From Candidatus Sumerlaea chitinivorans (GTDB taxonomy: Bacteria; Sumerlaeota; Sumerlaeia; Sumerlaeales; Sumerlaeaceae): a DNA stretch of 64,000 nucleotides. Positions 1-64,000 of the stretch are shown here, piece after piece. Positions within the stretch are counted from its first letter, which is position 1, and every line of letters starts with the position of its first letter. Made by a program: the position numbers and the translations under genes. The stretch covers positions 2,368,572 through 2,432,571 of the forward strand of contig CP030759.1 of the NCBI GenBank assembly GCA_003290465.1. The letters are read 5' to 3'. The notes beneath the pieces were generated by a model. It was not told the origin of the DNA. It made no database searches and saw only the letters and a program-made list of their open reading frames with translations.

Positions 1-600
1 TCGGAGACAAAGCAGCCGCTGGTGCCGGGCGCCTCACACAGCTTCTTCCGGTGCATCTGAGTCGATTCGACTTAGAGTAACTTCATCCCTACTTGCGTCT
101 GATTCGATATAGCTGGGGGGGCGCGGTAGCTTTGCGCAGCGCCCTGCATAGCGCCGCGACTCCTCTGGTAACTGTTCGTTTTCTATCGGGTAAAGGACCG
201 CTTACGCAACGCATTGGGCCTCCCACTCCACAAAATGTTTCTTGGATCGGAGAGAAAGTGCTTCGCTTCTTCGGGTAATCCCGATTTCTCCCCTCCCTAA
301 GTATGGAGAAGCAAAAGCCAGTGACCCGGTCCTCCCACCCATCCTCGACTTGCACAGACTGATTACACGCGAACGTGTTGCGCGCAATGGGCGGTGCTCT
401 CGTGCTGTTTTCGATCGCCCGAGAACCAGGTCTCGCCTGAACGAAGGTGGGGAAAAAAACACGTAAGCTGTCGGGTTGCATAGCGACGGTGAAGCGCGTT
501 CGTACTGGACAAACTCCCATGGGGCGCTTCAAGCTCACCGAGCAGCAATGGCCGCAGTCGTTGCGTAGTACTTATTCATGCGAGAAGGAGGGGTCATGGG
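1..600. other. Left-edge stretch without a supported gene
   Basis: No protein-like reading was found in the first 600 bases. A frame entering from the left edge ends at a TGA at 58-60 and could be the last 19 codons of a plus-strand gene, but 19 residues are too few to identify. Several overlapping open frames of 60-150 codons lie on both strands; their translations are rich in Arg, Ser and Pro, show no domain, and have no clear ribosome-binding site. The stretch presumably carries the promoter of the secreted protein that starts at 601. Confidence 0.4.
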
Positions 601-1752
601 ATGCGACTCACGCGGTGGATCTGGTTACCGCTCGCGCTAACGCTTGCTGGTGGCGCACGCTTCACATTTGCTCAGGAGAAACCAAACGAGGAGACCGCTA
701 CAACCACCACTCCTGCAGATTGGCGCACGCGCATTGCGCCGACCGATTTTGCGTCCAGTGGGACGGGCTCGTGGCTCTCCCCCACGATCGTCGCACCGTT
801 TCCTTTTGACGAACTAATTTACTCGTGGAACGCCGCTCTGCCGCCACGCGAAGGATTCCGCCTCTACCTGAAGGTCACGTTCGGGCCTGCCGACGAATCC
901 CCATGGCTTTATGCGGGCTACTGGGGAGACGTGCGCGACCGCGTCACTTCCCGAAGCCTGCCACGCTTCGACGCGGGGGTCTTGGATATGGACTGGCTTA
1001 AACTCACGCGCAAAGCCGCAGCATTTCGCTTCCGGGTCGACGACGCCGGCTCCGCTCCGCTCTCGCGTCTGCCCTCGCTCGCGATCGTGGCAACGGACAA
1101 CTCGCCCTCCACGCCTACCCTCGCCCTCGCGCGAGCACTCGAAACAGTCCCCGACGCGCAGCCGCGGATTCTCGATTTGCCATTCCGTCGCCAGATGGAC
1201 TCCCGCGGAAACCTGACACCCAATCGCTGCCAGTCAGCAGCGCTTGCCACTGCCCTCGAGTACTATGGTTTGAAACTCCCGCTTGAGGAGATCGTCGCTC
1301 GCTGCTACGACGAGGAATATGCTTACCCCGGGGTGTGGCCGCGCGTCATTGCGACCGCCTCGCACTATGGTTTTGAGGCCTACATAGATCGCTTCCGCAC
1401 GTGGGATCGCGTGCGCGCCGCTCTCGCAGAGAACAAAGTCATCCTTTGCTCGATCCGCATGCGGCGCGGCGAGTGCGAACAACCACCCTACGAGCAAATG
1501 GGCAATCACATCGTCGCGCTCAATGGAGTGACGGACGACGGCCGGGTGGTCGTCACGGATTCTTTCCTCGCAAAAAGTGGGCGCGGTCGCCAGTGCCAAT
1601 GGCTGATGCGAGATTTCGAAAAAGTCTGGATGCGAGCGAAGGGAGGGATTGCCCTCGTGATTTGTCCGCCCAAGAATGCTCAGGCTAAACTTGTGACTGA
1701 TCTACCCCCATTCCCTTACGGACGCGAGCCGATCCGCGGCGATGATCACTGA
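601..1752 (+). CDS. Secreted C39-like papain-fold peptidase
   Basis: The 383-residue product begins with a Sec signal peptide (hydrophobic about residues 7-24, ending near FAQ). Residues 40-190 look like a beta-rich region of unknown role. Residues 195-355 resemble the Peptidase_C39_2 fold. The putative triad is Cys210 (in NRCQSA), His303 (in GNHIVAL) and Asp320 (in VVVTDSF). Usual C39_2 members have CGP after the catalytic Cys whereas this has CQS, so activity is plausible but unproven. AAGGAGG at 584-590 supports the ATG at 601. It is likely a periplasmic or exported cysteine peptidase, or a catalytically weakened relative. No ABC transporter or bacteriocin precursor is adjacent, so a leader-peptidase role in bacteriocin export is not suggested. 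Confidence 0.65.
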   Translation: MRLTRWIWLPLALTLAGGARFTFAQEKPNEETATTTTPADWRTRIAPTDFASSGTGSWLSPTIVAPFPFDELIYSWNAALPPREGFRLYLKVTFGPADESPWLYAGYWGDVRDRVTSRSLPRFDAGVLDMDWLKLTRKAAAFRFRVDDAGSAPLSRLPSLAIVATDNSPSTPTLALARALETVPDAQPRILDLPFRRQMDSRGNLTPNRCQSAALATALEYYGLKLPLEEIVARCYDEEYAYPGVWPRVIATASHYGFEAYIDRFRTWDRVRAALAENKVILCSIRMRRGECEQPPYEQMGNHIVALNGVTDDGRVVVTDSFLAKSGRGRQCQWLMRDFEKVWMRAKGGIALVICPPKNAQAKLVTDLPPFPYGREPIRGDDH

Positions 1753-1864
1753 TCCTCGTGGAAGCTTCTTGCATCTCATCCTCATGCTCTGAAGTGCGAA
1801 CGAAACTTTTTGGAGCGTTACTCGAGCTCATAAAATCGGCTCAGTCACGCTGGGAGGACAGCCA

Positions 1865-2308
1865 ATGAAAACGATCTGGAAGGAATTCCGCGAGTTTGCT
1901 GTGAAAGGCAACGTGGTGGACATGGCAGTGGGCGTCATCATTGGCGCGGCGTTTTCCAAGGTGGTGAATTCTCTCGTCGAGCATATTCTCATGCCACCTC
2001 TCTCGGTTATTGCAGGCAAGATGGACTTCTCCAGCGCTGGGATTGTGCTCTCTTCCCAACATTTTGACACCCTTGAGGCTGCCAAGAAAGCTGGGGTCCC
2101 CATTCTGTACTACGGCCAATTTCTCAACGCCCTCGTGAATTTTGCGATTGTCTCCGTGGCCCTCTTCTTTGTAGTGAAAGCGATCAACCGCTTGAGAAGC
2201 GCTGAGGCGCCCTCGCCAACCACACAACCGTGTCCGTTCTGTAAGATGACAATCCCCGTGGGAGCGAAGCGGTGTGGCCATTGTACGGCCCCGCTCCCGG
2301 AGGCTTAG
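1865..2308 (+). CDS. mscL: Large-conductance mechanosensitive channel MscL
   Basis: The 147-residue product has the MscL signature at its N terminus (MKTIWKEFREFAVKGNVVDMAVGV), then TM1 with VIIGAAFSKVVNSLVEHILMP, a short periplasmic loop, TM2 around residues 80-105 (FLNALVNFAIVSVALFFVVK), and a C-terminal zinc-ribbon-like tail with CPFC and CGHC pairs. MscL forms a homopentameric inner-membrane pore that opens under membrane tension and releases solutes during hypo-osmotic shock. The length is slightly above the usual 130-145 because of the zinc-ribbon tail. GGGAGGA at 1851-1857 precedes the ATG with good spacing. It stands alone between a C39-like gene and the marR operon. Confidence 0.95.
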   Translation: MKTIWKEFREFAVKGNVVDMAVGVIIGAAFSKVVNSLVEHILMPPLSVIAGKMDFSSAGIVLSSQHFDTLEAAKKAGVPILYYGQFLNALVNFAIVSVALFFVVKAINRLRSAEAPSPTTQPCPFCKMTIPVGAKRCGHCTAPLPEA

Positions 2309-2488
2309 TACGCAATCACGCAGCGCCTCTACCCGCAACGCGCCTGCACGAACCTCTCATCGTCGATTTTTTGAGAAGCTGGGCGCCTGCGCCCTTGTGT
2401 CCGCCACAAATGCTTTAAGATCTTTGTGCCCCCCTCGCAGGAAAGCTTCCTTAGTCACAACAGCCACAACCATAGACACTCACCATCA

Positions 2489-2510
2489 AATAGTTAGCTA
2501 TCGAATAGTT
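2489..2510. promoter_or_regulatory. Candidate MarR-family operator upstream of the efflux operon
   Basis: The AT-rich stretch contains a direct repeat AATAGTT (2489-2495 and 2504-2510) and two overlapping inverted repeats: ATAG-ttag-CTAT at 2490-2501 and CTAT-cga-ATAG at 2498-2508. It lies 57-78 bp before the chosen marR start. MarR proteins usually repress their own operon through such short palindromes, so autoregulation is inferred. No binding evidence exists and the arms are only 4 bp. Confidence 0.35.
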
Positions 2511-2566
2511 TTGATGTATGGCAATAAGACTTTATGCAGAGGAAATCTCTTACGAGAGTGTTCACG

Positions 2567-3094
2567 ATGATTGGACTACGCAAGGCCCCGGAGCTTGAGA
2601 CACTCAAGCAAATGGCAGATCGCTACCCCAAGTTAGATGCGCGCTCCCTGCATTTTGCGCTTTGTGCCCTCGTGATAAGTTCGGATATTGAAGCTGCCCT
2701 CGACCGGCATTTCGCCCACTATGGGCTCAGCCACGGCCGTTTCGTGGTGCTGGTGAATCTCTACTCCGCGCCGAATCACGAGCTTTTGCCCTCGGCGATT
2801 GCGGACTTGGTGCGTGTCAGCCGAGCCACCATGACGACTTTGCTTACAGGCTTAGAGCGTGCGGGGCTAATCCAACGCCATAGTCGGCCGAGCACAGACC
2901 GACGGACGAGTCCCGTGCGACTGACTTCGAAGGGGCGAGCTCTTCTCGAGCGTGTCTTACCAGATCACTACGCGCGCCTCACCAAAATGGTGAACCACCT
3001 CACGCGCGCTGAGCAACGAACGCTCCTGCAGCTCATGGAAAAGTTGCATCAAGGCCTGTCCGAACTTCACGGCACCAACAAGGAGACCCTATGA
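2567..3094 (+). CDS. MarR-family transcriptional regulator
   Basis: The 175-residue product has a winged helix-turn-helix of the MarR type. The recognition helix region is around SAIADLVRVSRATMTTLLTGLERAGLI, followed by the wing with the DRR motif (STDRRTSPVRLTSKG), and helices flank it for dimerisation. MarR proteins are dimeric repressors released by small-molecule ligands. The ATG at 2567 is preferred because GAGAG lies 8 bases upstream; an in-frame ATG at 2534 would add 11 residues but lacks a visible ribosome site. Its stop overlaps the start of the HlyD-family gene (ATGA at 3091-3094), so the regulator, adaptor and pump are co-translated. It probably senses a substrate of the pump and represses the operon. 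Confidence 0.85.
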   Translation: MIGLRKAPELETLKQMADRYPKLDARSLHFALCALVISSDIEAALDRHFAHYGLSHGRFVVLVNLYSAPNHELLPSAIADLVRVSRATMTTLLTGLERAGLIQRHSRPSTDRRTSPVRLTSKGRALLERVLPDHYARLTKMVNHLTRAEQRTLLQLMEKLHQGLSELHGTNKETL

Positions 3095-4191
3095 GCGCCG
3101 AGATCCCGAAAGCAACCGAGCCTGCCAGCACGCCGTCGTCAACTCCCCCTGTCGAACCGAAGCCTCCCACGGCAAACCGAGTGCGGGGGCTTATGCTCGT
3201 CGGGATTCTTCTGGTTGGAGTCGTTGCGGCTTGGCCCATTGTTCACAAATGGCTCACCCATGAATCCACGGACGATGCTTTTATCGAAGCTCACGTAGTG
3301 CAGATTGCCCCGCAGGTGGCTGGACGCGTTGCGCGTGTGTTTGTGGACGATAACCAAGAGGTGACCTCCGGGACACTGCTCTGCGAGCTCGATCCGGCCG
3401 ACTACGAGGTTGCGGTCGCGCGCGCCAGAGCCGCCCTCGAGCTCGCGCAGGCTCAGACCGAGCAAGCACGAGCGGCCGTTGCTGCTGCACAAGCAAACGT
3501 GGGTCAAGCGGAAGCCGCGGTTCTCGTCGCTCAAGCGACAGCCGAGAACGCGGAAGCCGATCTACAGCGGTATGAAAACCTCTACCGCACGCAGTCCATT
3601 TCTGAGCAGACTCTTCTGACGGCACGTACCCAAGAGCGGGTGACAAAAGCACAAGTCGAACAGGCCAAGAAGCAGCTCACCGCTGCACAAGCTCAGGTTG
3701 AGACGGCTCGAGCTGCTTTGCTTGCCGCACAAGCACAAGAGAACGTGGCCCGCACCCAGCTCGCAAAGGCGGAACTCGACCTCTCGTATACTCACGTGCG
3801 CGCCCCCATGGATGGGCGAGTCACCAAGAAAAACGTCGAGCCCGGCCAATTCCTTGCCGTCGGCCAGCCTATTCTTGCACTTGTGGGACGCGACCGCTGG
3901 GTCGTAGCGAATTTCAAGGAAACGCAGCTCGCGCACATGAAACCCGGCCAGCCCGTTAAGATCCGTATTGACGCGATGCCGGGCCAATCCTTTGCAGGGA
4001 AGGTCGACAGCATCCAAGCAGGCACTGGCTCGCGCTTTAGCCTACTCCCCGCAGAGAACGCCACGGGCAACTTTGTGAAAGTGGTCCAGCGAGTGCCGGT
4101 AAAGATTGTCTTTGATCCGCCCCTTGTGCCCGAAATTGCCGGACGCCTCGGCGCCGGCATGAGCGTCGTTCCCCAAGTGAAGGTAAAATGA
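3091..4191 (+). CDS. HlyD/EmrA-family membrane-fusion protein of an efflux pump
   Basis: The 366-residue product has a Pro/Thr-rich cytoplasmic tail, one TM segment near residues 31-50, then STDDAFIEAHVVQIAPQVAGRV, which is the typical first half of the biotinyl-lipoyl domain. A long Ala/Gln-rich coiled-coil hairpin follows (about residues 105-215), then the second lipoyl half (AELDLSYTHVRAPMDGRV) and a beta-barrel. EmrA-type adaptors sit in the inner membrane and connect an MFS pump to an outer-membrane channel. It overlaps the MFS gene by ATGA at 4188. No TolC-like channel gene is present in the window, so the outer-membrane partner must be encoded elsewhere. Confidence 0.9.
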   Translation: MSAEIPKATEPASTPSSTPPVEPKPPTANRVRGLMLVGILLVGVVAAWPIVHKWLTHESTDDAFIEAHVVQIAPQVAGRVARVFVDDNQEVTSGTLLCELDPADYEVAVARARAALELAQAQTEQARAAVAAAQANVGQAEAAVLVAQATAENAEADLQRYENLYRTQSISEQTLLTARTQERVTKAQVEQAKKQLTAAQAQVETARAALLAAQAQENVARTQLAKAELDLSYTHVRAPMDGRVTKKNVEPGQFLAVGQPILALVGRDRWVVANFKETQLAHMKPGQPVKIRIDAMPGQSFAGKVDSIQAGTGSRFSLLPAENATGNFVKVVQRVPVKIVFDPPLVPEIAGRLGAGMSVVPQVKVK

Positions 4192-5783
4192 CTGCTGCCG
4201 AGCTCCTTCGCCCTCGCCACGTCAATCCTTGGCTGGTTGCGTGGGTGGTGGCTTTGGCCACTTTTATGGAGGTGCTCGACACCACCATTGCAGCCGTTTC
4301 CTTACGTCACATCGCCGGCGGGCTTGCGGCCGGACTCGACGAAAGCACCTGGGTGTTAACAAGTTATCTTGTAGCGAACGCGATTGTAATCCCCATCAGT
4401 GGATGGCTCATGACGATCGCCGGGCGCAAGCGGTTCTACATGGGTTGCACGGCGCTTTTCACGTTGGCCTCGGCGTTGTGTGGGCTTGCGCCGTCGCTCT
4501 CCGCTCTCATTTTTTTCCGCCTTCTCCAAGGTGCCAGCGGAGGAGGTCTTCAACCCGCCGCTCAGGCCATACTTGCCGACGCTTTTCCCAAAGAGCGCCA
4601 CGGGCAGGCCTTCGCATTTTACGGGATCGCTGTGGTCTTCGCGCCAATTATTGGGCCCACGCTCGGCGGATGGATCACGGACAATTTCTCATGGCACTGG
4701 ATCTTCCTCATCAATGTCCCGGTGGGGATCGTCTCACTCCTTCTAACAGCGATTTTCGTCTTCGACCCCCCCGCTCTCGTCGAAGAGCGTAAACGGCGGC
4801 TTGCTGAGGGCGTGCGTATTGATGTCGTTGGTCTTATCCTTGTCATCGTCGGCCTTGGTTCGTTGGAGCTCTTTCTGGACGAGGGAGAGCGCCACGATTG
4901 GCTGGCCTCGCCCTTTATCCGCACCTGCGCGATTAGCGCCGCCGCATGCCTCTCAGCACTTCTCGTGTGGGAATTGCGCCACCCTCGGCCGGTGGTGGAT
5001 ATCCCCCTCTGGCGGAATCGGAATTTCTTCGCCGCGTCCGTGGTCATGTTTTCGATTGGCTTCATCCTCTATGGTACAACCCAACTGCTACCGCAGCTCC
5101 TGCAGACGCTTCTTGGCTACACCTCGACACTGGCAGGCATGGCCATGACTCCGGGCGGCATCGCGGTGCTTTTCATGATGCCCATCGTCGGCCAGCTCCT
5201 CAGCAAGTATCACGTCCAGCCGCGCACTCTCATCGGTGTGGGGCTCTGCATCATGGCCGCCGCGATGTGGCACATGGCGGGCTTTAATCTGCAGATCACA
5301 TTTCAGCAAGCGGTCCTCGCACGAATTTTTCAGGCAGCAAGCCTTGGCTTCCTCTTTGTTCCCATCAACACGATCGCCTACGCGGGGCTCCCACCCGAAA
5401 AAAGCAACAATGCCGCGGCTCTCATCAATCTCGTACGCAACATCGGTGGCAGCACCGGCATTGCCGTCTGCACGGCGATGTTATCGCGCCGCACCCAATT
5501 TCACCACCTACGCCTTGGCGAGCATCTGAGCTCCTTGGACCCGCAGCTCCAACAGTTTCTCTCCACCGTGGAACACCTTCTGCCAGCTGGCCAACCATCC
5601 ACCCTTGCCTCGCCATCCCCTCGCGCTCTTGCTTTGCTGGATGCCATGGTGAACCGGCAAGCAGCAATGATGGCTTACTTGGATATCTTCGTCTTCCTGA
5701 CCTACGTCGCACTGGCCATGATTCCGCTGGTTTTCGTACTTCGCAAAATCCAGCCCCGAGGTGGCCCCACGCTTGCTCACTGA
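4188..5783 (+). CDS. EmrB/QacA-type MFS drug transporter (DHA2, 14 TM)
   Basis: The 531-residue product is of the length and pattern expected for a 14-helix DHA2 proton-drug antiporter. Family features include FMEVLDTTIAAVSL in TM1, ESTWVLTSYLVANAI, the GRKRFY loop and the motif-C-like region with GIAVVFAPIIGPTLGGW. With the preceding EmrA-like protein it would export hydrophobic compounds across both membranes. It is the last gene of the marR-emrA-emrB operon. The specific substrate cannot be read from the sequence. Confidence 0.92.
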   Translation: MTAAELLRPRHVNPWLVAWVVALATFMEVLDTTIAAVSLRHIAGGLAAGLDESTWVLTSYLVANAIVIPISGWLMTIAGRKRFYMGCTALFTLASALCGLAPSLSALIFFRLLQGASGGGLQPAAQAILADAFPKERHGQAFAFYGIAVVFAPIIGPTLGGWITDNFSWHWIFLINVPVGIVSLLLTAIFVFDPPALVEERKRRLAEGVRIDVVGLILVIVGLGSLELFLDEGERHDWLASPFIRTCAISAAACLSALLVWELRHPRPVVDIPLWRNRNFFAASVVMFSIGFILYGTTQLLPQLLQTLLGYTSTLAGMAMTPGGIAVLFMMPIVGQLLSKYHVQPRTLIGVGLCIMAAAMWHMAGFNLQITFQQAVLARIFQAASLGFLFVPINTIAYAGLPPEKSNNAAALINLVRNIGGSTGIAVCTAMLSRRTQFHHLRLGEHLSSLDPQLQQFLSTVEHLLPAGQPSTLASPSPRALALLDAMVNRQAAMMAYLDIFVFLTYVALAMIPLVFVLRKIQPRGGPTLAH

Positions 5784-5893
5784 GTTCCCGTCCTCCCCCG
5801 CATGCCGCGCTTTTCCTCTGGCAAACAAATTCACTGGTTTGTTAGCATTTGTGCATCGGGACACAAAGGTGTTCCTGCGGGGAGCGTTTGATC

Positions 5894-6883
5894 ATGCGAT
5901 ACTTTCTTGGTATTAGCTGCGCACTTCTTCTTGGGGTGCTGAACCTCGCCTCTGCCACGGAGCCGCCGCCGGTCCTTCGCGTGGATCTCAATGCAGACGG
6001 TCGCCCAGAGGAGATTTCCGCTCGCAAGTCCGCGACCACTGAATTTGCAGAATTCTATCAGGTGACGGTTCGCGATTCGTCAGGGACGCTGCTCTGGCAA
6101 AGTCCGAAAGTCACGACTACGGATCACCCATTTGCGTTCGGCGTTTGGGAGGAGGGAGACTCCCTGCCCCAAATTGCCGCTGACGTGGATGGCGACGGTG
6201 CGGTCGAACTCCTTGTCCCTGCTCCGCGAAGTGACGTCAGTCCCACCTATTACCGCATCTTCCGTTGGCAAAAGAGCGCTTTCGAACACGTGCGGAATCG
6301 AGCTCTTTTCGCCAGCGCGATGAACCCCGAATCGTTTACGTGGATCACGGAGGCACCGATCTACGGCCGGTGGATTGACGAATTCCTCGGCACGGACCCA
6401 GCGGGGAATTTCACCGTCCGGATCGGTGAGATGCAAGAAGGGCGCTACAGAACAGGCTTAGCCAGTGTGGAGCGCACCTCGACCGGCTTTCGCATCGTTC
6501 GTTGGATCAACCCCTTGACTGAAGTCGGTCCTACAGAATCCCCCGAGCAGCCCCCAGCTACATCCCAACCCTCCGCGAACATGGCGATCGTACGCTACCT
6601 TGCCGCAATCACGGATGTGGATCGCCGCAGCTCCTCCGGGGTTCCACTAACCGAGCTCAAGGATATTCTTGCGCAAGATCGGGCAAACGTTCACCGGTTC
6701 GGGCGGCGCCAACGTGGCGATGAGCTCGATAGTTACTTCACCACGCCTGCGCACCGAGAGTTATTTCAACGCCTCCGCGTGAGTTGTCCGTTGAAGCTTG
6801 CCGAACGCATCCGCACCGGAGGCAACGTCCTCATTTTCGTCACGGTTTATCCCGACCGAGTCGAAATAGAAGAAGCCCCCTGA
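5894..6883 (+). CDS. Secreted protein with FG-GAP/EF-hand-like calcium motifs, unknown function
   Basis: The 329-residue product has a signal peptide (MRYFLGISCALLLGVLNLASA, cleaved near residue 21). Two short Asp-rich loops, RVDLNADGRPEEI and AADVDGDGAVELL, resemble the calcium-binding DxDxDG loops of FG-GAP/VCBS repeats. The C-terminal half (RYLAAITDVDRRSS onward) matches nothing I recognise. The ATG at 5894 is chosen over an in-frame ATG at 5849 because GGGGAG at 5879-5884 is well spaced and the signal peptide starts there. It is convergent with the tricarboxylate operon and its last codons form the left arm of a hairpin. Role unknown; an envelope or extracellular location is inferred. Confidence 0.6.
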   Translation: MRYFLGISCALLLGVLNLASATEPPPVLRVDLNADGRPEEISARKSATTEFAEFYQVTVRDSSGTLLWQSPKVTTTDHPFAFGVWEEGDSLPQIAADVDGDGAVELLVPAPRSDVSPTYYRIFRWQKSAFEHVRNRALFASAMNPESFTWITEAPIYGRWIDEFLGTDPAGNFTVRIGEMQEGRYRTGLASVERTSTGFRIVRWINPLTEVGPTESPEQPPATSQPSANMAIVRYLAAITDVDRRSSSGVPLTELKDILAQDRANVHRFGRRQRGDELDSYFTTPAHRELFQRLRVSCPLKLAERIRTGGNVLIFVTVYPDRVEIEEAP

Positions 6884-6917
6884 GGGCATTGCGGCATGCA
6901 ATACCGTTGGGGGCTTC
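6872..6917. terminator. Hairpin between convergent genes, probable bidirectional terminator
   Basis: GAAGCCCCC at 6872-6880 pairs exactly with GGGGGCTTC at 6909-6917. Between them GG...ATTGC pairs with GCAAT...CC, extending the stem. The left arm overlaps the stop of the upstream plus-strand gene, and leuD ends 51 bp to the right. There is no U-tract, so classical intrinsic termination is not certain. Confidence 0.5.
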
Positions 6918-6967
6918 CTGAACTGACCGCGCTCGATCTACGCGACCCGAAAAACGTGCTCGATCCG

Positions 6968-7471
6968 CTACGCCGCTTGTCCGCGCTCTTCCAGAAGCTT
7001 CTTGCGCGCGTAGGGGATGAGACCGCCGGCGTCAATGATCGCCTGCCGCGCAGGCGCGTGCGGCACGATGGCGAACTCTTTTCCAGAAGTCTTGTTCACG
7101 ACCTTGTCCGGCAAGATCTCGAGCTCATCGCCGACTTCCGCCTCGACCTCAGGGGCGATGACCGTCTGCAGCCCCAAATTCACGGCATTCTGGAGGAAGA
7201 TTCGCGCGATCCCACGCGCCACGATGATGAGACCCCATCCCTTTAGGCACGACGCCGCCTGCTCGCGCGACGAGCCGCACCCGAAGTTCTGCCCCGCCAC
7301 AATCACCGAGCCCGGCGGAATTTCGCCTTTATTAAGCTTCTCGTTAAATTCCTTGTGATCTGCAAAACAGTACTGCGGCGTTTCGGTCGGCAGGACCGTG
7401 GCCATGAAGCGTCCCGGATAGATCGCATCCGTCGAAACGTCGTCCCCGACTTTGAACACTACCTTCGCCAT
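6968..7471 (-). CDS. LeuD-like small (swivel) subunit of an aconitase-family dehydratase
   Basis: The 167-residue product matches the swivel domain of isopropylmalate isomerase and homoaconitase: a GDDVSTDAIYPGR start, the NFGCGSSREQA motif that positions substrate and cluster, and VIAPEVEAEVGDELEI. It pairs with the LeuC-like protein encoded immediately upstream, and its ribosome site (AAAGGAG) overlaps the end of that gene. The dimer would dehydrate and rehydrate a 2- or 3-hydroxy di/tricarboxylate. The substrate could be isopropylmalate, citrate, homocitrate or dimethylmalate; the substrate loop DAIYPGRFM does not settle it. The neighbouring lyase and dehydrogenase argue against a plain leucine operon, so no symbol is given. 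Confidence 0.85.
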   Translation of the reverse strand: MAKVVFKVGDDVSTDAIYPGRFMATVLPTETPQYCFADHKEFNEKLNKGEIPPGSVIVAGQNFGCGSSREQAASCLKGWGLIIVARGIARIFLQNAVNLGLQTVIAPEVEAEVGDELEILPDKVVNKTSGKEFAIVPHAPARQAIIDAGGLIPYARKKLLEERGQAA

Positions 7472-7477
7472 AGCTGC

Positions 7478-8767
7478 TCACGCTCCTTTCCGTGGGTCGG
7501 TGATCACGCCGGTGATGGCACTCGCGGCCGCCGTCGCGGGCGAGCAGAGATAAACCTCGGCGTTGGGGTTGCCCATGCGTCCTTTGAAATTCCGGTTCGT
7601 CGTCGAGAGCGCGACCTCGCCGTCCGCCAACGCGCCTTGGTGCACGCCCAAGCAACAGCCGCAGCCTGAGTTCATTACGACCGCGCCCGCTTCCATCAAC
7701 GTCTGGATGTAGCCGCGCTCAAGCGCTTCACGGTAAATCCGCCCCGACGCCGGGAATACCAGCATGCGTGCGTTTCTGGCAATTTTCTTACCCTTGAGAA
7801 TCCGCGCGGCAATCTCGATGTCGTCGAGCCGTCCGTTCGTGCACGAGCCGATGACGATCTGATCCACTTTGCGTCCCTCCACGGAGCCGATCGGCTTGAC
7901 GTTATCCACGGTGTGCGGGCACGCCACCTGCGGCTCGAGTTTCGAAACGTCGATTTCGATCACCTTCTCGTACTGCGCGTCGGCGTCGGGTACTACCATC
8001 TCGAGTTCATCGGTCACGCCGGCTTCCTCACGCAGATAGCGCACGGTTTCTTCGTCGGCCGGGAAAATCCCCGCCGTCGCGCCGGCCTCCACGGACATGT
8101 TCGAGAGCACCAACCGGCTGCTCGTCGGCATTGCCTTTGCGGTCGAGCCGTGGAACTCCATCACGCGGAAGTTGGCCCCTTGCGCGGAAATCTTGCCAAT
8201 CAGGTAGAGGATAATGTCCTTAGCCGACACCAGCGGCGGAAGCTCACCCTCAATCACGACTTTGATCGTGGGCGGGACTTCGACGTTGAGCACTCGCCCC
8301 AAGGCCCAAACGGCCGCCATTTCCGTGGCACCAATACCCCACGCGATTGCGCCGAGCGCCCCATGCGTGGTCGTGTGCGAATCGGTGCCCACCACGACCA
8401 TCCCCGGCCGAACATATCCGTTCTCGGGCAAGATCTGGTGGCAGATTCCGCCCTCGTCGCCGCGAATCTCGTGGAATTTCGTAATGCCCTGCTGAGCCAC
8501 GAACTCGCGGATCTTCTTTTGGTTGTTCGCGGTTTTCGCGCTTTCGGCGGGAACGCGGTGGTCAAAAATGATCGCGATTCGGCTCGGATCCCAAACCTTG
8601 GGCTCAAGCCCGGTATCCTTGAAAATCTCTTTGAACTGATTGATGACCAGCGCGGCGTTCTCGTGCGACATAGCGAGCCCCACTTGCGGCTCCACCACGT
8701 CGCCGGGCGAAACCCGCGCTTTCCCCGCTGCCTTCGCAAGGATTTTTTCTGCAACTGTTGCTCCCAT
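7478..8767 (-). CDS. LeuC-like large [4Fe-4S] subunit of an aconitase-family dehydratase
   Basis: The 429-residue product carries the family hallmarks: GTDSHTTTHGALGAIAWGIG, the cluster cysteine in GSCTNGR and the pair in SGCGCCLGVHQG. Its length is that of the short LeuC2/homoaconitase type rather than the roughly 470-residue enterobacterial LeuC. AAAGGAGC lies ahead of the ATG at 8767. It is third in a minus-strand operon after the dehydrogenase and the lyase genes, and 6 bp before the small-subunit gene. Reversible dehydration of a 2- or 3-hydroxyacid in the cytosol is firmly supported. Whether it works as isopropylmalate isomerase, aconitase, homoaconitase or 2,3-dimethylmalate dehydratase is open. 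Confidence 0.88.
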   Translation of the reverse strand: MGATVAEKILAKAAGKARVSPGDVVEPQVGLAMSHENAALVINQFKEIFKDTGLEPKVWDPSRIAIIFDHRVPAESAKTANNQKKIREFVAQQGITKFHEIRGDEGGICHQILPENGYVRPGMVVVGTDSHTTTHGALGAIAWGIGATEMAAVWALGRVLNVEVPPTIKVVIEGELPPLVSAKDIILYLIGKISAQGANFRVMEFHGSTAKAMPTSSRLVLSNMSVEAGATAGIFPADEETVRYLREEAGVTDELEMVVPDADAQYEKVIEIDVSKLEPQVACPHTVDNVKPIGSVEGRKVDQIVIGSCTNGRLDDIEIAARILKGKKIARNARMLVFPASGRIYREALERGYIQTLMEAGAVVMNSGCGCCLGVHQGALADGEVALSTTNRNFKGRMGNPNAEVYLCSPATAAASAITGVITDPRKGA

Positions 8768-8853
8768 AGCTGTGCTCCTTTCGCGACCTCGGAGGGAAGG
8801 CCCGGGGGCGAAGCCTCTCGACTCCGCCCCCTTTTCCTTACCCCTCGACTCTC

Positions 8854-9768
8854 CTATGCACCGTACTTTTCCTGCACCTTCGCTGCAGGCAAGTACTCCT
8901 TCTCCATTGCCTGATACTCAGGCAAACCGACAAAATCCGTGTACTCCTTGAACGACGTGAGCCACTGCGTCTGGCCCGGCAGCGTCCCGGTGGGCGATTG
9001 TTTGAGCGCCGTAAAGAAATCACGCAGCGCCTTGTGCACCACCATAATGGAGGCGACGGGGATGGAGACGCGTCCCACGCCCATTTTCGCAAGCTCGGGA
9101 ATGGGGATCAGCTCGGTCTTCACGCCGCTCACCGCATCCATCAGGTTTACCGATAGCGGCACGGGCACCGCTTTCACCGCCGCCTCAATGTCTGCACGCG
9201 TCTTAATCGCGTCAATGAACACGAGGTCTGCTCCCGCCTCCGCATAAAGCTTGCAACGGCGGATGGCCTCCTCCAGCCCCATCGAGGCGAAGCAGTCGGT
9301 TCGCGCATTGATCACGAAATCCTTGTCGAGTTTATCGCGCACCGCCGCACAAGCGCGGATCTTTCCCACCATCTCTTCGGCGCTGATGACTTCCTTGCCC
9401 ACCATGTGGCCACACCGCTTCGGGAACACCTGATCCTCAATGTTCATGCCGGCCACACCCATCTTGATGAGCCGCTCGGTGATGTAGGCCGCGTTGACGG
9501 CATTGCCGCCGCCGGTGTCAATATCCGCCATCACGGGGATATTGACGGCCTCCGCGATGTTCCAAGTGATGTCGAGGATATCCTTCATCTGCACGAGCCC
9601 GACGTCGGGCTTTGCCAACAACGAACCTGCCAGCCCAAACCCAGAAATCTGGATCGCCTCGAAGCCGCAGGATTCGATGACTTTCGCGCTAAACGCATCG
9701 TAACAGCCGGGCACCACCACCGCCCGCCGTTCCATGATCGCCTTGCGCAGGACTGCACTCTTCTTCAT
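8854..9768 (-). CDS. Isocitrate-lyase/PEP-mutase superfamily lyase (methylisocitrate- or dimethylmalate-lyase type)
   Basis: The 304-residue product is a PEP-mutase/ICL-family TIM barrel: VPGCYDAFSAKVIE, metal-site Asp residues in MADIDTGGGNA, and the KRCGH catalytic loop with its Cys in FPKRCGHMVGK. KRCGH is typical of 2-methylisocitrate lyase and relatives, whereas isocitrate lyase normally has KKCGH. The ATG at 9768 is chosen because AAAGGACAG lies just upstream; the longer frame to 9918 overlaps the neighbouring dehydrogenase gene. Such enzymes cleave a C-C bond in a 2-hydroxy-polycarboxylate to give pyruvate or glyoxylate plus a second acid. The operon partners supply a dehydratase and an oxidative decarboxylase, so these probably form one pathway. 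Confidence 0.85.
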   Translation of the reverse strand: MKKSAVLRKAIMERRAVVVPGCYDAFSAKVIESCGFEAIQISGFGLAGSLLAKPDVGLVQMKDILDITWNIAEAVNIPVMADIDTGGGNAVNAAYITERLIKMGVAGMNIEDQVFPKRCGHMVGKEVISAEEMVGKIRACAAVRDKLDKDFVINARTDCFASMGLEEAIRRCKLYAEAGADLVFIDAIKTRADIEAAVKAVPVPLSVNLMDAVSGVKTELIPIPELAKMGVGRVSIPVASIMVVHKALRDFFTALKQSPTGTLPGQTQWLTSFKEYTDFVGLPEYQAMEKEYLPAAKVQEKYGA

Positions 9769-9865
9769 TTTCCTGTCCTTTCTTTGCTCTAACGCACGAT
9801 GGATCTTTTTGCCAACACGCGTGGGGAAAAACCCCAGATCAAGCTCACTTTTCAGCCGGTGTTGC

Positions 9866-10960
9866 TCATAGTTCCGCGGCAATCGCGCGAGCCATATCAA
9901 GTGTCGAGGCGTTGCCACCCATGTCGTAGGTGCGCACTTCGCCCTTCGCGATCACCTTTGCCACGGCCTGATCAATCCGCTGTGCTTGCTCGGTGCAGCC
10001 CAGCCACTCCAGCATGAGCTTCGCCGCCAGAATGGTTGCGACGGGATTGACTTTGTAGAGCCCTTCGTACTTTGGAGCGCTTCCGTGGGTCGGCTCGAAG
10101 ACCGCGACTTTCTCGCCGATGTTGCCGCTCGAAGCAAAGCCAAGTCCACCCACCATTTGCGCGCACAGATCCGAAATAATGTCGCCGTAGAGATTCGGCG
10201 CTACCAAGACGTCGTAATTGAACGGATTCTTCAGCAGCCACATGCACAGCGCGTCGATGTTCGCATCGTCGCTGGCAATGTCCGGGTACTCGCTTGCCAC
10301 CTCTTTGAAGACGCTGAGGAAGAGACCATCGGTTGCACGCACGACGTTGGCCTTGTGCACACACGTGACCTTCTTTCGCCCATTTTTGCGCGCCCATTCA
10401 AACGCCGCCCGGATGATGCGCTCGCTTCCGCGCCGCGTGTTGACCTTGAGCGACACCGCCGCCTTCTCGGGAATCTTTGCAAACTCCGGCAACTGGCGCA
10501 AATTTTCGGGGAACTCATTAAACTCGATCCCAATGTACAAATCTTCCGTGTTTTCGCGGAACACCACCAGATCAATTCCCTCGCGGTAGTTCAGCGGATT
10601 GCCGGTGTAAGCTTTGCACGGGCGGAAGCAAATGTAGAGATCAAAAAGCTGCCGCATCCGCACGATGGGACTGCGATACGTCAGCCCTTTGTCGCGCAGC
10701 TCCGGCGCCAGCTCCTCCGCCGCCTGTTTTGCGGGTTTCGAGGTGATCGCCCCGAAAAGCGCCGCATCGCAAGTCTTCAGGAGTTCAATCGTACGCGCCG
10801 GCAGCGCGTCGCCCTCTTTCTTCCAAAATTCCCAGCCGATGTCTCCGTGATGGTACTCGGCCTCAAAACCCACCGCATCGAGAACGATCCGCGCGGCTTC
10901 CAGAACTTCCTTCCCGACACCGTCGCCGGGGAGCCATGCGATCTTGAACTTCTTGCCCAT
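9866..10960 (-). CDS. Isocitrate/isopropylmalate-type beta-decarboxylating dehydrogenase
   Basis: The 364-residue product matches the ICDH/IPMDH superfamily: PGDGVGKEV at the N terminus, the substrate-binding RSPIVRMRQLFDLY helix, VVFRENTEDLYIGIE, the catalytic Lys region CVHKANVVRATDGL, NLYGDIISDL with metal-binding Asp, and EPTHGSAPKY. Length and sequence suit NAD-dependent isocitrate or homoisocitrate dehydrogenase rather than dimeric NADP-ICDH of about 415 residues. AGGAGGCGG lies just before the ATG at 10960. It is the first gene of the operon, so its upstream region carries the promoter. Isocitrate is the most likely substrate but isopropylmalate, homoisocitrate or tartrate are possible. 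Confidence 0.85.
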   Translation of the reverse strand: MGKKFKIAWLPGDGVGKEVLEAARIVLDAVGFEAEYHHGDIGWEFWKKEGDALPARTIELLKTCDAALFGAITSKPAKQAAEELAPELRDKGLTYRSPIVRMRQLFDLYICFRPCKAYTGNPLNYREGIDLVVFRENTEDLYIGIEFNEFPENLRQLPEFAKIPEKAAVSLKVNTRRGSERIIRAAFEWARKNGRKKVTCVHKANVVRATDGLFLSVFKEVASEYPDIASDDANIDALCMWLLKNPFNYDVLVAPNLYGDIISDLCAQMVGGLGFASSGNIGEKVAVFEPTHGSAPKYEGLYKVNPVATILAAKLMLEWLGCTEQAQRIDQAVAKVIAKGEVRTYDMGGNASTLDMARAIAAEL

Positions 10961-11156
10961 TACCGCCTCCTACTGTGATTGAGATGAGATGTGTGGTGCT
11001 CTGCTCCTCGCCGCACCCGTGAACGTTGGGAAGCCTCTCTGCGCAGAAGCGATGTGCTTGGCAAGCTACAGTCTTCCGGCAGCGTTTGCGTGCCCAACCC
11101 TTACGTCGAGTGCGAAGGGGCAAAAATTTCGTAATCAAGGAAAATCTGTCCGGGAA

Positions 11157-11170
11157 TTGATCCCGATCAA
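11157..11170. promoter_or_regulatory. Perfect inverted repeat upstream of the tricarboxylate operon
   Basis: TTGATC-CC-GATCAA forms two 6-bp arms around a 2-bp centre, about 197 bp upstream of the dehydrogenase start and 80 bp past the stop of uvrA. The size suits an operator for a dimeric regulator. The link to the operon is by position only. The remainder of the 290-bp gap shows no gene. Confidence 0.3.
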
Positions 11171-11250
11171 CCCATCGGCCGCATCGGTCCGCACCAGTCC
11201 GCCAGAAGATGCATCTGGAGCCGTTGTCGCGTCCCCTCTTCCCACGTAGT

Positions 11251-14187
11251 TCAGCCGGAATTCGAGAGAATGGGTCGCAGGTAATGCCCGGTGTGGCTAT
11301 GTGGCTCCGAAGCGATCGCCTCGGGCGGACCTTGTGCCACCAAAAACCCTCCCGCATCGCCACCCTCCGGGCCAAGGTCAATGATCCAGTCCGCTTGCCG
11401 AATCATCTCCAAATTGTGCTCGATAATGAGCAGGGAATACCCCCGCTCCACGAGCTGCCGAAACACGCGCGCGAGCACATCGAGGTCCGCGAGGTGAAGA
11501 CCCGTCGTGGGCTCGTCAAAGATCATCAGCGTCCGCTCGCCCGATTTCGCCACATCCAAGTACGCGGCAAGCTTCAGGCGTTGGGCCTCACCGCCAGAGA
11601 GCGTCGCCGTGCTTTGCCCCAAAGTCAGATAGCCGAGCCCGACCCGACGCAGGGGCTCGAGCTTGCGCGTGATGGCCGGAAACTCCGCAAAAAACTCCAC
11701 CGCATCGTCCACCGTGAGGTCCAGTACCTCCGCAATGTTCTTGCCGCGCCACCGCACCTCCAGCACCCGCGGCATGAAACGCTTCCCACCGCAGATCTCG
11801 CATGGAAGCGTGACTTCCGCGAGGAAATGCATGTCGTAGGTGACCACCCCCGTACCCTCACACGTCTCGCAACGCCCGCCCGCGACATTGAAGGAAAATG
11901 CGGATTCCCTGAGCCCAGCCGTGCGCGCCTCACGTGTCTGCGCAAACAGCTTACGGATGGGATCGTAGGCCTTCACGTAGGTCACTGGATTCGACCGCAC
12001 GGATCGTCCGATCGGTGTCTGATCAATGAGAATGATCTCATCCAAATGCTCGAACCCCTCGATCCGCTCGCAGCGCCCCACCTCATCCACCGGCTCCTTC
12101 TTGTAGCGCAGCCAGTTGCGGTAAAGCACTTGATGGACAAGCGTCGACTTGCCGCTTCCTGACACGCCGGTGACGCACACCCACTTGCCGAGAGGAATTT
12201 CGACGGTTAGGTGCTTGAGATTGTGCTCGCGTGCGCCATGAATCACAAGGCGCCGCGCCTCGCCTTCGCTTACTCCCATGCGCGCGCGACGCGAGCCCGC
12301 TTTTGCTGTCGGCTTTGGCGGGCCGCTGCCCAGACTTTCCTGCCGACGGTCACCCAACGCGCGCGCCAGCCCTTCCCATCCTCGGCGCAAATACTCGGCC
12401 GTGAGCCCTCTCGCCCCGTCCTCCAGCAATTTCGCGGGTGGCCCCTCGAAAACGACTTCCCCCCCGTGAGAGCCCGCGCGTGGCCCCAAATCAATGACGT
12501 GGTCCGCGCCGAGAATAATCTCGGGGTCATGCTCCACGACGACCACCGTGTTTGCGTTGTCGCGCAAATCGCGTAGGATCTCCAGCAGCCGGTGTGTATC
12601 GCGCGGATGCAGCCCCACCGTCGGCTCGTCCAAGACGTAGAGCGTATCGGTGAGCGCTGTCCCAAGGGCCGTCGCGAGATTGATCCGCTGCGCCTCCCCA
12701 CCCGAGAGCGTGCGCGTCTGCCGATCGAGCGTTAGGTAGCCTAGCCCCACACGCACCAAATAAGTGAGTCGCGAGAGAATCTCCCGCCAGATTCGCCCGA
12801 TCAGAGCCTCCTCCGCATCGGTCAATTCCACGCGAACGAAGTCCTCGAGTAACTCCCCGATCGAGCAGCGAGTCAGTTCCGCGATCGTGCGCGGCGGGCA
12901 CGTTGCCCGCGCTGGAGCCCACTTCACCGCCAGCGCTTCCGGCACGAGTCGCGCCCCATGGCACTTCGGGCACACCGCAAAGCCACGGTAGCGCGCGACA
13001 AGAATCCGCGATTGCACCTTGTAGCGCTCCTTCTCCAACCAATCGAAGAACGCCTGCAGCCCCTCAAAGCGCCCACATCCGTAGAGCAGATTGTTCCACT
13101 CGCGCGGCGTAAACTCCGCCAACGGCTTATCCCACGGAATATCCTTGGGGTCGGCAGTTTCGCGGATCCATTTGTAGCTCGCGCGGTACGACGGCGTATT
13201 GAAGGGCGCAATCGGGTGCTGACGCAACGTTAGCGAGCGATCGGGAATCACCTTGTCCCAATCCACGCCCGTCACCCGACCAAACCCGTGGCACTCCGGG
13301 CATGCCCCCACCGGCGAGTTGAACGAGAAGAGCAGCGGCTCGGGACGTGGAAACGTTCGCGCACAGCGGTTGCAGCGAAAGCCGGCGAAAAACACCCACG
13401 GCTGGGGCGGCGGCGCGGGCCCCTCGCGCGCTTCGCCCTGCCACCAGATTTCGATCCGGCCATGCCCCGCGCGAAACGCTGCAGCCACGCTGGAACTTAG
13501 GCGTTCGCGCTCCTCTTCGCTGACCACAAGCCGATCCATGAGCAGGCGCACAGACTCGGCGCTCAGCGCCCCCTCGAGCTCGGCACCAAGCGCAGGATCC
13601 AGATCCACGACCTGCGGGCGGCCGTCTGGCCCCAGCACGAGCACGCGCCCGTAGCCCGCGCGCACCAGCTCCGCCGCCAGCTCACGCGCTCCCACCTCCG
13701 CCTTGCGCTCGAACGGCGCCACAATCCACACCCGACACCCCATCAGCCGCCTCAGCACATCCTCCGTCACCGACTCCGGCGTATCCTCGCGCACTACCTC
13801 GTTGCAATCAGGGCAGATCGTCACCCCGGCTTTCGCATAAAGGAGGCGCAGGTAGTCGTAGATCTCCGTCGCCGTGCCGATCGTCGAGCGCGCATTCTTC
13901 ACGCTGTTCTTCTGCTCGATCGCGATCGCCGGTTGGATGTTGTGCACCTCGTCCACGTCCGGACGCGCCATCTGTTCGATAAACTGCCGCGCGTAGGTCG
14001 AAAGGCTCTCCACGTAGCGCCGCTGCCCCTCCGCAAACAGCGTGTCGAATGCCAGCGAGCTTTTGCCGCTCCCCGACACCCCCGTAATGACCGTCAGCGC
14101 CCGATGCGGAATCCGGACCCGAATTCCCTTCAGGTTGTGCGTCCGTGCCCCGATGATTTCCGTAAATCTCTCCACGCTGAAAAGCAT
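11251..14187 (-). CDS. uvrA: Excinuclease ABC subunit A (UvrA)
   Basis: The 978-residue product has two ABC modules. Module one has Walker A GVSGSGKSS at residues 36-44, zinc-finger Cys pairs, a signature LSGGEAQRINLA and Walker B LYVLDEPTVGLH. Module two has GVSGSGKSTLVHQVL, the UvrA C-terminal zinc finger (CETCEGTG to CEICGG), LSGGEAQRLKLAAYL and MIFDEPTTGLH. UvrA dimers scan DNA for bulky lesions, load UvrB and start nucleotide excision repair. A Pro/Lys/Gly-rich linker near residues 618-638 makes it slightly longer than the usual 940. AIEQKNSVKNARSTIGTATE replaces the more usual IDQKTTSRNPRSTVGT version, so it falls in a divergent UvrA subgroup. uvrB is not in the window. It is divergent from the YHS-like gene. 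Confidence 0.95.
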   Translation of the reverse strand: MLFSVERFTEIIGARTHNLKGIRVRIPHRALTVITGVSGSGKSSLAFDTLFAEGQRRYVESLSTYARQFIEQMARPDVDEVHNIQPAIAIEQKNSVKNARSTIGTATEIYDYLRLLYAKAGVTICPDCNEVVREDTPESVTEDVLRRLMGCRVWIVAPFERKAEVGARELAAELVRAGYGRVLVLGPDGRPQVVDLDPALGAELEGALSAESVRLLMDRLVVSEEERERLSSSVAAAFRAGHGRIEIWWQGEAREGPAPPPQPWVFFAGFRCNRCARTFPRPEPLLFSFNSPVGACPECHGFGRVTGVDWDKVIPDRSLTLRQHPIAPFNTPSYRASYKWIRETADPKDIPWDKPLAEFTPREWNNLLYGCGRFEGLQAFFDWLEKERYKVQSRILVARYRGFAVCPKCHGARLVPEALAVKWAPARATCPPRTIAELTRCSIGELLEDFVRVELTDAEEALIGRIWREILSRLTYLVRVGLGYLTLDRQTRTLSGGEAQRINLATALGTALTDTLYVLDEPTVGLHPRDTHRLLEILRDLRDNANTVVVVEHDPEIILGADHVIDLGPRAGSHGGEVVFEGPPAKLLEDGARGLTAEYLRRGWEGLARALGDRRQESLGSGPPKPTAKAGSRRARMGVSEGEARRLVIHGAREHNLKHLTVEIPLGKWVCVTGVSGSGKSTLVHQVLYRNWLRYKKEPVDEVGRCERIEGFEHLDEIILIDQTPIGRSVRSNPVTYVKAYDPIRKLFAQTREARTAGLRESAFSFNVAGGRCETCEGTGVVTYDMHFLAEVTLPCEICGGKRFMPRVLEVRWRGKNIAEVLDLTVDDAVEFFAEFPAITRKLEPLRRVGLGYLTLGQSTATLSGGEAQRLKLAAYLDVAKSGERTLMIFDEPTTGLHLADLDVLARVFRQLVERGYSLLIIEHNLEMIRQADWIIDLGPEGGDAGGFLVAQGPPEAIASEPHSHTGHYLRPILSNSG

Positions 14188-14457
14188 TTACAACGATCTC
14201 CGTGCTTTTGTCCGATCGCGCCTCCCAATCCGCACGTTCCCCCCGGCTGCCCACCCTATCCCACAGGCGCCGACGCGGAAGCGATGCCATCGCCGCCGCA
14301 GGCATCGTGCTGCCCTGCCCTCAATCTTCCCGTTGACACATCACCCCCCGGAATGCTTGACAAATAGCACCGGAATGGTCTCCTCTTGGCACAGCCCTTG
14401 CTCAGGATAGAAGGGATGAAAGTGGTTGTCCCAAATTCAAACGTTACGAGGTGCATC

Positions 14458-15021
14458 ATGAATTCGTCGTCGCGCAGCAATCTAATGTCGCTCCGCACTG
14501 TGGGCCTTCGGTTTGATTTCTCAGGCTTACCCAACCGACTCACCGCTCGCATCTCCGCGCTCTTAGTCGCTCTCGGCCTTTGCGCCTTCGCCAGCCCGCG
14601 CGCCTTCGCCGAGGAAGGGCAGGCAACCACCAGCACGCTGACGGATGACTACCCGCTCACCACCTGCATTGTCATGGTAGGGCAGAAGCTTGGCCGTGGC
14701 GGGAAAGGTCACGTGGTGAACTACGAAGGGCGCGAGGTGCGCCTCTGCTGCAAAAAGTGCGTGAAGGACTTTAACGCCAACCCCCAGAAGTATCTCCCGA
14801 TCCTCGACGCCGCCGTGATCGCCAAGGAAAAGCCCAACTACCCCCTCAGCACCTGTGTCGTGAGTGGCCAACCTCTCGACCCAAAGAGCGCCGTGGATTT
14901 TGTCTACAAGAACCACCTCGTGCGCTTCTGCTGCGCCGACTGCAAAGCCTCCTTCCTCAAGGAGCCCGACAAATTCCTCGGCCAACTCACCAGCGCGCGG
15001 ACGCAACGAACAAAACAGTAA
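14458..15021 (+). CDS. Secreted protein with two YHS/TRASH-like Cys motifs
   Basis: The product has an N-terminal signal segment (LTARISALLVALGLCAFA, ending near FAEEG) and then two similar modules. Each starts with YPL-TTC or YPL-STC and ends with a CC-x2-C cluster: VRLCCKKCVKDF and VRFCCADCKASF. The arrangement resembles YHS and TRASH domains, which bind heavy metals such as copper. GAGGTG at 14448-14453 supports the ATG at 14458 (187 residues); an upstream in-frame ATG at 14416 is possible. The promoter region has two TTGACA hexamers at 14333 and 14357 without a clear -10 box. Metal binding in the envelope is inferred; no copper transporter is adjacent. Confidence 0.65.
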   Translation: MNSSSRSNLMSLRTVGLRFDFSGLPNRLTARISALLVALGLCAFASPRAFAEEGQATTSTLTDDYPLTTCIVMVGQKLGRGGKGHVVNYEGREVRLCCKKCVKDFNANPQKYLPILDAAVIAKEKPNYPLSTCVVSGQPLDPKSAVDFVYKNHLVRFCCADCKASFLKEPDKFLGQLTSARTQRTKQ

Positions 15022-15056
15022 GGGAGATTGAACTGCGGGAGTCGAAGCCTGGTATG

Positions 15057-15080
15057 CCAAGAAGCGCTTTCGCTTTTTGG
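15057..15080 (+). terminator. Stem-loop after the YHS-like gene
   Basis: CCAAGAAGCG (15057-15066) pairs with CGCTTTTTGG (15071-15080) around a CTTT loop; the only non-Watson-Crick pair is G-T. It lies 36 bp past the stop of the YHS-like gene. The T-rich tract is part of the 3' arm, so it is a reasonable but not textbook intrinsic terminator. The following 215 bp to 15295 show no gene. Confidence 0.45.
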
Positions 15081-15295
15081 ATCGATCAGGTTTATGACTC
15101 CTCGTCGAGGGTCATTGCTTTCATTAATAGTTACGAGTCTGTCGAAGCCTGTCGCATGCGTGTTTCGCTTAGGGATCTCGCAAAGCTGCAACATGGCCAG
15201 AGTCGTTGAGCGAGATCAGGGTGACCCATTCACCACGATCCACCGCAACGCTCTTGAACAGCATGAAATTCCAAATTGCGATCTTCGTGAGGTCT

Positions 15296-15508
15296 TCAGC
15301 CAACTCCCGGCACGGACTCAAATTGCACTCCCTGGTGATCGCTTTGCGGAGCCCGTTTTGAGAGGTAGAGCATTTCGATCCCCACAATATGATCCTGCTC
15401 GTCGTAGTCTTAGATGATACCGGGCGAAACCTCCTCTGAACGGACCGAGGGCGAGTCGTTTAAACTCAGGTAGAACGCGTCCGCTTCGTGATCTACTTTC
15501 AACTTCAT
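15296..15508 (-). pseudogene. DUF2283 protein gene interrupted by a stop codon
   Basis: Read from the ATG at 15508, the frame gives MKLKVDHEADAFYLSLNDS..., the characteristic DUF2283 start (MK-K-D-EADALYI-L), then SEEVSPGII, a TAA at 15410-15412, and continues in the same frame with DYDEQDHIVGIEML to a TGA at 15296. Intact members read PGIILDYDE-G-IVGIEIL, so the TAA replaces one Leu codon (TTA to TAA needs one change). AGGAGGA just upstream is a strong ribosome site. The start overlaps the stop of the DUF4258-like frame (ATGA at 15505-15508). DUF2283 genes often sit beside DUF4258 genes as presumed toxin-antitoxin or accessory pairs. A read error rather than true decay is possible. Confidence 0.7.
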
Positions 15509-15755
15509 GGGATTGTCCTCCTACGATCGAAGAATACGGTAACCCCCCGGACTGGTGTGCTCTTCGTGTTAACAATCACACGCAGCACACGATCACCGAA
15601 TTCAGGAATGCACCCAAGCCAATGTTCCAACTCCGGGGCGTTCGGATCAGCCTCGATCGCCCCTGGCGGGTTTAAAACGCGTTCCAGCAACCGGATTGAA
15701 CTTGCCGCTTCCCGACTACATCGTATGCAGGTTTTGTCAACACGTACTTTATCAT
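15505..15755 (-). pseudogene. DUF4258-like (RelE-fold type) gene with a frameshift
   Basis: The ATG at 15755 opens MIKYVLTKPAYDVVGKRQV, then the frame shifts: continuing in the other frame from 15698 gives IRLLERVLNPPGAIEADPNAPELEHWLG..., ending in VTVFFDRRRTIP and a TGA at 15505. Inserting a single base at about 15698/15699 restores one 83-codon protein matching the DUF4258 pattern (KRxIP-x-WLERVL, PELEHRLG-IPE-G-RVLRVIVN, VVTVFFDRR). The ATG is 4 bp past the stop of the Mod gene, so it is the next cistron of the restriction operon. With the damaged DUF2283 gene behind it, both members of the pair carry one lesion. Confidence 0.65.
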
Positions 15756-15759
15756 TACT

Positions 15760-18700
15760 TCACAGCTCGATCACCTTCAAGCTCTCGATCCCGCGGTCGT
15801 CCACCACCTTAATTGCTATGCGTCGGTCCTTGCCCGCCTCGAACGGCAACGAGACCGTGCCTCGGTATTTCTCGATCAGGCTTTCGTCAATCTCCGCCTT
15901 CAGGCTCCTTTTCACACGCGCCCACCCTTCATCGTCCCCAGCCATCGGGAAGAAAACCTGACGCGGGTACAGGCATCGTCCGTCGTAATCCGTGTCGAGC
16001 ATCCAAAGGGCGATCTTGTCCCTGCCGCCGGATTCGATCTGGCCCGTCTTTGTGTTGAAATAGTCAAAGCCATGGACTTCCACCACGTATGTTTTCCCGT
16101 CTTCGGTCTTGCGCACCTCCACGTCCGGCTGCCCGATCAGCCAGAAGGATTCGTTGCTGGCGCGCTTCTTCTTGAGGTCGTCGGTCAGAAGGTCTGCGTT
16201 CATCTGGACTTTCAGGAACTGCATCCCCGCCAGTTCCGGCTTCATCTCATCAATATCTTTTGCCGCTTCGGGATCGAACTGGAAGGCGGCGAAGATCAGC
16301 AGATTCGGTCTTGGAACCAGCGTCCGCGCCTCTTCCCAGGCGTGCTCCACCTGGCGCTGCTCGAGCGGCGCGTGCTCGGGGCCGAAGGAGACAACCACGC
16401 GCATCGGATTGTAGGCGGGCGCCGCTTCGCGCACCCGGTCTGCGCCTTCGTCGCTGGGGCGGGTCTCGCCGTCGGCGTGCAGCCAGCGGCAGCCGGCCAG
16501 CGGTTCCAGGCGGCTAAAGTGGATATATTGCCCGGCTTTTGCGCGGATGCCGGTGCGTAGCAGTTCGTCGCGCCATTCGGCCTGGCGCAGAGTCTCGCCG
16601 GAGCGGGCAATGGAGGTGTCGGCAGGTTCGGGCTTGGGCTCCAAGATCTCGTCCACCGACTTGACCACCGGAGCCGGCACGGCCTCCACGGTGAAGGGAC
16701 CCGTCACGCGCACCTTCTTGCGGTCCACGTAAGGTTGGTCGTAAAGCGTCTCCTGCGGCGCGTGCCGGGCGATGGCCTCGTCCATCGCTTTCTGCATGGC
16801 GCGGCGAGCGGAGTGGAACTGAGTGAAGAGTGGATAGTGAGTAGTGTTGAGTTGCTTGAGGATGGATTCTTTCGTGGCAGCGTCGGCTTCGACATGCAGT
16901 TGCGCGGTAAAGTCTTCCCATGTGTAAGGCACTTCCCACTCAACCAATTCGTTGACTTTGACCACTTGGCCGGAGGGCATGGTAAAGGTGGCGCTGTCGG
17001 GCGCGGAAAAGTCCACGAAATGCCCAGCGCGGCCACCCTGGGTGACTTTGAACTTGATGGGCTGGCCTTTGAGCGCCGCGTTGAGGTCGGCCAAAGCCCG
17101 CTCGATGGCCGGGTGCATGCGGGCGTAGATGCCGTCAATTTCCGGGTTGTTGGCGATTGACTTGAGCGTGACATGGGGCACGGTTTTATACTTGAAGCCG
17201 CTGCCCACGCCCTCTTCGGGGTGCGCCAGCTCGTAGTAGTCGAAGACCGCGGTCATCAGGCGCTGGCGGGCGATGGCGATCGCCACGCGCGAGGTGTCGC
17301 AGGTGATCCAGCGCCGGCCCCACTTTTCGGCGACGTAAGCGGTGGTGCCCGAGCCGCAGGTGGGATCGAATACCAAGTCGCCCGGGTCGGTGGTCATCAG
17401 GACGCAGCGTTCGACAACCTTCTGAGTCGTCTGAACAGAATATTGCCTTTCTTGGAAGCTGCTGCTGGTGTCCACCCAGTTGTTGACAAGTGGCCTTGCA
17501 ATGAAGTCGTGGAAATACCTGACGTAGGCCAAGCGTCCTCGCGACGTGGGTTCCAATCGTCCAGCCCATAGTAAGCGCGTCATTGCTTCTGGGTACTTCG
17601 CCTTCCAATGTTTGTTAGCTCCAGGAAGGAATTTCTGTCCAAATGCGAGCAATGGCTGGTCCGCTGAAGCCGCACCGTCAGATGTTGTGTTGTCTAAAGA
17701 AAATATCCGCGTATCTCTCGATAGTGACGAAGGGTCACCTAGTTCAGCATCCGTCAATGCCCTTCGTTTTCCGTCTGGACTCTCAGCGTATCTATACGTA
17801 GTTCCTCCTGCCTCCCCAATGTTCTTTGGAATATAGAGTGACCTGCATTTGATGTTCGCCGAGTCCCGCGCATACCAAACCAAATAGTCTGATACAGAGT
17901 CGATTGTCGCACCACTGAAGCCGCTGGTCTTAGCGAAAGTAATTAGGCTCACGAAATTCCCCACGCCAAACACCTCATCCATCAAACAGCGCACCAGGTG
18001 CACGTTTTCATCACCAATCTGCACAAAAATGCTGCCGCTTTCGGTGAGGAGTTCCCGCGCCAAGAGCAGCCGGTCGCGCAGGTACGTCAGGTAAGAATGG
18101 ATGCCCAGTTCCCAGGTGTCGCGGAAGGCCTTGATCTGCTCCGGCTCGGCGGTCAGGTCTTCGTCCTTGCCGTCCTTTACGTCGCGCTTGTTGACGAAGG
18201 GCTGGAAGTTGGAGCCGTACTTGATGCCGTAGGGCGGGTCGATGTAGATCATTTGCACCTTGCCGGCCATGCCCTCTTTTTCCAGCAGCGAGTTCATCAC
18301 CAAGAGGCTGTCGCCGGCAATCAGGCGGTTGGACCAGCCGTGCTTGTGTTGGTAGAACTCGATGGCTTCGCGCAGGGGCTCTGAGCGCTCTTGCTCGAAC
18401 AAGGGGAGGGTGAGTTGGACGGGCTCGTTTTGGCCATTGCGCTTGCGCACCGCCTCGATGATCGTGCGCGGGTCGATGCGCTCGTGAACGTGCAGCGAGA
18501 CCGTCGGCACCTCGAAGGACGTGTGCTCAGCCTTGCCCGCCCAGTTCAGGTAGGGCTCCTGTGCCTTCTTGAGCTTCTGGAGCACAGCCTTGGCTTCTTC
18601 CAATGTATCGGCGGCCAAGCCACGCTCGATTTCCGCCGCCAGCTCATCGCGCACCTTGCGGGGGTCGAAGTTGAGCTCGGGCGCAAGATGCGGGTCGTAG

Positions 18701-18855
18701 GCGTAGCGCTTCTTCTTTTGCCCGGCGTCGGGGTCGGTGGCAGGGGTCACCAGCCCTACGGGGGGATTATTTACGCGCTCCTTATCCCGATGCTCGTAGG
18801 ATTCAATCGCTCGCTTGCTGCCGCTGTTTTCTCCAGCCGATCTTCTTCTCGCCAT
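15760..18855 (-). CDS. Type III-like DNA methyltransferase (Mod), N6-adenine/N4-cytosine class
   Basis: The 1031-residue product has a beta-class order: the catalytic motif [10 protein letters not shown] near residues 206-215 comes before the AdoMet-binding motif [20 protein letters not shown]. The region between (FQPFVNKR, then [14 protein letters not shown]...) should hold the target-recognition domain. The long C-terminal half (from about residue 560) has no named domain I can assign; near the end it reads [10 protein letters not shown]...[14 protein letters not shown]. The ATG at 18855 follows GGGAGGAG; the frame can be extended to 18909 but without a ribosome site. It would methylate host DNA and give specificity to Res. 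It is longer than EcoP15-type Mod (about 645 residues). Recognition sequence cannot be inferred. Confidence 0.88.
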   Translation of the reverse strand: [1031 protein letters not shown]

Positions 18856-18928
18856 TGTCTCCTCCCTTGTGTCATCAACGTGCATGCATGGCGCTTGAGA
18901 AGACGTCAAACATTCTGTGAAGGCTGAT

Positions 18929-19143
18929 GGCTCGCGCGAAGACGCGAAAAACGCGAAGGGGAAAAAAGGGAAGGGCCGAGGCGTGCTTGCGCACGGGTTG
19001 AAGCGGGGACTCTTTTAGCAAAGGCTCGCGCGAAGACGCGAAGACGCGAAGAAGGCGAAGAAAATTAGAAGGTGGGCAAGAGGATGCTGTGGGGCCACCC
19101 GTTCCTCTCTTTCGCGTTCTTCGCGTCTTCGCGTGAGGATTGC
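18929..19143. repeat. GCGAAGACGCGAAG repeat cluster, three copies in two orientations
   Basis: Copies built on the core CGAAGACGCGAA lie at 18931-18958 and 19025-19060 (direct) and at 19109-19137 (inverted). The inverted copy can pair with either direct copy, giving a stem of more than 25 bp if transcribed. The repeats fill the 331-bp gap between mod and the CoA-binding gene. Similar intergenic repeats occur in many high-GC genomes; I cannot tell whether this family is mobile. Short open frames through it are artefacts of the repeat. Confidence 0.65.
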
Positions 19144-19186
19144 CTTCGAGTGAGCATTCCCTTCGCGTGCAATCACACCCCGCGCC

Positions 19187-19555
19187 TCAAAGTGCGTGAG
19201 GAGAGTCCCCAATATCAAGAATCGCACACGCATAAACGGTCTTCAACCCAAGTTCCTGCGCGCGCTGAAATAGCTCCTCGCTCTCCGCCCCCGGGTTCAC
19301 CCACACCTCCGCGACGCCCTTCGCAGCGCAATCGTCCAGCACCCGCAAACCGATTTGCGGTGGCACATAGAGCAGAGCCCGATCCAGTGGCCCACCGGGA
19401 ATGTCCGTCACCCGCGCATAAGCAGGCAGGCCTTCCACTTCGCGTGCATTCGGGTTGACGGCAAAGACTTCGTGCCCCCGCTTCTGGTAGGCCCGCAACG
19501 CCTTGTTGCCGTACTTATTGCGATTTGTGGACGCACCAATCACTGCGATACGCAT
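19187..19555 (-). CDS. CoA-binding domain protein (YccU-like)
   Basis: The 122-residue product is a single Rossmann-like CoA-binding domain: MRIAVIGASTNRNKYGNKALRAY at the N terminus, GHEVFAVNPNA, then VPPQIGLRVLDDCAAKGVAEVWVNPGAES and a C-terminal VYACAILDI. This is the small, free-standing YccU family, related to the N-terminal domain of acyl-CoA synthetases and SucD. Biochemical role is poorly defined; CoA or nucleotide binding is the family expectation. It lies between res (41 bp before) and mod on the same strand, so it may be co-transcribed with the restriction genes by accident of position. Confidence 0.8.
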   Translation of the reverse strand: MRIAVIGASTNRNKYGNKALRAYQKRGHEVFAVNPNAREVEGLPAYARVTDIPGGPLDRALLYVPPQIGLRVLDDCAAKGVAEVWVNPGAESEELFQRAQELGLKTVYACAILDIGDSPHAL

Positions 19556-19596
19556 TTCGCGCCCTCCATGGCGTTCACTCTATCTTCCCGCACGGC

Positions 19597-22440
19597 TTAC
19601 GATGCAGGAGCCATCGCAGTCGGGCGGGTAGAAAACCGTTTCAGGATATCCCAGATTTCCCCGGGGCGGCGCGCAACGGCCGCTTCCCACCGCCCGAAAC
19701 CGCCGTGGGTATTCACCGCCTCCACCCACTCGCGGAGCGCCTTGTGCTTGGCGCGGTCTTCGTCGGTCTCTTCGCCTTTTGTCTCCACAATGAGCATCAG
19801 GCCATTCGTGAGCCGAACAAGGAAATCAGGGCGATATTTGCGCGGCTGTCCTGCGTAGAAATAATAGATCTCGAAGCCAAGATGATCGTTCTTCGCCCAC
19901 GCCGCCACCTCCTCGCTGGTGTCGAGGACGTAGGCGTCGGTGGCTTCCCACGTGCTATCGTAAACGCAAACATTGATATGGGATTTTGCGGTGCGCTGGC
20001 ATGGCTTGCCTGTATACCAACGGGGCATATCGGCGGTGGAACAGATGGGGCGTTCCACGTCGAAGACAGGCTCGAGCCGCTCCGTGTTTTCCTCACGGAT
20101 TGCATCCCAGAGATGCCGGACGATCTGCTGCATATTGAGCGCGAGGATCAAACGGCGCTTTAGCTCGTCCTGCTCAAAGGCAGAGGAGAAGATGCGGATA
20201 CGGTCGGAGCGAATGAACTGTTCAACGAGCCGAACGATCTGCCCGCACAAGAGCATCTCGTTTCCATGCTGCCACGTGCGTTTCGTTTCGTGAAAAACAT
20301 CGCGCACAATTTCGAAGATGATCCTCTGGGTGCGCTTCTCTTGAGCCAATTTCTCGAGATCAATGCGTGCAATCTTCGTCACGTCGGGCTTTCCGTCCAC
20401 GATCGGAGCAAGCTCGGCGATCAGGGGGATATTGGCGGCGTCGAGTTCGAGGGGCTGAACCATCTGCCAATCAAGCACTAATTGGGAGACGAACCGGCGC
20501 TCGATACGTAGAACATTGGGCCACTGGATTTCGTAGGCCACTTTGGCGGGGTCGGGCTCGACCAAAGTCTTTGGCTGAGCCGGCTGAGGCGGGGCCCCCT
20601 CCCCACCTTCGTGGGGCAGGAACGTGAATGGAACGCCGAAGATGTTCACGTACTCGGGCTCAAGCAAACCTGTCGTGGGGTCAACCTCATAGGAGGTCCG
20701 CCGCAAACCACGCCCCACCACCTGCTCGCACAATAATTGCGAGGTGAACGCCCGCAGGCCCATAATGTGGGTCACGGTTTTCGCATCCCATCCTTCGGAG
20801 AGCATTCCGACAGAGATGACGTTCTGAATTTGCTCTCCCGGCTGCCCGATCTTGCCCACGGTATCCACCATTTGACGCAGGCGCTCGGCCTGTTCGGCTT
20901 TCGTGAGTTTGCGAGCCGCGGGCACCTCGTTTTCGCCGTTTTCGCTCTCGGAGTCCTCGTCGCTCGGGGGGACAACATCTTCCTGCGCCTCGGCTTCCTC
21001 GAGCACCTTCGAATCAATATGGAGGATTCGACTGGGGTCGCAGAGTTCCTCGATGAGGATCCGCTTCGTTTCAAACGCGTGCTTAACTCGCGCGGCTGTC
21101 TCCGTGCGATTGCACACGGTAATCATGACGGGCGGGACCGGATGTTTGGCTTCTTTCCACGCTTTCAGCGTTTCGCGCCAGTCAAAACCCAGCAGGTTAT
21201 ACGCATTGATGACAAGGTCGGGCAAGGGTTCGTCCGGGCGTGCGCGACGATTCAGGTCGTTCTTTACCGTCGGGTCAGTGTAGATGTGGTAGAGGCGCGA
21301 CCGGTACGTTTCAGCGTCCGGGAGCCCCTCGTCGCGTACGACGATCCGAGGAGTTTTCACCAAGCCCGACTCAATGGCATCGTTGAGGCCAAAATCGCTC
21401 ACGATCCACTCGAAAAGCGCCTCTTCACTGGCTTTCTTTCCAGAGGGAGCAAATGGGGTGGCAGAAAAATCGTAGCAGCACAGAATGCCACGGGCACGCG
21501 CGATTCGGTCAAGTCCCCCAACCCAAACGGTCGCCTCTTCGGCACTACTAAGGTCGCGGTCACGAGCATGTTTTCCCCGGGCCTCTTCGTTGACCCGCCA
21601 GGCGTGGTGGGCTTCATCGTTGATCACCAAGAGATTACGGGCGTTTGCCATCTCGCCCAAGACTTCTCGGCAGTAGGCCTCGTCGCTTTTCACGCCCCGT
21701 TTGTCCACACTGCGTCGCTTCTGGAGCTGCTCTTCCGTTTCCCACGCCAAGGCATGCCAGTTGCGAACGAGAACTTTGCCTTGGCGGAGCTTATCAAGCA
21801 ATCCGGCGGGCACAATGTGGAACGCTTCGTAATAATTCCCGTCAGCAGAGGGCTGAAGCACTGCCAAACGCTTTTTGACCGTAAGACCGGGAGCGATGAC
21901 GAGCACGTGCTTCGAGAAACGGGAATCCTGGGGGTGGGTGACCTTGTTGAGAATCTGCCACGCGATGACCATGGCCATGACGATCGTCTTGCCCGTGCCC
22001 GTGGCCATCTTGCAGCATTGGCGAAGAAATGGTCCGCCGTCGCCCGGGATTTCAATCCCCACCCGTTCGGCCGCGGGCGCTTCCGTCAACCAAATCAGCG
22101 TCTCAACAGCTTCCAACTGACAGAAAAAGAACCGCCGACGATCGAAGTTCCCGGGATCCTGCCAGTACTCGAGCAGTCGCTTTGTGATACTTGTGACGCC
22201 CGGGTACCCAGCTTCGCGCCATTTCTTGACGCGCGGACGAATCGAATTCACCAGAGGGATTTCAACGAACACCCCCGGGTCGTCAAACGAGCGCGAATCG
22301 CTGGTCGCGATCACGTAGCCAGCCGGACGCCGCCCCTCGACAAGCTCAAACATGCGGGTTTCGCGATCGTACCTCCAGTGCCGACGTGGCTCCTCGTACG
22401 GCGAGTTGATAATCAGGCGATCTATGGTCGGCTGTCCCAT
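19597..22440 (-). CDS. Type III-like restriction endonuclease subunit (Res)
   Basis: The 947-residue product is a superfamily 2 helicase/translocase nuclease. Walker A is KMATGTGKT (ending at residue 152), DEAH-type motif II is NDEAHHAW, motif III-like is YDFSATPFAP, and motif VI-like is QVVGRGLRRTSY. Near the C terminus RPDFLVRLTNGLMLIVETKG fits a PD-(D/E)xK nuclease core. Res cleaves DNA when two unmethylated sites are brought together by ATP-driven translocation or sliding, in complex with Mod. GAGGGA lies 5 bases before the ATG. Order here is res first and mod second, the reverse of classical mod-res operons, with the CoA-binding gene and repeats between them. Confidence 0.9.
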   Translation of the reverse strand: MGQPTIDRLIINSPYEEPRRHWRYDRETRMFELVEGRRPAGYVIATSDSRSFDDPGVFVEIPLVNSIRPRVKKWREAGYPGVTSITKRLLEYWQDPGNFDRRRFFFCQLEAVETLIWLTEAPAAERVGIEIPGDGGPFLRQCCKMATGTGKTIVMAMVIAWQILNKVTHPQDSRFSKHVLVIAPGLTVKKRLAVLQPSADGNYYEAFHIVPAGLLDKLRQGKVLVRNWHALAWETEEQLQKRRSVDKRGVKSDEAYCREVLGEMANARNLLVINDEAHHAWRVNEEARGKHARDRDLSSAEEATVWVGGLDRIARARGILCCYDFSATPFAPSGKKASEEALFEWIVSDFGLNDAIESGLVKTPRIVVRDEGLPDAETYRSRLYHIYTDPTVKNDLNRRARPDEPLPDLVINAYNLLGFDWRETLKAWKEAKHPVPPVMITVCNRTETAARVKHAFETKRILIEELCDPSRILHIDSKVLEEAEAQEDVVPPSDEDSESENGENEVPAARKLTKAEQAERLRQMVDTVGKIGQPGEQIQNVISVGMLSEGWDAKTVTHIMGLRAFTSQLLCEQVVGRGLRRTSYEVDPTTGLLEPEYVNIFGVPFTFLPHEGGEGAPPQPAQPKTLVEPDPAKVAYEIQWPNVLRIERRFVSQLVLDWQMVQPLELDAANIPLIAELAPIVDGKPDVTKIARIDLEKLAQEKRTQRIIFEIVRDVFHETKRTWQHGNEMLLCGQIVRLVEQFIRSDRIRIFSSAFEQDELKRRLILALNMQQIVRHLWDAIREENTERLEPVFDVERPICSTADMPRWYTGKPCQRTAKSHINVCVYDSTWEATDAYVLDTSEEVAAWAKNDHLGFEIYYFYAGQPRKYRPDFLVRLTNGLMLIVETKGEETDEDRAKHKALREWVEAVNTHGGFGRWEAAVARRPGEIWDILKRFSTRPTAMAPAS

Positions 22441-22762
22441 TGGTTTCCCTCAGCCCCAAGTTTTTTGACTTCGAGAAAGGCTGCCACCCGTCCCATCACC
22501 CACTTCATCCACGCTAAGGTATGGGCGTTGTCAAGGTGGCTCTTGCGTGGGCGCGACGCGCGACCTTTTTCAGCCGGCCGAATGTGCACGTGTCCGTTCT
22601 CTCTGCTACGCACGGGGAGCGGTGCTTTTGTCGTTCTTGTTGACGGTTTATGGTCCACGCTGGCAATGCTGGGACGGTACCTTAGGCGTCGTATGCAGTT
22701 TCGCCACCCGCCAGAAATTTGCTAAAACAGGCGCGTGAGCAAGTTCGGAAAAGGAGGCTGGT
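22441..22762. other. Gap between divergent res and SRAP genes
   Basis: This 322-bp stretch must contain promoters for both flanking genes. A minus-strand open frame (22422-22658, 78 codons) ends inside the res start and reads Arg/Lys-rich without a known motif, so I do not call it a gene. TTGACG at 22639-22644 is a possible -35 element for the SRAP gene, but no -10 match follows at normal spacing. Confidence 0.4.
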
Positions 22763-23440
22763 ATGTGTGGGCGGTTTGCGCTGATGGCGTCCGCGCAACA
22801 GATTGCTGAGGAGTTCGAGGTCCCTGAGCCGCGGGAGTTGGCGCCGCGCTACAATATCGCGCCCAGCCAGCCCGTGCTCGCTGTCCGGTTGCGTGCGGAC
22901 CGCGGCCGCGACACCACCCATTACCTCTGGGGTCTCATCCCCAGTTGGGTGCGCGATCCGGCAGCGCTGGCGCGTCCCCACATCAACGTGCGGGTCGAAA
23001 CCGCTCTCGAAAAGCCATCGTTCCGCACGCCGACGCGGCGCCGCCGCTGCCTCATTCCTGCCTCGGGGTTCTTCGAGTGGACCAAGGGCGGGCGGGGGCG
23101 TCAGCCGTGGTTTATCCACCCGCCGGACGCGCCGCTCTGGGCTTTCGCCGGCATCTGGGAGCCGTGGAGCGGCCCCAACGGCGAGGAGCTGGAAACCTGC
23201 GCCATCCTGACCACGGAGGCGAATTCGGCCATGGCCCAGCTTCACGAGCGGATGCCGCTGGTTGTCCCGCGCTCGCTCTACGCCGCGTGGCTGGATCCTG
23301 CGACGGAGGCCGTCGGGCTCCTGAACGACGTCCGCGCGCACACGCGCGATCTCCCGCTCCAGATGCACCCCGTCTCGCCCGCGGTAAACAAGCCCACGTT
23401 CGACGCCCCCGAGTGCATCGCTCCCGTGGAGCTCGGCTAA
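22763..23440 (+). CDS. SRAP-family abasic-site processing protein (YedK/HMCES)
   Basis: The 225-residue product begins MCGRFA, so after Met removal Cys2 is the N-terminal catalytic residue. Other family marks are RYNIAPSQP, WGLIPSW, RCLIPASGFFEW with the catalytic Glu, ILTTEAN, and the conserved His in LHERMPLVV. SRAP proteins form a thiazolidine crosslink with abasic sites in single-stranded DNA and shield them from error-prone processing. AAAGGAGG sits ahead of the ATG. It is convergent with the next gene; the palindrome GGCTGCAGCC at 23442-23451 lies between the two stops. No LexA box was recognised. Confidence 0.93.
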   Translation: MCGRFALMASAQQIAEEFEVPEPRELAPRYNIAPSQPVLAVRLRADRGRDTTHYLWGLIPSWVRDPAALARPHINVRVETALEKPSFRTPTRRRRCLIPASGFFEWTKGGRGRQPWFIHPPDAPLWAFAGIWEPWSGPNGEELETCAILTTEANSAMAQLHERMPLVVPRSLYAAWLDPATEAVGLLNDVRAHTRDLPLQMHPVSPAVNKPTFDAPECIAPVELG

Positions 23441-23455
23441 CGGCTGCAGCCAACG

Positions 23456-24265
23456 TTACGACCTGCGTTTCGACGCTGCAAGATGCCTCTCCAGGACCTT
23501 GGTTAGTTCGTGGAAGCGGTCGCGCGGGAACCAGATCATCGTGCGCTGATGCCCATGCTTTACGAGCGCGGAATGGGTCTTCCCATCCACAACGATGCTG
23601 CGGACGTCCTTCCAACGAACGAATTCCTCTTCGCGCGATTTGGCGAGGAGGGCCGCTCCCACTGCGCCCGGCCGGCCACGTAGGAGTCCCACGACAAAAA
23701 GCAATCCATACATGAGCGCGTTGCGGCGCCTTTGGCGGGTCGCCACCGACACGCGGATTCCTTCGTCGTCAAGCTTATATTCGTAAGGGTAGGCGTGCCC
23801 ACCCATGATCCACATCGCCACGACGGCAAGGACGCTGAATAGCCCGGCGAGCCCAAGCACAATCATGCCGACCGTCGCCAAAAACTCCCACGTGAGGCGG
23901 CCGTCGAGCCATTGGAGAACAACAAGAAAGATGGCCACAAACACAATCCCACCCCCAAACGCCATCGCGAGCTCGCGCAGCACGCGCCCCTGCCGAAACA
24001 AGTTGACCTCTACCTCCCACGTGATGGGTGCGGAAGGCTCCCGCAGAGCATCCTTCGGGTTTTCACGGCCCACTGGGTGCGGCTCCAAGCACTGCGCTTG
24101 CGCGGTGTCGCCACTTTCCGACAGGCAAGGCTCGGACATGCCACTTTGTGGGTATGACAAACAAGCCTCCACCGCACCACCATAGCCTTGGCCCGCTGCG
24201 CCGTCCTCTCGTCGTGCGGGTTCGGCGCGGTCGTCTTGCGGATCCTTGCCCTTCCTTTCCACCAT
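23456..24265 (-). CDS. Two-TM membrane protein with a PH-like (YcxB-type) C-terminal domain
   Basis: The product (269 residues from ATG 24265; frame open to 24316) has a charged, low-complexity N-terminal 85 residues, then ITWEVEVNLFRQGRVLREL, two closely spaced TM helices (AFGGGIVFVAIFLVVLQW and VGMIVLGLAGLFSVLAVVAMW), and a cytoplasmic part with YEYKLDDEGIRVS ... EEFVRWKDVRSIVVD ... FPRDRFHELTKVLERHL. The last part resembles YcxB-like bacterial PH domains. Function is unknown. The start is uncertain: no strong ribosome site, and Met43 (within SGMSEPC) is another option. Confidence 0.6.
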   Translation of the reverse strand: MVERKGKDPQDDRAEPARREDGAAGQGYGGAVEACLSYPQSGMSEPCLSESGDTAQAQCLEPHPVGRENPKDALREPSAPITWEVEVNLFRQGRVLRELAMAFGGGIVFVAIFLVVLQWLDGRLTWEFLATVGMIVLGLAGLFSVLAVVAMWIMGGHAYPYEYKLDDEGIRVSVATRQRRRNALMYGLLFVVGLLRGRPGAVGAALLAKSREEEFVRWKDVRSIVVDGKTHSALVKHGHQRTMIWFPRDRFHELTKVLERHLAASKRRS

Positions 24266-24416
24266 GGGGCACCCCCGCTTCCAGATTCTGCCGCCCTCGC
24301 TCCCTTCGGCACGCAATGGGCGAAGGTGACCATGGAGATTTCAGCTCTTGACACGCAGGAAATAGCAAGAAAGAAATTATTTTGATGTTGTGATAAATCC
24401 GCGTCTGGAGTCCTGA

Positions 24417-26672
24417 ATGCGCTGGGCAGTCGTTGTTTTACTTTTGTTTTTGGGAACCTTCGCGGGGCAATCCCCAGCCGCCGAGAAGGTCCAACTGCGT
24501 TACCTGAGCTGGGAGACCTCCTACGAGCAGATTGTGCTCGTGAAGAAGATCATCGCAGCGTTCGAGGCGCAGCACCCGAATATCAAGATCCAACTGGAAG
24601 CCACGACGGAGGCCCCTCGCATTTTCCTCACGGACGCCGCTGCGGGCACCCCCGCAGACGTCATGTACATAACGAACGAATTCCTCCCACGGCTGGTGGA
24701 TAAGCAAATTCTTCTGCCGCTGGACGACTTCATCACCTCCGATGGCGTGGATCTTGGGATGTTCCTCCCCCGAACCGTCGATTTTATGCGCTTAGACGGC
24801 AAGCTCTACGCCTATCCGATCCACTTCTCCACCGACGCCCTTTTCTACAATAAGAAGCTCTTCGATGAGCGCGGCGTGCCCTATCCGGATGAGTCGTGGA
24901 CGTGGGAGACTTTCCGCGACGCGGCCACTTCGCTGACCGTCGACCGAAACGGGGATGGAAACCCTGAGGTCTTTGGCTGCCTCACCGTGGAAAGCCAAGT
25001 ATTGATGGCAAGTTTTGGCGCCAGAGTTTTCGACGAGCAGACAAACCGCTTCGTCGAGCCGCCCCCGCGGGAAGCCATCGAGGCGGTTCGTTTCAATCTT
25101 TCTCTCTTGGGCAAACAAGCGCCCACGGCCGCACAGGCCATGGACACCACCGACATGCAGATGTTCGCGAACGACCGCTTGGCGATGTTTCTCGGCCGCA
25201 CGTGGCAATTGCCGCAAATCGCGAAGACGATGCGCTCGCCGTGGGATGTGGCGCCCATTCCCAAGGGACGTCAGCGCTTCTGCATTCTGGCGGTCGGAGG
25301 CAACTGCATTGCGGCGGGCAGCCGCCACCCGCGCGAAGCTTGGGAATTCGTCAAATTCTATTCCTCGCTGGAAGGCCAAAAACTCTTGGGGCTGCAAAAG
25401 AATTGCACGCCCGCGCTTCGCGAGCTGGCGCTCAGCAAAGATTATTTCCTCTCGCCGCCCCCCGAACACATTCGTGTCTTTGTGGACGCCATTGACTACG
25501 CCGGTCAAGTCCTGCCCGACCGAATTTGGGCGCGTGAATTTTTCTCCAGTATTTGGCAACCCACGCTGGAGCGGTTGCGCGTAGATAGCAAAATAACGCC
25601 GGAACAAGCTCTTGCCGACATCGCGCGGCAAGGCAATCTGCTCATCGACAAATACGCACAGGAGAAGGCCGAGGAAGAGAGCGCGACGCGCGACGCACAC
25701 CCCACCGATTTTCTCATCCGATTTATGCTGGCGCTCATGATTCTTGGTGCGCTCGCGATCGCATGGCTTGCCCGATCCAACCGCCGCTATTGGGAGGGCT
25801 ACCTTTTCATCGGGCTATGGCTGATTGGTTTCGTCCTGTTCACGCTGGGGCCTGTCCTTGCCTCGCTCTACTTGAGCTTCTGCCGCTACGACCTGCTGAG
25901 TCCACCTCGCTGGATTGGTCTCGCGAACATTTTGGACCTCATCCATGATCCCCTCTTCTGGAAGTCGCTGGGCAACACCCTCTACTACTGCGTGTTTACC
26001 GTGCCGGCGACCCTGATTCTCTCGCTCTTCTTGGCAATGCTACTGAACACGCGCGTTCCCGGCACGTACACATTCCGCGCGATTTACTATTTGCCTGCAC
26101 TTACGGCGGGCGTGGCCATCAGCCTTCTGTGGCGATGGATCTATAACCCCCAGCTTGGCCTCATGAACACGTTCCTCGGCTATCTTGGCATTCAAGGGCC
26201 GGAGTGGCTCGGCTCGCCCACGTGGGCAATGCCGGCAATCATTATCATGAGCGTGTGGGGCGGGCTGGGCGGCCCCATGCTCATTTACCTTGCCGGACTA
26301 CAGGGGATCCCGCAGCAGCTCTACGAAGCAGCCGCCATTGATGGCGCTTCGCGTTGGCAAGCCTTCCGCCATGTCACGCTCCCCATGCTGAGCCCCTCGA
26401 TCTTCTTCAACCTGATTATGGCCATCATTGGTTCCTTCCAAGTTTTCACCACAGTTTTCGTCATGACGGCAAACACGGCCGCGAGCGCCGAACCCGGCGG
26501 ACCAGCAAATTCCACGATGGTCTACGTCCTTTACCTCTATCAGACGGGCTTCCGATATCTTGCCATGGGCAAGGCGTGCGCGATGGCTTGGATTCTTTTC
26601 CTGATCATCTTGGGTCTGACACTCTGGAACTACCGCATGTCGCAAAGGTGGGTGCATTATGATCAGGCCTAA
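24417..26672 (+). CDS. Fused solute-binding protein and MalF-type permease of a carbohydrate ABC importer
   Basis: One 751-residue frame joins two normally separate proteins. Residues 1-24 are a Sec signal; 25-425 are a family 1 solute-binding protein (YLSWETSYEQIVLVKKIIAAFEAQHPNI, PADVMYITNEFLPRLVD, YPIHFSTDALFYNKKLF, and the AGSRHPREAWEFVKFYSS helix). A TM anchor follows at about 434-453, then a MalF/UgpA-type permease with the EAA loop LYEAAAIDGASRWQAFRHVTLP near residue 635. The binding domain would face outward and be tethered to the membrane. The second permease gene follows 75 bp later. No ATPase gene is near, so a shared MsmK/UgpC-like ATPase is inferred. Substrate is probably a sugar, identity unknown. 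Confidence 0.88.
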   Translation: MRWAVVVLLLFLGTFAGQSPAAEKVQLRYLSWETSYEQIVLVKKIIAAFEAQHPNIKIQLEATTEAPRIFLTDAAAGTPADVMYITNEFLPRLVDKQILLPLDDFITSDGVDLGMFLPRTVDFMRLDGKLYAYPIHFSTDALFYNKKLFDERGVPYPDESWTWETFRDAATSLTVDRNGDGNPEVFGCLTVESQVLMASFGARVFDEQTNRFVEPPPREAIEAVRFNLSLLGKQAPTAAQAMDTTDMQMFANDRLAMFLGRTWQLPQIAKTMRSPWDVAPIPKGRQRFCILAVGGNCIAAGSRHPREAWEFVKFYSSLEGQKLLGLQKNCTPALRELALSKDYFLSPPPEHIRVFVDAIDYAGQVLPDRIWAREFFSSIWQPTLERLRVDSKITPEQALADIARQGNLLIDKYAQEKAEEESATRDAHPTDFLIRFMLALMILGALAIAWLARSNRRYWEGYLFIGLWLIGFVLFTLGPVLASLYLSFCRYDLLSPPRWIGLANILDLIHDPLFWKSLGNTLYYCVFTVPATLILSLFLAMLLNTRVPGTYTFRAIYYLPALTAGVAISLLWRWIYNPQLGLMNTFLGYLGIQGPEWLGSPTWAMPAIIIMSVWGGLGGPMLIYLAGLQGIPQQLYEAAAIDGASRWQAFRHVTLPMLSPSIFFNLIMAIIGSFQVFTTVFVMTANTAASAEPGGPANSTMVYVLYLYQTGFRYLAMGKACAMAWILFLIILGLTLWNYRMSQRWVHYDQA

Positions 26673-26747
26673 TCCCATCTCGGCCGGCTGCAAAACCGGC
26701 ACCGACTCGAACGTTTGGACTTTTGGAAGCAAGAAAGGAGGAACGCA

Positions 26748-27620
26748 ATGAGCGAAATCGCGATAGCAACTCGACCCAGCGGAGTGGGGCCTCTCGTTGG
26801 TCGAGCGATACGTCTCGTTCTGATCTATGCGTTGCTTTTTACCGGCGCGATTGTCTTTGCGCTTCCTTTCTTGTGGATGGTGCGCACCGCACTCATGGAC
26901 TACGCGCAGGTCCAGCAGTATCCCCTCGTGTGGATCCCCAACCCCGTACGCTGGGAGAACTTCCGCGAGGCGCTCGGTTTCATGGACTTCCCGATTCTCC
27001 TTCGCAACACTCTCTTCATTACCTTGTTCGCGCTCACAGGGCAGGTGCTGTCCTGCTCGATTGTCGCTTTCGGCTTCGCGCGCCTCGAGTTTCCGGGGCG
27101 GGAGTTCCTCTTCATGGTCCTGCTAAGCACGATGATGTTGCCGGCCATGGTCACGGAGATTCCGCGTTTTATTCTCTTCCGCCACTTCGGCTGGATTGAT
27201 ACGTACCTGCCGCTCATCGTGCCTGCGTATTTCGGATCGCCGTTCTTCATCTTTCTGCTGCGGCAATTCTTCAAGACGATCCCGAAAGACCTCGACGAGG
27301 CAGCACGCATTGACGGCTGCAGCTCGTGGCGCATCTATTGGCAGATCATGTTGCCGCTGTGCAAGCCGGTGCTCGCGGTGGTCGTGATTTTCGGGTTCAT
27401 TTGGACGTGGAACGACTTCTGGGGGCCGCTCGTTTATCTGCGCACCGCTGATAAGAAGACGCTCTCGCTCGGTCTTCAGGTTTTCCAAGGAGTGTATCAG
27501 ACCTATTACCATTACCTGATGGCGGCGTCGCTGGTTGTGCTCGCGCCCGTGCTTGCGCTCTACGTATTCTGCCAGCGGTACTTCACACAAGGCATCGTCA
27601 TGACGGGCATGAAGGGTTGA
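26748..27620 (+). CDS. MalG-type carbohydrate ABC permease
   Basis: The 290-residue product has six predicted TM helices and the MalG-type EAA motif DEAARIDGCSSWRIYWQIMLPLCKP. FALPFLWMVRTAL and the C-terminal YFTQGIVMTGMKG are also typical of this permease class. AAAGGAGG is placed before the ATG at 26748; the frame extends to 26715 without support. It would pair with the permease half of the upstream fusion protein to form the transmembrane channel of a sugar importer. A small inverted repeat, GCCGG/CCGGC, lies in the gap between the two genes. Confidence 0.92.
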   Translation: MSEIAIATRPSGVGPLVGRAIRLVLIYALLFTGAIVFALPFLWMVRTALMDYAQVQQYPLVWIPNPVRWENFREALGFMDFPILLRNTLFITLFALTGQVLSCSIVAFGFARLEFPGREFLFMVLLSTMMLPAMVTEIPRFILFRHFGWIDTYLPLIVPAYFGSPFFIFLLRQFFKTIPKDLDEAARIDGCSSWRIYWQIMLPLCKPVLAVVVIFGFIWTWNDFWGPLVYLRTADKKTLSLGLQVFQGVYQTYYHYLMAASLVVLAPVLALYVFCQRYFTQGIVMTGMKG

Positions 27621-27791
27621 TCCGCCACGCCAACGCAGATGATCTTTGCCCCAGAGGCGGGCTCTTGTTCCCTCTCGCGTTTATGCCCCGGCGGAGCTTT
27701 CGAAAATTAACGCGACGTGGGAATTGTTTCCTTCGCAACCACGCCAGTATTGCTTGCAAGGTTCTTTCACGTACTTTGTAGGATACACAAC

Positions 27792-28295
27792 GTGCGAAAA
27801 ACAGTGGAATTTTTTTGCAATTCACCCGAGGAAACAGAGGCTATTGCGCGCGCAATTGCCGGAATTCTCCGCTCGGGCGACGTTGTGTCGCTCGAAGGCG
27901 AGCTCGGCAGTGGCAAGACATTCTTCACACGTGCGGTCGCCAAGGCGCTGGGCTACGCCGAACGCGTGACCAGCCCCACCTTCGTGCTCGAGAAGCGTTA
28001 TCCGTTGCCCGACAACTCACGAGGCCTGACGTTGATCGCTCACTACGACCTCTACCGCCTCGATTCCTATGCCGAACTTGCCGACATTGGTTTCGAGGAC
28101 TTGCCCGAGGGCGCTGTGGCATTGGTCGAGTGGGGCGACCGCTTTCTGACGGAGCTCCCTCCCGAGGTCATTCGCGTGATCTTCACGATCACAGATGCGA
28201 CTTCGCGTCGCGTCAGGATCGAGTGCGATGAGGAGCGGGCGCGGGAGCTGACCAAGCAACAGGCTCCGGGCGTGGGTGTCACGCCTGAGAGGTAA
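27792..28295 (+). CDS. tsaE: tRNA threonylcarbamoyladenosine biosynthesis ATPase TsaE
   Basis: The 167-residue product has Walker A GELGSGKTFFTRA, the SPTFVLEKRY segment, HYDLYRLDSYAEL and VALVEWGDRF, all typical of TsaE. It powers turnover of the TsaB-TsaD complex that makes t6A37 in ANN-decoding tRNAs. A GTG at 27792 is chosen as the start because AGGAT lies 8 bases before it and the homology begins there; the frame remains open to 27717. tsaB and tsaD are not in the window. The next gene starts 6 bp after its stop. Confidence 0.92.
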   Translation: MRKTVEFFCNSPEETEAIARAIAGILRSGDVVSLEGELGSGKTFFTRAVAKALGYAERVTSPTFVLEKRYPLPDNSRGLTLIAHYDLYRLDSYAELADIGFEDLPEGAVALVEWGDRFLTELPPEVIRVIFTITDATSRRVRIECDEERARELTKQQAPGVGVTPER

Positions 28296-28301
28296 GCGCT
28301 C

Positions 28302-30134
28302 ATGCAGCGCGAGGAGCCCCGCGCACACTCATTTCTCACGCTCCGCTGGGCAATCGGACTACTTGCGGCCCTCGCCCTCCTTGCGCGTCTTGCCCCCGTC
28401 AACTACGGCTCTCCCGAACCCGGGTACTTTTCTTCGGACGAGATTGATGCGGTCAGCCGGGGGATGAAGTTTGCCCGCGGACTCACGAAGCTGGTGCCTT
28501 CCCCCGCCACCGCATTCGACGATCTGCTTCCCCTTCATGCAAATAAGCCCACGCACTATGCGCAGGTACTGGCAGGGATGTACGGCGTAAAGTTTGCTCT
28601 TGCGCGGGCGCGCGGCGCCACCCTTCAGGATTTCGAGCGCGAATTCTTTCTCGCTCCCTTCTCATTCTATCGCCTGGCTCGTCTCGCCAGCGTCGGCGCC
28701 GCAATGGCCACCCTGGCCCTGCTGGCGTGGGCCCTGCGCTGTCACTCGAGAGGAAGCCTCCTCGTCGCCCTCACGATCTTTGCACTCGCTCCCAGTTCCG
28801 TTCGCTACGCCCACATCGCCAAAGAGGACACCCTCGCCACCCTATGGACATTCGCTGCGTTCGTCGCCGCCGTGGAATCTTTCGCCGCGTCGTCCCTCTC
28901 CGCACCGGTCCGTCGCCGCTGGTTGCTAATAAGTGCTGCGAGTGCGGGCCTTGCGGTTTCCACCAAATACAACTGCTTCTTTGCGGCGCTCTTTCCCCTG
29001 TTGGCGTGGCTCGGTCCGAGGCCTCGGCTCTGGCGAGATCTTGCCGCGATCGCCTTGGTAGGGATCGCCGCCTTTCTCCTCGGAACGCCAGCTCCGCTTG
29101 TAGCGCCAAACGAGTTTCTTCGCCGAACCTTGGGCTCGCACATCGTCAGCGAAGTCGGACATGGGTTAGCTTCGCTCGAGTACGCCCATCGTTACGGGCT
29201 CGCGTTCTTTGCCGAAATCTGGTGGGTAGAATTCGGAGTCGCGCTTGCTTTCCTTGCAGTCGGACTCGCTTGGATGCTTCGGCGCGCTGAACCCGCTCTG
29301 CGAATATGCTTCGCGGTTCCAGTGGCCCTCTACATTATAACCCTCGCTTTCGCTGGCCACTTGGACTATCAATACGTGATCGTTCTCACCCCGGTTTTCG
29401 CGTGGGTTGCTGGACAAGTGTGGGGCGCAACGGAATCGTGGCAACGAAGCCAGCGATGGCGCCTCGCCCTCGGTGCACTACTCGGCATCGCTTTCTTGCA
29501 GAATGGCTACCTCGTTGCCCAACGAACCGCTTCGTATCTCGGGGGAGACACTCGCCTCGATGCGGGGCAATGGCTTCGTGAGCAAGCCAAGCATGACCCG
29601 GAACTGCGATCGCGTCCGCTCCTCATTGCGTCTGCTTTCTATTATCATTATTATCCAGCCCTCGCCTTCACGCCAGCGACCTACGAGAAGCTTGCGGCGG
29701 CGCGCCTCGCCGAAGGCGCCACGGGGGAGTTTCTGCAAAAGGCCGCCTTCTATGCGCGCGAGGATACACGCCCTCTTTTCGACGCCGACTTTCTGGACGT
29801 AAAAGTGCACTTTTATCGTCAGCCCGATGGCACACGCCGGTTCCTGCCGCAACCGTATCCGCTGCAACTGGACGCCTATGCCGGCCGCCACTCGCTCATC
29901 ATTGTCCCTGAAAACACTTTCCGGTATCTGGAGTTAGATCCGCCCGAAGCCGCCGAGGTCGTGGCCTTCTACCGCGCGATTCGTAACCTGCCGCTGCGCA
30001 CGGAATTTCGCCCGCAGCCTTGGCGCAAAGCCGGCCCCCACCTGTGGATTTTCGAGGCGCCAGCGGCGTCAGACCACCCCACCACCCCTCCACTCCCATC
30101 CGTCGCCCCCGTCGCCAAAGCACTTGGAGATTGA
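28302..30134 (+). CDS. Polytopic GT-C/PMT-like membrane glycosyltransferase
   Basis: The 610-residue product has about ten TM helices. An acidic motif, YFSSDEIDAVSRGMKFA, follows the first TM, and APSSVRYAHIAKEDTLATLW is a typical second external segment with Asp/Glu. These features fit GT-C-fold enzymes such as PMT/ArnT (GT39/GT83), which use polyprenyl-phosphate sugars. The soluble C terminus (from about residue 420) contains WLREQAKHDPEL and a YYHYYPALAFTPATYEK segment. The donor and acceptor cannot be told. It follows tsaE by 6 bp and precedes a radical SAM gene by 60 bp on the same strand. Confidence 0.7.
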   Translation: MQREEPRAHSFLTLRWAIGLLAALALLARLAPVNYGSPEPGYFSSDEIDAVSRGMKFARGLTKLVPSPATAFDDLLPLHANKPTHYAQVLAGMYGVKFALARARGATLQDFEREFFLAPFSFYRLARLASVGAAMATLALLAWALRCHSRGSLLVALTIFALAPSSVRYAHIAKEDTLATLWTFAAFVAAVESFAASSLSAPVRRRWLLISAASAGLAVSTKYNCFFAALFPLLAWLGPRPRLWRDLAAIALVGIAAFLLGTPAPLVAPNEFLRRTLGSHIVSEVGHGLASLEYAHRYGLAFFAEIWWVEFGVALAFLAVGLAWMLRRAEPALRICFAVPVALYIITLAFAGHLDYQYVIVLTPVFAWVAGQVWGATESWQRSQRWRLALGALLGIAFLQNGYLVAQRTASYLGGDTRLDAGQWLREQAKHDPELRSRPLLIASAFYYHYYPALAFTPATYEKLAAARLAEGATGEFLQKAAFYAREDTRPLFDADFLDVKVHFYRQPDGTRRFLPQPYPLQLDAYAGRHSLIIVPENTFRYLELDPPEAAEVVAFYRAIRNLPLRTEFRPQPWRKAGPHLWIFEAPAASDHPTTPPLPSVAPVAKALGD

Positions 30135-30194
30135 AGAAATAGGGATAGTTGCCGTACTGTTTCTCTACCAGACGAATGGGACTTAGAGTGCGCG

Positions 30195-31328
30195 ATGCGA
30201 AATAGCCTACGCCCCAAACCTGATCCAGTCGCTTATGCGCGTGCTGCGCTGCGTACGCTTCGTTACCACGCGCAGGACTGGTTGGGGATCGTCAAGCCCT
30301 TGAAGTTGCGGATCGGGCTTACGAACCGGTGCAATGCCCGGTGCATCATGTGCAATATCTGGAAACAAGAGGACAACACCGCGCCCTTCCTGCCCCACGA
30401 AATCCGTCCCGACGAGCTCGACACGATCTTTCAGCGCAACCGTCGCTTTTTCTCCAATCTCAAGCATATCTCACTGACGGGCGGCGAGCCCACGCTGCGA
30501 CGCGACTTTGTCGAGATCTGGCGCGTCCTTCATGAGCACTTCCCCGACCTCAACATGAGCTTCAACTCCAATGGATTTTCGACGGCAAAAACTTTGGCGT
30601 ATGTGGAGGAAATTCTCTCGTTCCATCCCCGTCTAACCGTGATGATTTCGCTCGATGGGATGGGCGAGTCACATGATCGCGTGCGTGGGCTGAAACGTGT
30701 CTTCGCGCACACCATGGCGACCATCGAGGGCGTCGCGGCGCTTCGTCCACGCCATCCTTATCTCAAGTTGGAAATCAATTACGTGCTTACGCCCTACAAT
30801 GTGGATGACTGCGTGGAGTTGTTCCGCTTCTGTCGCGAACGCTCGATCGCCTTCAATCCGATTTACTGCGTGCAAGGTGAGCTCTACTTCAATGAGGAAG
30901 AAGACAACGTCTCGCTTGCGGAAGACGCCCGCCAGCGTTACCTCGAGCACTTTCGCAACATCTTAGAGGAGGACGATTCCCTCCAAACGCGCGAAATCGT
31001 AGATCAACTGATGAATCGTCCCCGCGATTTCGATTGTTGGGCAGGGCGTATCACCTATCTGATCGAGGAAAACGCGAACGTCTATCCGAATGGTGGTTGC
31101 CCCAGCGATTTCCTCATGGGCAACTTGCGCGACTTCGATTACTCGTTTGAAGAGCTCCTCGCGTCTCCACGTGCGCAGGAAGTCCTACGCAAAGCAAAGT
31201 CGTGTCGGATCTGCCGGCTTTCGTGCGAGACAATGACGACGCTTCAACACCCCGAAGCCCTTGCGGGTTATCGCAAAAGCCGCGAACTCCCGTTCGACGG
31301 CGCCGTACTATGCGAAGTTCGTGACTAA
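30195..31328 (+). CDS. Radical SAM protein with SPASM-like C-terminal cysteines
   Basis: The 377-residue product has the radical SAM cluster motif C-x3-C-x2-C in TNRCNARCIMCNIW, the GGEP motif in SLTGGEPTLRRDF, and MISLDGMGESHDRVRG. The C-terminal part has further cysteines (DCWAG, GGCPSD, CRICRLSCE), which may hold an auxiliary cluster as in SPASM/Twitch proteins. It therefore makes a 5'-deoxyadenosyl radical to modify an unknown substrate. Members of this type near glycosyltransferases are often labelled as cell-surface or lipid modification enzymes, but nothing here fixes the substrate. It is convergent with the giant CHC2-TPR-DnaA gene. Confidence 0.85.
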   Translation: MRNSLRPKPDPVAYARAALRTLRYHAQDWLGIVKPLKLRIGLTNRCNARCIMCNIWKQEDNTAPFLPHEIRPDELDTIFQRNRRFFSNLKHISLTGGEPTLRRDFVEIWRVLHEHFPDLNMSFNSNGFSTAKTLAYVEEILSFHPRLTVMISLDGMGESHDRVRGLKRVFAHTMATIEGVAALRPRHPYLKLEINYVLTPYNVDDCVELFRFCRERSIAFNPIYCVQGELYFNEEEDNVSLAEDARQRYLEHFRNILEEDDSLQTREIVDQLMNRPRDFDCWAGRITYLIEENANVYPNGGCPSDFLMGNLRDFDYSFEELLASPRAQEVLRKAKSCRICRLSCETMTTLQHPEALAGYRKSRELPFDGAVLCEVRD

Positions 31329-31366
31329 AGCGCAGCGGCTGCCTCTCCCTCCGACAAATTGCCGTT

Positions 31367-31382
31367 AGCCGTGCTTACGGCT
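31367..31382. terminator. Short hairpin between convergent genes
   Basis: AGCCGT (31367-31372) pairs with ACGGCT (31377-31382) around GCTT. It lies between the stop of the radical SAM gene and the stop of the giant CHC2-TPR-DnaA gene, which is 4 bp away. The stem is only 6 bp and has no U-tract, so termination is tentative. Confidence 0.35.
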
Positions 31383-31385
31383 GCC

Positions 31386-34300
31386 TCACCGCGTATAGAG
31401 GTTTTCGAGCACCTTTTCGACATTCTCAGGCGTGATCTCCATCCCCCGCAGCGAGCGCATCGCCACGATCTGATTAAGCGCGCCTTTCAGCTCGCGGACG
31501 TTTGACGTGATCCGTTCGGCGAGCAGCGTCACGACCTCCGGCGGCACTTCCAAATTCGCCGTTTCGATCTCGCGGTTCAGAATCGCGATACGCGTCTCGA
31601 GATCGGGGGGCGCAATGTCCACGATCACGCCCGCACCAAAACGCGAAAGCAGCCGATTCTCCAAACGCGCAATGTCCTTCGGCGGACGATCGCTCGTGAT
31701 CACAATTTGCTTCTTCGCTTGGAAGAGTGCGTTGAAAATGTGGAAGAACTCTTCTTGCGCACGCTCCTTGCCCGCGAGGAATTGCACGTCGTCCACGATG
31801 AGCAGGTCCACCGATTTGTAGCGGGAGCGGAACTGCGCAATCGTGTTGGTCTGGATGGCCTCGACGACCTCAGCCGTGAAGTCCTCGGAGTTCGTATAAA
31901 TGATCCGTACATTTGGATTCTGCCGCAAAATGTAGTTCGCGATCGCGTTTGCGAGGTGCGTCTTGCCAAGCCCCACATCCGAGTAAATGAACAACGGGTT
32001 GTAGGCCTGCGCCGGTGCCCGAGCCACCGCCAAGGCCGTCGCGTAGGCAAAGTTGTTGTTCGCCCCAATCACAAAGTGCTCGAAGTCGTACTCGGGCACA
32101 ATTTGGAGGATGGGCGTCGCGGGCACGGCTGCTTGCACAGGCCCAGCAGCGGCCACCGTTTGCGGAATGTTCGCGGAAATAAAGCGATACTCCTCGAGTG
32201 CGCGGGCCTGATCACCTAAGGACGCGTAAAGCTCCGCACGCTGCACCCGCGCGGACATGCGAAGTGGCGTCTCGTTGATAACCTCATCCAATACCGCGAG
32301 CGCTCGTTCCTTTTGCTCCGCAGCGATCAAGCGCTTGGCAAATTCCTCGAGTTCAACCCATGCGGCTTCGCGATCGCCACTGGCCATGAGCACTGTTGTC
32401 AATGCCCGCACCGCAGTTTCATCCATGGGCGCGAGCGCAACTGTTTCGCGCGCGAGTTCGATCGCGTCGGTGAGTTGCCCAAGTTGCTGCAGGAGATCCA
32501 CAAGCGCCACTCGCTCCACGAGCGCATCGGCCTCGCGTCCAAGACTTTCCAAAATACGGATCAGCAAGCGGTGCCCCTGCACATTCTCCGGGTTCGTGAG
32601 CACCAGCCGACGTGCGGTCGCGAGGGCGGTTTCCAGCTCTCCTTGCTCCGCATGGGCCTCGGCAAGCTCCAGCAGGCGCAGCTCGAGCTTGTCCGTCGCG
32701 CCCGTTTCCTCGTGCAGCGCCACAAGCTCCTGAAGCGCCCGGGCATTGCGTGGGGAGATTTCCAAAATGCGCTCGAGAGCCGCTTCCACTTTCGGTGCTT
32801 GTTTCACCTGACGGTGCGCCGCGGCTTTGGCAAAGAGGCGTTCGAGCGCAGCAGGAATGTCGGTAGCCTCTAAGCAGAGTGCGATGGCTTCATCGCGAAG
32901 ACTATCGTCCAGGGGATCGGCCTCGATAAGCTCGTCGTAGATTGCGAGCGCCTGCGGCAATTCTCCGCGCTCGCGATGCATCTCGATCCGCTGACGTCCA
33001 CGTCGTTTCGCCTCCTCGAAATCCCCCGATGCCAACGCCACCGCCATGAGATCGCTCAGCAAATCCAAGTTTCCGGGATGCTTGCCGAGGCCAGATTCGA
33101 GCAGCGTTCGCGCTGCCTCGTAATCTTGTTTTGCCATGAGCTGCTTGGCAAAGCTCAATGTCGTGGCCAAAGCACGTTCACTTTGCCCGGCATCATATTG
33201 AGCGGCGATCAAACGGCGCCAAAGCGTGGCGTTCTCGCCTTCGAGCTTGAGGGCGCGTTCGAGCGCTTTGATTTCCGCTGAGTAATCCCCTCGGCTTCGC
33301 GCTGTGTCCGCTCGCTGGAGCGCCGTCGCAACTTCAAACTGGCGACGCTCTTGGTCCGCACGCGCCGCATCCCCCATCTGCTCATAAATTTCTGCCCGGA
33401 TCTTTCGCGGCTCAAGGCGCGCCGGCATCAACGCGAGACATTCACTCAGCACCCGCAGAGCTTCCTCGAATTGACCTTGCTTCGCGTGCAGGCGGGCAAC
33501 CGCCTCGAGCTCTTCAACACCACGCTCGACCTCGCCCAAAGCCACGAGCGTCTCGGCCATCCGCATCCGCGCGAGCGCATCATCGGGTGCAAGCGCCACC
33601 GCCTCTTCTTCTGCGGCCAGCGCTTGCTCGCCCTGCCCAGTACGCGAATAGAGTTCGGCGAGCCCGTGAAGTTCCACAACTGCCTTATCGGTGGCATTTG
33701 TGCGTTTCAACAAGTCAATGAGTGCGCGACGCAGCTCCGCGTCGTCCGGCTTCGCTGCAATGGCTCGCCTCAACGCCAACTCAGCGAGATCAACGGCTCC
33801 TGACTGGGTATGGATTGCGGCCAAGCGCTGCAGTAGCTCGACCAAGAGCCGAGTATCTCCGCGCTGCTCCGCGATGCGCACCAATCCCTCGACGGGCGCC
33901 GCGGCACCCGGATCCAAAGTCACGGCCCACTCAAATCTTCGCTCGGCCCGTTCGTAGTCTTGCGCCTGCAGCGCGCGGTTCGCCTGCTCAAGAATGAGAC
34001 TCATGGCCTTCTCTGTCAGGCCAGCCTGCACCAGAAATGCGGCATAGCTTTCCGCGAGGGCTTCATCCTTCGGAGAAAGCGCAAGCACCTGCTCGAACAC
34101 CTGCACAGCTTCTTTGGTGTTTTTCTGAGCAAGCAAGATGGCAGCCAGCTCACGCCCTACTGCAATTGCGGCCGGCAAGTCGCTCTCGCGCAGGAGAAGC
34201 TCGAAGAGCGTCCGCGTGAGCTCCACGTTCCGCGGATCGCGCGCCCGCCCTTGCTCAAGTAACTCGCGCGCTTCCGCGATGCGCTTCTCGGCAATCAAAA

Positions 34301-37300
34301 GGCGGGCAAGGTGATGGGTAGCGCGGCTCGCATCTTCCACATTGCCGGCCTGAGCTTCGCATTCGATGAGCTGACGCAAAAGCTCCACATTCTTTTGGTC
34401 GTAGTTGAGGGCTTCACGCAACATTGCGGCCGCACGGGCCCAATCCCCCTGCTCGCGGTAGGTCCCAGCCTGCCGCAAGAGGCTCCGCAGATAAAACTGG
34501 TTGAGCTCCTCCTGCGCCTTATCCGATTCACCTAACTTCTCATAAACCTCAGCGCGCAGACGCCGCGCGCTCAGACGCTCCGGGGCAAGTTCGATAAGCT
34601 GATTCAATGCCTCAAGGGCAGGACGGTACTTTTTATCCTCGGCGAGGAAGGTGGCGAGCGCCTCCAATTGCAATGCCGCTGCATCCACCTCTCCAACTGC
34701 CAGCAATTGCTCGATGTATTGCTGACGAACTGCAGGATCTGTGGGAGCCATTTCCACAGCGCGCTGATAGGCAGCAAGCGCCTCCGACACTCGCCCAGCT
34801 TGCTTATGGATCGCACCGATCTGCTGGAGGGTTCGCACTGCGTCCGCGGGTCGCTCCTGACTCACGTAGGCGTCAACCAGTGAACTCAGGACGGCTACAC
34901 TCTCCGGCAAAACCTTTGCCGCACGGCGCAGGATCGTGACCGCTTTCTTCGCTTGCCCTGCTTGCTGGTATAGTCGGGCAAGCGCCACGGCATAAGTCTC
35001 AAACTGTGCAAAATTCTTCTGTTGTTCGTAAAGGGCGACGAGCTCCTCGAACACCCGTTCATCGTTGGGTCGCCGTTCGGCAAGCTCCAGCAAGGCCCGC
35101 TCCGCAACGTCAAGCTGGTTCGCTGCCCGATGTTGCTTAGCTAATGCAAGCAGGCGCTCATCCGCTTCCTCCGCGCGCCCGATTTCCCGGAGGAAAGTCA
35201 CGTACTTGAGTACCAGCTCAGCATTATCTGGATCGCACGCGACAATCTGGCTATAGACCTCAGCGGCTTCGTCGTTCCGGTCGAGAATCTGAAGCAGTTC
35301 CACAAGGTACTGCCCACGTTCCACCGCCTTTGAGTTTTCCCCCATTTGACGCAACAGGTCGAACAGCGCACGGTTCGTCGCAACGTCGTCCGGCGATTTC
35401 GCAAGAGCCTGCTCCAAAGTGGCTTGCGCCTTCGCCAGAAAGCCACGCTTTTGCTGGATCGCGGCAAGATCGCGGGCAACCCGACACGCTTCGGCCGCGT
35501 TCCCCCGACTAAACTCGCATGCCACAAGCTGCGCCAGAAGCTCCTCATTTTCAGGATCTTTTTCCAGCGCGGAACGTACAACCCCCGCTTCCGCTTCATA
35601 TGCGCCTTGAGCGTGATGGAGCCGCGCAAGTTCCAGCCGACTCGCTTGCGCCTTCACCGCGTTGCCCACACGCTCGTAGAGCTGAATGAGGCGCTCGAGT
35701 CCCGCGACGTTATCGGGGCGAAGCGCAGTCAAGCGCTCGAGCGTCGCAATAGCCTCCCCATACGCCTGTCTCGCTTCGTAGGCATTCGCCAAACGCAGCA
35801 GTGTGTCCGCATAAAGCGTCTGCTCCCCTTGCCCATAGTAATATTTCGCAAGCGCTTCGATCGCCGGAATAAACATGGCATCCAACGCAAGAGCTCGGTT
35901 GAGCAATTCGAGAGTGGTTTGCGCATCGCCACGCTCCACCGCCACGTTCACCAGCTTCATGAGCTCCTGTAGGGCTTGATCGCGTCGCCCCACTTGATTG
36001 AGCACTTCCACAAGCAGCAAGTGGAGTTCGCGCGCCTCGGGAGCCACAGCACACACCGACCGCACGCCTTGCTCGGCCTCCTCGTTACCTCCCGCAGCAA
36101 GCCACTCTTCGCACGCAAGACGCGCCTGCTCGGTGGCAAGTTGGATCCTGTCGACAGCAGCTAATGCGCGAGCGTATTTCATGCGCAATTCCGGCGTGGG
36201 CGGAACATGCGAAACTGCCCGCTCATAAAACTCGACCGCTCGAGCGGGTTTCGTGCCCACCGTTGCGTCAGCCAGCGCCTCGAACTCCGCGGCGGCCTCT
36301 TGGCGCGCCCGCAAGTTGCCACTCTCTCCCCACTTCTCCAGCGTCGCAGCACGCGCCACACGCAACTCAGTCGGATCTTTCGCAAAAGCTTGGGCTTGGT
36401 CGTAGACGCGCACAGCATGCGCAAAATCGCCCCGCGCCGCAAGCACCTCTGCAAGTTTGCCGTACGTTGCGAGCGCTTTACCCTGGTTTCCCGCTCCCTG
36501 ATATGCCTCGGCCAGCAACTCTAAAGCTGTAAGATTCTCGGGTGCCGCTGCAAGGAGCTCCTCGAGCTCTTGAATCGCGCGTTTCCAATTGCGCGCTTCC
36601 ATGGAGGCCCGGGCTGCACGCACACGGAGCCCGATCGCCTCCTCCTGCATCCCCAGATCATGGAAGAGGGCACTCAGCTTTTCGGCGGCTTCGTCTGTGA
36701 GTGGGACTGCGTCCAGAATTTTGCGCAGTACAGTTCCCGCCTCCTCGCGCCGCTCGTTCGCAATGAGCCATTCCACCGTCTCAAAAACTTTTGGGATCCA
36801 ATTCCCGCCTGCATCCGCCAGAATTGCGAACTCAGCAAAACGCACGCGCAGCCCCACGTCCTCCGGCGCACACTGGATAGCCAATTCGAGACTCGTGGCC
36901 GCGCGGTTAAAATCCGCCTCGTGGATGGCGGCCTGTGCACGCTCGGAAAGGAAGACCGCCGCCTGCTCCGGCTGCCCCATCTGCTCGTAGGCCTGCAAGA
37001 TGTGGGGCACGACATCCACCACGTCCAACTTCAGCGCATCCACGCGCTTATAGTTGTCCACCGCAGCCGCAAAATCTCCGACCGCTTCGTAGAGGTCCGC
37101 CGCACTCATGAGTTCTTCGAGGGCGCGATCCACCTCACCTTGCTCAGCAAGCAATTGGCCAAAGAGTGCGTGCGCCTGCGCATTCCCCGGGTCCAGCTCA
37201 GCCCACTTCTCCGCATGCTCGAAGGCCGCGCTTCGCTCACCGCGCTCCGCGTAAAGGCAGGCTAATTCCCCGTGAATGCGCGCAAGCTCCTCCGTGTTGC

Positions 37301-37784
37301 CCGTGGCGGTGTAAACCTGCACAAGACCTTTGAGTGCCCGCTCTTCCCGAGGGGCAATCTCCACGATTTCGCGAAACGTCTTCCCCGCCTCTTCGTACGC
37401 CTCCAGCGCCAAGAAGTTTTTTCCTATCTCGAGCTGTTTCTCCACGTACTCGGGATCAATGGGAAGCTCGACCTTCAGGCCGAACTTCTCCACCAGTTCC
37501 TTGAGTGCATCCTCGAGTGGGATCTCACGCGATAGCGCGTAGAGATCCACCAACGTGCCGCCGCTTGCCCCTTTGCACAGGCCGTACATGCATCGGAAGG
37601 TGCGCTTGCCTTTATCTATGATGAGCGTGCGAAAGACCGTCTCTCGGTGAATCGGGCAAAAGCCGCGGATCGTTTCCGCGCTCTCTTGCAATTTGTCTGG
37701 CCGGTAACCAATCAGTTCCAGTAGCTGGCGGATATCCAGCTGACTGTTGACCTCAGCGATAACCTTTTCCGAGTAAGGGCTCAT
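31386..37784 (-). CDS. Giant fusion: CHC2-like zinc finger, TPR superhelix, DnaA AAA+ domain
   Basis: One uninterrupted frame encodes 2132 residues. Residues 1-108 resemble the DnaG-primase CHC2 finger: Cys43 and His46 (GFCPIH), Cys65 and Cys70 (RCMYGLC), then GGTLVDLYAL. Residues 110-1890 are TPR-like helical hairpins, several dozen, Ala/Glu/Leu-rich. Residues 1899-2132 match DnaA domain III: YDFEHFVIGANNNFAYATAL, Walker A VGLGKT (Lys1941), Walker B LLIVDD (Asp1998-1999), the QFLAGKERAQEEFFHIFNAL helices, box VII Arg2048 (LLSRFGAG) and sensor II Arg2097 (NVRELKGAL). The protein stops there: DnaA domain IV, which reads DnaA boxes, is absent. It should bind ATP and may oligomerise or contact DnaA, helicase or single-stranded DNA, but its role is unknown. 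It is far too long and lacks domain IV, so it is not the housekeeping DnaA. Confidence 0.9.
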   Translation of the reverse strand: MSPYSEKVIAEVNSQLDIRQLLELIGYRPDKLQESAETIRGFCPIHRETVFRTLIIDKGKRTFRCMYGLCKGASGGTLVDLYALSREIPLEDALKELVEKFGLKVELPIDPEYVEKQLEIGKNFLALEAYEEAGKTFREIVEIAPREERALKGLVQVYTATGNTEELARIHGELACLYAERGERSAAFEHAEKWAELDPGNAQAHALFGQLLAEQGEVDRALEELMSAADLYEAVGDFAAAVDNYKRVDALKLDVVDVVPHILQAYEQMGQPEQAAVFLSERAQAAIHEADFNRAATSLELAIQCAPEDVGLRVRFAEFAILADAGGNWIPKVFETVEWLIANERREEAGTVLRKILDAVPLTDEAAEKLSALFHDLGMQEEAIGLRVRAARASMEARNWKRAIQELEELLAAAPENLTALELLAEAYQGAGNQGKALATYGKLAEVLAARGDFAHAVRVYDQAQAFAKDPTELRVARAATLEKWGESGNLRARQEAAAEFEALADATVGTKPARAVEFYERAVSHVPPTPELRMKYARALAAVDRIQLATEQARLACEEWLAAGGNEEAEQGVRSVCAVAPEARELHLLLVEVLNQVGRRDQALQELMKLVNVAVERGDAQTTLELLNRALALDAMFIPAIEALAKYYYGQGEQTLYADTLLRLANAYEARQAYGEAIATLERLTALRPDNVAGLERLIQLYERVGNAVKAQASRLELARLHHAQGAYEAEAGVVRSALEKDPENEELLAQLVACEFSRGNAAEACRVARDLAAIQQKRGFLAKAQATLEQALAKSPDDVATNRALFDLLRQMGENSKAVERGQYLVELLQILDRNDEAAEVYSQIVACDPDNAELVLKYVTFLREIGRAEEADERLLALAKQHRAANQLDVAERALLELAERRPNDERVFEELVALYEQQKNFAQFETYAVALARLYQQAGQAKKAVTILRRAAKVLPESVAVLSSLVDAYVSQERPADAVRTLQQIGAIHKQAGRVSEALAAYQRAVEMAPTDPAVRQQYIEQLLAVGEVDAAALQLEALATFLAEDKKYRPALEALNQLIELAPERLSARRLRAEVYEKLGESDKAQEELNQFYLRSLLRQAGTYREQGDWARAAAMLREALNYDQKNVELLRQLIECEAQAGNVEDASRATHHLARLLIAEKRIAEARELLEQGRARDPRNVELTRTLFELLLRESDLPAAIAVGRELAAILLAQKNTKEAVQVFEQVLALSPKDEALAESYAAFLVQAGLTEKAMSLILEQANRALQAQDYERAERRFEWAVTLDPGAAAPVEGLVRIAEQRGDTRLLVELLQRLAAIHTQSGAVDLAELALRRAIAAKPDDAELRRALIDLLKRTNATDKAVVELHGLAELYSRTGQGEQALAAEEEAVALAPDDALARMRMAETLVALGEVERGVEELEAVARLHAKQGQFEEALRVLSECLALMPARLEPRKIRAEIYEQMGDAARADQERRQFEVATALQRADTARSRGDYSAEIKALERALKLEGENATLWRRLIAAQYDAGQSERALATTLSFAKQLMAKQDYEAARTLLESGLGKHPGNLDLLSDLMAVALASGDFEEAKRRGRQRIEMHRERGELPQALAIYDELIEADPLDDSLRDEAIALCLEATDIPAALERLFAKAAAHRQVKQAPKVEAALERILEISPRNARALQELVALHEETGATDKLELRLLELAEAHAEQGELETALATARRLVLTNPENVQGHRLLIRILESLGREADALVERVALVDLLQQLGQLTDAIELARETVALAPMDETAVRALTTVLMASGDREAAWVELEEFAKRLIAAEQKERALAVLDEVINETPLRMSARVQRAELYASLGDQARALEEYRFISANIPQTVAAAGPVQAAVPATPILQIVPEYDFEHFVIGANNNFAYATALAVARAPAQAYNPLFIYSDVGLGKTHLANAIANYILRQNPNVRIIYTNSEDFTAEVVEAIQTNTIAQFRSRYKSVDLLIVDDVQFLAGKERAQEEFFHIFNALFQAKKQIVITSDRPPKDIARLENRLLSRFGAGVIVDIAPPDLETRIAILNREIETANLEVPPEVVTLLAERITSNVRELKGALNQIVAMRSLRGMEITPENVEKVLENLYTR

Positions 37785-37937
37785 TTCCGTGCACTGCGCT
37801 GGATTCGAGTTCGCGCAATGGAATCAAAGGCCAAGGCTACGCAATGTCAATCAGCCATTGCCGTGCACCGGCGAAAAAGCATCCTGCCCGGTGCTGGATG
37901 CGTTTCACTCTTGCGGTCACGCTCCTCCTTCGACGTA

Positions 37938-39815
37938 ATGCGCCCCTTAGTGGAAGCGAATCACCAGCACGAAACCATCGCCAACCCCACTCGCTCGCCG
38001 AGACCATGCTCGGGGCAGGGCGTTTGCGCGTGCCCAAGTCGACAACTGGATCTTTTTGCTCTCATCCAGTGGCTCTTGGTTGTGCTTGCTGCATTCAGTT
38101 TCGCCTTTACCCCGTTGCGGGCATCCCAGGACGAATGGTGGCACCTCAAGGCGGGAAAGTGGATCGTCGAGAACGGCCGCCTGCCCTACTACGACATCTT
38201 TACGTACACAGGCGAGAAGCTCCGCTGGCACAACCACGAGTGGCTGGCGCAGGTGCTCTTTTACAAGATTTACGCGTGGGGTGAAGAACGCGTCATCGGG
38301 GGGCTGAGAGCTCTTATTACCTTTAAAGCCGTCGTCGTAGCGCTGACGTTTGGCCTTGTGGCATTCTTGGCTTGGCGGCGAGCTGGCTCGGCGCACCTTG
38401 CTTTTCTCGTGGCCTTAGTCGCGGCGGACGTGGCGCGCCGCACGATTTACCCGCGCCCGCCGATTCTCTCCTATTTGCTCCTCGCTGTTTTTCTCCTAAT
38501 TCTATACGAATGGCGCGCGGGGCGCTTCCGCCGTCGCTGGCTTTTGCTCCTGCCACCCCTCACCATTCTCTGGGCAAATCTTCACGGCATGGTGCCGTTA
38601 GCAGTGGCTGCAACCGGGGCTTTTGCCGCGGGTGAATTCCTCGAGCTGTGTGCACGCGCCTACGTTGCCCACCGCCGTCACATCCCGCGCGGTGCTCTTC
38701 GTCGCTTCTTACGTCCGCACCTTGGCCGCCTCCGCTTTTTGGCGGGGCTCACCCTCGCGGTTCTCGTTGCAGCGTGCCTGAATCCCTCGGGACCTCACGT
38801 GTTCTTTCTCGGGCGCAAATTCACGGCCGACCCTATTCTTCAGCGCGTCATTGCGGAGATGCTGCCCACCCCCTTCTTGTTTTCGAAGGTTTCGGTCGGC
38901 GCAAGGGAGCAATGGATGTTTGTTCCGCTCTACGTGTCGTTTTGGCTGAGCCTTCTCGCGCTGGCTGTGCTATTAGCGGCACGGCGCGGACGTCTTCGCT
39001 GCGGCGCGGATTACGTGCTTGGGGCGTTCTTCACGTGGCAGGCGGTAGCTCACGTGCGCCTACTCCCACTGTATGCCGTGACCGTCATGCCGATTCTCGC
39101 TACGCTCCTTGCCGACGCGACCCAACACTGGCGGGTCCAACGCCCGTTCACGATGCGCATCGGCCCGGCCATGCTAACAGTCGGCATCTTTCTATGGTAT
39201 GTGTTCGGCGTGGCCGAGCCGCCTCCGCAGACGTTTTTCCGCCGAAACCTCGCGCTTCTCGCTGGAAAAGATAAAGAACCTGCCGACTACCCCGATGCTC
39301 TCTACAAATACATTCTGCGGGTGGGGTTCCCTGACCGCATGTTTAGCGAAATCAATTACTGCGGCTACGCCATCTGGTGGCTAAGCCCCGAGACGCACAA
39401 GTTGTTCACTGACAACCGTTTCGACCTCTTTGGAAGCCGCTACTATATTGAAGAAGCGACCGTCGTGAACGCACTGGAAAGCTCTCAGACGCTTGCGGGG
39501 CGCGGCTGGCGCGAGATTCTGGACGCCTATGGCGTGAATTTTATCGTGATCTCGCGCTCCGCTCCTCTCAATCGCGCTCTCAAGCAAAGCGGCGCGTGGG
39601 ATCACGTCTACTACCACATTCCGCCGTTTGCCTCTCCTTCGAGTGGCTTCAATATCTGGTTGCGTCGCGACCCTCGCTGGGCACCAATAGCCCAACGTGC
39701 TCGCGAAATCTTTCGACAGGAGATGCCTGGATTGCCGGCGCCAGAGGAGCTTGACGCTCTACTTGAGCGCAACAAGGACCTCACTTCTGCGCGTCCGGAA
39801 ATCCAAACCCCTTAA
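37938..39815 (+). CDS. Polytopic membrane protein, GT-C-like
   Basis: The product (625 residues from ATG 37938) has roughly ten TM helices. After the first TM it reads RASQDEWWHLKAGKWIVENGRLPYYDIFTYTG and LRWHNHEWLAQVLFYKI; the DEWWHL-type acidic loop is typical of the GT-C-like membrane proteins of unknown donor found in many bacteria. The C-terminal soluble part (MFSEINYCGYAIWWLSPETHKLFTDNRFDLFG) is also typical of that group. The frame opens at 37818, but the first 40 residues look non-coding and overlap the divergent promoter zone, so 37938 is preferred with moderate confidence. Likely envelope polysaccharide or glycoprotein synthesis. Confidence 0.65.
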   Translation: MRPLVEANHQHETIANPTRSPRPCSGQGVCACPSRQLDLFALIQWLLVVLAAFSFAFTPLRASQDEWWHLKAGKWIVENGRLPYYDIFTYTGEKLRWHNHEWLAQVLFYKIYAWGEERVIGGLRALITFKAVVVALTFGLVAFLAWRRAGSAHLAFLVALVAADVARRTIYPRPPILSYLLLAVFLLILYEWRAGRFRRRWLLLLPPLTILWANLHGMVPLAVAATGAFAAGEFLELCARAYVAHRRHIPRGALRRFLRPHLGRLRFLAGLTLAVLVAACLNPSGPHVFFLGRKFTADPILQRVIAEMLPTPFLFSKVSVGAREQWMFVPLYVSFWLSLLALAVLLAARRGRLRCGADYVLGAFFTWQAVAHVRLLPLYAVTVMPILATLLADATQHWRVQRPFTMRIGPAMLTVGIFLWYVFGVAEPPPQTFFRRNLALLAGKDKEPADYPDALYKYILRVGFPDRMFSEINYCGYAIWWLSPETHKLFTDNRFDLFGSRYYIEEATVVNALESSQTLAGRGWREILDAYGVNFIVISRSAPLNRALKQSGAWDHVYYHIPPFASPSSGFNIWLRRDPRWAPIAQRAREIFRQEMPGLPAPEELDALLERNKDLTSARPEIQTP

Positions 39816-39877
39816 CAACACATGCGGATCGCGAGGCAAGGTAGCTTCGTCATCCGTATTAGACACGTGAGGACTCC

Positions 39878-41206
39878 ATGCCAGAAATTCGTTTGAACAA
39901 ACCGCTTTACGAGGAACCCTCCCAGAGCGGAAGCGCACCTGCGAAACAGCCGCGCGCTCCGAGACCGAATACCTTTGCTCGGTTGGGAGCCATCATCATT
40001 GACGTGCTCCTGCTACACTTTGTCATGCTTTTGGTCATCCGGCTCGTGCCGACGCAAATTGCGGCGCTCGGCTATGCGGCGCCTTGGGTTGGGCTTCTTG
40101 TGGGCTGGCTCTACTTCGGTATCTGCTCGAGCGAGCTAACGCGCGGCCAATCGTTGGGCAAGCTTCTCATGCAGTTGCGCGTCGTGGACGTCACGGGTCC
40201 CGAGCTCTCCATTGCCCGGGCATTCCAGCGGGCGCTCGCTTTGATGTGGCCTCTTCCGCTTGTTGCTCTTTCGAGTTTTGCATTGGAAAAGCTCGATCGA
40301 CCTGATGCATTTACAGCGTGGCCTGTGGTGGCGGTGGCACTCCGCGCTTTGGCGATCGGATGGTACTTAGGGAATGTCTTCTTCAGCGCCCTCGAGCCCT
40401 ACGGCCGCGCGTGGTACGATCGGCTCGCCGGTTCCGTCGTGATCACAACGGACTGCGACCCCGCAGCGTTAGGGGAATTCATGCGTGGCGCCCGCGAGCC
40501 ACTTCCTGCCGAAAAGCTGCGCCGACCCCACATCTTCCTATGGGGAACGCTCGCTGCCTTTACGGTTTTTGTGGTCTTCCTTGGGGTCCAGCAGTATCGC
40601 GACTTTCAGAGTCGTCCTGAGGAAGAACGCGCCCAGCTTCTTGCCCAAAAAGCTGCCCTCTACATCGAAGGGTTTGGCCAACCCGTCCCGTTGGGACCCA
40701 CCCGCGACGAGGATGGCACCGCCCGCGACACACAAACCTCAGGGGCCCACTATCAGTATCGTCGCTACGGCGTCTTCACGGTAGATGAGCTGCGAAAAAA
40801 TCCTAAGATCGAGCGCGCTGCTGAAGCAATCGCCGAAGCAACCGCAAAGGAGATCGAAAAAGCACTCGCGCGCGAGAAGGATTTGCCACCCAACATTCCA
40901 CCCGCGCTGCGGTTTGATGTGGGGTTTGCGATGCAATGCGATCTTTTCTTCGCGTGGGATGCAATCGAGGTCTACCGCGTGAGTCATAAACTGGAGCTCA
41001 CTCCAATCGTCAACCGCGTGCGCAGCAAGACTTCGCCTCAGGCTCAGTCGGCGCCCCAGCCTTCCACTTTGGCATCAGACCGCCCAACAACTTCGGAAGC
41101 TTCCGGCAAAGAGCAAGAGGCGAAGGAGATCTCTCAGACGCAAGCGACAGACCACCCATCTACACCCACAGCCTCAGACAAACCCACGAGCCCACCGGGG
41201 CAATAA
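39878..41206 (+). CDS. RDD-family membrane protein with a long soluble C terminus
   Basis: The 442-residue product has an RDD domain at about residues 30-210: FARLGAIIIDVLLLHFVMLL with the Arg and Asp pair in TM1, RGQSLGKLLMQLRVVDVTG, and a closing TM with WYDRLAGSVVI. A further TM near residue 228 is followed by a soluble region (residues 240-370) containing DVGFAMQCDLFFAWDA and then a Ser/Thr/Pro/Gln-rich tail. RDD proteins are often linked to ion or small-molecule movement across the membrane. The C-terminal region is not one I recognise. The gene follows the GT-C-like gene by 62 bp. Confidence 0.75.
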   Translation: MPEIRLNKPLYEEPSQSGSAPAKQPRAPRPNTFARLGAIIIDVLLLHFVMLLVIRLVPTQIAALGYAAPWVGLLVGWLYFGICSSELTRGQSLGKLLMQLRVVDVTGPELSIARAFQRALALMWPLPLVALSSFALEKLDRPDAFTAWPVVAVALRALAIGWYLGNVFFSALEPYGRAWYDRLAGSVVITTDCDPAALGEFMRGAREPLPAEKLRRPHIFLWGTLAAFTVFVVFLGVQQYRDFQSRPEEERAQLLAQKAALYIEGFGQPVPLGPTRDEDGTARDTQTSGAHYQYRRYGVFTVDELRKNPKIERAAEAIAEATAKEIEKALAREKDLPPNIPPALRFDVGFAMQCDLFFAWDAIEVYRVSHKLELTPIVNRVRSKTSPQAQSAPQPSTLASDRPTTSEASGKEQEAKEISQTQATDHPSTPTASDKPTSPPGQ

Positions 41207-41292
41207 TCGAATGAATCTAAAAACTGAGCAAGTGCGGAAGTTGAGCTTTCAACCAGCCGCTTTCGCGCTTCACCCACCGGCCCTACGAGCTT

Positions 41293-41317
41293 CGAGCAAG
41301 CGCTTTGCGCTTGCTCG
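41293..41317. terminator. Perfect 11-bp hairpin after the RDD gene
   Basis: CGAGCAAGCGC (41293-41303) pairs exactly with GCGCTTGCTCG (41307-41317) around a TTT loop. It sits in the gap between the RDD gene and the EamA gene, both on the plus strand. There is no U-tract, so the hairpin could instead act as a processing or stability element. Confidence 0.5.
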
Positions 41318-41374
41318 CGTGAGAAGCGTAAGTCATTACCATTCAGCTTCAGGCAGCAAACGGTCTCAGGATCC

Positions 41375-42313
41375 ATGGTTGCGATGAGTGCCAAAACGAA
41401 AGGCGGTAGGGTTCGTGGAGTTTTGGCCCTGCTGTGCGCCACGCTTTTCTGGGGAACGTCCGTCGTGGTCGCGCGGGTGGTCCTTCGCGAGACAACCCCG
41501 CGGGTCGTTTCCCTCGTAGGAGCGGTGGCCTGCATGATCACTCTGCTTGTCCCCCTTGCCCTTTTCCGCAGGCACCTCCTGCGCATCGAGCGCCGCGACT
41601 GGTGGCGTTTTGCACTTTTGGGCGCGCTTGGCTTCGCTTTGGGGAGCCTATTCATCAATGTGGCGATCCAGCGCACGAATGCCGCCACCGCTGCCACCTT
41701 GCAGTACCTTTGTCCTGCGATCACCTACGCTTGGGGGTTAGCGCGCCGCAGCGAACGTTTTGACTGGTGGAAAGTGCTGGCGGTCGGCCTCTCGATCGTG
41801 GGATGCACGCTTACGACCGGCGTACTGACCGGTAGCTTTTTGTTCGACCCATGGGGCGTCCTCGCGGGCGTAGCCTCAGCGACCACATTTGCGTTTATCA
41901 CCATTTTTGGCAAAACCTTTGCGCCCCGTTACAATCCACTCGCTTATAGTGGCTACGTGTTTCTGGCCATGTCCGTGGCTCTGGCGAGCATCACGCCCCT
42001 GCGCGATCTTGTGGCGCTCACGGAATCACCAAAACTTTTCGCACTCGTAGTCGCCAATTCAGTGTTCTTCGGCGCGGTGCCGACCGTCCTCTATTTCGAG
42101 TCTCTCAAATGGATCAGCGCCACGGCCGTGACGATTGTGCTCTCGTTCGAGATTGTGGTGGTCTCGGTGCTCGGATGGCTTTATCTGGGCGAGCATCTAA
42201 GCATTGCGCAAATGATCGGCGCCGTGATGGTCATCAGCGCCGTCATTCTGATCGAGCGCTCAGCAGAGGAGTCCAATGCCAGCTCATCCCACGATCCGGT
42301 TGCCACGGCTTAG
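41375..42313 (+). CDS. EamA-family (DMT superfamily) transporter
   Basis: The 312-residue product has ten TM helices in two EamA halves: CATLFWGTSVVVARVVL at the start and ATAVTIVLSFEIVVVSVLGWLYLGEHLS near the end are signature stretches. DMT proteins of this type export amino acids, nucleosides or other metabolites. ATGs at 41375 and 41384 are both possible starts. Its TAG at 42311 overlaps the TAA of the opposing DUF547 gene by two bases, so the two 3' ends share sequence. Substrate unknown. Confidence 0.88.
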   Translation: MVAMSAKTKGGRVRGVLALLCATLFWGTSVVVARVVLRETTPRVVSLVGAVACMITLLVPLALFRRHLLRIERRDWWRFALLGALGFALGSLFINVAIQRTNAATAATLQYLCPAITYAWGLARRSERFDWWKVLAVGLSIVGCTLTTGVLTGSFLFDPWGVLAGVASATTFAFITIFGKTFAPRYNPLAYSGYVFLAMSVALASITPLRDLVALTESPKLFALVVANSVFFGAVPTVLYFESLKWISATAVTIVLSFEIVVVSVLGWLYLGEHLSIAQMIGAVMVISAVILIERSAEESNASSSHDPVATA

Positions 42314-43182
42314 TCGTTCAAGCTCCAATCGGTTGGGGTGAACACCAGCCGTGGATGGCGCTCATAGATGAATCGCCGCTCAACGCTTCCAAAGCGTTGC
42401 GCAAGGAAATACACCAAAGCCCTTTCGGGCAAAGGATAACTACTCAGCTCAGCCGGATACGTCTGCGGCACTGCGGCAAAGTCGTCGAGGTACTCGCGTA
42501 AGTAATCCACAACCCGCAGCTCATTTGCGTCCTGATCAAGTTTCACCCGACGCGGGTCGTAACAGAACCGATTGGCTGCCGAGTCCAACTGCTCTTCCAG
42601 ATTGGTTGGTTGATAGAAACGTTGCGCGAGAAGCGGCCCACCCCTTGCCGCCGGACAGATCGCGAACCACACGCGCGGATCGTGAAACCCCGCCAACTTT
42701 CTTTCTATTTCTTCCAAAGTCACGTCCCGCCCTGCCAATCCATGCGGCAAACTCTTCCAATCAGGAATGGCGCGAATCGAATTCGAGGGATATTCGCTGG
42801 TCGCATGCCCTGAGATCGGGTAACGGCTCGCCACCGTCTCAAGCACGAAGGCATTGTAAGTATTGATCCAGAACGCTTTGCGGTCTGCCTCGAATGAGGA
42901 GGAAAGATAGGACAGCGGAACGTGCGCAAGGCCCTTGAGATAATTCTTCCACGTTCCGCTATTGCGCAGCGCTGCGTAGCGGACGCGCGAATCCACAACC
43001 TCGCGCATTCCTTCAAAATGGCGTTCCACCACAACGTAACTCTGAAGAATCTCGTTGAAGGGTCGGTGGGGTATTTCGAGGGGTCCCGGCACCCCATAGC
43101 ATGTTCCCACGAAGGCACCCAGCAGAAGGAGCCACAGAAATCCTTCCCTGCCCACAAACACTCTACCTGTTTTCATTCGCAA
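42310..43182 (-). CDS. Secreted DUF547 protein
   Basis: The 290-residue product has a signal peptide (FLWLLLLGAFVGTCYG) and the DUF547 core: RKAFWINTYNAFVLETVASRYP, TLEEIERKLAGFHDPRVWFAICPAARGGPLLAQ and LDSAANRFCYDP. In most members the Cys-containing ALNCASxSCPPL motif is present; here it reads AICPAARGGPL, retaining a single Cys. The family may be papain-like, but no activity is established. It is convergent with the EamA gene and lies just downstream of the [2Fe-2S] gene on the same strand (1 bp between). Confidence 0.85.
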   Translation of the reverse strand: MRMKTGRVFVGREGFLWLLLLGAFVGTCYGVPGPLEIPHRPFNEILQSYVVVERHFEGMREVVDSRVRYAALRNSGTWKNYLKGLAHVPLSYLSSSFEADRKAFWINTYNAFVLETVASRYPISGHATSEYPSNSIRAIPDWKSLPHGLAGRDVTLEEIERKLAGFHDPRVWFAICPAARGGPLLAQRFYQPTNLEEQLDSAANRFCYDPRRVKLDQDANELRVVDYLREYLDDFAAVPQTYPAELSSYPLPERALVYFLAQRFGSVERRFIYERHPRLVFTPTDWSLND

Positions 43183-43731
43183 CTATGAGCCCTGAGCACC
43201 ATGGAGTTCACGGTACGCCAATCGCACGGCTTCCACGATCTTATTGTAGCCCGTGCACCGGCAAATGTTGCCTTCAAGCGCCGTGACGATTTCGTCTTCA
43301 GATGCTTCGGGCCTCGACTCAAGGAAGTATTTGGCCGCCATGATCAGTCCGGGCGTGCAATAGCCACATTGCACCGCGCCGGTCTCGACAAACTTCTCCT
43401 GCACGACGTCGAGCTTGCCGTCCTTGGCAAGCCCTTCGATCGTCACCACCTCTCGCCCCTGCACCTGACCAATCATAACAAGGCACGAGTTGACCGCTTT
43501 GCCGTCGAGAAGCACCGTGCAGCTTCCGCACTCGCCCTCCAGACACGCACCCTTGGTTCCCGTGAGCCCCAGCTCCATGCGCAAAACTTCAAGCAAAGTG
43601 GTTTCGGGTTCGACCTCGACCTCGACTGGCTGGCCGTTGACGGTAAAAGCAATCCGCCACTTCCCCTTCTCTTCGACTGGCTCAGGGGCAACTGCGGCTT
43701 TGGTCTTGGGTGGACTCTGAAGTATCGTCAT
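43183..43731 (-). CDS. [2Fe-2S] subunit of a molybdenum hydroxylase (CoxS/XdhC-type small subunit), orphan
   Basis: The 182-residue product is the two-cluster small subunit of xanthine/CO/aldehyde dehydrogenase-type enzymes. The N-terminal plant-type ferredoxin cluster is GACLEGECGSCTVLLDG with a fourth Cys in NSCLVMI, and the C-terminal cluster is QCGYCTPG plus NICRCTGY. It carries electrons from a molybdopterin catalytic subunit to FAD or another acceptor. The ATG at 43731 follows GGAAGGAG. No molybdopterin (CoxL) or FAD (CoxM) subunit gene lies in the window: downstream is DUF547 and upstream is a divergent PpiC gene. An electron-transfer partner elsewhere must be assumed. Confidence 0.9.
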   Translation of the reverse strand: MTILQSPPKTKAAVAPEPVEEKGKWRIAFTVNGQPVEVEVEPETTLLEVLRMELGLTGTKGACLEGECGSCTVLLDGKAVNSCLVMIGQVQGREVVTIEGLAKDGKLDVVQEKFVETGAVQCGYCTPGLIMAAKYFLESRPEASEDEIVTALEGNICRCTGYNKIVEAVRLAYRELHGAQGS

Positions 43732-43952
43732 CGTTGTACGCTCCTTCCGGTGGGGCAACTCTGCGGCCAGCGCTCTGTCCCCGTTGGCGCCTACCCCACC
43801 TTCGGCTTTCTAATGTTTTTTCTATTTCCAAAGCGCCTTTTCATGCAACTAAAAAGGATTTGCGATCCCGTCACGCTTTTGCCTTGCTCGACGTTGGCGA
43901 GCAAAGCAATGCTAAGCACGAATCAGAAGTGTACGAAACTGAGGTCCGGACC

Positions 43953-46169
43953 ATGCATCTAAGCCGGTCGGTAGGCGTTATCCTGTGGTGTGTGATTGCT
44001 GCGTGCAGTGCGGCTGCAATCAGTGGGACGAAATATCAGCAGCGCGCCGCCGCCTTTGGTTTTGGCGCGGTTGGCGCCACAGCTCCGCAGACGCGCGCGC
44101 TTGAGGCCGTGGGGCAAACCGTCTCGTCGCATCCCTTGTTCGAGTCGCTCTACATCGGCGAACCGGATCGCGTCGTGGCACGCACCGCCTACGGAAAAGT
44201 GACTGCTCGCGACCTTTATCTTTACCTTCTGACCGCCAATTCCCAGACCAAGCCCTACATTCTGGAGCTCTACGACAAGGCAATCATCCCCTCAGAAAAA
44301 AGCGCGCTGGCCGATCAGGTGCGCAAAGCGATCGACGACTACGTCTTCGTGAATTTCGTCGTTCCTCAACTTGTGGCCAAGGAACAGTGGACGGAGGTGG
44401 ACGAAGCACGAGCACGCGTGGCGGCTTTGGCGGGCTACCAATTCGTTTACATCACCGACATCGTCAAACCCAAGATCAACATCCGACCTGCAGATCGGGT
44501 CAAATATCTCCAAGAGCACCGCAACGAAATTGCGCAACCGGAGCGCTGGCGTGTGCGCTACATCTTCCTCCGCTCCGAAGAGACGGACCCACTCGATCTC
44601 CAAGATGCTGTGCAAAAGAAGATGGAAGATATCCGGGCAGACATTTTGCGGGGTAAAATTGATTTTGCCGAAGCCGCGCGCCAATACTCACAGGCACCCA
44701 GCGCAGCCAATGGCGGCGAAATCCCGCCTTTCCGCCGAGGCGAACTCTTCTTCTATTTCGAGCAGGCCGCCGCTAACCTCAAACCCGGCGAGGTGAGCGA
44801 GGTCATCCACGGCCCTCACGGCTTCTATCTCGTGCAACTTTTGGAAGTCCTGCCGGCCGAAGAGCTTTCCATGGAGAACCCCGAGCAAGCCGCCAAAGTG
44901 GTGGACGGCGTCACGCGTCAGGTCATGCGAGCACAATACCTCTGGGATCTCAAGGTTCTGCTCGAGGAGAAAGCACGTCCGCTCTACGTCTATAAGCCTT
45001 GGGATGAGAAGCGCCCCGAGGACGTGGTCGGGGAGGTTGCTGGCTTCAAAATCACCAAGGGGCAGCTGCTCAACATGTATCCGGCCATCGAATCGGAAGA
45101 TTTCACGCGGCGCGACGCTCTCATCGACAATGTGCTCAAACGCATTCTCGAAGGAGAGATCTTAGCGATGGAGGTCACCAAGGCCGGCCTCGCGGATAGC
45201 CCTTTCATCCAACGCGTAAACGAATTTGCCCACCACCTCGCAATGCTCGAAAAATTGCGGGAGAAATATGCCTGCGATCTTAAACCGTCGCGCGACACGG
45301 TCCGCCGCTTCTGGCGCGACAATCCCAGACTTTTCACGCCGCTCCCCATGCAACGTGTGGTGAAAATCTCACTCGTTCCTCTCAACACAGCACCCACACC
45401 AGAGCAAACACTTGCCGAATTAGAACGCGCCCTACGCGAAGGCGGCGGCGAGGCGCCATCGCCCTTAGCACCCAAAATGCCTGCCACATCGGCCGACGAA
45501 GCGGCCGAGCCGATGCCCACAAGCTCCGAAGAGGCACTAAGCACGACCTCGCTTGCCACATCCGGAGGGGAACCGCAAGCGACCACCGCAACCGAAGCAC
45601 GTGAAGATCGCGCGACGACTGCGCCCGGAGGCGGTGCCCCACCACTCCCACCCGCCGGCGGAACACAAAAGTCCAGCGAGAATGAATCGAACGTTTATGC
45701 GAAGCCGGCCACCGCCACGCAGCAGAAGCCGGCCTCGTGGTACACTCCTTTGATGCTTGAGCCGGTAACAGAAACCGAGGAGCCCTCCATTCAGCGCGTG
45801 CGTCGCGCGAAACCACAAGGAGCGACACGCAGCATCACACCCACGCAACTCCGCGAGGTTGTGCAAAACTATCAGAGTGGTGACTGGCAGCTTAAGTATG
45901 AGGACTTCGGGTTTATTTACGTAGAGGACCACCCCCAAATCCCCCGCGAAGTGGTGCGACTGGGAGCTGGCGAGTACCTTGCACCCAAACTGGAAGGCCA
46001 GACCGCGGTGACCTACTACGTCGAAGCCGTGCGCCGCCTAACCAAGCCCAAGTTTGAGGAGATCGAGTCGTATGTCTACGGCGTGTGGCGCGACGTCGAA
46101 GTCATGAAGAAGCTCGACGCGGCTCGTCGCAAAGGACTCGACAAAGCGCGGATCGAGTATTCCTTTTAG
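43953..46169 (+). CDS. Membrane-anchored or secreted SurA/PpiC-type foldase with an interrupted second parvulin domain
   Basis: The 738-residue product has an N-terminal hydrophobic segment (SVGVILWCVIAACSAAAI), a SurA-N-like region, and a parvulin domain near residues 195-305 (WRVRYIFLRSEETD, ARQYSQAPSAANGGEIPPFRRG, FYLVQLLEVLPA). A second SurA-N-like region follows, then MQRVVKISLVPLNTAPTPEQ at residue 466, the start of another parvulin domain. This is broken by about 125 residues of Pro/Ala/Thr/Glu-rich sequence (497-623) and resumes with QLKYEDFGFIYVEDHPQIPREV. GAGG before the ATG at 43953 supports that start; the frame is open to 43710. It should assist outer-membrane or secreted protein folding in the periplasm. 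Confidence 0.75.
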   Translation: MHLSRSVGVILWCVIAACSAAAISGTKYQQRAAAFGFGAVGATAPQTRALEAVGQTVSSHPLFESLYIGEPDRVVARTAYGKVTARDLYLYLLTANSQTKPYILELYDKAIIPSEKSALADQVRKAIDDYVFVNFVVPQLVAKEQWTEVDEARARVAALAGYQFVYITDIVKPKINIRPADRVKYLQEHRNEIAQPERWRVRYIFLRSEETDPLDLQDAVQKKMEDIRADILRGKIDFAEAARQYSQAPSAANGGEIPPFRRGELFFYFEQAAANLKPGEVSEVIHGPHGFYLVQLLEVLPAEELSMENPEQAAKVVDGVTRQVMRAQYLWDLKVLLEEKARPLYVYKPWDEKRPEDVVGEVAGFKITKGQLLNMYPAIESEDFTRRDALIDNVLKRILEGEILAMEVTKAGLADSPFIQRVNEFAHHLAMLEKLREKYACDLKPSRDTVRRFWRDNPRLFTPLPMQRVVKISLVPLNTAPTPEQTLAELERALREGGGEAPSPLAPKMPATSADEAAEPMPTSSEEALSTTSLATSGGEPQATTATEAREDRATTAPGGGAPPLPPAGGTQKSSENESNVYAKPATATQQKPASWYTPLMLEPVTETEEPSIQRVRRAKPQGATRSITPTQLREVVQNYQSGDWQLKYEDFGFIYVEDHPQIPREVVRLGAGEYLAPKLEGQTAVTYYVEAVRRLTKPKFEEIESYVYGVWRDVEVMKKLDAARRKGLDKARIEYSF

Positions 46170-46248
46170 CGAGGGGCCTCCGCAACCACACCGACGTGGC
46201 TTCCTTAAGAGCCGGAGTGAACACGAGGGAGAGCCACATAAAAAGAAG

Positions 46249-46281
46249 GCTCAGCCCACTCTTGGTAAGAGTGAGCTGAGC
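46249..46281. terminator. Strong hairpin between the PpiC gene and the 47-codon gene
   Basis: Fifteen bases (46249-46263, starting GCTCAGCCCACT) pair with 46267-46281 (AAGAGTGAGCTGAGC) with one mismatch, around a GGT loop. An A-tract lies on its left (46239-46247), which would be a U-tract for minus-strand transcripts, so it is best placed to stop transcription from the minus-strand 47-codon gene. It may also stop plus-strand transcription of the PpiC gene. Confidence 0.6.
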
Positions 46282-46357
46282 TGTTCGAACTATCCTCGGA
46301 CCGACAATGAATCAGCTCTCGGAAACGTAGGTTATGCCACGCTCCGAGCAGGCTAAA

Positions 46358-46501
46358 TCAAAGCGGAACGGTAGTCATTTCGCCCGCGCCCGGCTCTGGA
46401 GCAGGCGTAACGAAATATGGCTTCAGCTTTGGCCAAGCATAAAGCCCCACCAGCACCACTGCGACGATGATCAGAATGATGCCGACGAGATTCTTGTTCA
46501 T
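46358..46501 (-). CDS. Small single-TM membrane protein, 47 residues
   Basis: The frame starts at the ATG at 46501 and ends with TGA at 46358. It reads MNKNLVGIILIIVAVVLVG, then LYAWPKLKPYFVTPAPEP and an acidic-Gly tail ending EMTTVPL. The N terminus is a hydrophobic helix of about 17 residues after a short basic start; the rest is a Pro-rich, slightly acidic tail facing the outside or cytosol. AGGGGG lies 9 bases upstream of 46501; an alternative start is the ATG at 46507. The hairpin at 46249-46281 follows its stop. Function unknown, but composition, ribosome site and terminator together support a real gene. Confidence 0.6.
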   Translation of the reverse strand: MNKNLVGIILIIVAVVLVGLYAWPKLKPYFVTPAPEPGAGEMTTVPL

Positions 46502-47128
46502 AACCATAACCCCCTAACGGGTTTTTTTCCTAACCTATCTACCGCCTAAATTCAGTCCCCCATAAATCGATTTCAACAACCAAATCAACATTTCAGCCAA
46601 ATTTTTTTGATTTTATGGACGATCATTCCAGCGCGGATGATGAAAATGCCCCCAAACGAACTCCCCTAATACCTGTCTCCCCTCCCTCCTCAGCTCTCTC
46701 GCAATGAGATCACCTGTTCGGATGAACTCTTCTAAGCCACAGTTTCTAACACCCAAAAAAACGTTTTTGCGCGATTGCTTTTCCAAACATCAAGCGCTTC
46801 GGTAAGCCGGCCCGAGCTCTGACTCTGGCGGGACTTCTTCGAGCATGTCGGCGTCGCGCTGCGCCCTCGACGTTTCGTCCCTCCGCGCCCTGCACGTTTC
46901 CGGGGTTGACACGAGCCGTGCGCCAACCGCATGGGTAAAGACTCGTGAGCAAGGCGAAGTTCGGAGCCATGCATGTGGAGCGCAGTGGTGGCGCAACAAA
47001 GTACCACGATTTTACAATGAAATGACGCCACCAGAGAGAGCTCCTCACCACAAGGTGCGACCGCATGCTTTCCACGAACTGCGCCACGGCTCCCGTGGAC
47101 TCATTGAGAAAGGAACCGGTTTCCACAT
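46502..47128. other. Intergenic region upstream of sucD and the small membrane gene
   Basis: This 627-bp gap has no supported gene. Near 46509-46528 AACCC and GGGTT can pair ahead of a T-run (TTTTTTT), a weak terminator-like element for plus-strand transcription. The stretch 46560-46625 is AT-rich and may hold the minus-strand promoter. A TTGACA at 46906 is a possible -35 element for sucD, but I see no matching -10. Open frames on both strands between 46730 and 47120 overlap each other and show no domain. Confidence 0.4.
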
Positions 47129-48013
47129 ATGAGCATCTTGGTGGATCGCGATACGCGTCTTATCATTCAGGGAATTTCAGGAAACGAAGGCCGTTTCCAT
47201 GGCCAGCAGATGATCGCCTATGGCACACGTGTTGTTGCAGGTGTGGTGCCGGGACGCGGCGGCGAGACCGTCCTCGACGTCCCTGTATTCAATACAATGA
47301 AGGAAGCGGTCGCCGCGACGCAAGCGAACGCCTCCATCGTCTATGTCCCAGCCCCCTTTGCTGCTGATGCTGCAATCGAGGCAATTGCGAGTGGGGTGGC
47401 GTTGGTCGTCATTATCACGGAGGGCATCCCCACTCAGGACATGATCAAAGTTTACTGGTTCGCCAAGGAGCGAGGCGTGCGCGTCGTTGGGCCCAATTGC
47501 CCGGGCGTAATTTCCCCCGGCAAAGCGAAGGTCGGCATCATGCCCGGTCACATCCATAAGGAAGGGCGGATCGGCGTTGTGTCGCGCTCTGGAACCCTCA
47601 CCTACGAAATCGTCAAAGAGCTTACGCTGCATGGGCTGGGCCAATCCACCTGTGTGGGAATCGGTGGCGACCCAATCATTGGCACGACGTTCGTGGATGC
47701 ACTCGAGTTATTCGAGGCCGACCCTGAGACCGATGCTGTCGTGATGATCGGCGAGATTGGGGGCACAGACGAGGAGATGGCTGCCGAGTTCGTGAAAACG
47801 CGCATGACGAAACCGGTCGTCGGGTTCATTGCGGGGCTCACAGCGCCCCCGGGCAAGCGGATGGGGCACGCAGGCGCTATTATCAGTGGTGGAAAGGGAA
47901 CCGCACGGGAAAAAATCGCCGCTCTCACCGGGGCCGGCATCCCCGTGGCGGAGCGCCCCGACCAAATCGCCGGACTCGTCAAAGAGCGCCTCGCGGCTAA
48001 GACGCCCGCGTAA
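47129..48013 (+). CDS. sucD: Succinyl-CoA ligase alpha subunit (SucD)
   Basis: The 294-residue product has the CoA-binding N-terminal domain ([36 protein letters not shown]) and the ligase domain with [21 protein letters not shown] and the active-site His in [10 protein letters not shown]. It catalyses substrate-level phosphorylation with SucC in the TCA cycle. The partner sucC is not immediately upstream, which is unusual because sucCD is nearly always an operon; the 960 bp before it hold no such gene except the small membrane gene. AAAGGA lies about 15 bases before the ATG, a long spacing. Its 3' end overlaps that of the opposing GerMN gene by 17 bp. Confidence 0.95.
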
Positions 48014-48590
48014 GCGCAGGATTTGCGATCAGCGGCGATTCCAAATCCACGTGGCCACGCAAGGTGGGCAGGCGCTCGCCTTCCACGAGAATTTGCACGC
48101 CGTCAACTCCCTCAATGTTGAAGAGCAGGCTGTTTACCAACGAATAGACAGCCAGCAGCTCGTCATCCACGTTAGGGCGCAGATTGTTCACGAACTCTTT
48201 GGAAAGATTGACGATCACCAGATTGCCCGTCACGAACACCGCGTTGAGCTTCGTACCGGCGGGAATCGGAGAGCGCAGAAAGGCGGCGTCGCGCCCTTCG
48301 ATCAGGCGAGTCGCAATCGCCCGTGCCCGGTCGTTCGGCGAAAGCGCCCCGCTTTCGAGCTCACTCACCACGCCCGTTAAGGTGCGTCCATCACGCGTAT
48401 AGTAAAGCATCACTTGGTTGGGAGCCAGACTGGCCGCGCGCTGCGTACCCACAGGCAGAGGCGCTGTCGGCACCCCCCCATAGTTAAAGTAGTACCAAAT
48501 CGCTGCGAGCCCAAGGATGACGACCACCAAACCAAAGACCGTCACCGTATAAACAAAACGGCCAAAATCGTTGTCATCTCGCGGACTCAT
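47997..48590 (-). CDS. Membrane-anchored GerMN-domain protein
   Basis: The 197-residue product has one N-terminal TM ([24 protein letters not shown]) and a GerMN (sporulation/germination) domain: [61 protein letters not shown] and [13 protein letters not shown]. GerMN domains occur outside spore formers and are linked to envelope or peptidoglycan functions. The ATG at 48590 overlaps the stop of the amidase-like gene (ATGA), so the two are translationally coupled; GerMN next to an amidase is a recurring arrangement. No sign of sporulation genes otherwise. Confidence 0.85.
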
Positions 48591-50275
48591 TGGCCAACCG
48601 TCCTTTCCGAAATGCGGCGCGTGGGTTGAGGCTGGGACGCAGCAGGCGCTACCGCGCCTTTCCCAAATTCAAGAATTGGCGTTGCCAGCATCTCCACAAA
48701 TTCGTCTTGCCGCTGTGGGTCGAGTAACCGAGCCCGATCGCTCGGGTTGCTCAGATAGCCAACCACGACAAGCACTGCCGGCATGGGGGCCCGACGATGC
48801 AGGTAAAGCGGCGCTGCCAGCATCGAAGCATGCTCGGGTGGCACTGCACCCCGGAGCGCCGTGAGGCATAAGGATGCCAACGTGCGGCTCCGCTCCTGAA
48901 ACGGCCGATAGACCTGATCCAAAGGCAAGGTATCATCCGGCCCCTTTTCCGTCGGCCGTCCAACCGCATAATCCACAGTGTCGCTTGGGTACATGACACA
49001 AACGCCTTGCGCCTCGGCCGTGGCGCTATTGCCCACGCGCAACGAAACGAGGAGCTGAGCCCCCGAATTCGTCACAAGCTCAACCTTCTTTGGCGGAGGG
49101 ACTCGTCGCAGATCCTCACGTGTCAGTATTACCTCAAGTCCGGCTGCCTGCAGACGTGCCTTGAGCCGTTGCGCGAGCTCCAGCGTCAGCATACTTGCAC
49201 GCCGCGCCTCCCCAGAGGGCTCAGCTTCGTCGCCATCATCAGGGTCAATCACCACTCGTTGGATTTGCAGTGTTCCCGCAAGTTGGGTGAGCTCCGCTTC
49301 CCGGAAGCGCTTGATCCGCAGCGCCCCCGCCTCCGCCCGTTCGCGAAGCGCGCGCGCAAAGACGTCCGTCCGCGTTTCCGTAACCGTCGGCGCAGGCGTG
49401 GCCGTGCGGCGCGCGCCGCGTGGCGTCGGTAGCACCTCGATTTGCGTCGTGCTCCGCGGTGTCGGCGAACGCAAGACTTCAGCGGTAGCAGTTGCCCGAA
49501 CTGGAGGCGCCGTGGGCTCGGCCGTTGGTTGCACTGTGACCGTCGGTGACGGGGTTGGAGAGGGTTTTGGCGAAGGAGTCGGTGAAGGCGTCAACATGGG
49601 TGTGGGGGACGGCGTGGGAGTTGGCATCGGTGTGGGTTGGGGCGTCGGCGTGGGCGTTGGGGTGGGCGTAGCGACTGGCGTTGGCGCGGGCGTAGGCGTC
49701 GCCACGACCGGTGTCGTAGTCTCGCCAGTCTGGGGCGCAGGCGCACTCGCAAGCACGTCTGCAATTCGGTCCACTGCATCCTGCGGCACGTAAATCTCCC
49801 CGCGGTACACACGCAGCGGGGAGCTCACACGTTCCGGCGTCCCGTTCACCACCATGTCCGACGTCACCAGAAAAAGCGTGAAGCGCTGACGCTGCACCTG
49901 AATCCGCAAACGCCGCCCGTCCCATTCAATAACTGCGTTTGGGTCGAGCTTCTTGAGCCGATCGGCCAGATCCGGCACCGCAACAAACGCCGACTCCGAC
50001 CGAGCCGCGGGCGCAGCCGAGTCTGGCTCGCCAAGCTGAGCAACCTGTCGCGGGGTCTCAGGGGGAAGGCTTCCGCCCTCCGTCTGCTCCACTGCCTTGG
50101 GTGCCAAAGGGGCTGGCCCCAGCAAAGCATTCGCGTTCGAACAAAGAAGCACAAACATGAGAACCCAAAGCGAGCAGCCCGCTACACACCAACGTACCCA
50201 ACTCTGGGGACGCAATGCAGAACGCAGGTGCGCGCACGAAAACCTGCCCTCTATCCGTGTTCCATTATGTTCCAT
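48587..50275 (-). CDS. Amidase_3-like protein with catalytic residues lost (probable pseudo-amidase)
   Basis: The 562-residue product has a hydrophobic N terminus (residues 28-50), a Cu-amine-oxidase-N/AMIN-like module (about 95-180), a Pro/Thr linker (192-250) and an Amidase_3-like domain (about 335-535). The zinc and catalytic sites are changed: GHGG is replaced by DDGD within DPDDGD (344-349), the His of SxHANS is replaced in SLRVGNS (411-417), and the Glu of LVExGFLSN is Val in LVVVGYLSN (502-510). Glu356 may still align with the other zinc ligand. The domain fold is retained (LTREDLRRVP, LLDPQRQDEFVEML), so it is probably a regulatory or peptidoglycan-binding relative, not an enzyme. It is co-transcribed with the GerMN gene. 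Confidence 0.75.
   Translation of the reverse strand: MEHNGTRIEGRFSCAHLRSALRPQSWVRWCVAGCSLWVLMFVLLCSNANALLGPAPLAPKAVEQTEGGSLPPETPRQVAQLGEPDSAAPAARSESAFVAVPDLADRLKKLDPNAVIEWDGRRLRIQVQRQRFTLFLVTSDMVVNGTPERVSSPLRVYRGEIYVPQDAVDRIADVLASAPAPQTGETTTPVVATPTPAPTPVATPTPTPTPTPQPTPMPTPTPSPTPMLTPSPTPSPKPSPTPSPTVTVQPTAEPTAPPVRATATAEVLRSPTPRSTTQIEVLPTPRGARRTATPAPTVTETRTDVFARALRERAEAGALRIKRFREAELTQLAGTLQIQRVVIDPDDGDEAEPSGEARRASMLTLELAQRLKARLQAAGLEVILTREDLRRVPPPKKVELVTNSGAQLLVSLRVGNSATAEAQGVCVMYPSDTVDYAVGRPTEKGPDDTLPLDQVYRPFQERSRTLASLCLTALRGAVPPEHASMLAAPLYLHRRAPMPAVLVVVGYLSNPSDRARLLDPQRQDEFVEMLATPILEFGKGAVAPAASQPQPTRRISERTVGQ
49526..49702 (-). repeat. Pro-Thr-rich linker-coding repeat
   Basis: This stretch encodes residues about 192-250 of the amidase-like protein as tandem TP, TPTP and SPTP units. 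On the plus strand it reads as GGCGTGGG-type repeats. It is a flexible extended linker in the periplasm or cell wall and is not an array of CRISPR type; units are short and irregular. The codon-level repeat may vary in length between strains. Confidence 0.6.
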
Positions 50276-50700
50276 GCTTGAAGGCTCTTACGAACTGCCA
50301 TGAGCGGGCAGTTGCCAGCAAAATGCAAGTCCGATAAACACCCGCCCTCAAATCGCTACCTTTGCAGCTGGGGCGTGGGTCGCAAGCGCCACCGCAAAAT
50401 CGTAGAGTGGGGGGCACAACCGCTCAGCCGATAGCCCCGACTCCCCAAACCGCTCTCGCGCCACCCCCAAGCAAACCAGCGGACTTACCTCCGCTCGGTA
50501 GCTACAGAAGCTTGCGCGTGAGGGTTTTCCTGCGTAGGACATGAATCGCCGCAAGCCCAGCCTATCTTACCTTCGCCGTAGTCAGACTTAGTCGGGAAAG
50601 TGCTGTTTGCGGAGAAAAGCGATGCGATTGTGACCATCATTTTCTTGCGAAAAGTGAAGCTCCCTTGGCGAGTACCACACAACCGAGATATAGTGCAGCG
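50276..50700. other. Gap between divergent pseudo-amidase and pabB-pabC genes
   Basis: The 425 bp show no gene with a credible translation; overlapping frames at 50348-50554 and 50362-50544 lack any domain. A TTG-initiated extension of the pabB frame to 50665 is possible but less likely than the ATG at 50701. The stretch should contain promoters for both flanking genes; I could not assign them. Confidence 0.4.
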
Positions 50701-52566
50701 ATGATTTACGAAGCCCGATTCCCACTCCTAAGCTTTGTTGAGTGCGTCCCACCTGCACTTACTGAGCACGTGGCCAACGTGACAGATACTCCTGCCGCAG
50801 AGATTGTTTTTCGCTCGCCCATCGCTATGCTGCAAGCCCGAAGCCTTGATGACGTACTCCCGACTCTGCGCGCAGTCGAGGATTGGACCTCTCGCGGCTA
50901 CTGGGCGGCTGGGTTCCTGAGTTATGAGGCGGCTCCAGCGTTCGACCCCGCGATGGAGACACACCCGCCCGACCTCCTCCCACTCGCATCTTTCGCGATT
51001 TTTGATTCCTTTGAGCTCGAGGAGAATCCGCCCGACCTTGGCGGGACAGGTGCGCTCGCCCCCCCTTCCGAGTGGCGCCCACTCTTGTCGCGCCAGGACT
51101 ACCTCAAAGCTGTCGGCCGCATCCTTGAGCTCATCGCCCGCGGCGAGACGTATCAGGTGAACTTCACTTTTCCCCTCGTCGCCGAGTGGGAAGCGGACGA
51201 CGTCGAGTTCTATCACCGTCTTGTCGCTCTCCAACCTTCCCCACAGACAGCTCTGCTGCGCGGGAACGATTTCGGCATTTTGTGCGCATCGCCGGAGCTT
51301 TTTTTCGAGCTTGCGGGGGAGCGACTCACGACGCGCCCAATGAAAGGCACGACGCCACGCGGCCTGTGGCCAGAAGCCGATGCGCACGCCCGTGCGAGCC
51401 TCGCAGCTTCTCTCAAGGATCGCGCCGAAAACGTGATGATTGTGGATCTCATGCGAAACGATCTGGGCCGCGTCTGCAAGGTCGGATCCGTCCACGTCGA
51501 CACGCTTTTTTCCGTCGAGCAATACCCAACCGTCTGGCAAATGACATCCACCGTGCGTGGGACGTGTCGGGAGTCGCTCTCGCGCATCTTCGCGGCCCTC
51601 TTCCCCTGCGGCTCCGTGACAGGCACACCCAAAATCCGCACCATGCACATCATCCGCGAACTCGAACCAGCGGCGCGAAATGTCTATTGTGGAGCAGTGG
51701 GATGGGTGGCGCCGGGTGGACGTCACGCCCGCTTCAGCGTGCCCATCCGAACCGTCCTCGCAGATCACGCTCGCCGCGTCGCCTACTACTACATTGGTAG
51801 TGGGATCGTCGCGGACTCCGACCCCGACCGCGAATACAGCGAATGCTTGGACAAGGCGCGGGTCCTGACGGCCACTCCGCTCCCCTCTTTTTCGCTTTTA
51901 GAGACTTTGCGGTTCGAGAACGGTGCCTACTGTTTCCTCGACGCCCACCTCAAACGCCTTACTGCAAGTGCCGCCTACTTTGGGTGGGACTTGCAGACAG
52001 AGCGCGTGCGCACTGCGCTTGAATCGGCTTCGTGGGTGAGCGATTCCGCGAGCTCCGCTTCCCCCTTGCGCGTGCGGCTGATCGTCAGCTCCACGGGCAA
52101 AGTTTCGGTCTCGGCAACTCCCCTGCCACCGGGCCAGCCAATTTGGTCGGTTCGTGACTTCGGATCCGCTAGTGCACTGGAGGAGCGGCCACCGTGGCGC
52201 CTCGCCGTTGCAGATGCGCCCGTGAATTCCAAAAACGTGCTCTTATACCATAAGACGACCGCGCGAGAAATGTATGAGAGCGCCCGCCGCGCTCACCCCG
52301 CGGCCGACGACGTCCTGCTTTGGAATGAAGAGGGCTTCGTCACAGAAACTACCATCGCAAACCTCGTCGTGGAAAAACGCCCTGGGCAGTTCGTCACGCC
52401 CCCCCTTGCCTGTGGATTGTTGCCGGGAATCTTGCGTGCGGACCTGCTAAGCCGCAGGGAAATTGAGGAAGAGCCCATTCACCTCTCGGAGGTGCCGCGA
52501 GCCCGGCGGATTTTTCTCATCAATTCCGTACGCGGTTGGATGCGGGCAGAACTCATCTCGCCTTGA
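50701..52566 (+). CDS. pabBC: Fused aminodeoxychorismate synthase (PabB) and aminodeoxychorismate lyase (PabC)
   Basis: The 621-residue product has two parts. Residues 1-380 are a PabB chorismate-binding domain with ETYQVNFTFPLVAEW, MKGTTPRG, DLMRNDLGRVCK, and GSVTGTPKIRTMHIIRELE. Residues 395-621 are a PLP-fold type IV PabC with SLLETLRFENGAYCFLDAHLKRL, the Lys in SKNVLLYHKTTAREMYE and DVLLWNEEGFVTETTIANLVVE. Together they make p-aminobenzoate for folate, given a separate glutaminase subunit (PabA), which is not here. PabB-PabC fusions are known in other bacteria. An ATG at 50701 is used; a TTG at 50665 would extend it. Confidence 0.9.
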   Translation: MIYEARFPLLSFVECVPPALTEHVANVTDTPAAEIVFRSPIAMLQARSLDDVLPTLRAVEDWTSRGYWAAGFLSYEAAPAFDPAMETHPPDLLPLASFAIFDSFELEENPPDLGGTGALAPPSEWRPLLSRQDYLKAVGRILELIARGETYQVNFTFPLVAEWEADDVEFYHRLVALQPSPQTALLRGNDFGILCASPELFFELAGERLTTRPMKGTTPRGLWPEADAHARASLAASLKDRAENVMIVDLMRNDLGRVCKVGSVHVDTLFSVEQYPTVWQMTSTVRGTCRESLSRIFAALFPCGSVTGTPKIRTMHIIRELEPAARNVYCGAVGWVAPGGRHARFSVPIRTVLADHARRVAYYYIGSGIVADSDPDREYSECLDKARVLTATPLPSFSLLETLRFENGAYCFLDAHLKRLTASAAYFGWDLQTERVRTALESASWVSDSASSASPLRVRLIVSSTGKVSVSATPLPPGQPIWSVRDFGSASALEERPPWRLAVADAPVNSKNVLLYHKTTAREMYESARRAHPAADDVLLWNEEGFVTETTIANLVVEKRPGQFVTPPLACGLLPGILRADLLSRREIEEEPIHLSEVPRARRIFLINSVRGWMRAELISP

Positions 52567-52666
52567 GCCGCTGTGTTTTCCGATTGCCTTTCGCGGCGTC
52601 GGGTTTTCCCTTCTTTCTCGGATGGGGTGCCATCCAACATTCCTACTGAGGGAAAGGGTCTGCTCC

Positions 52667-54544
52667 ATGGTGTGGAACATAAATTTTAAGTGGTTGCTGG
52701 TGCCATGCTTTCTTGGATTACTTGCTAACCCACTTGGTGCCTCCGATACGACCACCACGCCCCTTCGTCTGGTGGTGAGAGATCCCGAAAAAAGCGTCAC
52801 GACAACAACGCGTGAGTACGTGAACATCATGGGCGTGACCGCACCCGACGCGCGGGTGAGCGTCGGGGGCCAAGCAGCACAGGTGTTCTCCACGGGTGTC
52901 TTCGTCCGCGACCGGGTCCCCCTTGCCTTGGGCGAAAATCGCATTGAAGTCGTTGCAGAACGTGGGGCAGAACGCGCAAGCACGACACTCGAAGTCCAAC
53001 GGCTGGCCCCCCCCGCACCCAAGCTCGAGCGGCGCCAGCGCCTCAAGATTGACGCTGCAACGATCGAGCCGCGCCGCGATGTCATCCTCAGCCGCGGCCA
53101 TGAGCTTAACGTGAGTTTCCGTGGCACCCCTGCGCAAATCGCGGAGTTCCGAATCGGCGACGGCAAATGGCACAAAATGATCGAAGAGGCGGACCCGGGT
53201 TCAACGATCCCAACGGGCCGCTACCGCGCGACCTACATCGCGCCTGCTACTGGCGAGCGTCCGGCCCAAACGATCACAGTTCGGCTACGTCCTGCCGCCC
53301 ATAGTCCGGTCACCGTCATCGGTCCGCGCGTCGCCACCGCCCAAGCAGGCGGTAAAGTAAGTTTCTGGGATGAAGCGAGCCTCCGCCTTGTGCGCACGAA
53401 AACCGACGGCACCGCGCTCGCTTACGGACTGCACGAAGTGCGACTCGGCGGACCCTACCTCACCGAACTCCCTGCAGGAACCCTGCTCAGAATAACAGGC
53501 AAGCGCGACGGTTTCTACCGGGTCGCGCTCACTCCCACGATGGACGCGTGGGTCTCTGAAAACGACGTCGAGATGCTGCCGGCAGGCACACCTCTTCCCC
53601 ATCTCTACTTCACCAACATCTCTGTTGGCGGGGACGATTTTTCGGACCTCGTGACGATTCCCTATTCTGCGCAAGTACCCTTTGCTGTCAGCCCGGGCAT
53701 GAGCGCAGCTGGACGCGCCGTTGTGACTGTGGATTTCTACGGTGCGCACCACGCTGCCACTTGGATCAGTCACCGCCCGACCGCAAAGGTCATCCGCGAA
53801 GTCCGCGTTGAACAACCGGCCACTGACCTCGTCCGCACCACCATTGAACTCAACTCGGGGCAGTTGTGGGGCTATCTGGTAGAAGCCACGACCACCTCGC
53901 TTCGAATCCGCATTCGGCGCCCACCGGAGCTTGCCGCGCCACCCGATTCGCCACTCAAAGGGCTTCTGATCGCGCTCGAGGCAGGCCACGGCGGCGACAA
54001 TTTCGGAGCACGTGGCGTGAGCGGAAGTAAGGAAAAGGACATCAACCGGATGGCCGTGGCGGAGCTCGCGCGCCAGCTTCAGGAGCGCGGCGCACGGACC
54101 GTCCTCGTTCGAGAAGGTGACTCGGCCCCAACGTTAGGCGAGCGCGCCCGGCGTGCCACCGAATCCAGCGCCACACTGTTCATCAGTGTCCACGCAAATT
54201 CTGCAGGCAACGAGCGCGGCTACCTCGCCGTCAGCGGCACAAGCACCTACTACAAGCACTCTTTCTGCCGCGATCTTTCCGAAGCAATCCATGCTCGCCT
54301 GCTCGAGAAAACGGGATTGGGCGACTTCGGCAACGTCGGCAACTTCAACTACTATCCGATCCGCGCCGTCACGTGGATGCCCTCAATGCTCGTCGAGCAA
54401 GCCTTTATGTCGAACCCCGAAGATGAGGCGAAAATGCTCGATCCGGAATTCCGTGCACGAATGATGAGCGCGGTGGTCGCCGGCATCGAGGATTGGTTGA
54501 GCGCCCAGCGACGAACAATGCAGGCAGCGGAGACTAAACCATAA
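52667..54544 (+). CDS. N-acetylmuramoyl-L-alanine amidase (Amidase_3), secreted
   Basis: The 625-residue product has a signal peptide (WLLVPCFLGLLANPLGA), several beta-rich modules (an Ig- or AMIN-like region at 30-210 and an SH3-like region at about 215-305) and a C-terminal Amidase_3 domain. The catalytic set is intact: zinc ligands His441 (EAGHGG), Glu456 (KEKD) and His509 (SVHANS), and catalytic Glu577 (LVEQAFMSNPED). It hydrolyses the amide bond between N-acetylmuramic acid and the stem peptide during cell separation or wall turnover. GGAAAGGG before the ATG at 52667 fixes the start, though the frame is open to 52463 and overlaps pabB-pabC. Confidence 0.9.
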   Translation: MVWNINFKWLLVPCFLGLLANPLGASDTTTTPLRLVVRDPEKSVTTTTREYVNIMGVTAPDARVSVGGQAAQVFSTGVFVRDRVPLALGENRIEVVAERGAERASTTLEVQRLAPPAPKLERRQRLKIDAATIEPRRDVILSRGHELNVSFRGTPAQIAEFRIGDGKWHKMIEEADPGSTIPTGRYRATYIAPATGERPAQTITVRLRPAAHSPVTVIGPRVATAQAGGKVSFWDEASLRLVRTKTDGTALAYGLHEVRLGGPYLTELPAGTLLRITGKRDGFYRVALTPTMDAWVSENDVEMLPAGTPLPHLYFTNISVGGDDFSDLVTIPYSAQVPFAVSPGMSAAGRAVVTVDFYGAHHAATWISHRPTAKVIREVRVEQPATDLVRTTIELNSGQLWGYLVEATTTSLRIRIRRPPELAAPPDSPLKGLLIALEAGHGGDNFGARGVSGSKEKDINRMAVAELARQLQERGARTVLVREGDSAPTLGERARRATESSATLFISVHANSAGNERGYLAVSGTSTYYKHSFCRDLSEAIHARLLEKTGLGDFGNVGNFNYYPIRAVTWMPSMLVEQAFMSNPEDEAKMLDPEFRARMMSAVVAGIEDWLSAQRRTMQAAETKP

Positions 54545-54635
54545 GTACACCGCGCTGGGACGAGCCCACAAGCCGCGAAGGCAGTGCGCCTCGTGCTTGC
54601 CTAACCCCAGAATGTGTTTGCTATGAGGGAGGATC

Positions 54636-54660
54636 AGCCGCCCACGCAAGGGGGGCGGCT
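54636..54660. terminator. GC-rich hairpin between convergent amidase and mutS genes
   Basis: AGCCGCCC (54636-54643) pairs with GGGCGGCT (54653-54660) around a 9-base loop. It follows the amidase stop by about 90 bp and precedes the mutS stop by about 90 bp, so it could end either transcript. CTTTG follows, a weak T-rich start. Confidence 0.55.
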
Positions 54661-54746
54661 CTTTGCGACGGCATCTGGCAGTGGTGAAGAATTCGCCGAG
54701 GAAGCTCGTCGCGTTCGTGACTCCAAGGATTTGAGGTTTCGCGAAA

Positions 54747-57494
54747 TCAGCTTGACCCACGCGAGTTCTTCACTTCGGCCACCAGTTGGGCAAGCAACGC
54801 CAATGCTTCGATGGGCGTCATGCGGTTGATATCCACTGCCCGCAGGCGCTCAACCACCGGATGCTCGAGCACGTCAAAGAAGGTGAGCTGGAGTGTCTCC
54901 TCGCCGGCGCGGGATCGCCCGCCCGCCGGCTTCACATGCACTCCACTGCCTTCCTCGAGCGACTGCAGAATTTCCTTCGCCCGGCGGATGGCTGCGCGCG
55001 GGAGCCCGGCCACCTGCGCAGCGTAGATCCCGTAGCTTCGATCTGTCGCTCCCCGCACAATTTTGTAGAGGAATGCCACACGGTCCTCTTCCTCCACGAC
55101 CGCCACATTGTAGTTTTTCACGCGTGGAAGTATCCCCTCGAGGTCCGTGAGCTCATGATAATGGGTGGCGAAGAGCGTCAGCGGACGGCGCCCCTTCGTA
55201 TTGTGCAGATACTCCACGACCGCCCACGCGATGGAAAGCCCGTCGTACGTGGACGTCCCACGCCCAATTTCATCCAAGATCACAAGCGACTCGTCCGTCG
55301 CATTGTTGAGAATGTTCGCCGTCTCACTCATCTCCACGAGGAAGGTGCTCTGCCCTCGCGCGATCTGATCCATAGCCCCCACCCGCGTAAAGATCCGATC
55401 CACGATCGGAATGCGGGCTTCCCGCGCTGGCACGTAGCTGCCCACATGTGCCAACAGCGTGATCAGGGCCACCTGACGAATGTAAGTGCTTTTGCCAGCC
55501 ATGTTCGGGCCGGTGATTAGTAAGATCTGATTTTCGCGGTGGTCGAGCACCGTGTCGTTGGGCACAAACGGTTGACCGAGGTCGAGCGATTCAAGCACGG
55601 GATGCCGCCCATCCAGAATGCGCAATTCCGCATCAGGCCCATGAGGGGTGATTTGCGGTCGACAATAATCGCCCGAGACCGCCGCTTGCGCCAATGCCAC
55701 AAGCACATCCAGCGTCGCGATCGCAGCAGCCGTGCGCTGAATCTGACGTGCCTGCTGGCAAACTTTTTCGCGTAGCCGCTCGAAGATCTCGAACTCCAGC
55801 TCCTGAATGCGCTCTTCGGCATGCAGGATAATCTCTTCCTTTTCCTTCAGCTCCGGGGTGATGAATCGCTCGCCATTCACGAGGGTTTGCTTGCGAATGT
55901 AGGTCGGCGGGACCTTATCGAGATGCGAGTTTGAGACTTCGATGTAGTAGCCGAAGACCTTGTTGTAGCCGATTTTGAGATTCGGGATGCCCGTGCGCTC
56001 GATCTCAGCCTGCCGCATGGCCGCGATCCACGATTTCGAGTCCCCCGCGATCGCACGTAGCTCGTCGAGCTTCGGATCGAAGCCGTCGCGCACCAACCCG
56101 CCTTCCCGCACGCTCACGGGAGGATTATCCACGAGCGCCGCAACGAGTTCTGATACCAAATCCTCCAACGGATCCATCTCCTCATATAGCCGCTGGAGGA
56201 GGGTGGCTTCTGTAAGCACCTCGCGCAGCAAAGCGCGAAGTTTGGGCACTTGCTGCAGGGAGGCCCGCAGCGCCACGAGATCACGCGCATTCGCCGTCTT
56301 CAGAACCGCACGCGAGAGGATCCGCTCAAGGTCATGGACAGCCCGAAGCGCCTCCAACGTTTGTGCGCGCACAACCCCTTGCCCCACGAAAACACCGACA
56401 GCGTCGAGGCGCTCGCGAATTCTTTCCGATGACCGCAACGGCTTGAGAAGCCACGCTCGAAGCATTCTTCCGCCCATGGCCGTGGCGGTGTGATCCAGCA
56501 CCTCCAAAAGCGTGTGACGGCGCGACGCATCCGTGAGATTTGCTACAAGCTCGAGCGAACGCTGCGTGGTGGCATCGAGCATCATGAATTCTCCCGGCTG
56601 GTAGACGCGCAGTTGCGTCAGGTGAGCTACCTGCGCGCGCTGCGTCTCGCGGACGTACTCAAGCGCAAGAGCAGCCGCCCGCACCCCTGCCGGACAATCT
56701 TCGGCACCAAAACCCGACAAATCATGGACGCCAAAATGGCGCACAAGGAGTTCCCGAGCGCGCGCCAATGGCATCGAACCTTCGAGCGCAGCAATTGCAG
56801 GGCGATCTTCGGGCGGGCGTGTCGCAAGCTCAGCCGCACCCTCTCGAGTCGGCTCACCCGCTTCTGCATCCAAGCCCAGCTCCGCCTGCGAGGCCTGCCA
56901 GTTCAGCGCCAGCTCAATCGCTGCGCGCTCTTCTGCAAGCAGTACGACTTCCGCAGGTTGCAGCCGAGCGATCTCCGCCTGACATGTCGCGGAGGCGGAT
57001 GGCCCCTCGAACTGCGTAATCGAGAATTCCCCTGTTGAAAAATCCAATGCCGCAAGCCCCCAACGTTCCCCTTCCAGCACGAGCCCCACGAGGTAATTGT
57101 TCGCCTTATTTTCGAGCAGATTCTCCTCGACCACCGTGCCGGGGGTGACGACCCGCACGACCTCGCGCTTAACCACCCCTTTGGCAAAACGGGGGTTCTC
57201 CATCTGCTCGCAAATCGCGACTTTGTAGCCGGCACGGATCATCTTGGCGAGATAGGGCTCCACGCTGTGGTAGGGCACCCCCGCAAGTGGCACGGGCTCG
57301 CCGTTCGCGTCCGTGCCACGCCGCGTCAAAGCAATGCCAAGCACGCGCGCGGCGACCTTCGCATCCTCGAAGAACATCTCGTAGAAGTCGCCGCAGCGAA
57401 AAAACAAGATATGGTCCGGATGCTGCGCCTTGATGCGCTGGTATTGGCGCAGCAGCGGCGTATCGGCGGACGGTTGTGTGCCTGCGTGCTTCAT
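54747..57494 (-). CDS. mutS: DNA mismatch repair ATPase MutS
   Basis: The 915-residue product has the MutS-I mismatch-recognition FYE motif in CGDFYEMFFEDAKVAA, the connector and lever domains, the clamp, and an ATPase with Walker A TGPNMAGKSTYIRQ, Walker B LVILDEIGRGTSTYDGLS and FATHYHELTDLE. It recognises mispairs and small loops and recruits MutL. The ATG at 57494 is taken as the start; a TTG 13 codons upstream is possible, and no clear ribosome site is seen for either. mutL is not present in the window. Length is slightly above the usual 850-870. Confidence 0.97.
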   Translation of the reverse strand: MKHAGTQPSADTPLLRQYQRIKAQHPDHILFFRCGDFYEMFFEDAKVAARVLGIALTRRGTDANGEPVPLAGVPYHSVEPYLAKMIRAGYKVAICEQMENPRFAKGVVKREVVRVVTPGTVVEENLLENKANNYLVGLVLEGERWGLAALDFSTGEFSITQFEGPSASATCQAEIARLQPAEVVLLAEERAAIELALNWQASQAELGLDAEAGEPTREGAAELATRPPEDRPAIAALEGSMPLARARELLVRHFGVHDLSGFGAEDCPAGVRAAALALEYVRETQRAQVAHLTQLRVYQPGEFMMLDATTQRSLELVANLTDASRRHTLLEVLDHTATAMGGRMLRAWLLKPLRSSERIRERLDAVGVFVGQGVVRAQTLEALRAVHDLERILSRAVLKTANARDLVALRASLQQVPKLRALLREVLTEATLLQRLYEEMDPLEDLVSELVAALVDNPPVSVREGGLVRDGFDPKLDELRAIAGDSKSWIAAMRQAEIERTGIPNLKIGYNKVFGYYIEVSNSHLDKVPPTYIRKQTLVNGERFITPELKEKEEIILHAEERIQELEFEIFERLREKVCQQARQIQRTAAAIATLDVLVALAQAAVSGDYCRPQITPHGPDAELRILDGRHPVLESLDLGQPFVPNDTVLDHRENQILLITGPNMAGKSTYIRQVALITLLAHVGSYVPAREARIPIVDRIFTRVGAMDQIARGQSTFLVEMSETANILNNATDESLVILDEIGRGTSTYDGLSIAWAVVEYLHNTKGRRPLTLFATHYHELTDLEGILPRVKNYNVAVVEEEDRVAFLYKIVRGATDRSYGIYAAQVAGLPRAAIRRAKEILQSLEEGSGVHVKPAGGRSRAGEETLQLTFFDVLEHPVVERLRAVDINRMTPIEALALLAQLVAEVKNSRGSS

Positions 57495-57737
57495 GCAAAG
57501 CGGGATTACATTGCCTCGCTGGCGTTCCGGCAAACAAAAACCACTCGGCCCACGGCTTTCATGCGCAAGCCCTCCAGCGAAGCTGTGGTCGGTGCAGCCC
57601 TACCCAAAACACTCGCGCCGCCCGCCACGCCTCGTTCGACGGGAGCCCCTCAGGCGCCCCTCGGCCACGCAACATGGGATGCTTATTGAGGCAGAAGCCA
57701 CAGTGCGTTTGCGTTATCCGGGCACGTCTTGGTTTTT

Positions 57738-58157
57738 CTAACCGACCAGTTCGTCGGGCCGGAAAAAGTTTGCAATCTCCACTTCAGCGCGCGCCGGCGA
57801 GTCGCTTCCGTGAACAAGGTTTTCTGTGACCGAGAAAGCAAAATCGCCTCGGATGGTTCCCGGTGCGGCCTCCGTGTAGCGCGTCGCCCCCATCATCTTG
57901 CGCGTTACCTCCACAACATTCTCTCCCTCGAGGACCATCGCTACCACAGGACCACTCAGCACAAACTCCTCAAGCGCAGGGTAAAAGGGCTTGTTCACGT
58001 GTTCCTCATAGTGCTTTCGGGCAAGTTCGCGCGTGAAGCGCAGCATTTTCATGGCCACAATGCGCAAGCCCTTACGCTCGAATCGCGAAATAATCTCCCC
58101 CACCAAGCCTCGCCGAACCCCATCCGGTTTCACGAAAATCAATGTGCGTTCAGCCAT
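57738..58157 (-). CDS. ndk: Nucleoside diphosphate kinase
   Basis: The 139-residue product has the family start ERTLIFVKPDGVRRGLVGEII, KMLRFTRELARKHYEEH, a conserved kinase stretch GPVVAMVLEGENVV, and the active-site His in NLVHGSDSP. It transfers the gamma-phosphate between nucleoside triphosphates and diphosphates. The ATG at 58157 with GAGGAAA just upstream is chosen; the frame is open to 58211. It lies alone between mutS and livM on the same strand, and its product is relevant to the dNTP synthesis enzyme at the right edge. Confidence 0.95.
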   Translation of the reverse strand: MAERTLIFVKPDGVRRGLVGEIISRFERKGLRIVAMKMLRFTRELARKHYEEHVNKPFYPALEEFVLSGPVVAMVLEGENVVEVTRKMMGATRYTEAAPGTIRGDFAFSVTENLVHGSDSPARAEVEIANFFRPDELVG

Positions 58158-58386
58158 TTGTTTCCTCATGTCCTTGTCAAGATGCGGGGGGATGAACCCC
58201 CACCCAGCCACCCGCTGTCAAGAGTGGGGTGCAGGGGGCCGGATGCGTCGCATTTCACATCGCCCCCCAAACTCCGCAAGGTACGGGAATTCTGCTCTCC
58301 ACGTTGTGCGATGAAAACTCGAAGGCAACCTCCTTGCGGAGCGTTGGGCGACACACGCGGACCACACGGCTTCCCCACGCTCCGTG

Positions 58387-59550
58387 TTAACGCGTGTGCA
58401 AGTAGTAAAAGGAGAGTCCGTCCTCTTCACCCGGCGCATATCGATGATGAAGCTCACGCGCACGCGACCGGCTGGGGAAAATTCCCTCCGGACGGAAGCG
58501 AATCATAAGAATAAGGATCACGCCATAGAGAATCAGCCGCATGTCTGGAACCCACGGCAGGCTCAAGAGCGCTTGCTCAGCCTTTGGCCACCATGCAAAG
58601 AGTGGCGAGAGATAAACTGCCGGGCTCTTGCGCAGCAGTTCCGCCAACGCCACCAGCACCGTGGCCCCCACGACCGGTCCGATGACTGTCCCCATGCCAC
58701 CCAGCACGACGTAACAGAGCACGTAAACACTTGTCATGAACTCGTAGTTGCGATAATCGGCCAGCGTGAAATACGCTGCTTGTGTTGCCCCAGCCAATGC
58801 CCCGAACGCCGCACTCAGCGCAAAGGCCTGCGTCTTGAACCACATAGCGTTGATCCCGCATGCCTCCGCCGCGACCTCATCCTCGCGGATGGCAAGCCAC
58901 GCCCGCCCCAGCCGCGAACGAACCAACCGGCTCGACACAAAAAGTGTGATTCCGAGCAAAGCCGCCACCAGATACCAGTAACCCGCGCGGTCAATAATCG
59001 AAAACTGATAGATGAGACGCTTGGGATCGGTGCCAAGCAGCGGGGCCAACCACGAAAAATCGAGCGTCGGGCGCGGGATATCCGGATATCCCCGAGGGCC
59101 ACGCGTGATCGCCACCCAGTTCTTCGCGATCATGATCACCAGCTCGCTGAAGCCAAAGGTCACGATGGCGAAGTAATCGCCCACAAGCCGCAGCGTCGGG
59201 AGTCCCAGCACAATCCCCCACATCGCGCCATGCAACATCGCTGCAGGGGCCGCCAGCCAAAAACTCCAGCCAAACTGCTTCATGAGAATCCCCGCCGTGT
59301 AAGCCCCGATGAGCATGAAGCCGGCAAACCCGAGATTCAGGAGACCGCAATAGCCCACGATAATGTTCAGGCCAAGCGCCGCAATCGCGCCAATCCCGCA
59401 CAGGATCGCAATGTTTAGGGTCTCGGGTAAGGACTCCGCCCCAAACCCTGCGCGCAACAACCACGGCAAAGCACAGGCGAACGCAATGTAGGCAATTGTG
59501 GCAAGCAAGCGACGCGTTCGCGGCGATGTTTTTCCTGACCAGTCACTCAT
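58387..59550 (-). CDS. livM: Branched-chain amino acid ABC permease LivM-type
   Basis: The 387-residue product has about ten TM helices and the LivM signature: AALGLNIIVGYCGLLNLGFAGFMLIGAYT, LRLVGDYFAIVTFGFSELV, and the EAA-like loop LGRAWLAIREDEVAAEACGIN. It pairs with LivH to transport Leu/Ile/Val, or a related amide or urea. Its start overlaps the stop of livH (ATGA at 59547-59550). The ATPases LivF/LivG and the binding protein LivJ are not in this window; downstream there is ndk, so the transporter genes are scattered. Confidence 0.9.
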   Translation of the reverse strand: MSDWSGKTSPRTRRLLATIAYIAFACALPWLLRAGFGAESLPETLNIAILCGIGAIAALGLNIIVGYCGLLNLGFAGFMLIGAYTAGILMKQFGWSFWLAAPAAMLHGAMWGIVLGLPTLRLVGDYFAIVTFGFSELVIMIAKNWVAITRGPRGYPDIPRPTLDFSWLAPLLGTDPKRLIYQFSIIDRAGYWYLVAALLGITLFVSSRLVRSRLGRAWLAIREDEVAAEACGINAMWFKTQAFALSAAFGALAGATQAAYFTLADYRNYEFMTSVYVLCYVVLGGMGTVIGPVVGATVLVALAELLRKSPAVYLSPLFAWWPKAEQALLSLPWVPDMRLILYGVILILMIRFRPEGIFPSRSRARELHHRYAPGEEDGLSFYYLHTR

Positions 59551-60875
59551 GCTCGTTTTGCACTCGTTTTCCCAAGAAGTCCGGTGGGTTTGAACACAAT
59601 CACCAAAATCATGAATGCGTACGCCACCCCGAGTTGGTATTGGCCGGGGCGCCCAAATTCCGTCACGAATCGTTCGTAGCCCGCACGCGTGATCCAGCCC
59701 ATCTCCTCCAGCCAGCCGAAAATGCGGAAAGTGTCGAACGCATCAAAGAGCGGCACGAAGCTATAAATGATGCCGATGATCATTCCGCCAAGCATCGCGC
59801 CGGTGATGTTTCCAATGCCCCCGAGCACCGCACTGGCAAACGCCAGAATGCCGACGATATAGCCCATCTGGGGATAAATCGGCGAGCCTCGGAGGACATA
59901 GAGAGGAGCCACAACAGCTGCGAGCCCCGCCCCCAAGGCGAACGCGAGCGCCACGAAGCGATCCACGTGAATTCCCATGAGTGCAGCCGTCGTCCGATCC
60001 TGCGCACAGGCCCGCATCGCCTTGCCCGCACGTGTGCGGAGGATGAACAGCTGCACAATCACCATGAGGCTGACCGCCAGCACCAAGATCAAAGCGTCGA
60101 GCTGCGACATGTCGAGTTGCGTGTCGCCAATGCGCACGATCGGCACGCGCTTGCCTGAAAAGATCGCTGGCGTCACATCTGCTGGGAAAAACCGGCTCGC
60201 GGACCCCCACGTCGCCTGCGCGATATTTTGCAGAAAGAGCGACAGACCAATCGCCGTAATCAGTGGAATGAGCCTTGGCGAAGCGCGCAATGGCCGATAC
60301 GCCAGCAAGTCCATGGTCACACCCAAGCACGCCGCAAAACCAATCGCTAAGGCATAGGCCACGAAAAACGGCACAACGGGTTTGCCCCCGTACTTGGGCA
60401 GGAGCGCAAGCACAAGACCAGCCACAAGTACGGCACCCGTCGTGGCAAGGCCAGCCCGCACCAAGCCACGCCCACGCGAACGCTCCTCGCCTGCACCTCC
60501 CGAGAGTCTGGCACGCCCCCATGGCTCAAGCGCCACCCACAATGCACACCACACGAGCAACGCCACAAAAGCGGTGATCAAGCGTGGCCCCACTGCATCG
60601 GGTGTCTCAGGAGCGACGAGAAACATCAGCACAAAGTACGTGGCAAACATGAAGACCTCGCCATGGGCAAAGTTGATGAGCTGAATAATGCCGTAGACCA
60701 TCGAATAGCCCACCGCAATTAGCGCGATCACTGCCCCTTGCGGTAACCCCAGCAGCAGGTAGCGCAAGAAGGTGGCAAGGTCTTTATTCAGTATCACAAA
60801 CAGCGCAAACGCTACAAAGCCCCCCAACCAAATCGAGGCAGCTTTCCATCCAGTCGAGCCTTTGCGAGTTTCCAC
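59547..60875 (-). CDS. livH: Branched-chain amino acid ABC permease LivH-type, extended
   Basis: The 442-residue product has the LivH core: LLGLPQGAVIALIAVGYSMVYGIIQLINFAHGEVFMFATY, the EAA-type loop GKAMRACAQDRTTAALMGIHVDR, and GGIGNITGAMLGGMIIGI. Residues about 95-195 form an insertion, rich in Gly/Arg (GGAGEERSRGRG) with extra hydrophobic segments, which lifts the length well above the usual 290-310. A GTG at 60875 with AAGGA 8 bases upstream is preferred over a GTG at 60911. It would form the pore with LivM. Confidence 0.85.
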   Translation of the reverse strand: METRKGSTGWKAASIWLGGFVAFALFVILNKDLATFLRYLLLGLPQGAVIALIAVGYSMVYGIIQLINFAHGEVFMFATYFVLMFLVAPETPDAVGPRLITAFVALLVWCALWVALEPWGRARLSGGAGEERSRGRGLVRAGLATTGAVLVAGLVLALLPKYGGKPVVPFFVAYALAIGFAACLGVTMDLLAYRPLRASPRLIPLITAIGLSLFLQNIAQATWGSASRFFPADVTPAIFSGKRVPIVRIGDTQLDMSQLDALILVLAVSLMVIVQLFILRTRAGKAMRACAQDRTTAALMGIHVDRFVALAFALGAGLAAVVAPLYVLRGSPIYPQMGYIVGILAFASAVLGGIGNITGAMLGGMIIGIIYSFVPLFDAFDTFRIFGWLEEMGWITRAGYERFVTEFGRPGQYQLGVAYAFMILVIVFKPTGLLGKTSAKRA

Positions 60876-61698
60876 CTTTCTCGTCCTTGCTGAAATCCAA
60901 CGCGATGCCACGCGAGTAATACAGATTCCGCGAACTCGCGCGCAACCAAATCCTGCACGGCGATTTTATGCTCTGTGATTGCCAACACTTCAGTAGAGGA
61001 TCTTTTTTTGCCCACCCATCCGGAGGGCCAACCCAACGCAAACGCCAACACAGCGAGAGCGCGCCGGCTCGAGCTGCACCCCTTACTCAACCAGCATACC
61101 TAAAGCGCTCCCACGCTAATCATGCCCCGCGGCACGGTGGGGAAGCAACTCGTAGCGACATTTGGAGCTGAGGCTCCCCTTCGTCGTACTGGTGGATTAG
61201 GATTTTTCCTCACGGTACGCCTATAGGGCGCGGAAGTGCGGGCTGTTGAGCGAAAGCACGGTGTTAACCGCTGGGTGAGTCCTCCACTCCCTTCAGCAGC
61301 CTGCCCCATCTCGAAAAGCCGCTTGTGACGGTCTGAAGTCTGAAATCCTCCGAGATTCCCCCCGAATTTTCGCCGGAATTTTTCTCAGATTTTTCGCCAC
61401 ACTCTCCGTTTTGATGACTGATTTTCAATTAGTTGACAGAAAGCTGTGTCTTAGCGCCACATGCGTGCGCGCCAAAACGATACATCGGCTTGAGCGTTCA
61501 GAGTGATTGATTTGCGGAAACTTACAAGAAAAGTGACAGGCAGGTGAAATGCCTCTTGACCACCACCACAACATCTTGGATAGCTTCGGTGTTGTTCGAT
61601 ACAAGATGTAGACCCGTAGATCTACATTTTGTACCGCACAACTGGTTTTTCCGCCCTGCTGAATTTACCGTGACCGTAGAAACGAAGGAGAACATCCA
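60876..61698. other. Divergent intergenic region between livH and nrdJ
   Basis: This 823-bp region has no supported gene. It holds the hairpin leader described at 61573-61634. TTGACA at 61433-61438 may be a -35 element, but no good -10 follows at 16-18 bases. I looked for the conserved boxes of a cobalamin riboswitch (AdoCbl is the cofactor of the downstream enzyme) and did not find them. Short plus-strand frames (61544-61747, for example) overlap the nrdJ start in another frame. Confidence 0.4.
61573..61634 (+). promoter_or_regulatory. Leader with mutually exclusive hairpins before nrdJ
   Basis: TACAAGATGTAGA (61601-61613) pairs with TCTACATTTTGTA (61622-61634), 13 bp with one G-U, around an 8-base loop. 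The left arm also contains CAAGATG, which can pair with CATCTTG at 61573-61579, upstream. The two pairings compete. The structure ends 64 bases before the nrdJ ATG, in the likely 5' untranslated region. It could be an attenuator-type switch, or a DNA palindrome bound by a repressor such as NrdR or another dimer. Confidence 0.4.
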
Positions 61699-64000
61699 TG
61701 ACCACGCTCAACGCACAGAACTTCGAGCTTACACGTGCCGACGGTGAGCTCGAAGTGCCCCAGTTCACCCGCAATGCACTTGTCGTGCTCGAAAAGCGCT
61801 ACCTCATCAAGGACGACAACGGCCAGCCCATCGAAACCCCACAAGGGATGTTGTGGCGGGTCGCCTCGAACATCGCGGAGGCCGAGCGCAACTTCGTCGC
61901 CAGCAAACACCGCTACGAGGAGTTCCGCGACAAGTTCTACCGCGTCATGGCGCGTTGCGAGTTCATGCCCAACTCGCCCACGCTCATGAATGCGGGCAAG
62001 GGCCGTCCGCAGCAGCTTTCCGCCTGCTTCGTCATTCCCGTCGAAGATTCGATCGACTCGATTTTCGACGCGGTGAAGCACGCCGCCATCATCCACAAAA
62101 CCGGCGGTGGCACGGGCTTCGCCTTCTCACGCCTGCGCCCCAAGAACGACCGCGTCCGCTCCACGAAAGGAGTTTCGAGCGGCCCCGTTTCATTCATGAA
62201 GGTCTTTAACGCCGCCACTGAAGCCATCAAGCAAGGTGGCACGCGCCGCGGCGCCAATATGGGTATCCTGCGCGTGGATCACCCCGACATCCTCGAGTTC
62301 ATCGAGTGCAAGGCCGACATGGTGTCCGTAACGAACTTCAACATCTCGGTCGGCCTCACCGAGAAATTCATGGAAGCCGTGTTCCGCGGCGAGGACTACG
62401 AGCTTGTGAACCCGAAAAACGGCAAAGTGGTCGGCAAGCTCAACGCGGCAATGGTCTTCGACAAAATGGTCGAGAACGCGTGGCGCAATGGCGATCCGGG
62501 CATCATTTTCCTCGACCGCATCAACCGCGACAACCCCACACCTCACCTCGGCGAGATGGAGAGCACAAACCCCTGCGGCGAGCAACCGCTTCTGCCCTAC
62601 GAGGCGTGCAATCTCGGCTCCATCAATCTCGCCAAAATGGTGAAACGTGTTCCTGCGTCTGTGGGCTCTTCCGGCGTCAGCGAAATCTCCTGTGACGGCT
62701 ACATCTCCCGCAACCTGCTCAACGATGGCACCTGCTGGATCGTAGACTGGGACAAGCTGGCAGAGACGGTGCATCTCTGCATTCGGTTCCTCGATGACGT
62801 GATCGAAATGTCGGACTTCCCGCTCCCGAGCATCACCAACATCGTCAAGTTCGGCAACCGCAAGATTGGGCTGGGTGTGATGGGATTCGCCGATCTCCTC
62901 TATTTGCTCGGCATTCCCTACAACAGCCAGCAAGCGGTCGACCTTGGCGAGCGTTTGATGGCGTTTATCCAGAAGCATGCTGCTCAGGCGTCGGAAGAGC
63001 TCGCACAGGAACGCGGTCCATTCGGCAACTTCCCACAGTCAGTTTTCTGCGACCCATCGCATCCGTGGTACAATGGGGGCAAACCCCGCCGCAATGCCAC
63101 GGTCACGACCATCGCACCCACGGGCACGATTTCCATTATCGCGGGTTGCTCAAGCGGCATCGAGCCATACTTCGCCATTTGCTTCTACCGACGCGTGCTC
63201 GACGGCGCGGAGCTGGTGGAAATTCACCCATTCTTCGAGGAAGTTGCCCGCAAGCGTGGCTTCTTTAGCGAGGCTTTGATGAAAGAAATCGCGCTGCGCG
63301 GGTCGATCCAAGAGATCGCAGAAATCCCCGCCGACGTGCGTGAGGTCTTCGTCACCTCCCACGACGTCTCGCCCAAATGGCACCTCGAACATCAGGCGGC
63401 TTTCCAGCGCCACACGGAAAACGCGGTCTCCAAGACCGTGAACTTCCCGAACTCCGCGACGCGCGAGGACGTGGCCGAGGTCTACAAGCTCGCCTACCTC
63501 AAGGGGTGCAAGGGCGTGACGATTTACCGCGACGGCTCGCGCGACGTGCAGGTGCTCAATATCGGCCTCGGCTCGAAAAAGACCGAAAAGGCAACTGCCA
63601 CGCCCGAGCCAAATGGCAACAAAGCCGCGGGCAATGGCCACAACGGCAAGGAGTCCCCGCAAAGCTCCGGCACCAAGCCCACCCCGTCGGGGATCACGAT
63701 CACCGCTGGCTCCGCACGCATTGCGATTAAGCCGATGACATCCACCGGCTCCAGCGAGCCGAGCGGGCATTTCCTGCGGCGATTCCGGACAGATGCGGAT
63801 CCGGAGCACCTTGCCCGCATCGCTCGCGAATCCACACTTTACCTGACCGACGGTAAAGGCGTCCGGATCCCGCTTCAACTTGTGCACCAAGAAGGAAGTT
63901 TAGGCTCCAAGAACGTGCAGTTGGTCATCGAGGCCACGGATGCCCAACAAGTCGAGGTTTCCACTACCGCGCCAGCCACACCGCGGTGCCCAGAGTGTGG
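61699..64000 (+). CDS. nrdJ: Adenosylcobalamin-dependent (class II) ribonucleotide reductase, partial at the right edge
   Basis: The 767 visible residues include [11 protein letters not shown], the active-site Cys in [35 protein letters not shown], and [22 protein letters not shown] with the radical-site Cys and its Asn/Glu partners, then [24 protein letters not shown]. These are marks of NrdJ-type enzymes, which reduce ribonucleotides using B12 as radical source and need no NrdB subunit. GAAGGAG precedes the ATG at 61699. Near the edge a Gly/Asn/Ser-rich linker is followed by a domain ending PRCPECG, which begins the C-terminal Cys motif. The gene continues beyond 64000, so its end is unknown. 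Confidence 0.95.

Follow-up and report, generated by a model that had tools for sequence, protein, structure and literature searches.

A conserved Sumerlaeia protein joining a DnaG-type zinc finger and a DnaA-type AAA+ domain through a giant TPR arm, and its possible role as a membrane-recruited scaffold

Results

A single gene encodes the finger-TPR-DnaA protein

The window, a 64,000-nt stretch of the Candidatus Sumerlaea chitinivorans genome, carries on its reverse strand the finger-TPR-DnaA gene (31386..37784; all features below lie on this strand), an open reading frame for 2132 residues that starts with ATG and has no internal stop codon. The protein begins with a zinc-binding domain of the DnaG type (residues 1-110), continues with TPR over about 1780 residues and ends in a complete domain III of DnaA (1897-2130), in which the full-length Pfam scan matched residues 1897-2056 (Bac_DnaA, PF00308, 222 bits). 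An earlier note, made from the letters of the DNA, had described this order in one frame and called for a search of related genomes. Twenty further Sumerlaeota genomes have the same order within a single open frame; therefore, the gene is not the product of an assembly error or an artefactual fusion. A tandem-repeat artefact was looked for in the DNA, and none was found. The architecture is kept in 21 genomes from 14 families, and a relative of the same architecture in one genome (L038 in G001) is split by a frameshift. The whole proteins range from 925 to 2151 amino acids, showing that the TPR length is free to vary while both ends are retained. The finger-TPR-DnaA protein is thus real and conserved across the class Sumerlaeia, and the partial collection of literature that we searched held no paper joining CHC2 with TPR.

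The TPR superhelix (residues 111-1890; 32115..37454) contains 22 TPR_19 and 19 TPR_14 stretches; with a pI of 4.95 and a charge of about -80 at pH 7, it is strongly acidic. In the AlphaFold model, a disordered linker (residues 1874-1889; 32118..32165; pLDDT <50) leads from the last TPR to the AAA+ domain.

The N-terminal finger has the fold of the DnaG zinc-binding domain

The CHC2-like finger (residues 1-110; 37455..37784) was identified by several independent comparisons. The N-terminal 120 residues alone matched the CHC2 DnaG zinc ribbon of Pfam (PF01807) with 25.3 bits, barely above the cut-off of 24.9 bits; the profile matched DnaG 2au3 with an E-value of 0.0068, and hhalign aligned the finger with the DnaG of the same genome over 87 columns with 94.6% probability. 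The AlphaFold model of the finger (pLDDT 93.2) had the zinc-binding domains of DnaG, 1d0q and 2au3, as its sole significant PDB matches in Foldseek, the best being 1d0q (E 8e-5, TM-score to target 0.72). The zinc ligands C43, H46, C65 and C70 (37575..37658) are invariant in our two alignments (A1 and A2). These results agree with the finger type proposed earlier and correct its second knuckle: the site reads C-x2-H ... C-x4-C, with C65 and C70 in a C-x4-C arrangement that is kept across the family, whereas DnaG has C-x2-C. In one family (f13; L071 and L072) the second pair of zinc ligands is missing and the AAA+ domain is still intact. The usual partners of the finger are TPR, neighbouring ExeA or PilB genes, or none, and not polymerases; fingers joined to DnaB_C were also found elsewhere (L144, L145).

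The C-terminal domain is a complete DnaA domain III

The AAA+ domain with its lid spans residues 1897-2132 (31389..32096). Besides the Pfam match, it scored 280 bits against 8bv3, and Foldseek matched its model to 8btg and 8bv3 with E-values of 1e-21 or better; the model shares 54% identity with B. subtilis DnaA at 1.8-2.0 Å rmsd. All of the elements listed in the earlier note are present: Walker A SDVGLGKTHL (residues 1935-1944, including K1941; 31953..31982), in which D1936 is family-specific; Walker B D1998-D1999 (31788..31793); box VII with the Arg finger R2048, equivalent to E. coli R285 (31629..31658); sensor II NVRELKGALNQ with R2097 retained (31470..31502); and the initiator-specific helix. 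The Walker A Lys, the Walker B Asp pair, the Arg finger and the sensor II Arg are found in 24 of 24 family members, and, judged from these retained catalytic residues, the domain is apparently an intact ATPase. In one relative (L045) the P-loop is damaged and reads GKNQ instead of GKTH.

The domain also departs from the initiators. In sensor II, K2100 takes the place of a Glu that is invariant in initiators and Q2105 that of Arg or Lys, and the acidic residue (Glu or Asp) before the box VII Arg is often replaced by Lys in the family. Meanwhile, the equivalents of the E. coli ssDNA-contact residues V211, K243 and R245 are well conserved (V/I1974 in 23/24, K2006 in 23/24 and R2008 in 21/24 members), and the other non-initiator DnaA domains keep them less well. 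If the domain were no more than an assembly switch, these residues would be dispensable, and we count their retention against such a reading.

The protein terminates after the domain III lid, and Pfam scans of it gave no match to Bac_DnaA_C (domain IV), DnaA_N (domain I), Toprim or an RNA polymerase core. A canonical 510-residue DnaA with DnaA_N, AAA+ and HTH is encoded elsewhere in the same genome (C1:1059860), answering the earlier question of whether a normal dnaA is present, and there is a separate dnaG; the finger-TPR-DnaA gene adjoins neither of them.

The gene is coupled to a membrane protein, and some relatives lie beside pilus genes

A gene for a SHOCT-like protein with one TM segment lies directly downstream in about 15 genomes, 8 of them established by sequence and about 7 more by coordinates, and a SHOCT-like TM partner is present in 35 of 40 genomes. 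Since the gene is coupled to this protein in many families, the scaffold discussed below would probably be recruited to the inner membrane.

At three loci outside Sumerlaeia (L142, L143 and L095), the neighbour of the finger-TPR gene is an ExeA-type AAA_22 ATPase. The surroundings of L142 and L143 include two PilB genes with a PilT-type gene in one case and two PilB genes in the other, and L095 has the ExeA-type ATPase without any PilB or PilT-type addition. A further finger-TPR gene (L149 in G013) is immediately upstream of a PilT-type T2SSE ATPase. Of about 50 loci, only a few show such pilus adjacency, and two of these few resemble each other. Pfam and locus inspection revealed neither a pil neighbour nor a pil domain for the window gene; in the family to which the window genome belongs, the gene is solitary and has no adjoining pilus gene. 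PilZ domains that were apparent by eye in one finger-TPR relative (L157) were unconfirmed by Pfam and were left out of account.

A study of Sumerlaeota MAGs predicted type IV pilus twitching for every one of them (PMC8092238), and the genomes are rich in T2SSE genes (19 matches in G000). We checked for joint loss of pili and the finger-TPR family on G004, a 92% complete genome from the same family as the window genome, which is apparently without any finger-TPR gene; its T2SSE genes remain, with 12 matches. This pattern, the small number of pilus-adjacent loci and the lone position of the gene in the window's family count against a pilus role.

DnaA AAA+ domains recur in other multi-domain proteins

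Among the matches listed in our PF00308 survey of other phyla (best rows), DnaA AAA+ domains are fused to MshEN, fused to response-regulator domains (L202) or arranged in tandem. One MshEN-DnaA gene is beside PilB and PilC (L158), and another beside PilB, a pilin-like gene and a prepilin-peptidase-like gene (L197); the neighbours of the tandem proteins are DUF4388, CheC and roadblock proteins. In two genomes (G304 and G167), one gene codes for finger-TPR and a different one for MshEN-DnaA. The MshEN domain of pilus ATPases is a receptor for c-di-GMP (PMC5013675). In the partial literature collection, nothing joined MshEN with DnaA, the sole match (SmbA) having each word once, and no paper joined DUF4388 with DnaA; REC-DnaA and tandem DnaA proteins did not turn up there either.

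In the tree, the TPR-DnaA domains form a single clade (support 99/85), and the row nearest to it is an MshEN-DnaA domain, weakly (61/96). We count the weakness of this link against the scaffold model discussed below. A single clade of all non-initiator DnaA domains was not rejected (p-AU 0.153), and a grouping with the DnaA of the phylum itself, as from a recent gene duplication, was disfavoured without being rejected (delta lnL 25, p-AU 0.099), which also counts against the model.

Discussion

In the usual view, DnaA is a dedicated initiator of bacterial replication and Hda its satellite. The earlier note proposed, among other roles, a scaffold for replication initiation, and this part of its proposal is not supported: the protein lacks domains I and IV, a complete dnaA exists separately, and the relatives of both end modules are mostly in non-replication proteins and loci. 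It is probably not a replication initiator but belongs to several DnaA-type ATPases put to other uses in the cell. The finger and the DnaA AAA+ domain are each a reusable module, and the case that the note had set against itself, a DnaA domain serving elsewhere as a generic ATPase, is largely borne out by the MshEN-DnaA, REC-DnaA and tandem DnaA proteins, leaving its anatomy in place and its replication role without support.

We favour, at a probability of roughly 45%, a non-initiator scaffold recruited to the membrane, in which the DnaA-type AAA+ domain would be an ATP-driven assembly switch, probably for pilus or surface machinery. In this model, the long acidic TPR arm would bind partners, the zinc ribbon at one end would act as a docking or recognition module, and domain III at the other end would drive ATP-dependent oligomerisation. 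In ATP-bound subunits the Arg finger would pack on the nucleotide and bring the TPR arms together, and hydrolysis would release them; the SHOCT-like partner would hold the scaffold at the inner membrane. Rather than origin firing, the scaffold may serve surface machinery of the type IV pilus or c-di-GMP kind, in its assembly or its signalling, a role that we guess from association, whereas a non-initiator ancestry of the AAA+ domain, the ATP-driven assembly and the membrane recruitment are what we infer.

The main rival is a nucleic-acid-binding factor that might act in competence, repair or defence, with both ends binding ssDNA and the TPR coupling them to a partner, because the ssDNA-contact residues are so strictly kept. 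For the same reason, the note's alternative of a sensor responding to ssDNA may hold. The DnaG fold of the finger and the finger-DnaB_C proteins point the same way. We still consider the nucleic-acid-binding factor rather unlikely: the finger, with a pI of 5.9, is slightly acidic, one family has lost two of its zinc ligands with an intact AAA+ domain, its company is mostly TPR, ExeA or PilB neighbours or nothing rather than polymerases, and the gene shows the coupling to a TM protein described above. Less probable still is a regulator of replication initiation, as the note had also considered. It would be either Hda-like or a decoy, assembling together with the canonical DnaA of the same cell and controlling its ATP state. 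A complete domain III with an Arg finger and no domain IV is indeed what Hda has, and a canonical DnaA is present in the cell; however, the charge swaps beside sensor II (E to K at 2100) and, frequently, before the box VII Arg speak against joint assembly with initiators, the Hda equivalog model (TIGR03420) gave 88.6 bits where its cut-off is 194.8, the gene lies next to neither dnaA nor dnaG, and it is apparently missing from G004. That the AAA+ domain is a relic without a specific role on a structural TPR protein would fit the more than twofold variation in total length and the damaged P-loop of L045, but it is highly improbable given catalytic residues that are nearly invariant in 24 proteins from many families despite deep divergence.

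Beyond the scaffold itself, we tentatively entertain a broader scenario in which DnaA domain III left replication and came to serve, in several phyla, as an ATP switch within signalling proteins of the surface, pilus and two-component type, the finger-TPR-DnaA protein being the Sumerlaeia version with a zinc ribbon and a giant TPR replacing the MshEN sensor. If true, the AAA+ domain of DnaA would have been repeatedly reused as an assembly switch, in a class-wide giant scaffold and in the MshEN-, REC- and tandem-DnaA proteins elsewhere. A Bac_DnaA match in annotation need not mean replication, and, given the family-specific changes of charge at K2100 and D1936, it is testable whether such proteins assemble apart from the initiator of the same cell.

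Comparison with known systems

The protein shares with the DnaG zinc-binding domain its fold and CxxH ... C zinc site, and differs from DnaG in the second knuckle and in having no Toprim or polymerase core. It resembles Hda in carrying a DnaA AAA+ domain without domain IV, whereas its sequence is much closer to DnaA and its size and context are very different. PilB/MshE-type pilus ATPases (PMC5013675) have MshEN in common with the MshEN-DnaA fusions, and PilB genes neighbour finger-TPR genes in L142 and L143; their motor, in contrast, is a T2SSE ATPase and not DnaA, and they have no homology to the window protein. With DnaA it shares domain III, including Walker A and B, the Arg finger, sensor II and the ssDNA-contact residues; unlike DnaA, it has no domains I and IV, is fused to TPR and a DnaG-type finger, bears the family-specific D1936, K2100 and Q2105, and is not encoded by the sole dnaA of its genome. 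The proteins from other phyla (MshEN-DnaA, REC-DnaA and tandem DnaA) have MshEN, REC or a second DnaA on the N-terminal side, where the window protein has finger-TPR; like it, they use domain III without domain IV within a multi-domain protein.

Architecture of the finger-TPR-DnaA protein

The minus-strand gene at 31386-37784 is one open frame of 2132 residues, and the order proposed in the earlier note, a zinc finger, TPR repeats and a DnaA ATPase in a single frame, was borne out by Pfam, AlphaFold and PDB matches. TPR repeats fill the whole middle of the protein in Pfam and DnaA domain III lies at residues 1897-2056 (222 bits); the last 244 residues score 280 bits against B. subtilis DnaA, and the predicted domain superposes onto that protein. 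Since the DnaG zinc-ribbon model passed marginally on the N-terminal 120 residues alone (25.3 bits; threshold 24.9), the finger was examined in three further ways: a PDB profile search returned DnaG 2au3 (E 0.0068), profile comparison with the window genome's own DnaG gave 94.6% over 87 columns, and the AlphaFold model (pLDDT 93) had two DnaG structures as its only significant PDB matches. Domain search and structure prediction, suggested for both ends, thus recovered a DnaG-type finger and DnaA domain III. In family f13 (L071 and L072) the second pair of zinc ligands has disappeared from the finger, and the remainder of the protein is intact.

An alignment of 24 family members shows no variation at the Walker A lysine, the two Walker B aspartates, the sensor 1 aspartate or the positions equivalent to R281, R285 and R334, confirming the retention of Walker A, Walker B, Arg finger and sensor II Arg noted earlier. 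Positions contacting ssDNA are also kept (E. coli V211 equivalent, 23/24; K243, 23/24; R245, 21/24); the roles of these E. coli DnaA residues are well established. Specific to the family are D1936 (G in initiators), K2100 (E in 25/25 initiators) and Q2105 (R/K in initiators), and one relative, L045, has a damaged P-loop (GKNQ). Domains I and IV are absent from the protein; a canonical DnaA carrying all domains, which the earlier note had proposed looking for, is present in the same genome.

Conservation and gene context

The window genome is a single 3.29-Mb contig, and a complete Sumerlaeota genome is known for Ca. Sumerlaea chitinivorans BY40 (PMC8092238). The same one-frame architecture, sought in related genomes as the note advised, occurs in 20 more of the class, with lengths of 925-2151 residues and both ends fixed; other genomes hold partial copies on short contigs, and one gene is frameshift-split (L038, G001). 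The named public-genome relatives are Sumerlaeota, except one assembly labelled Omnitrophota. Neither G039, from another class of the phylum, nor G004 (92% complete, the window's own family) yielded the fused protein, and in G004 the other finger-TPR genes are missing too; some lineages can therefore probably do without it.

No evident operon surrounds the gene in the window's family, and its radical-SAM and membrane-protein neighbours are common to close relatives only. Downstream of the gene, eight genomes from other families encode a protein of ~140-230 aa that combines a SHOCT-like motif with a single hydrophobic TM segment; its frame starts at most ~120 bases from the stop codon and overlaps by 4 bases in G013. 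A profile of this protein matches in 35/40 genomes, and in about seven more its coordinates put it immediately downstream of the fusion gene; Pfam recognised SHOCT in just one of three scanned proteins.

The finger and DnaA domain III as reusable modules

The DnaG-type finger recurs in other settings as a reusable module. Besides the fused protein, the window genome encodes two finger-TPR paralogues that carry no ATPase, of 2601 (L057:4356-12161) and 500 residues (L058:7845-9347), and paralogues of 2600-3100 aa often adjoin a large, probably secreted protein. This arrangement is seen at L057 and also in other phyla (L139, L140). Elsewhere the finger stands alone (128-142 aa), is joined to a GGDEF-like domain (L141:8883-9743; PF00990, 25.8 bits) or, in other phyla, to a DnaB-like RecA domain in proteins of 750-760 aa (L144:7921-10185; L145:7892-10180). 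An ExeA-type AAA_22 ATPase directly follows finger-TPR genes in L142, L143 and L095, with two PilB genes next in L142 and L143, and a PilT-type ATPase follows a 481-aa finger-TPR gene in G013.

DnaA domain III, like the finger, is a reusable module. Fusions with MshEN, a c-di-GMP receptor domain in ATPases of pilus and type II secretion (PMC5013675), occur at L197 (4309-7260, 8694-9923, 9942-15923), L158:9340-10899 and L159:8205-9728, with PilB and other pilus-type genes close by in two of these three loci; one 1993-aa protein has two DnaA domains ~1300 residues apart. Our literature search for this fusion found no paper. G304 and G167 combine finger-TPR genes with a separate MshEN-DnaA protein, which in G304 shares 20 kb with PilB and PilC. 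G187 has 12 DnaA-domain matches, including several REC-DnaA paralogues and MshEN-DnaA genes adjoining PilB, a pilin-like and a prepilin-peptidase-like gene. Receiver-domain (REC) fusions lie at L202:1336-3249 (Pfam-checked), L203:7186-9033, L204:7140-9050 and L208:6932-8452. Tandem DnaA-DnaA proteins of 650-700 aa occur in four genomes (L198:5392-7497; L199:7021-9096; L205:6924-9017; L206:7643-9598), several adjoined by DUF4388, CheC or roadblock proteins, some named by eye and the remainder by domain scan. Coiled-coil-like 1700-aa proteins (L201:6512-11752; L207:6959-12070) carry degenerate DnaA-type domains towards both ends.

TPR-linked DnaA domains form one clade (100/100 in the first tree, 99/85 in a wider one), with an MshEN-DnaA domain as nearest neighbour in the latter at weak support (61/96). 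Constraining all non-initiator domains together (p-AU 0.153) or initiators together (0.459) was not rejected, nor was joining the TPR-linked family to Sumerlaeota DnaA, at a cost of 25 log units (AU 0.099).

Discussion

The partners of the finger and of the DnaA domain appear to favour surface or pilus-related signalling over initiation, and the scaffold for replication initiation suggested earlier found no support. A replication regulator is an improbable reading. An ssDNA-binding factor is somewhat less doubtful, as the retained contact residues keep a nucleic-acid role alive. The SHOCT-like TM partner suggests a membrane location.

We tentatively favour an ATP-switched, membrane-recruited scaffold (probability roughly 0.45), in which the DnaA-type domain would act as the switch. 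We rank it above its rivals because of the partner lines and the TM partner, and hold it at this level because the pilus link of finger-TPR genes is based on few loci, G004 retains pilus-type ATPases though it has neither finger-TPR nor fused proteins, and the ssDNA residues are kept. In the window genome itself, the type II/IV secretion ATPase family is matched 19 times in 3.29 Mb, a high count for a single genome, and many of the matches are PilT-sized.

The finger's zinc site reads C43-x2-H46 ... C65-x4-C70; unlike that of DnaG, its second knuckle has a four-residue spacing, which is kept family-wide.

Follow-up and report, generated by a model that had tools for sequence, protein, structure and literature searches.

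A DnaA-type ATPase domain ends a giant zinc-domain and solenoid protein in the class Sumerlaeia

Introduction

DnaA is usually taken as one four-domain protein with few architectural relatives. Within its AAA+ domain III, the roles of R281, R285, V211 and R245 are described in the available part of one report (PMC6127211), and the accessible text of another states that Asn187, Ile190, Ile193, Arg202 and Glu228 of the Bacillus subtilis protein contact or flank the bases of the DnaA-trio (PMC10721633). Two AID positions, Arg227 and Leu290 in Escherichia coli, are needed for functional domain III contacts at oriC, according to the available section of a third (PMC5742627). The genome of Candidatus Sumerlaea chitinivorans BY40 is termed the first complete one of its phylum in the accessible portion of PMC8092238.

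Here we describe a gene in a 64,000-nucleotide stretch of Candidatus Sumerlaea chitinivorans DNA (contig CP030759.1, positions 2,368,572 to 2,432,571; hereafter the window), in which the ATPase domain of DnaA forms the end of a very large protein. No description of this zinc-solenoid-DnaA architecture was found in the open-licence literature, and the protein may work alongside the replication initiator as a factor that has so far escaped notice.

Results

A sequence-only reading of the window had taken positions 31386-32090 as a feature in its own right, a DnaA ATPase domain without domain IV. The domain was confirmed but its extent was not: this segment makes up the last 234 codons of one 2,132-codon open reading frame (31386..37784, minus strand, as are all features of the gene given below; the listed ATG start is putative). 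A separate 234-residue protein does not exist there and a short stand-alone DnaA-like protein was ruled out, since the frame continues without a stop over 2,132 codons. The encoded giant protein runs from a DnaG-type zinc-binding domain through an alpha-solenoid of 54-residue TPR-like units to DnaA domain III, after which it stops. Domain I is absent from the N-terminus of the giant protein, where the zinc domain stands instead. The same order in a single open frame was found in 26 further genomes.

The C-terminal domain (residues about 1894-2132; 31389..32105) was assigned by PF00308, TIGR00362 and phylogeny. The PF00308 (Bac_DnaA) match covered residues 1897-2056 (E 4.4e-66, 222.5 bits), while the NCBIfam DnaA model TIGR00362 gave 339.6 bits, just below its cut-off of 343.9. 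The best PDB profile match was B. subtilis DnaA domain III (8bv3, E 9.8e-100), with which the modelled ATPase of a short homologue, L062, also aligned (E 1.2e-14, TM 0.89 by target). The lid of domain III is the last part encoded, with sensor II arginine at residue 2097 of 2,132, in agreement with the proposed lack of domain IV. A stop likewise follows soon after domain III in 34 of the 35 copies, the remaining one (L054) being cut by a contig end.

Phylogenetic analysis bore out the expectation that the domain would cluster within DnaA. Before the trees were built, a canonical DnaA at a contig end (L069) and a duplicate of a giant (L031) were removed. The first tree held 96 of 98 rows, the rows of E. 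coli DnaC and of the host's own loader being left out, and the second held 60 of 98 rows with 14 of the 35 giants. The giant domains formed one clade inside DnaA in both, with support of 99 for all 35 in the first tree and 100/98 for the 14 in the second, from bootstraps that had not settled; they did not group with Hda. In the best tree the canonical DnaA of the class formed a clade separate from the giants, yet the AU test did not reject a tree that unites the two (p 0.308). The idea that the giant domain is simply a recent copy of the class's dnaA was set aside on this best tree, with the same reservation. An IstB/DnaC-type loader, which the earlier reading had also argued against, was ruled out by score (IstB_IS21 35.9 bits versus Bac_DnaA 222.5 bits), the loader rows having been left out of the trees. 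Comparison with L037 gave a dN/dS of 0.12 for the AAA domain and 0.24 for the zinc domain, with dS near saturation; synonymous changes were saturated in four of six comparisons.

Conservation was assessed in a site table of 35 giants, 29 canonical DnaA proteins of the phylum and 30 DnaA proteins from elsewhere. All six ATPase and oligomerisation residues (E. coli K178, D235, D236, R281, R285 and R334) are kept in 35 of 35 giants. The Walker A motif of the window protein, SDVGLGKT (residues 1935-1942; 31959..31982), retains its lysine and has serine in place of the first glycine; across the giants this first position is S in 26, A in 4, G in 4 and R in 1, versus G in 29 of 29 canonical DnaA proteins of the phylum. 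Invariant among the giants are the Asp-Asp of Walker B (residues 1998-1999; 31788..31793), the arginine finger R2048 (E. coli R285; 31641..31643), box VII R2044 (E. coli R281; 31653-31655) and sensor II R2097 (E. coli R334; 31494..31496).

The same table served to locate the initiator-specific (ISM) helices, which lie between the Walker A and Walker B motifs (residues about 1966-1993; 31806..31889). Most ssDNA-contact positions are retained, in support of the earlier reading: position 190/211 is V in 17 giants, I in 15 and E in 3, I193 and R202 are each kept in 33 of 35, E228 in 35 of 35, K243 in 33 of 35 and R245 in 28 of 35. The adenine-reading Asn187, in contrast, corresponds to Ala1971 in the window protein and is kept in only 6 of 35 giants, versus 28 of 29 phylum DnaA proteins and 27 of 30 from other phyla. 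Loss of DnaA-box specificity fits the absence of domain IV.

A similar division applies to the residues of the filament interface, which had been expected to be kept. The arginine finger, box VII, Walker A and B and sensor II residues are unchanged throughout, but the AID positions are altered in most or all members: the Arg227 position is K in 22, R in 11, S in 1 and L in 1 (versus R in 59 of 59 other DnaA rows), and the Leu290 position is V in 27 and I in 8. In addition, E337 is replaced by K and R342 by Q, each in 32 of 35 giants. With the AID changes, contact with canonical DnaA may be lost, and because of them co-assembly of the giant domain with DnaA filaments, as read from these residues, is rated as possible and not higher.

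The N-terminal domain (residues about 1-108; 37461..37784) was identified by PF01807, an AlphaFold model and Foldseek. In a search of the host genome PF01807 matched the N-terminus with 24.7 bits (25.1 with neighbours) against a gathering-level cut-off of 24.9. The domain of homologue L043, modelled from an alignment of 22 of the 28 N-terminal sequences (six without the ligands were left out), reached a pLDDT of 90.9. Foldseek aligned this model with the primase zinc domains 1d0q (E 3.0e-5, TM 0.69/0.75) and 2au3 (E 3.8e-4), and with nothing else in the PDB at E <0.001; a search with sequence only returned the same two entries at E 0.036 and 0.038. C43, H46, C65 and C70 (C-x2-H ... C-x4-C; 37575..37658) are candidate zinc ligands, the CHCC set being present in 22 of 28 sequences, the window's included. 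The six sequences that lost candidate ligands (L048, L050, L056, L057, L058 and L059) all belong to one family, f13, which has lost most of the ligands but otherwise retains both the N-terminal domain and its fusion. No TOPRIM domain was found in the giant protein among the matches listed, which comprise 25 of 27 Pfam families.

Between the two ends lies a TPR-like array with a 54-residue period (residues about 114-1876; 32157..37445), recognised by its periodicity and by 32 TPR-like matches to Pfam TPR families. In each of the 27 proteins tested, and likewise in four of four relatives without DnaA, autocorrelation peaked at lag 54 with a value higher than any obtained from 50 shuffles. The array ranges from about 520 to 1,770 residues across the family. 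Three helices form each solenoid unit in the model of L062 (896 residues, pLDDT 82.6), whose pTM of 0.44 makes the relative placement of its domains unreliable. An Ala/Pro-rich linker, evident in the sequence (residues about 1877-1893; 32106..32156), joins solenoid to ATPase; in the L062 model the matching stretch, residues 599-648, precedes the ATPase with pLDDT <50.

A PF00308 search of 40 Sumerlaeota (BRC1) genomes recovered the long fusion in 35 of the 39 belonging to class Sumerlaeia, that is, the window's copy and 34 more. It returned no copy in G010, G011, G032 and G035 of the class (one of the four is 92% complete), nor in G039, a phylum member of another class. In 27 of the 35 copies a single open frame spans both the zinc and the DnaA domain; the frame is short in seven, six of which are cut by a contig end. 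In G029 the giant gene (L035, 5036-11732, plus strand) occupies two overlapping frames of 548 and 1,752 residues, from a frameshift or an assembly error. Most class genomes carry a separate canonical dnaA alongside the giant. The host genome, a single 3.29 Mb contig, has a complete dnaA (L001, 510 residues) and a dnaG-like match (L004); elsewhere it holds L003, which we take from its sequence to be a DnaC-like loader gene, adjoining a frame presumed to be DnaD-like.

No gene neighbour is conserved class-wide among the 35 loci, conservation being confined to some families. A protein with a membrane-helix-like segment is encoded directly downstream in 9 of 35 loci, one of about 690 residues without assigned function downstream in 11, and an upstream frame, presumably nadC from its sequence, is present in 7. 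DnaA-box-like sites are not in excess in the window (3 seen, 2.1 expected).

A search of 79 genomes from outside the phylum yielded no fusion of zinc domain, solenoid and DnaA. Strong matches to the zinc domain (E <1e-20) occurred in four of 346 outside genomes (G304, G076, G167 and G221), none of which joins it to DnaA; that in G304 corresponds to locus L088 of UBP4_UBA6127 in position and frame length. In a scan of named genomes, 16 of 19 zinc-domain loci came from BRC1 or Sumerlaeota/Sumerlaeia/Sumerlaeaceae; because the scan relied on a single peptide pattern, it could have overlooked more divergent copies in other genomes. The host itself encodes two proteins with zinc domain and TPR-like repeats and without DnaA (L119, 2356-10215, minus strand, 2,619 residues; L120, 4845-6356, minus strand, 503 residues), and further ones are found in UBA6127 (L088, 967 residues; L121, 3,058 residues) and G167 (L122, 1,257 residues).

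Other architectures were noted. A related zinc domain is joined to a DnaB-like helicase domain in G201 (L126, 3921-6194, minus strand), and a zinc domain to a GGDEF domain in G167 (L123, 2883-3764, minus strand). L172 of G062 (3512-8776, minus strand; 1,754 residues) contains a long coiled coil with DnaA AAA+ parts close to both its ends, L173 of G099 (2643-4685, minus strand; 680 residues) has two domains III in tandem with no domain IV seen, and L174 of G110 (3657-5894, plus strand; 745 residues) has domain III in mid-protein followed by a Cys-rich stretch. G304, G167, G054 and G105 each carry two DnaA genes of full-length size.

The earlier reading had suggested that the domain may act like Hda. 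As membership of that family this was not borne out: the giant domain scored 88.6-92.9 bits against the Hda model (NCBIfam TIGR03420; cut-off 194.8), lower than the 128.6 bits of the host's own DnaA, and Hda was therefore ruled out by family score. No Hda passed this cut-off in any of the 40 phylum genomes. Such an absence is common, only one of 14 control genomes passing.

Discussion

We tentatively favour, at somewhat less than even confidence, the reading that the giant protein is an ATP-switched scaffold which engages DnaA, ssDNA or both in the control or organisation of initiation. It would be a very large cytoplasmic scaffold whose ATP switch was borrowed from DnaA. Judging from its conserved residues, the motor probably binds and hydrolyses ATP, may pack head to tail in the manner of DnaA, either against itself or against the end of an ATP-DnaA filament, and could hold ssDNA without trio specificity. 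Because domain IV is absent, the protein would be unable to find DnaA boxes itself; DnaA or ssDNA would have to recruit it to the opened origin, while its solenoid and zinc domain might extend to DNA or to other proteins of replication. It would most probably limit or hydrolyse ATP-DnaA, or link the opening of the origin to assembly of the primosome, in a class without recognisable Hda. A role in initiation is supported by the single reading frame, the DnaA assignment, the single clade, the presence in 35 of 39 class genomes, mostly alongside a canonical dnaA, the ATPase and ssDNA residues, the DnaG-type zinc fold, the lack of Hda and the dN/dS values. Against it stand the lack of a class-wide neighbour and of a DnaA-box excess, the zinc domain in proteins without DnaA, the ligand loss in f13, the changes at AID and Asn187 and the four class genomes without a copy.

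A scaffold with no part in replication is the main rival. In this view the zinc-domain and solenoid proteins would be general scaffolds of the cytoplasm, one of which, in this class, captured a DnaA ATPase domain to switch its oligomerisation in signalling, surface assembly or some other process. It is distinctly possible, if on balance doubtful. It ranks first among the rivals because zinc-solenoid proteins free of DnaA occur in several contexts (L119, L120, L088, L121 and L122) and the neighbours give no class-wide hint; the zinc-GGDEF protein, the membrane-helix-like neighbour in 9 of 35 loci and the changed AID positions also speak for it. However, the strict conservation of the ATPase and of most ssDNA contacts exceeds what oligomerisation switching by itself would appear to require, and the zinc fold matches primase and has a relative on a DnaB-like helicase domain. 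The lack of Hda above cut-off in 40 genomes would fit another reading, in which the giant substitutes for Hda in function, as an AAA+ regulator that prompts DnaA to hydrolyse its ATP once initiation has occurred. The retained Walker A and B, arginine finger and sensor II residues and the Hda-like lack of domain IV would fit such a partner, and the altered AID positions suit a regulator rather than an initiator. We nevertheless regard this substitution as improbable, given that the giant scores below the host's own DnaA on the Hda model (92.9 versus 128.6 bits) and that Hda falls short of the cut-off in most control genomes too.

The primase-type fold and the DnaA-type ssDNA motif, together with the presumed loader beside a DnaD-like frame elsewhere in the genome, would also accommodate a primosome organiser, in which the DnaA end would grip either the opened origin or DnaA, the zinc domain would sample template or assist DnaG, and the solenoid would span the distance between them. 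We consider this very improbable: the ligands are lost in f13, the zinc domain occurs in non-replication architectures as well, and a single zinc domain is no primase, TOPRIM being absent among the matches listed.

Returning to the favoured ATP-switched scaffold acting in initiation, a bolder statement would be that Sumerlaeia possess a second initiator-family protein, its helicase-recruiting and box-reading ends exchanged for a primase-type zinc domain carried on a very long arm of repeats, in which one polypeptide physically couples the opened-origin complex of DnaA and ssDNA to priming or to a distant regulator. This we hold to be rather unlikely. Re-use of the initiator ATPase would be demonstrated by a class-wide protein in which the DnaA motor and ssDNA motif are kept and the ends have given way to parts of primase and scaffold type. 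With its AID and Asn187 positions changed and the others frozen, the giant would also be a natural experiment for telling apart the DnaA interface residues that act in ATP hydrolysis from those that act in opening the origin.

Compared with DnaA, the giant shares the fold and sequence of domain III, including the Walker A lysine, Walker B, arginine finger, box VII, sensor II and most ssDNA contacts. It differs in lacking domain IV, in having a primase-type zinc domain and a long solenoid of 54-residue repeats in place of domains I-II, and in its changes at AID-1, AID-2, Asn187, E337 and R342. Like Hda, it has a DnaA-type AAA+ domain without domain IV; unlike Hda, it falls below the family cut-off and has a large N-terminal part, and it keeps the Walker A lysine and ISM residues that E. 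coli Hda lacks in the alignment. Its zinc domain shares the fold and the CxxH...C...C ligands of the DnaG domains (1d0q and 2au3), but the second half is C-x4-C rather than the C-x2-C of primase. The five CHC2-type zinc and TPR-like solenoid paralogues all resemble it in their N-terminal zinc domain, and the three tested (L119, L121 and L122) in their 54-residue period, whereas no DnaA domain was found in any of the five. The fusions L172, L173 and L174 of unrelated genomes share DnaA domain III with no domain IV seen, and none shows the zinc-solenoid part.
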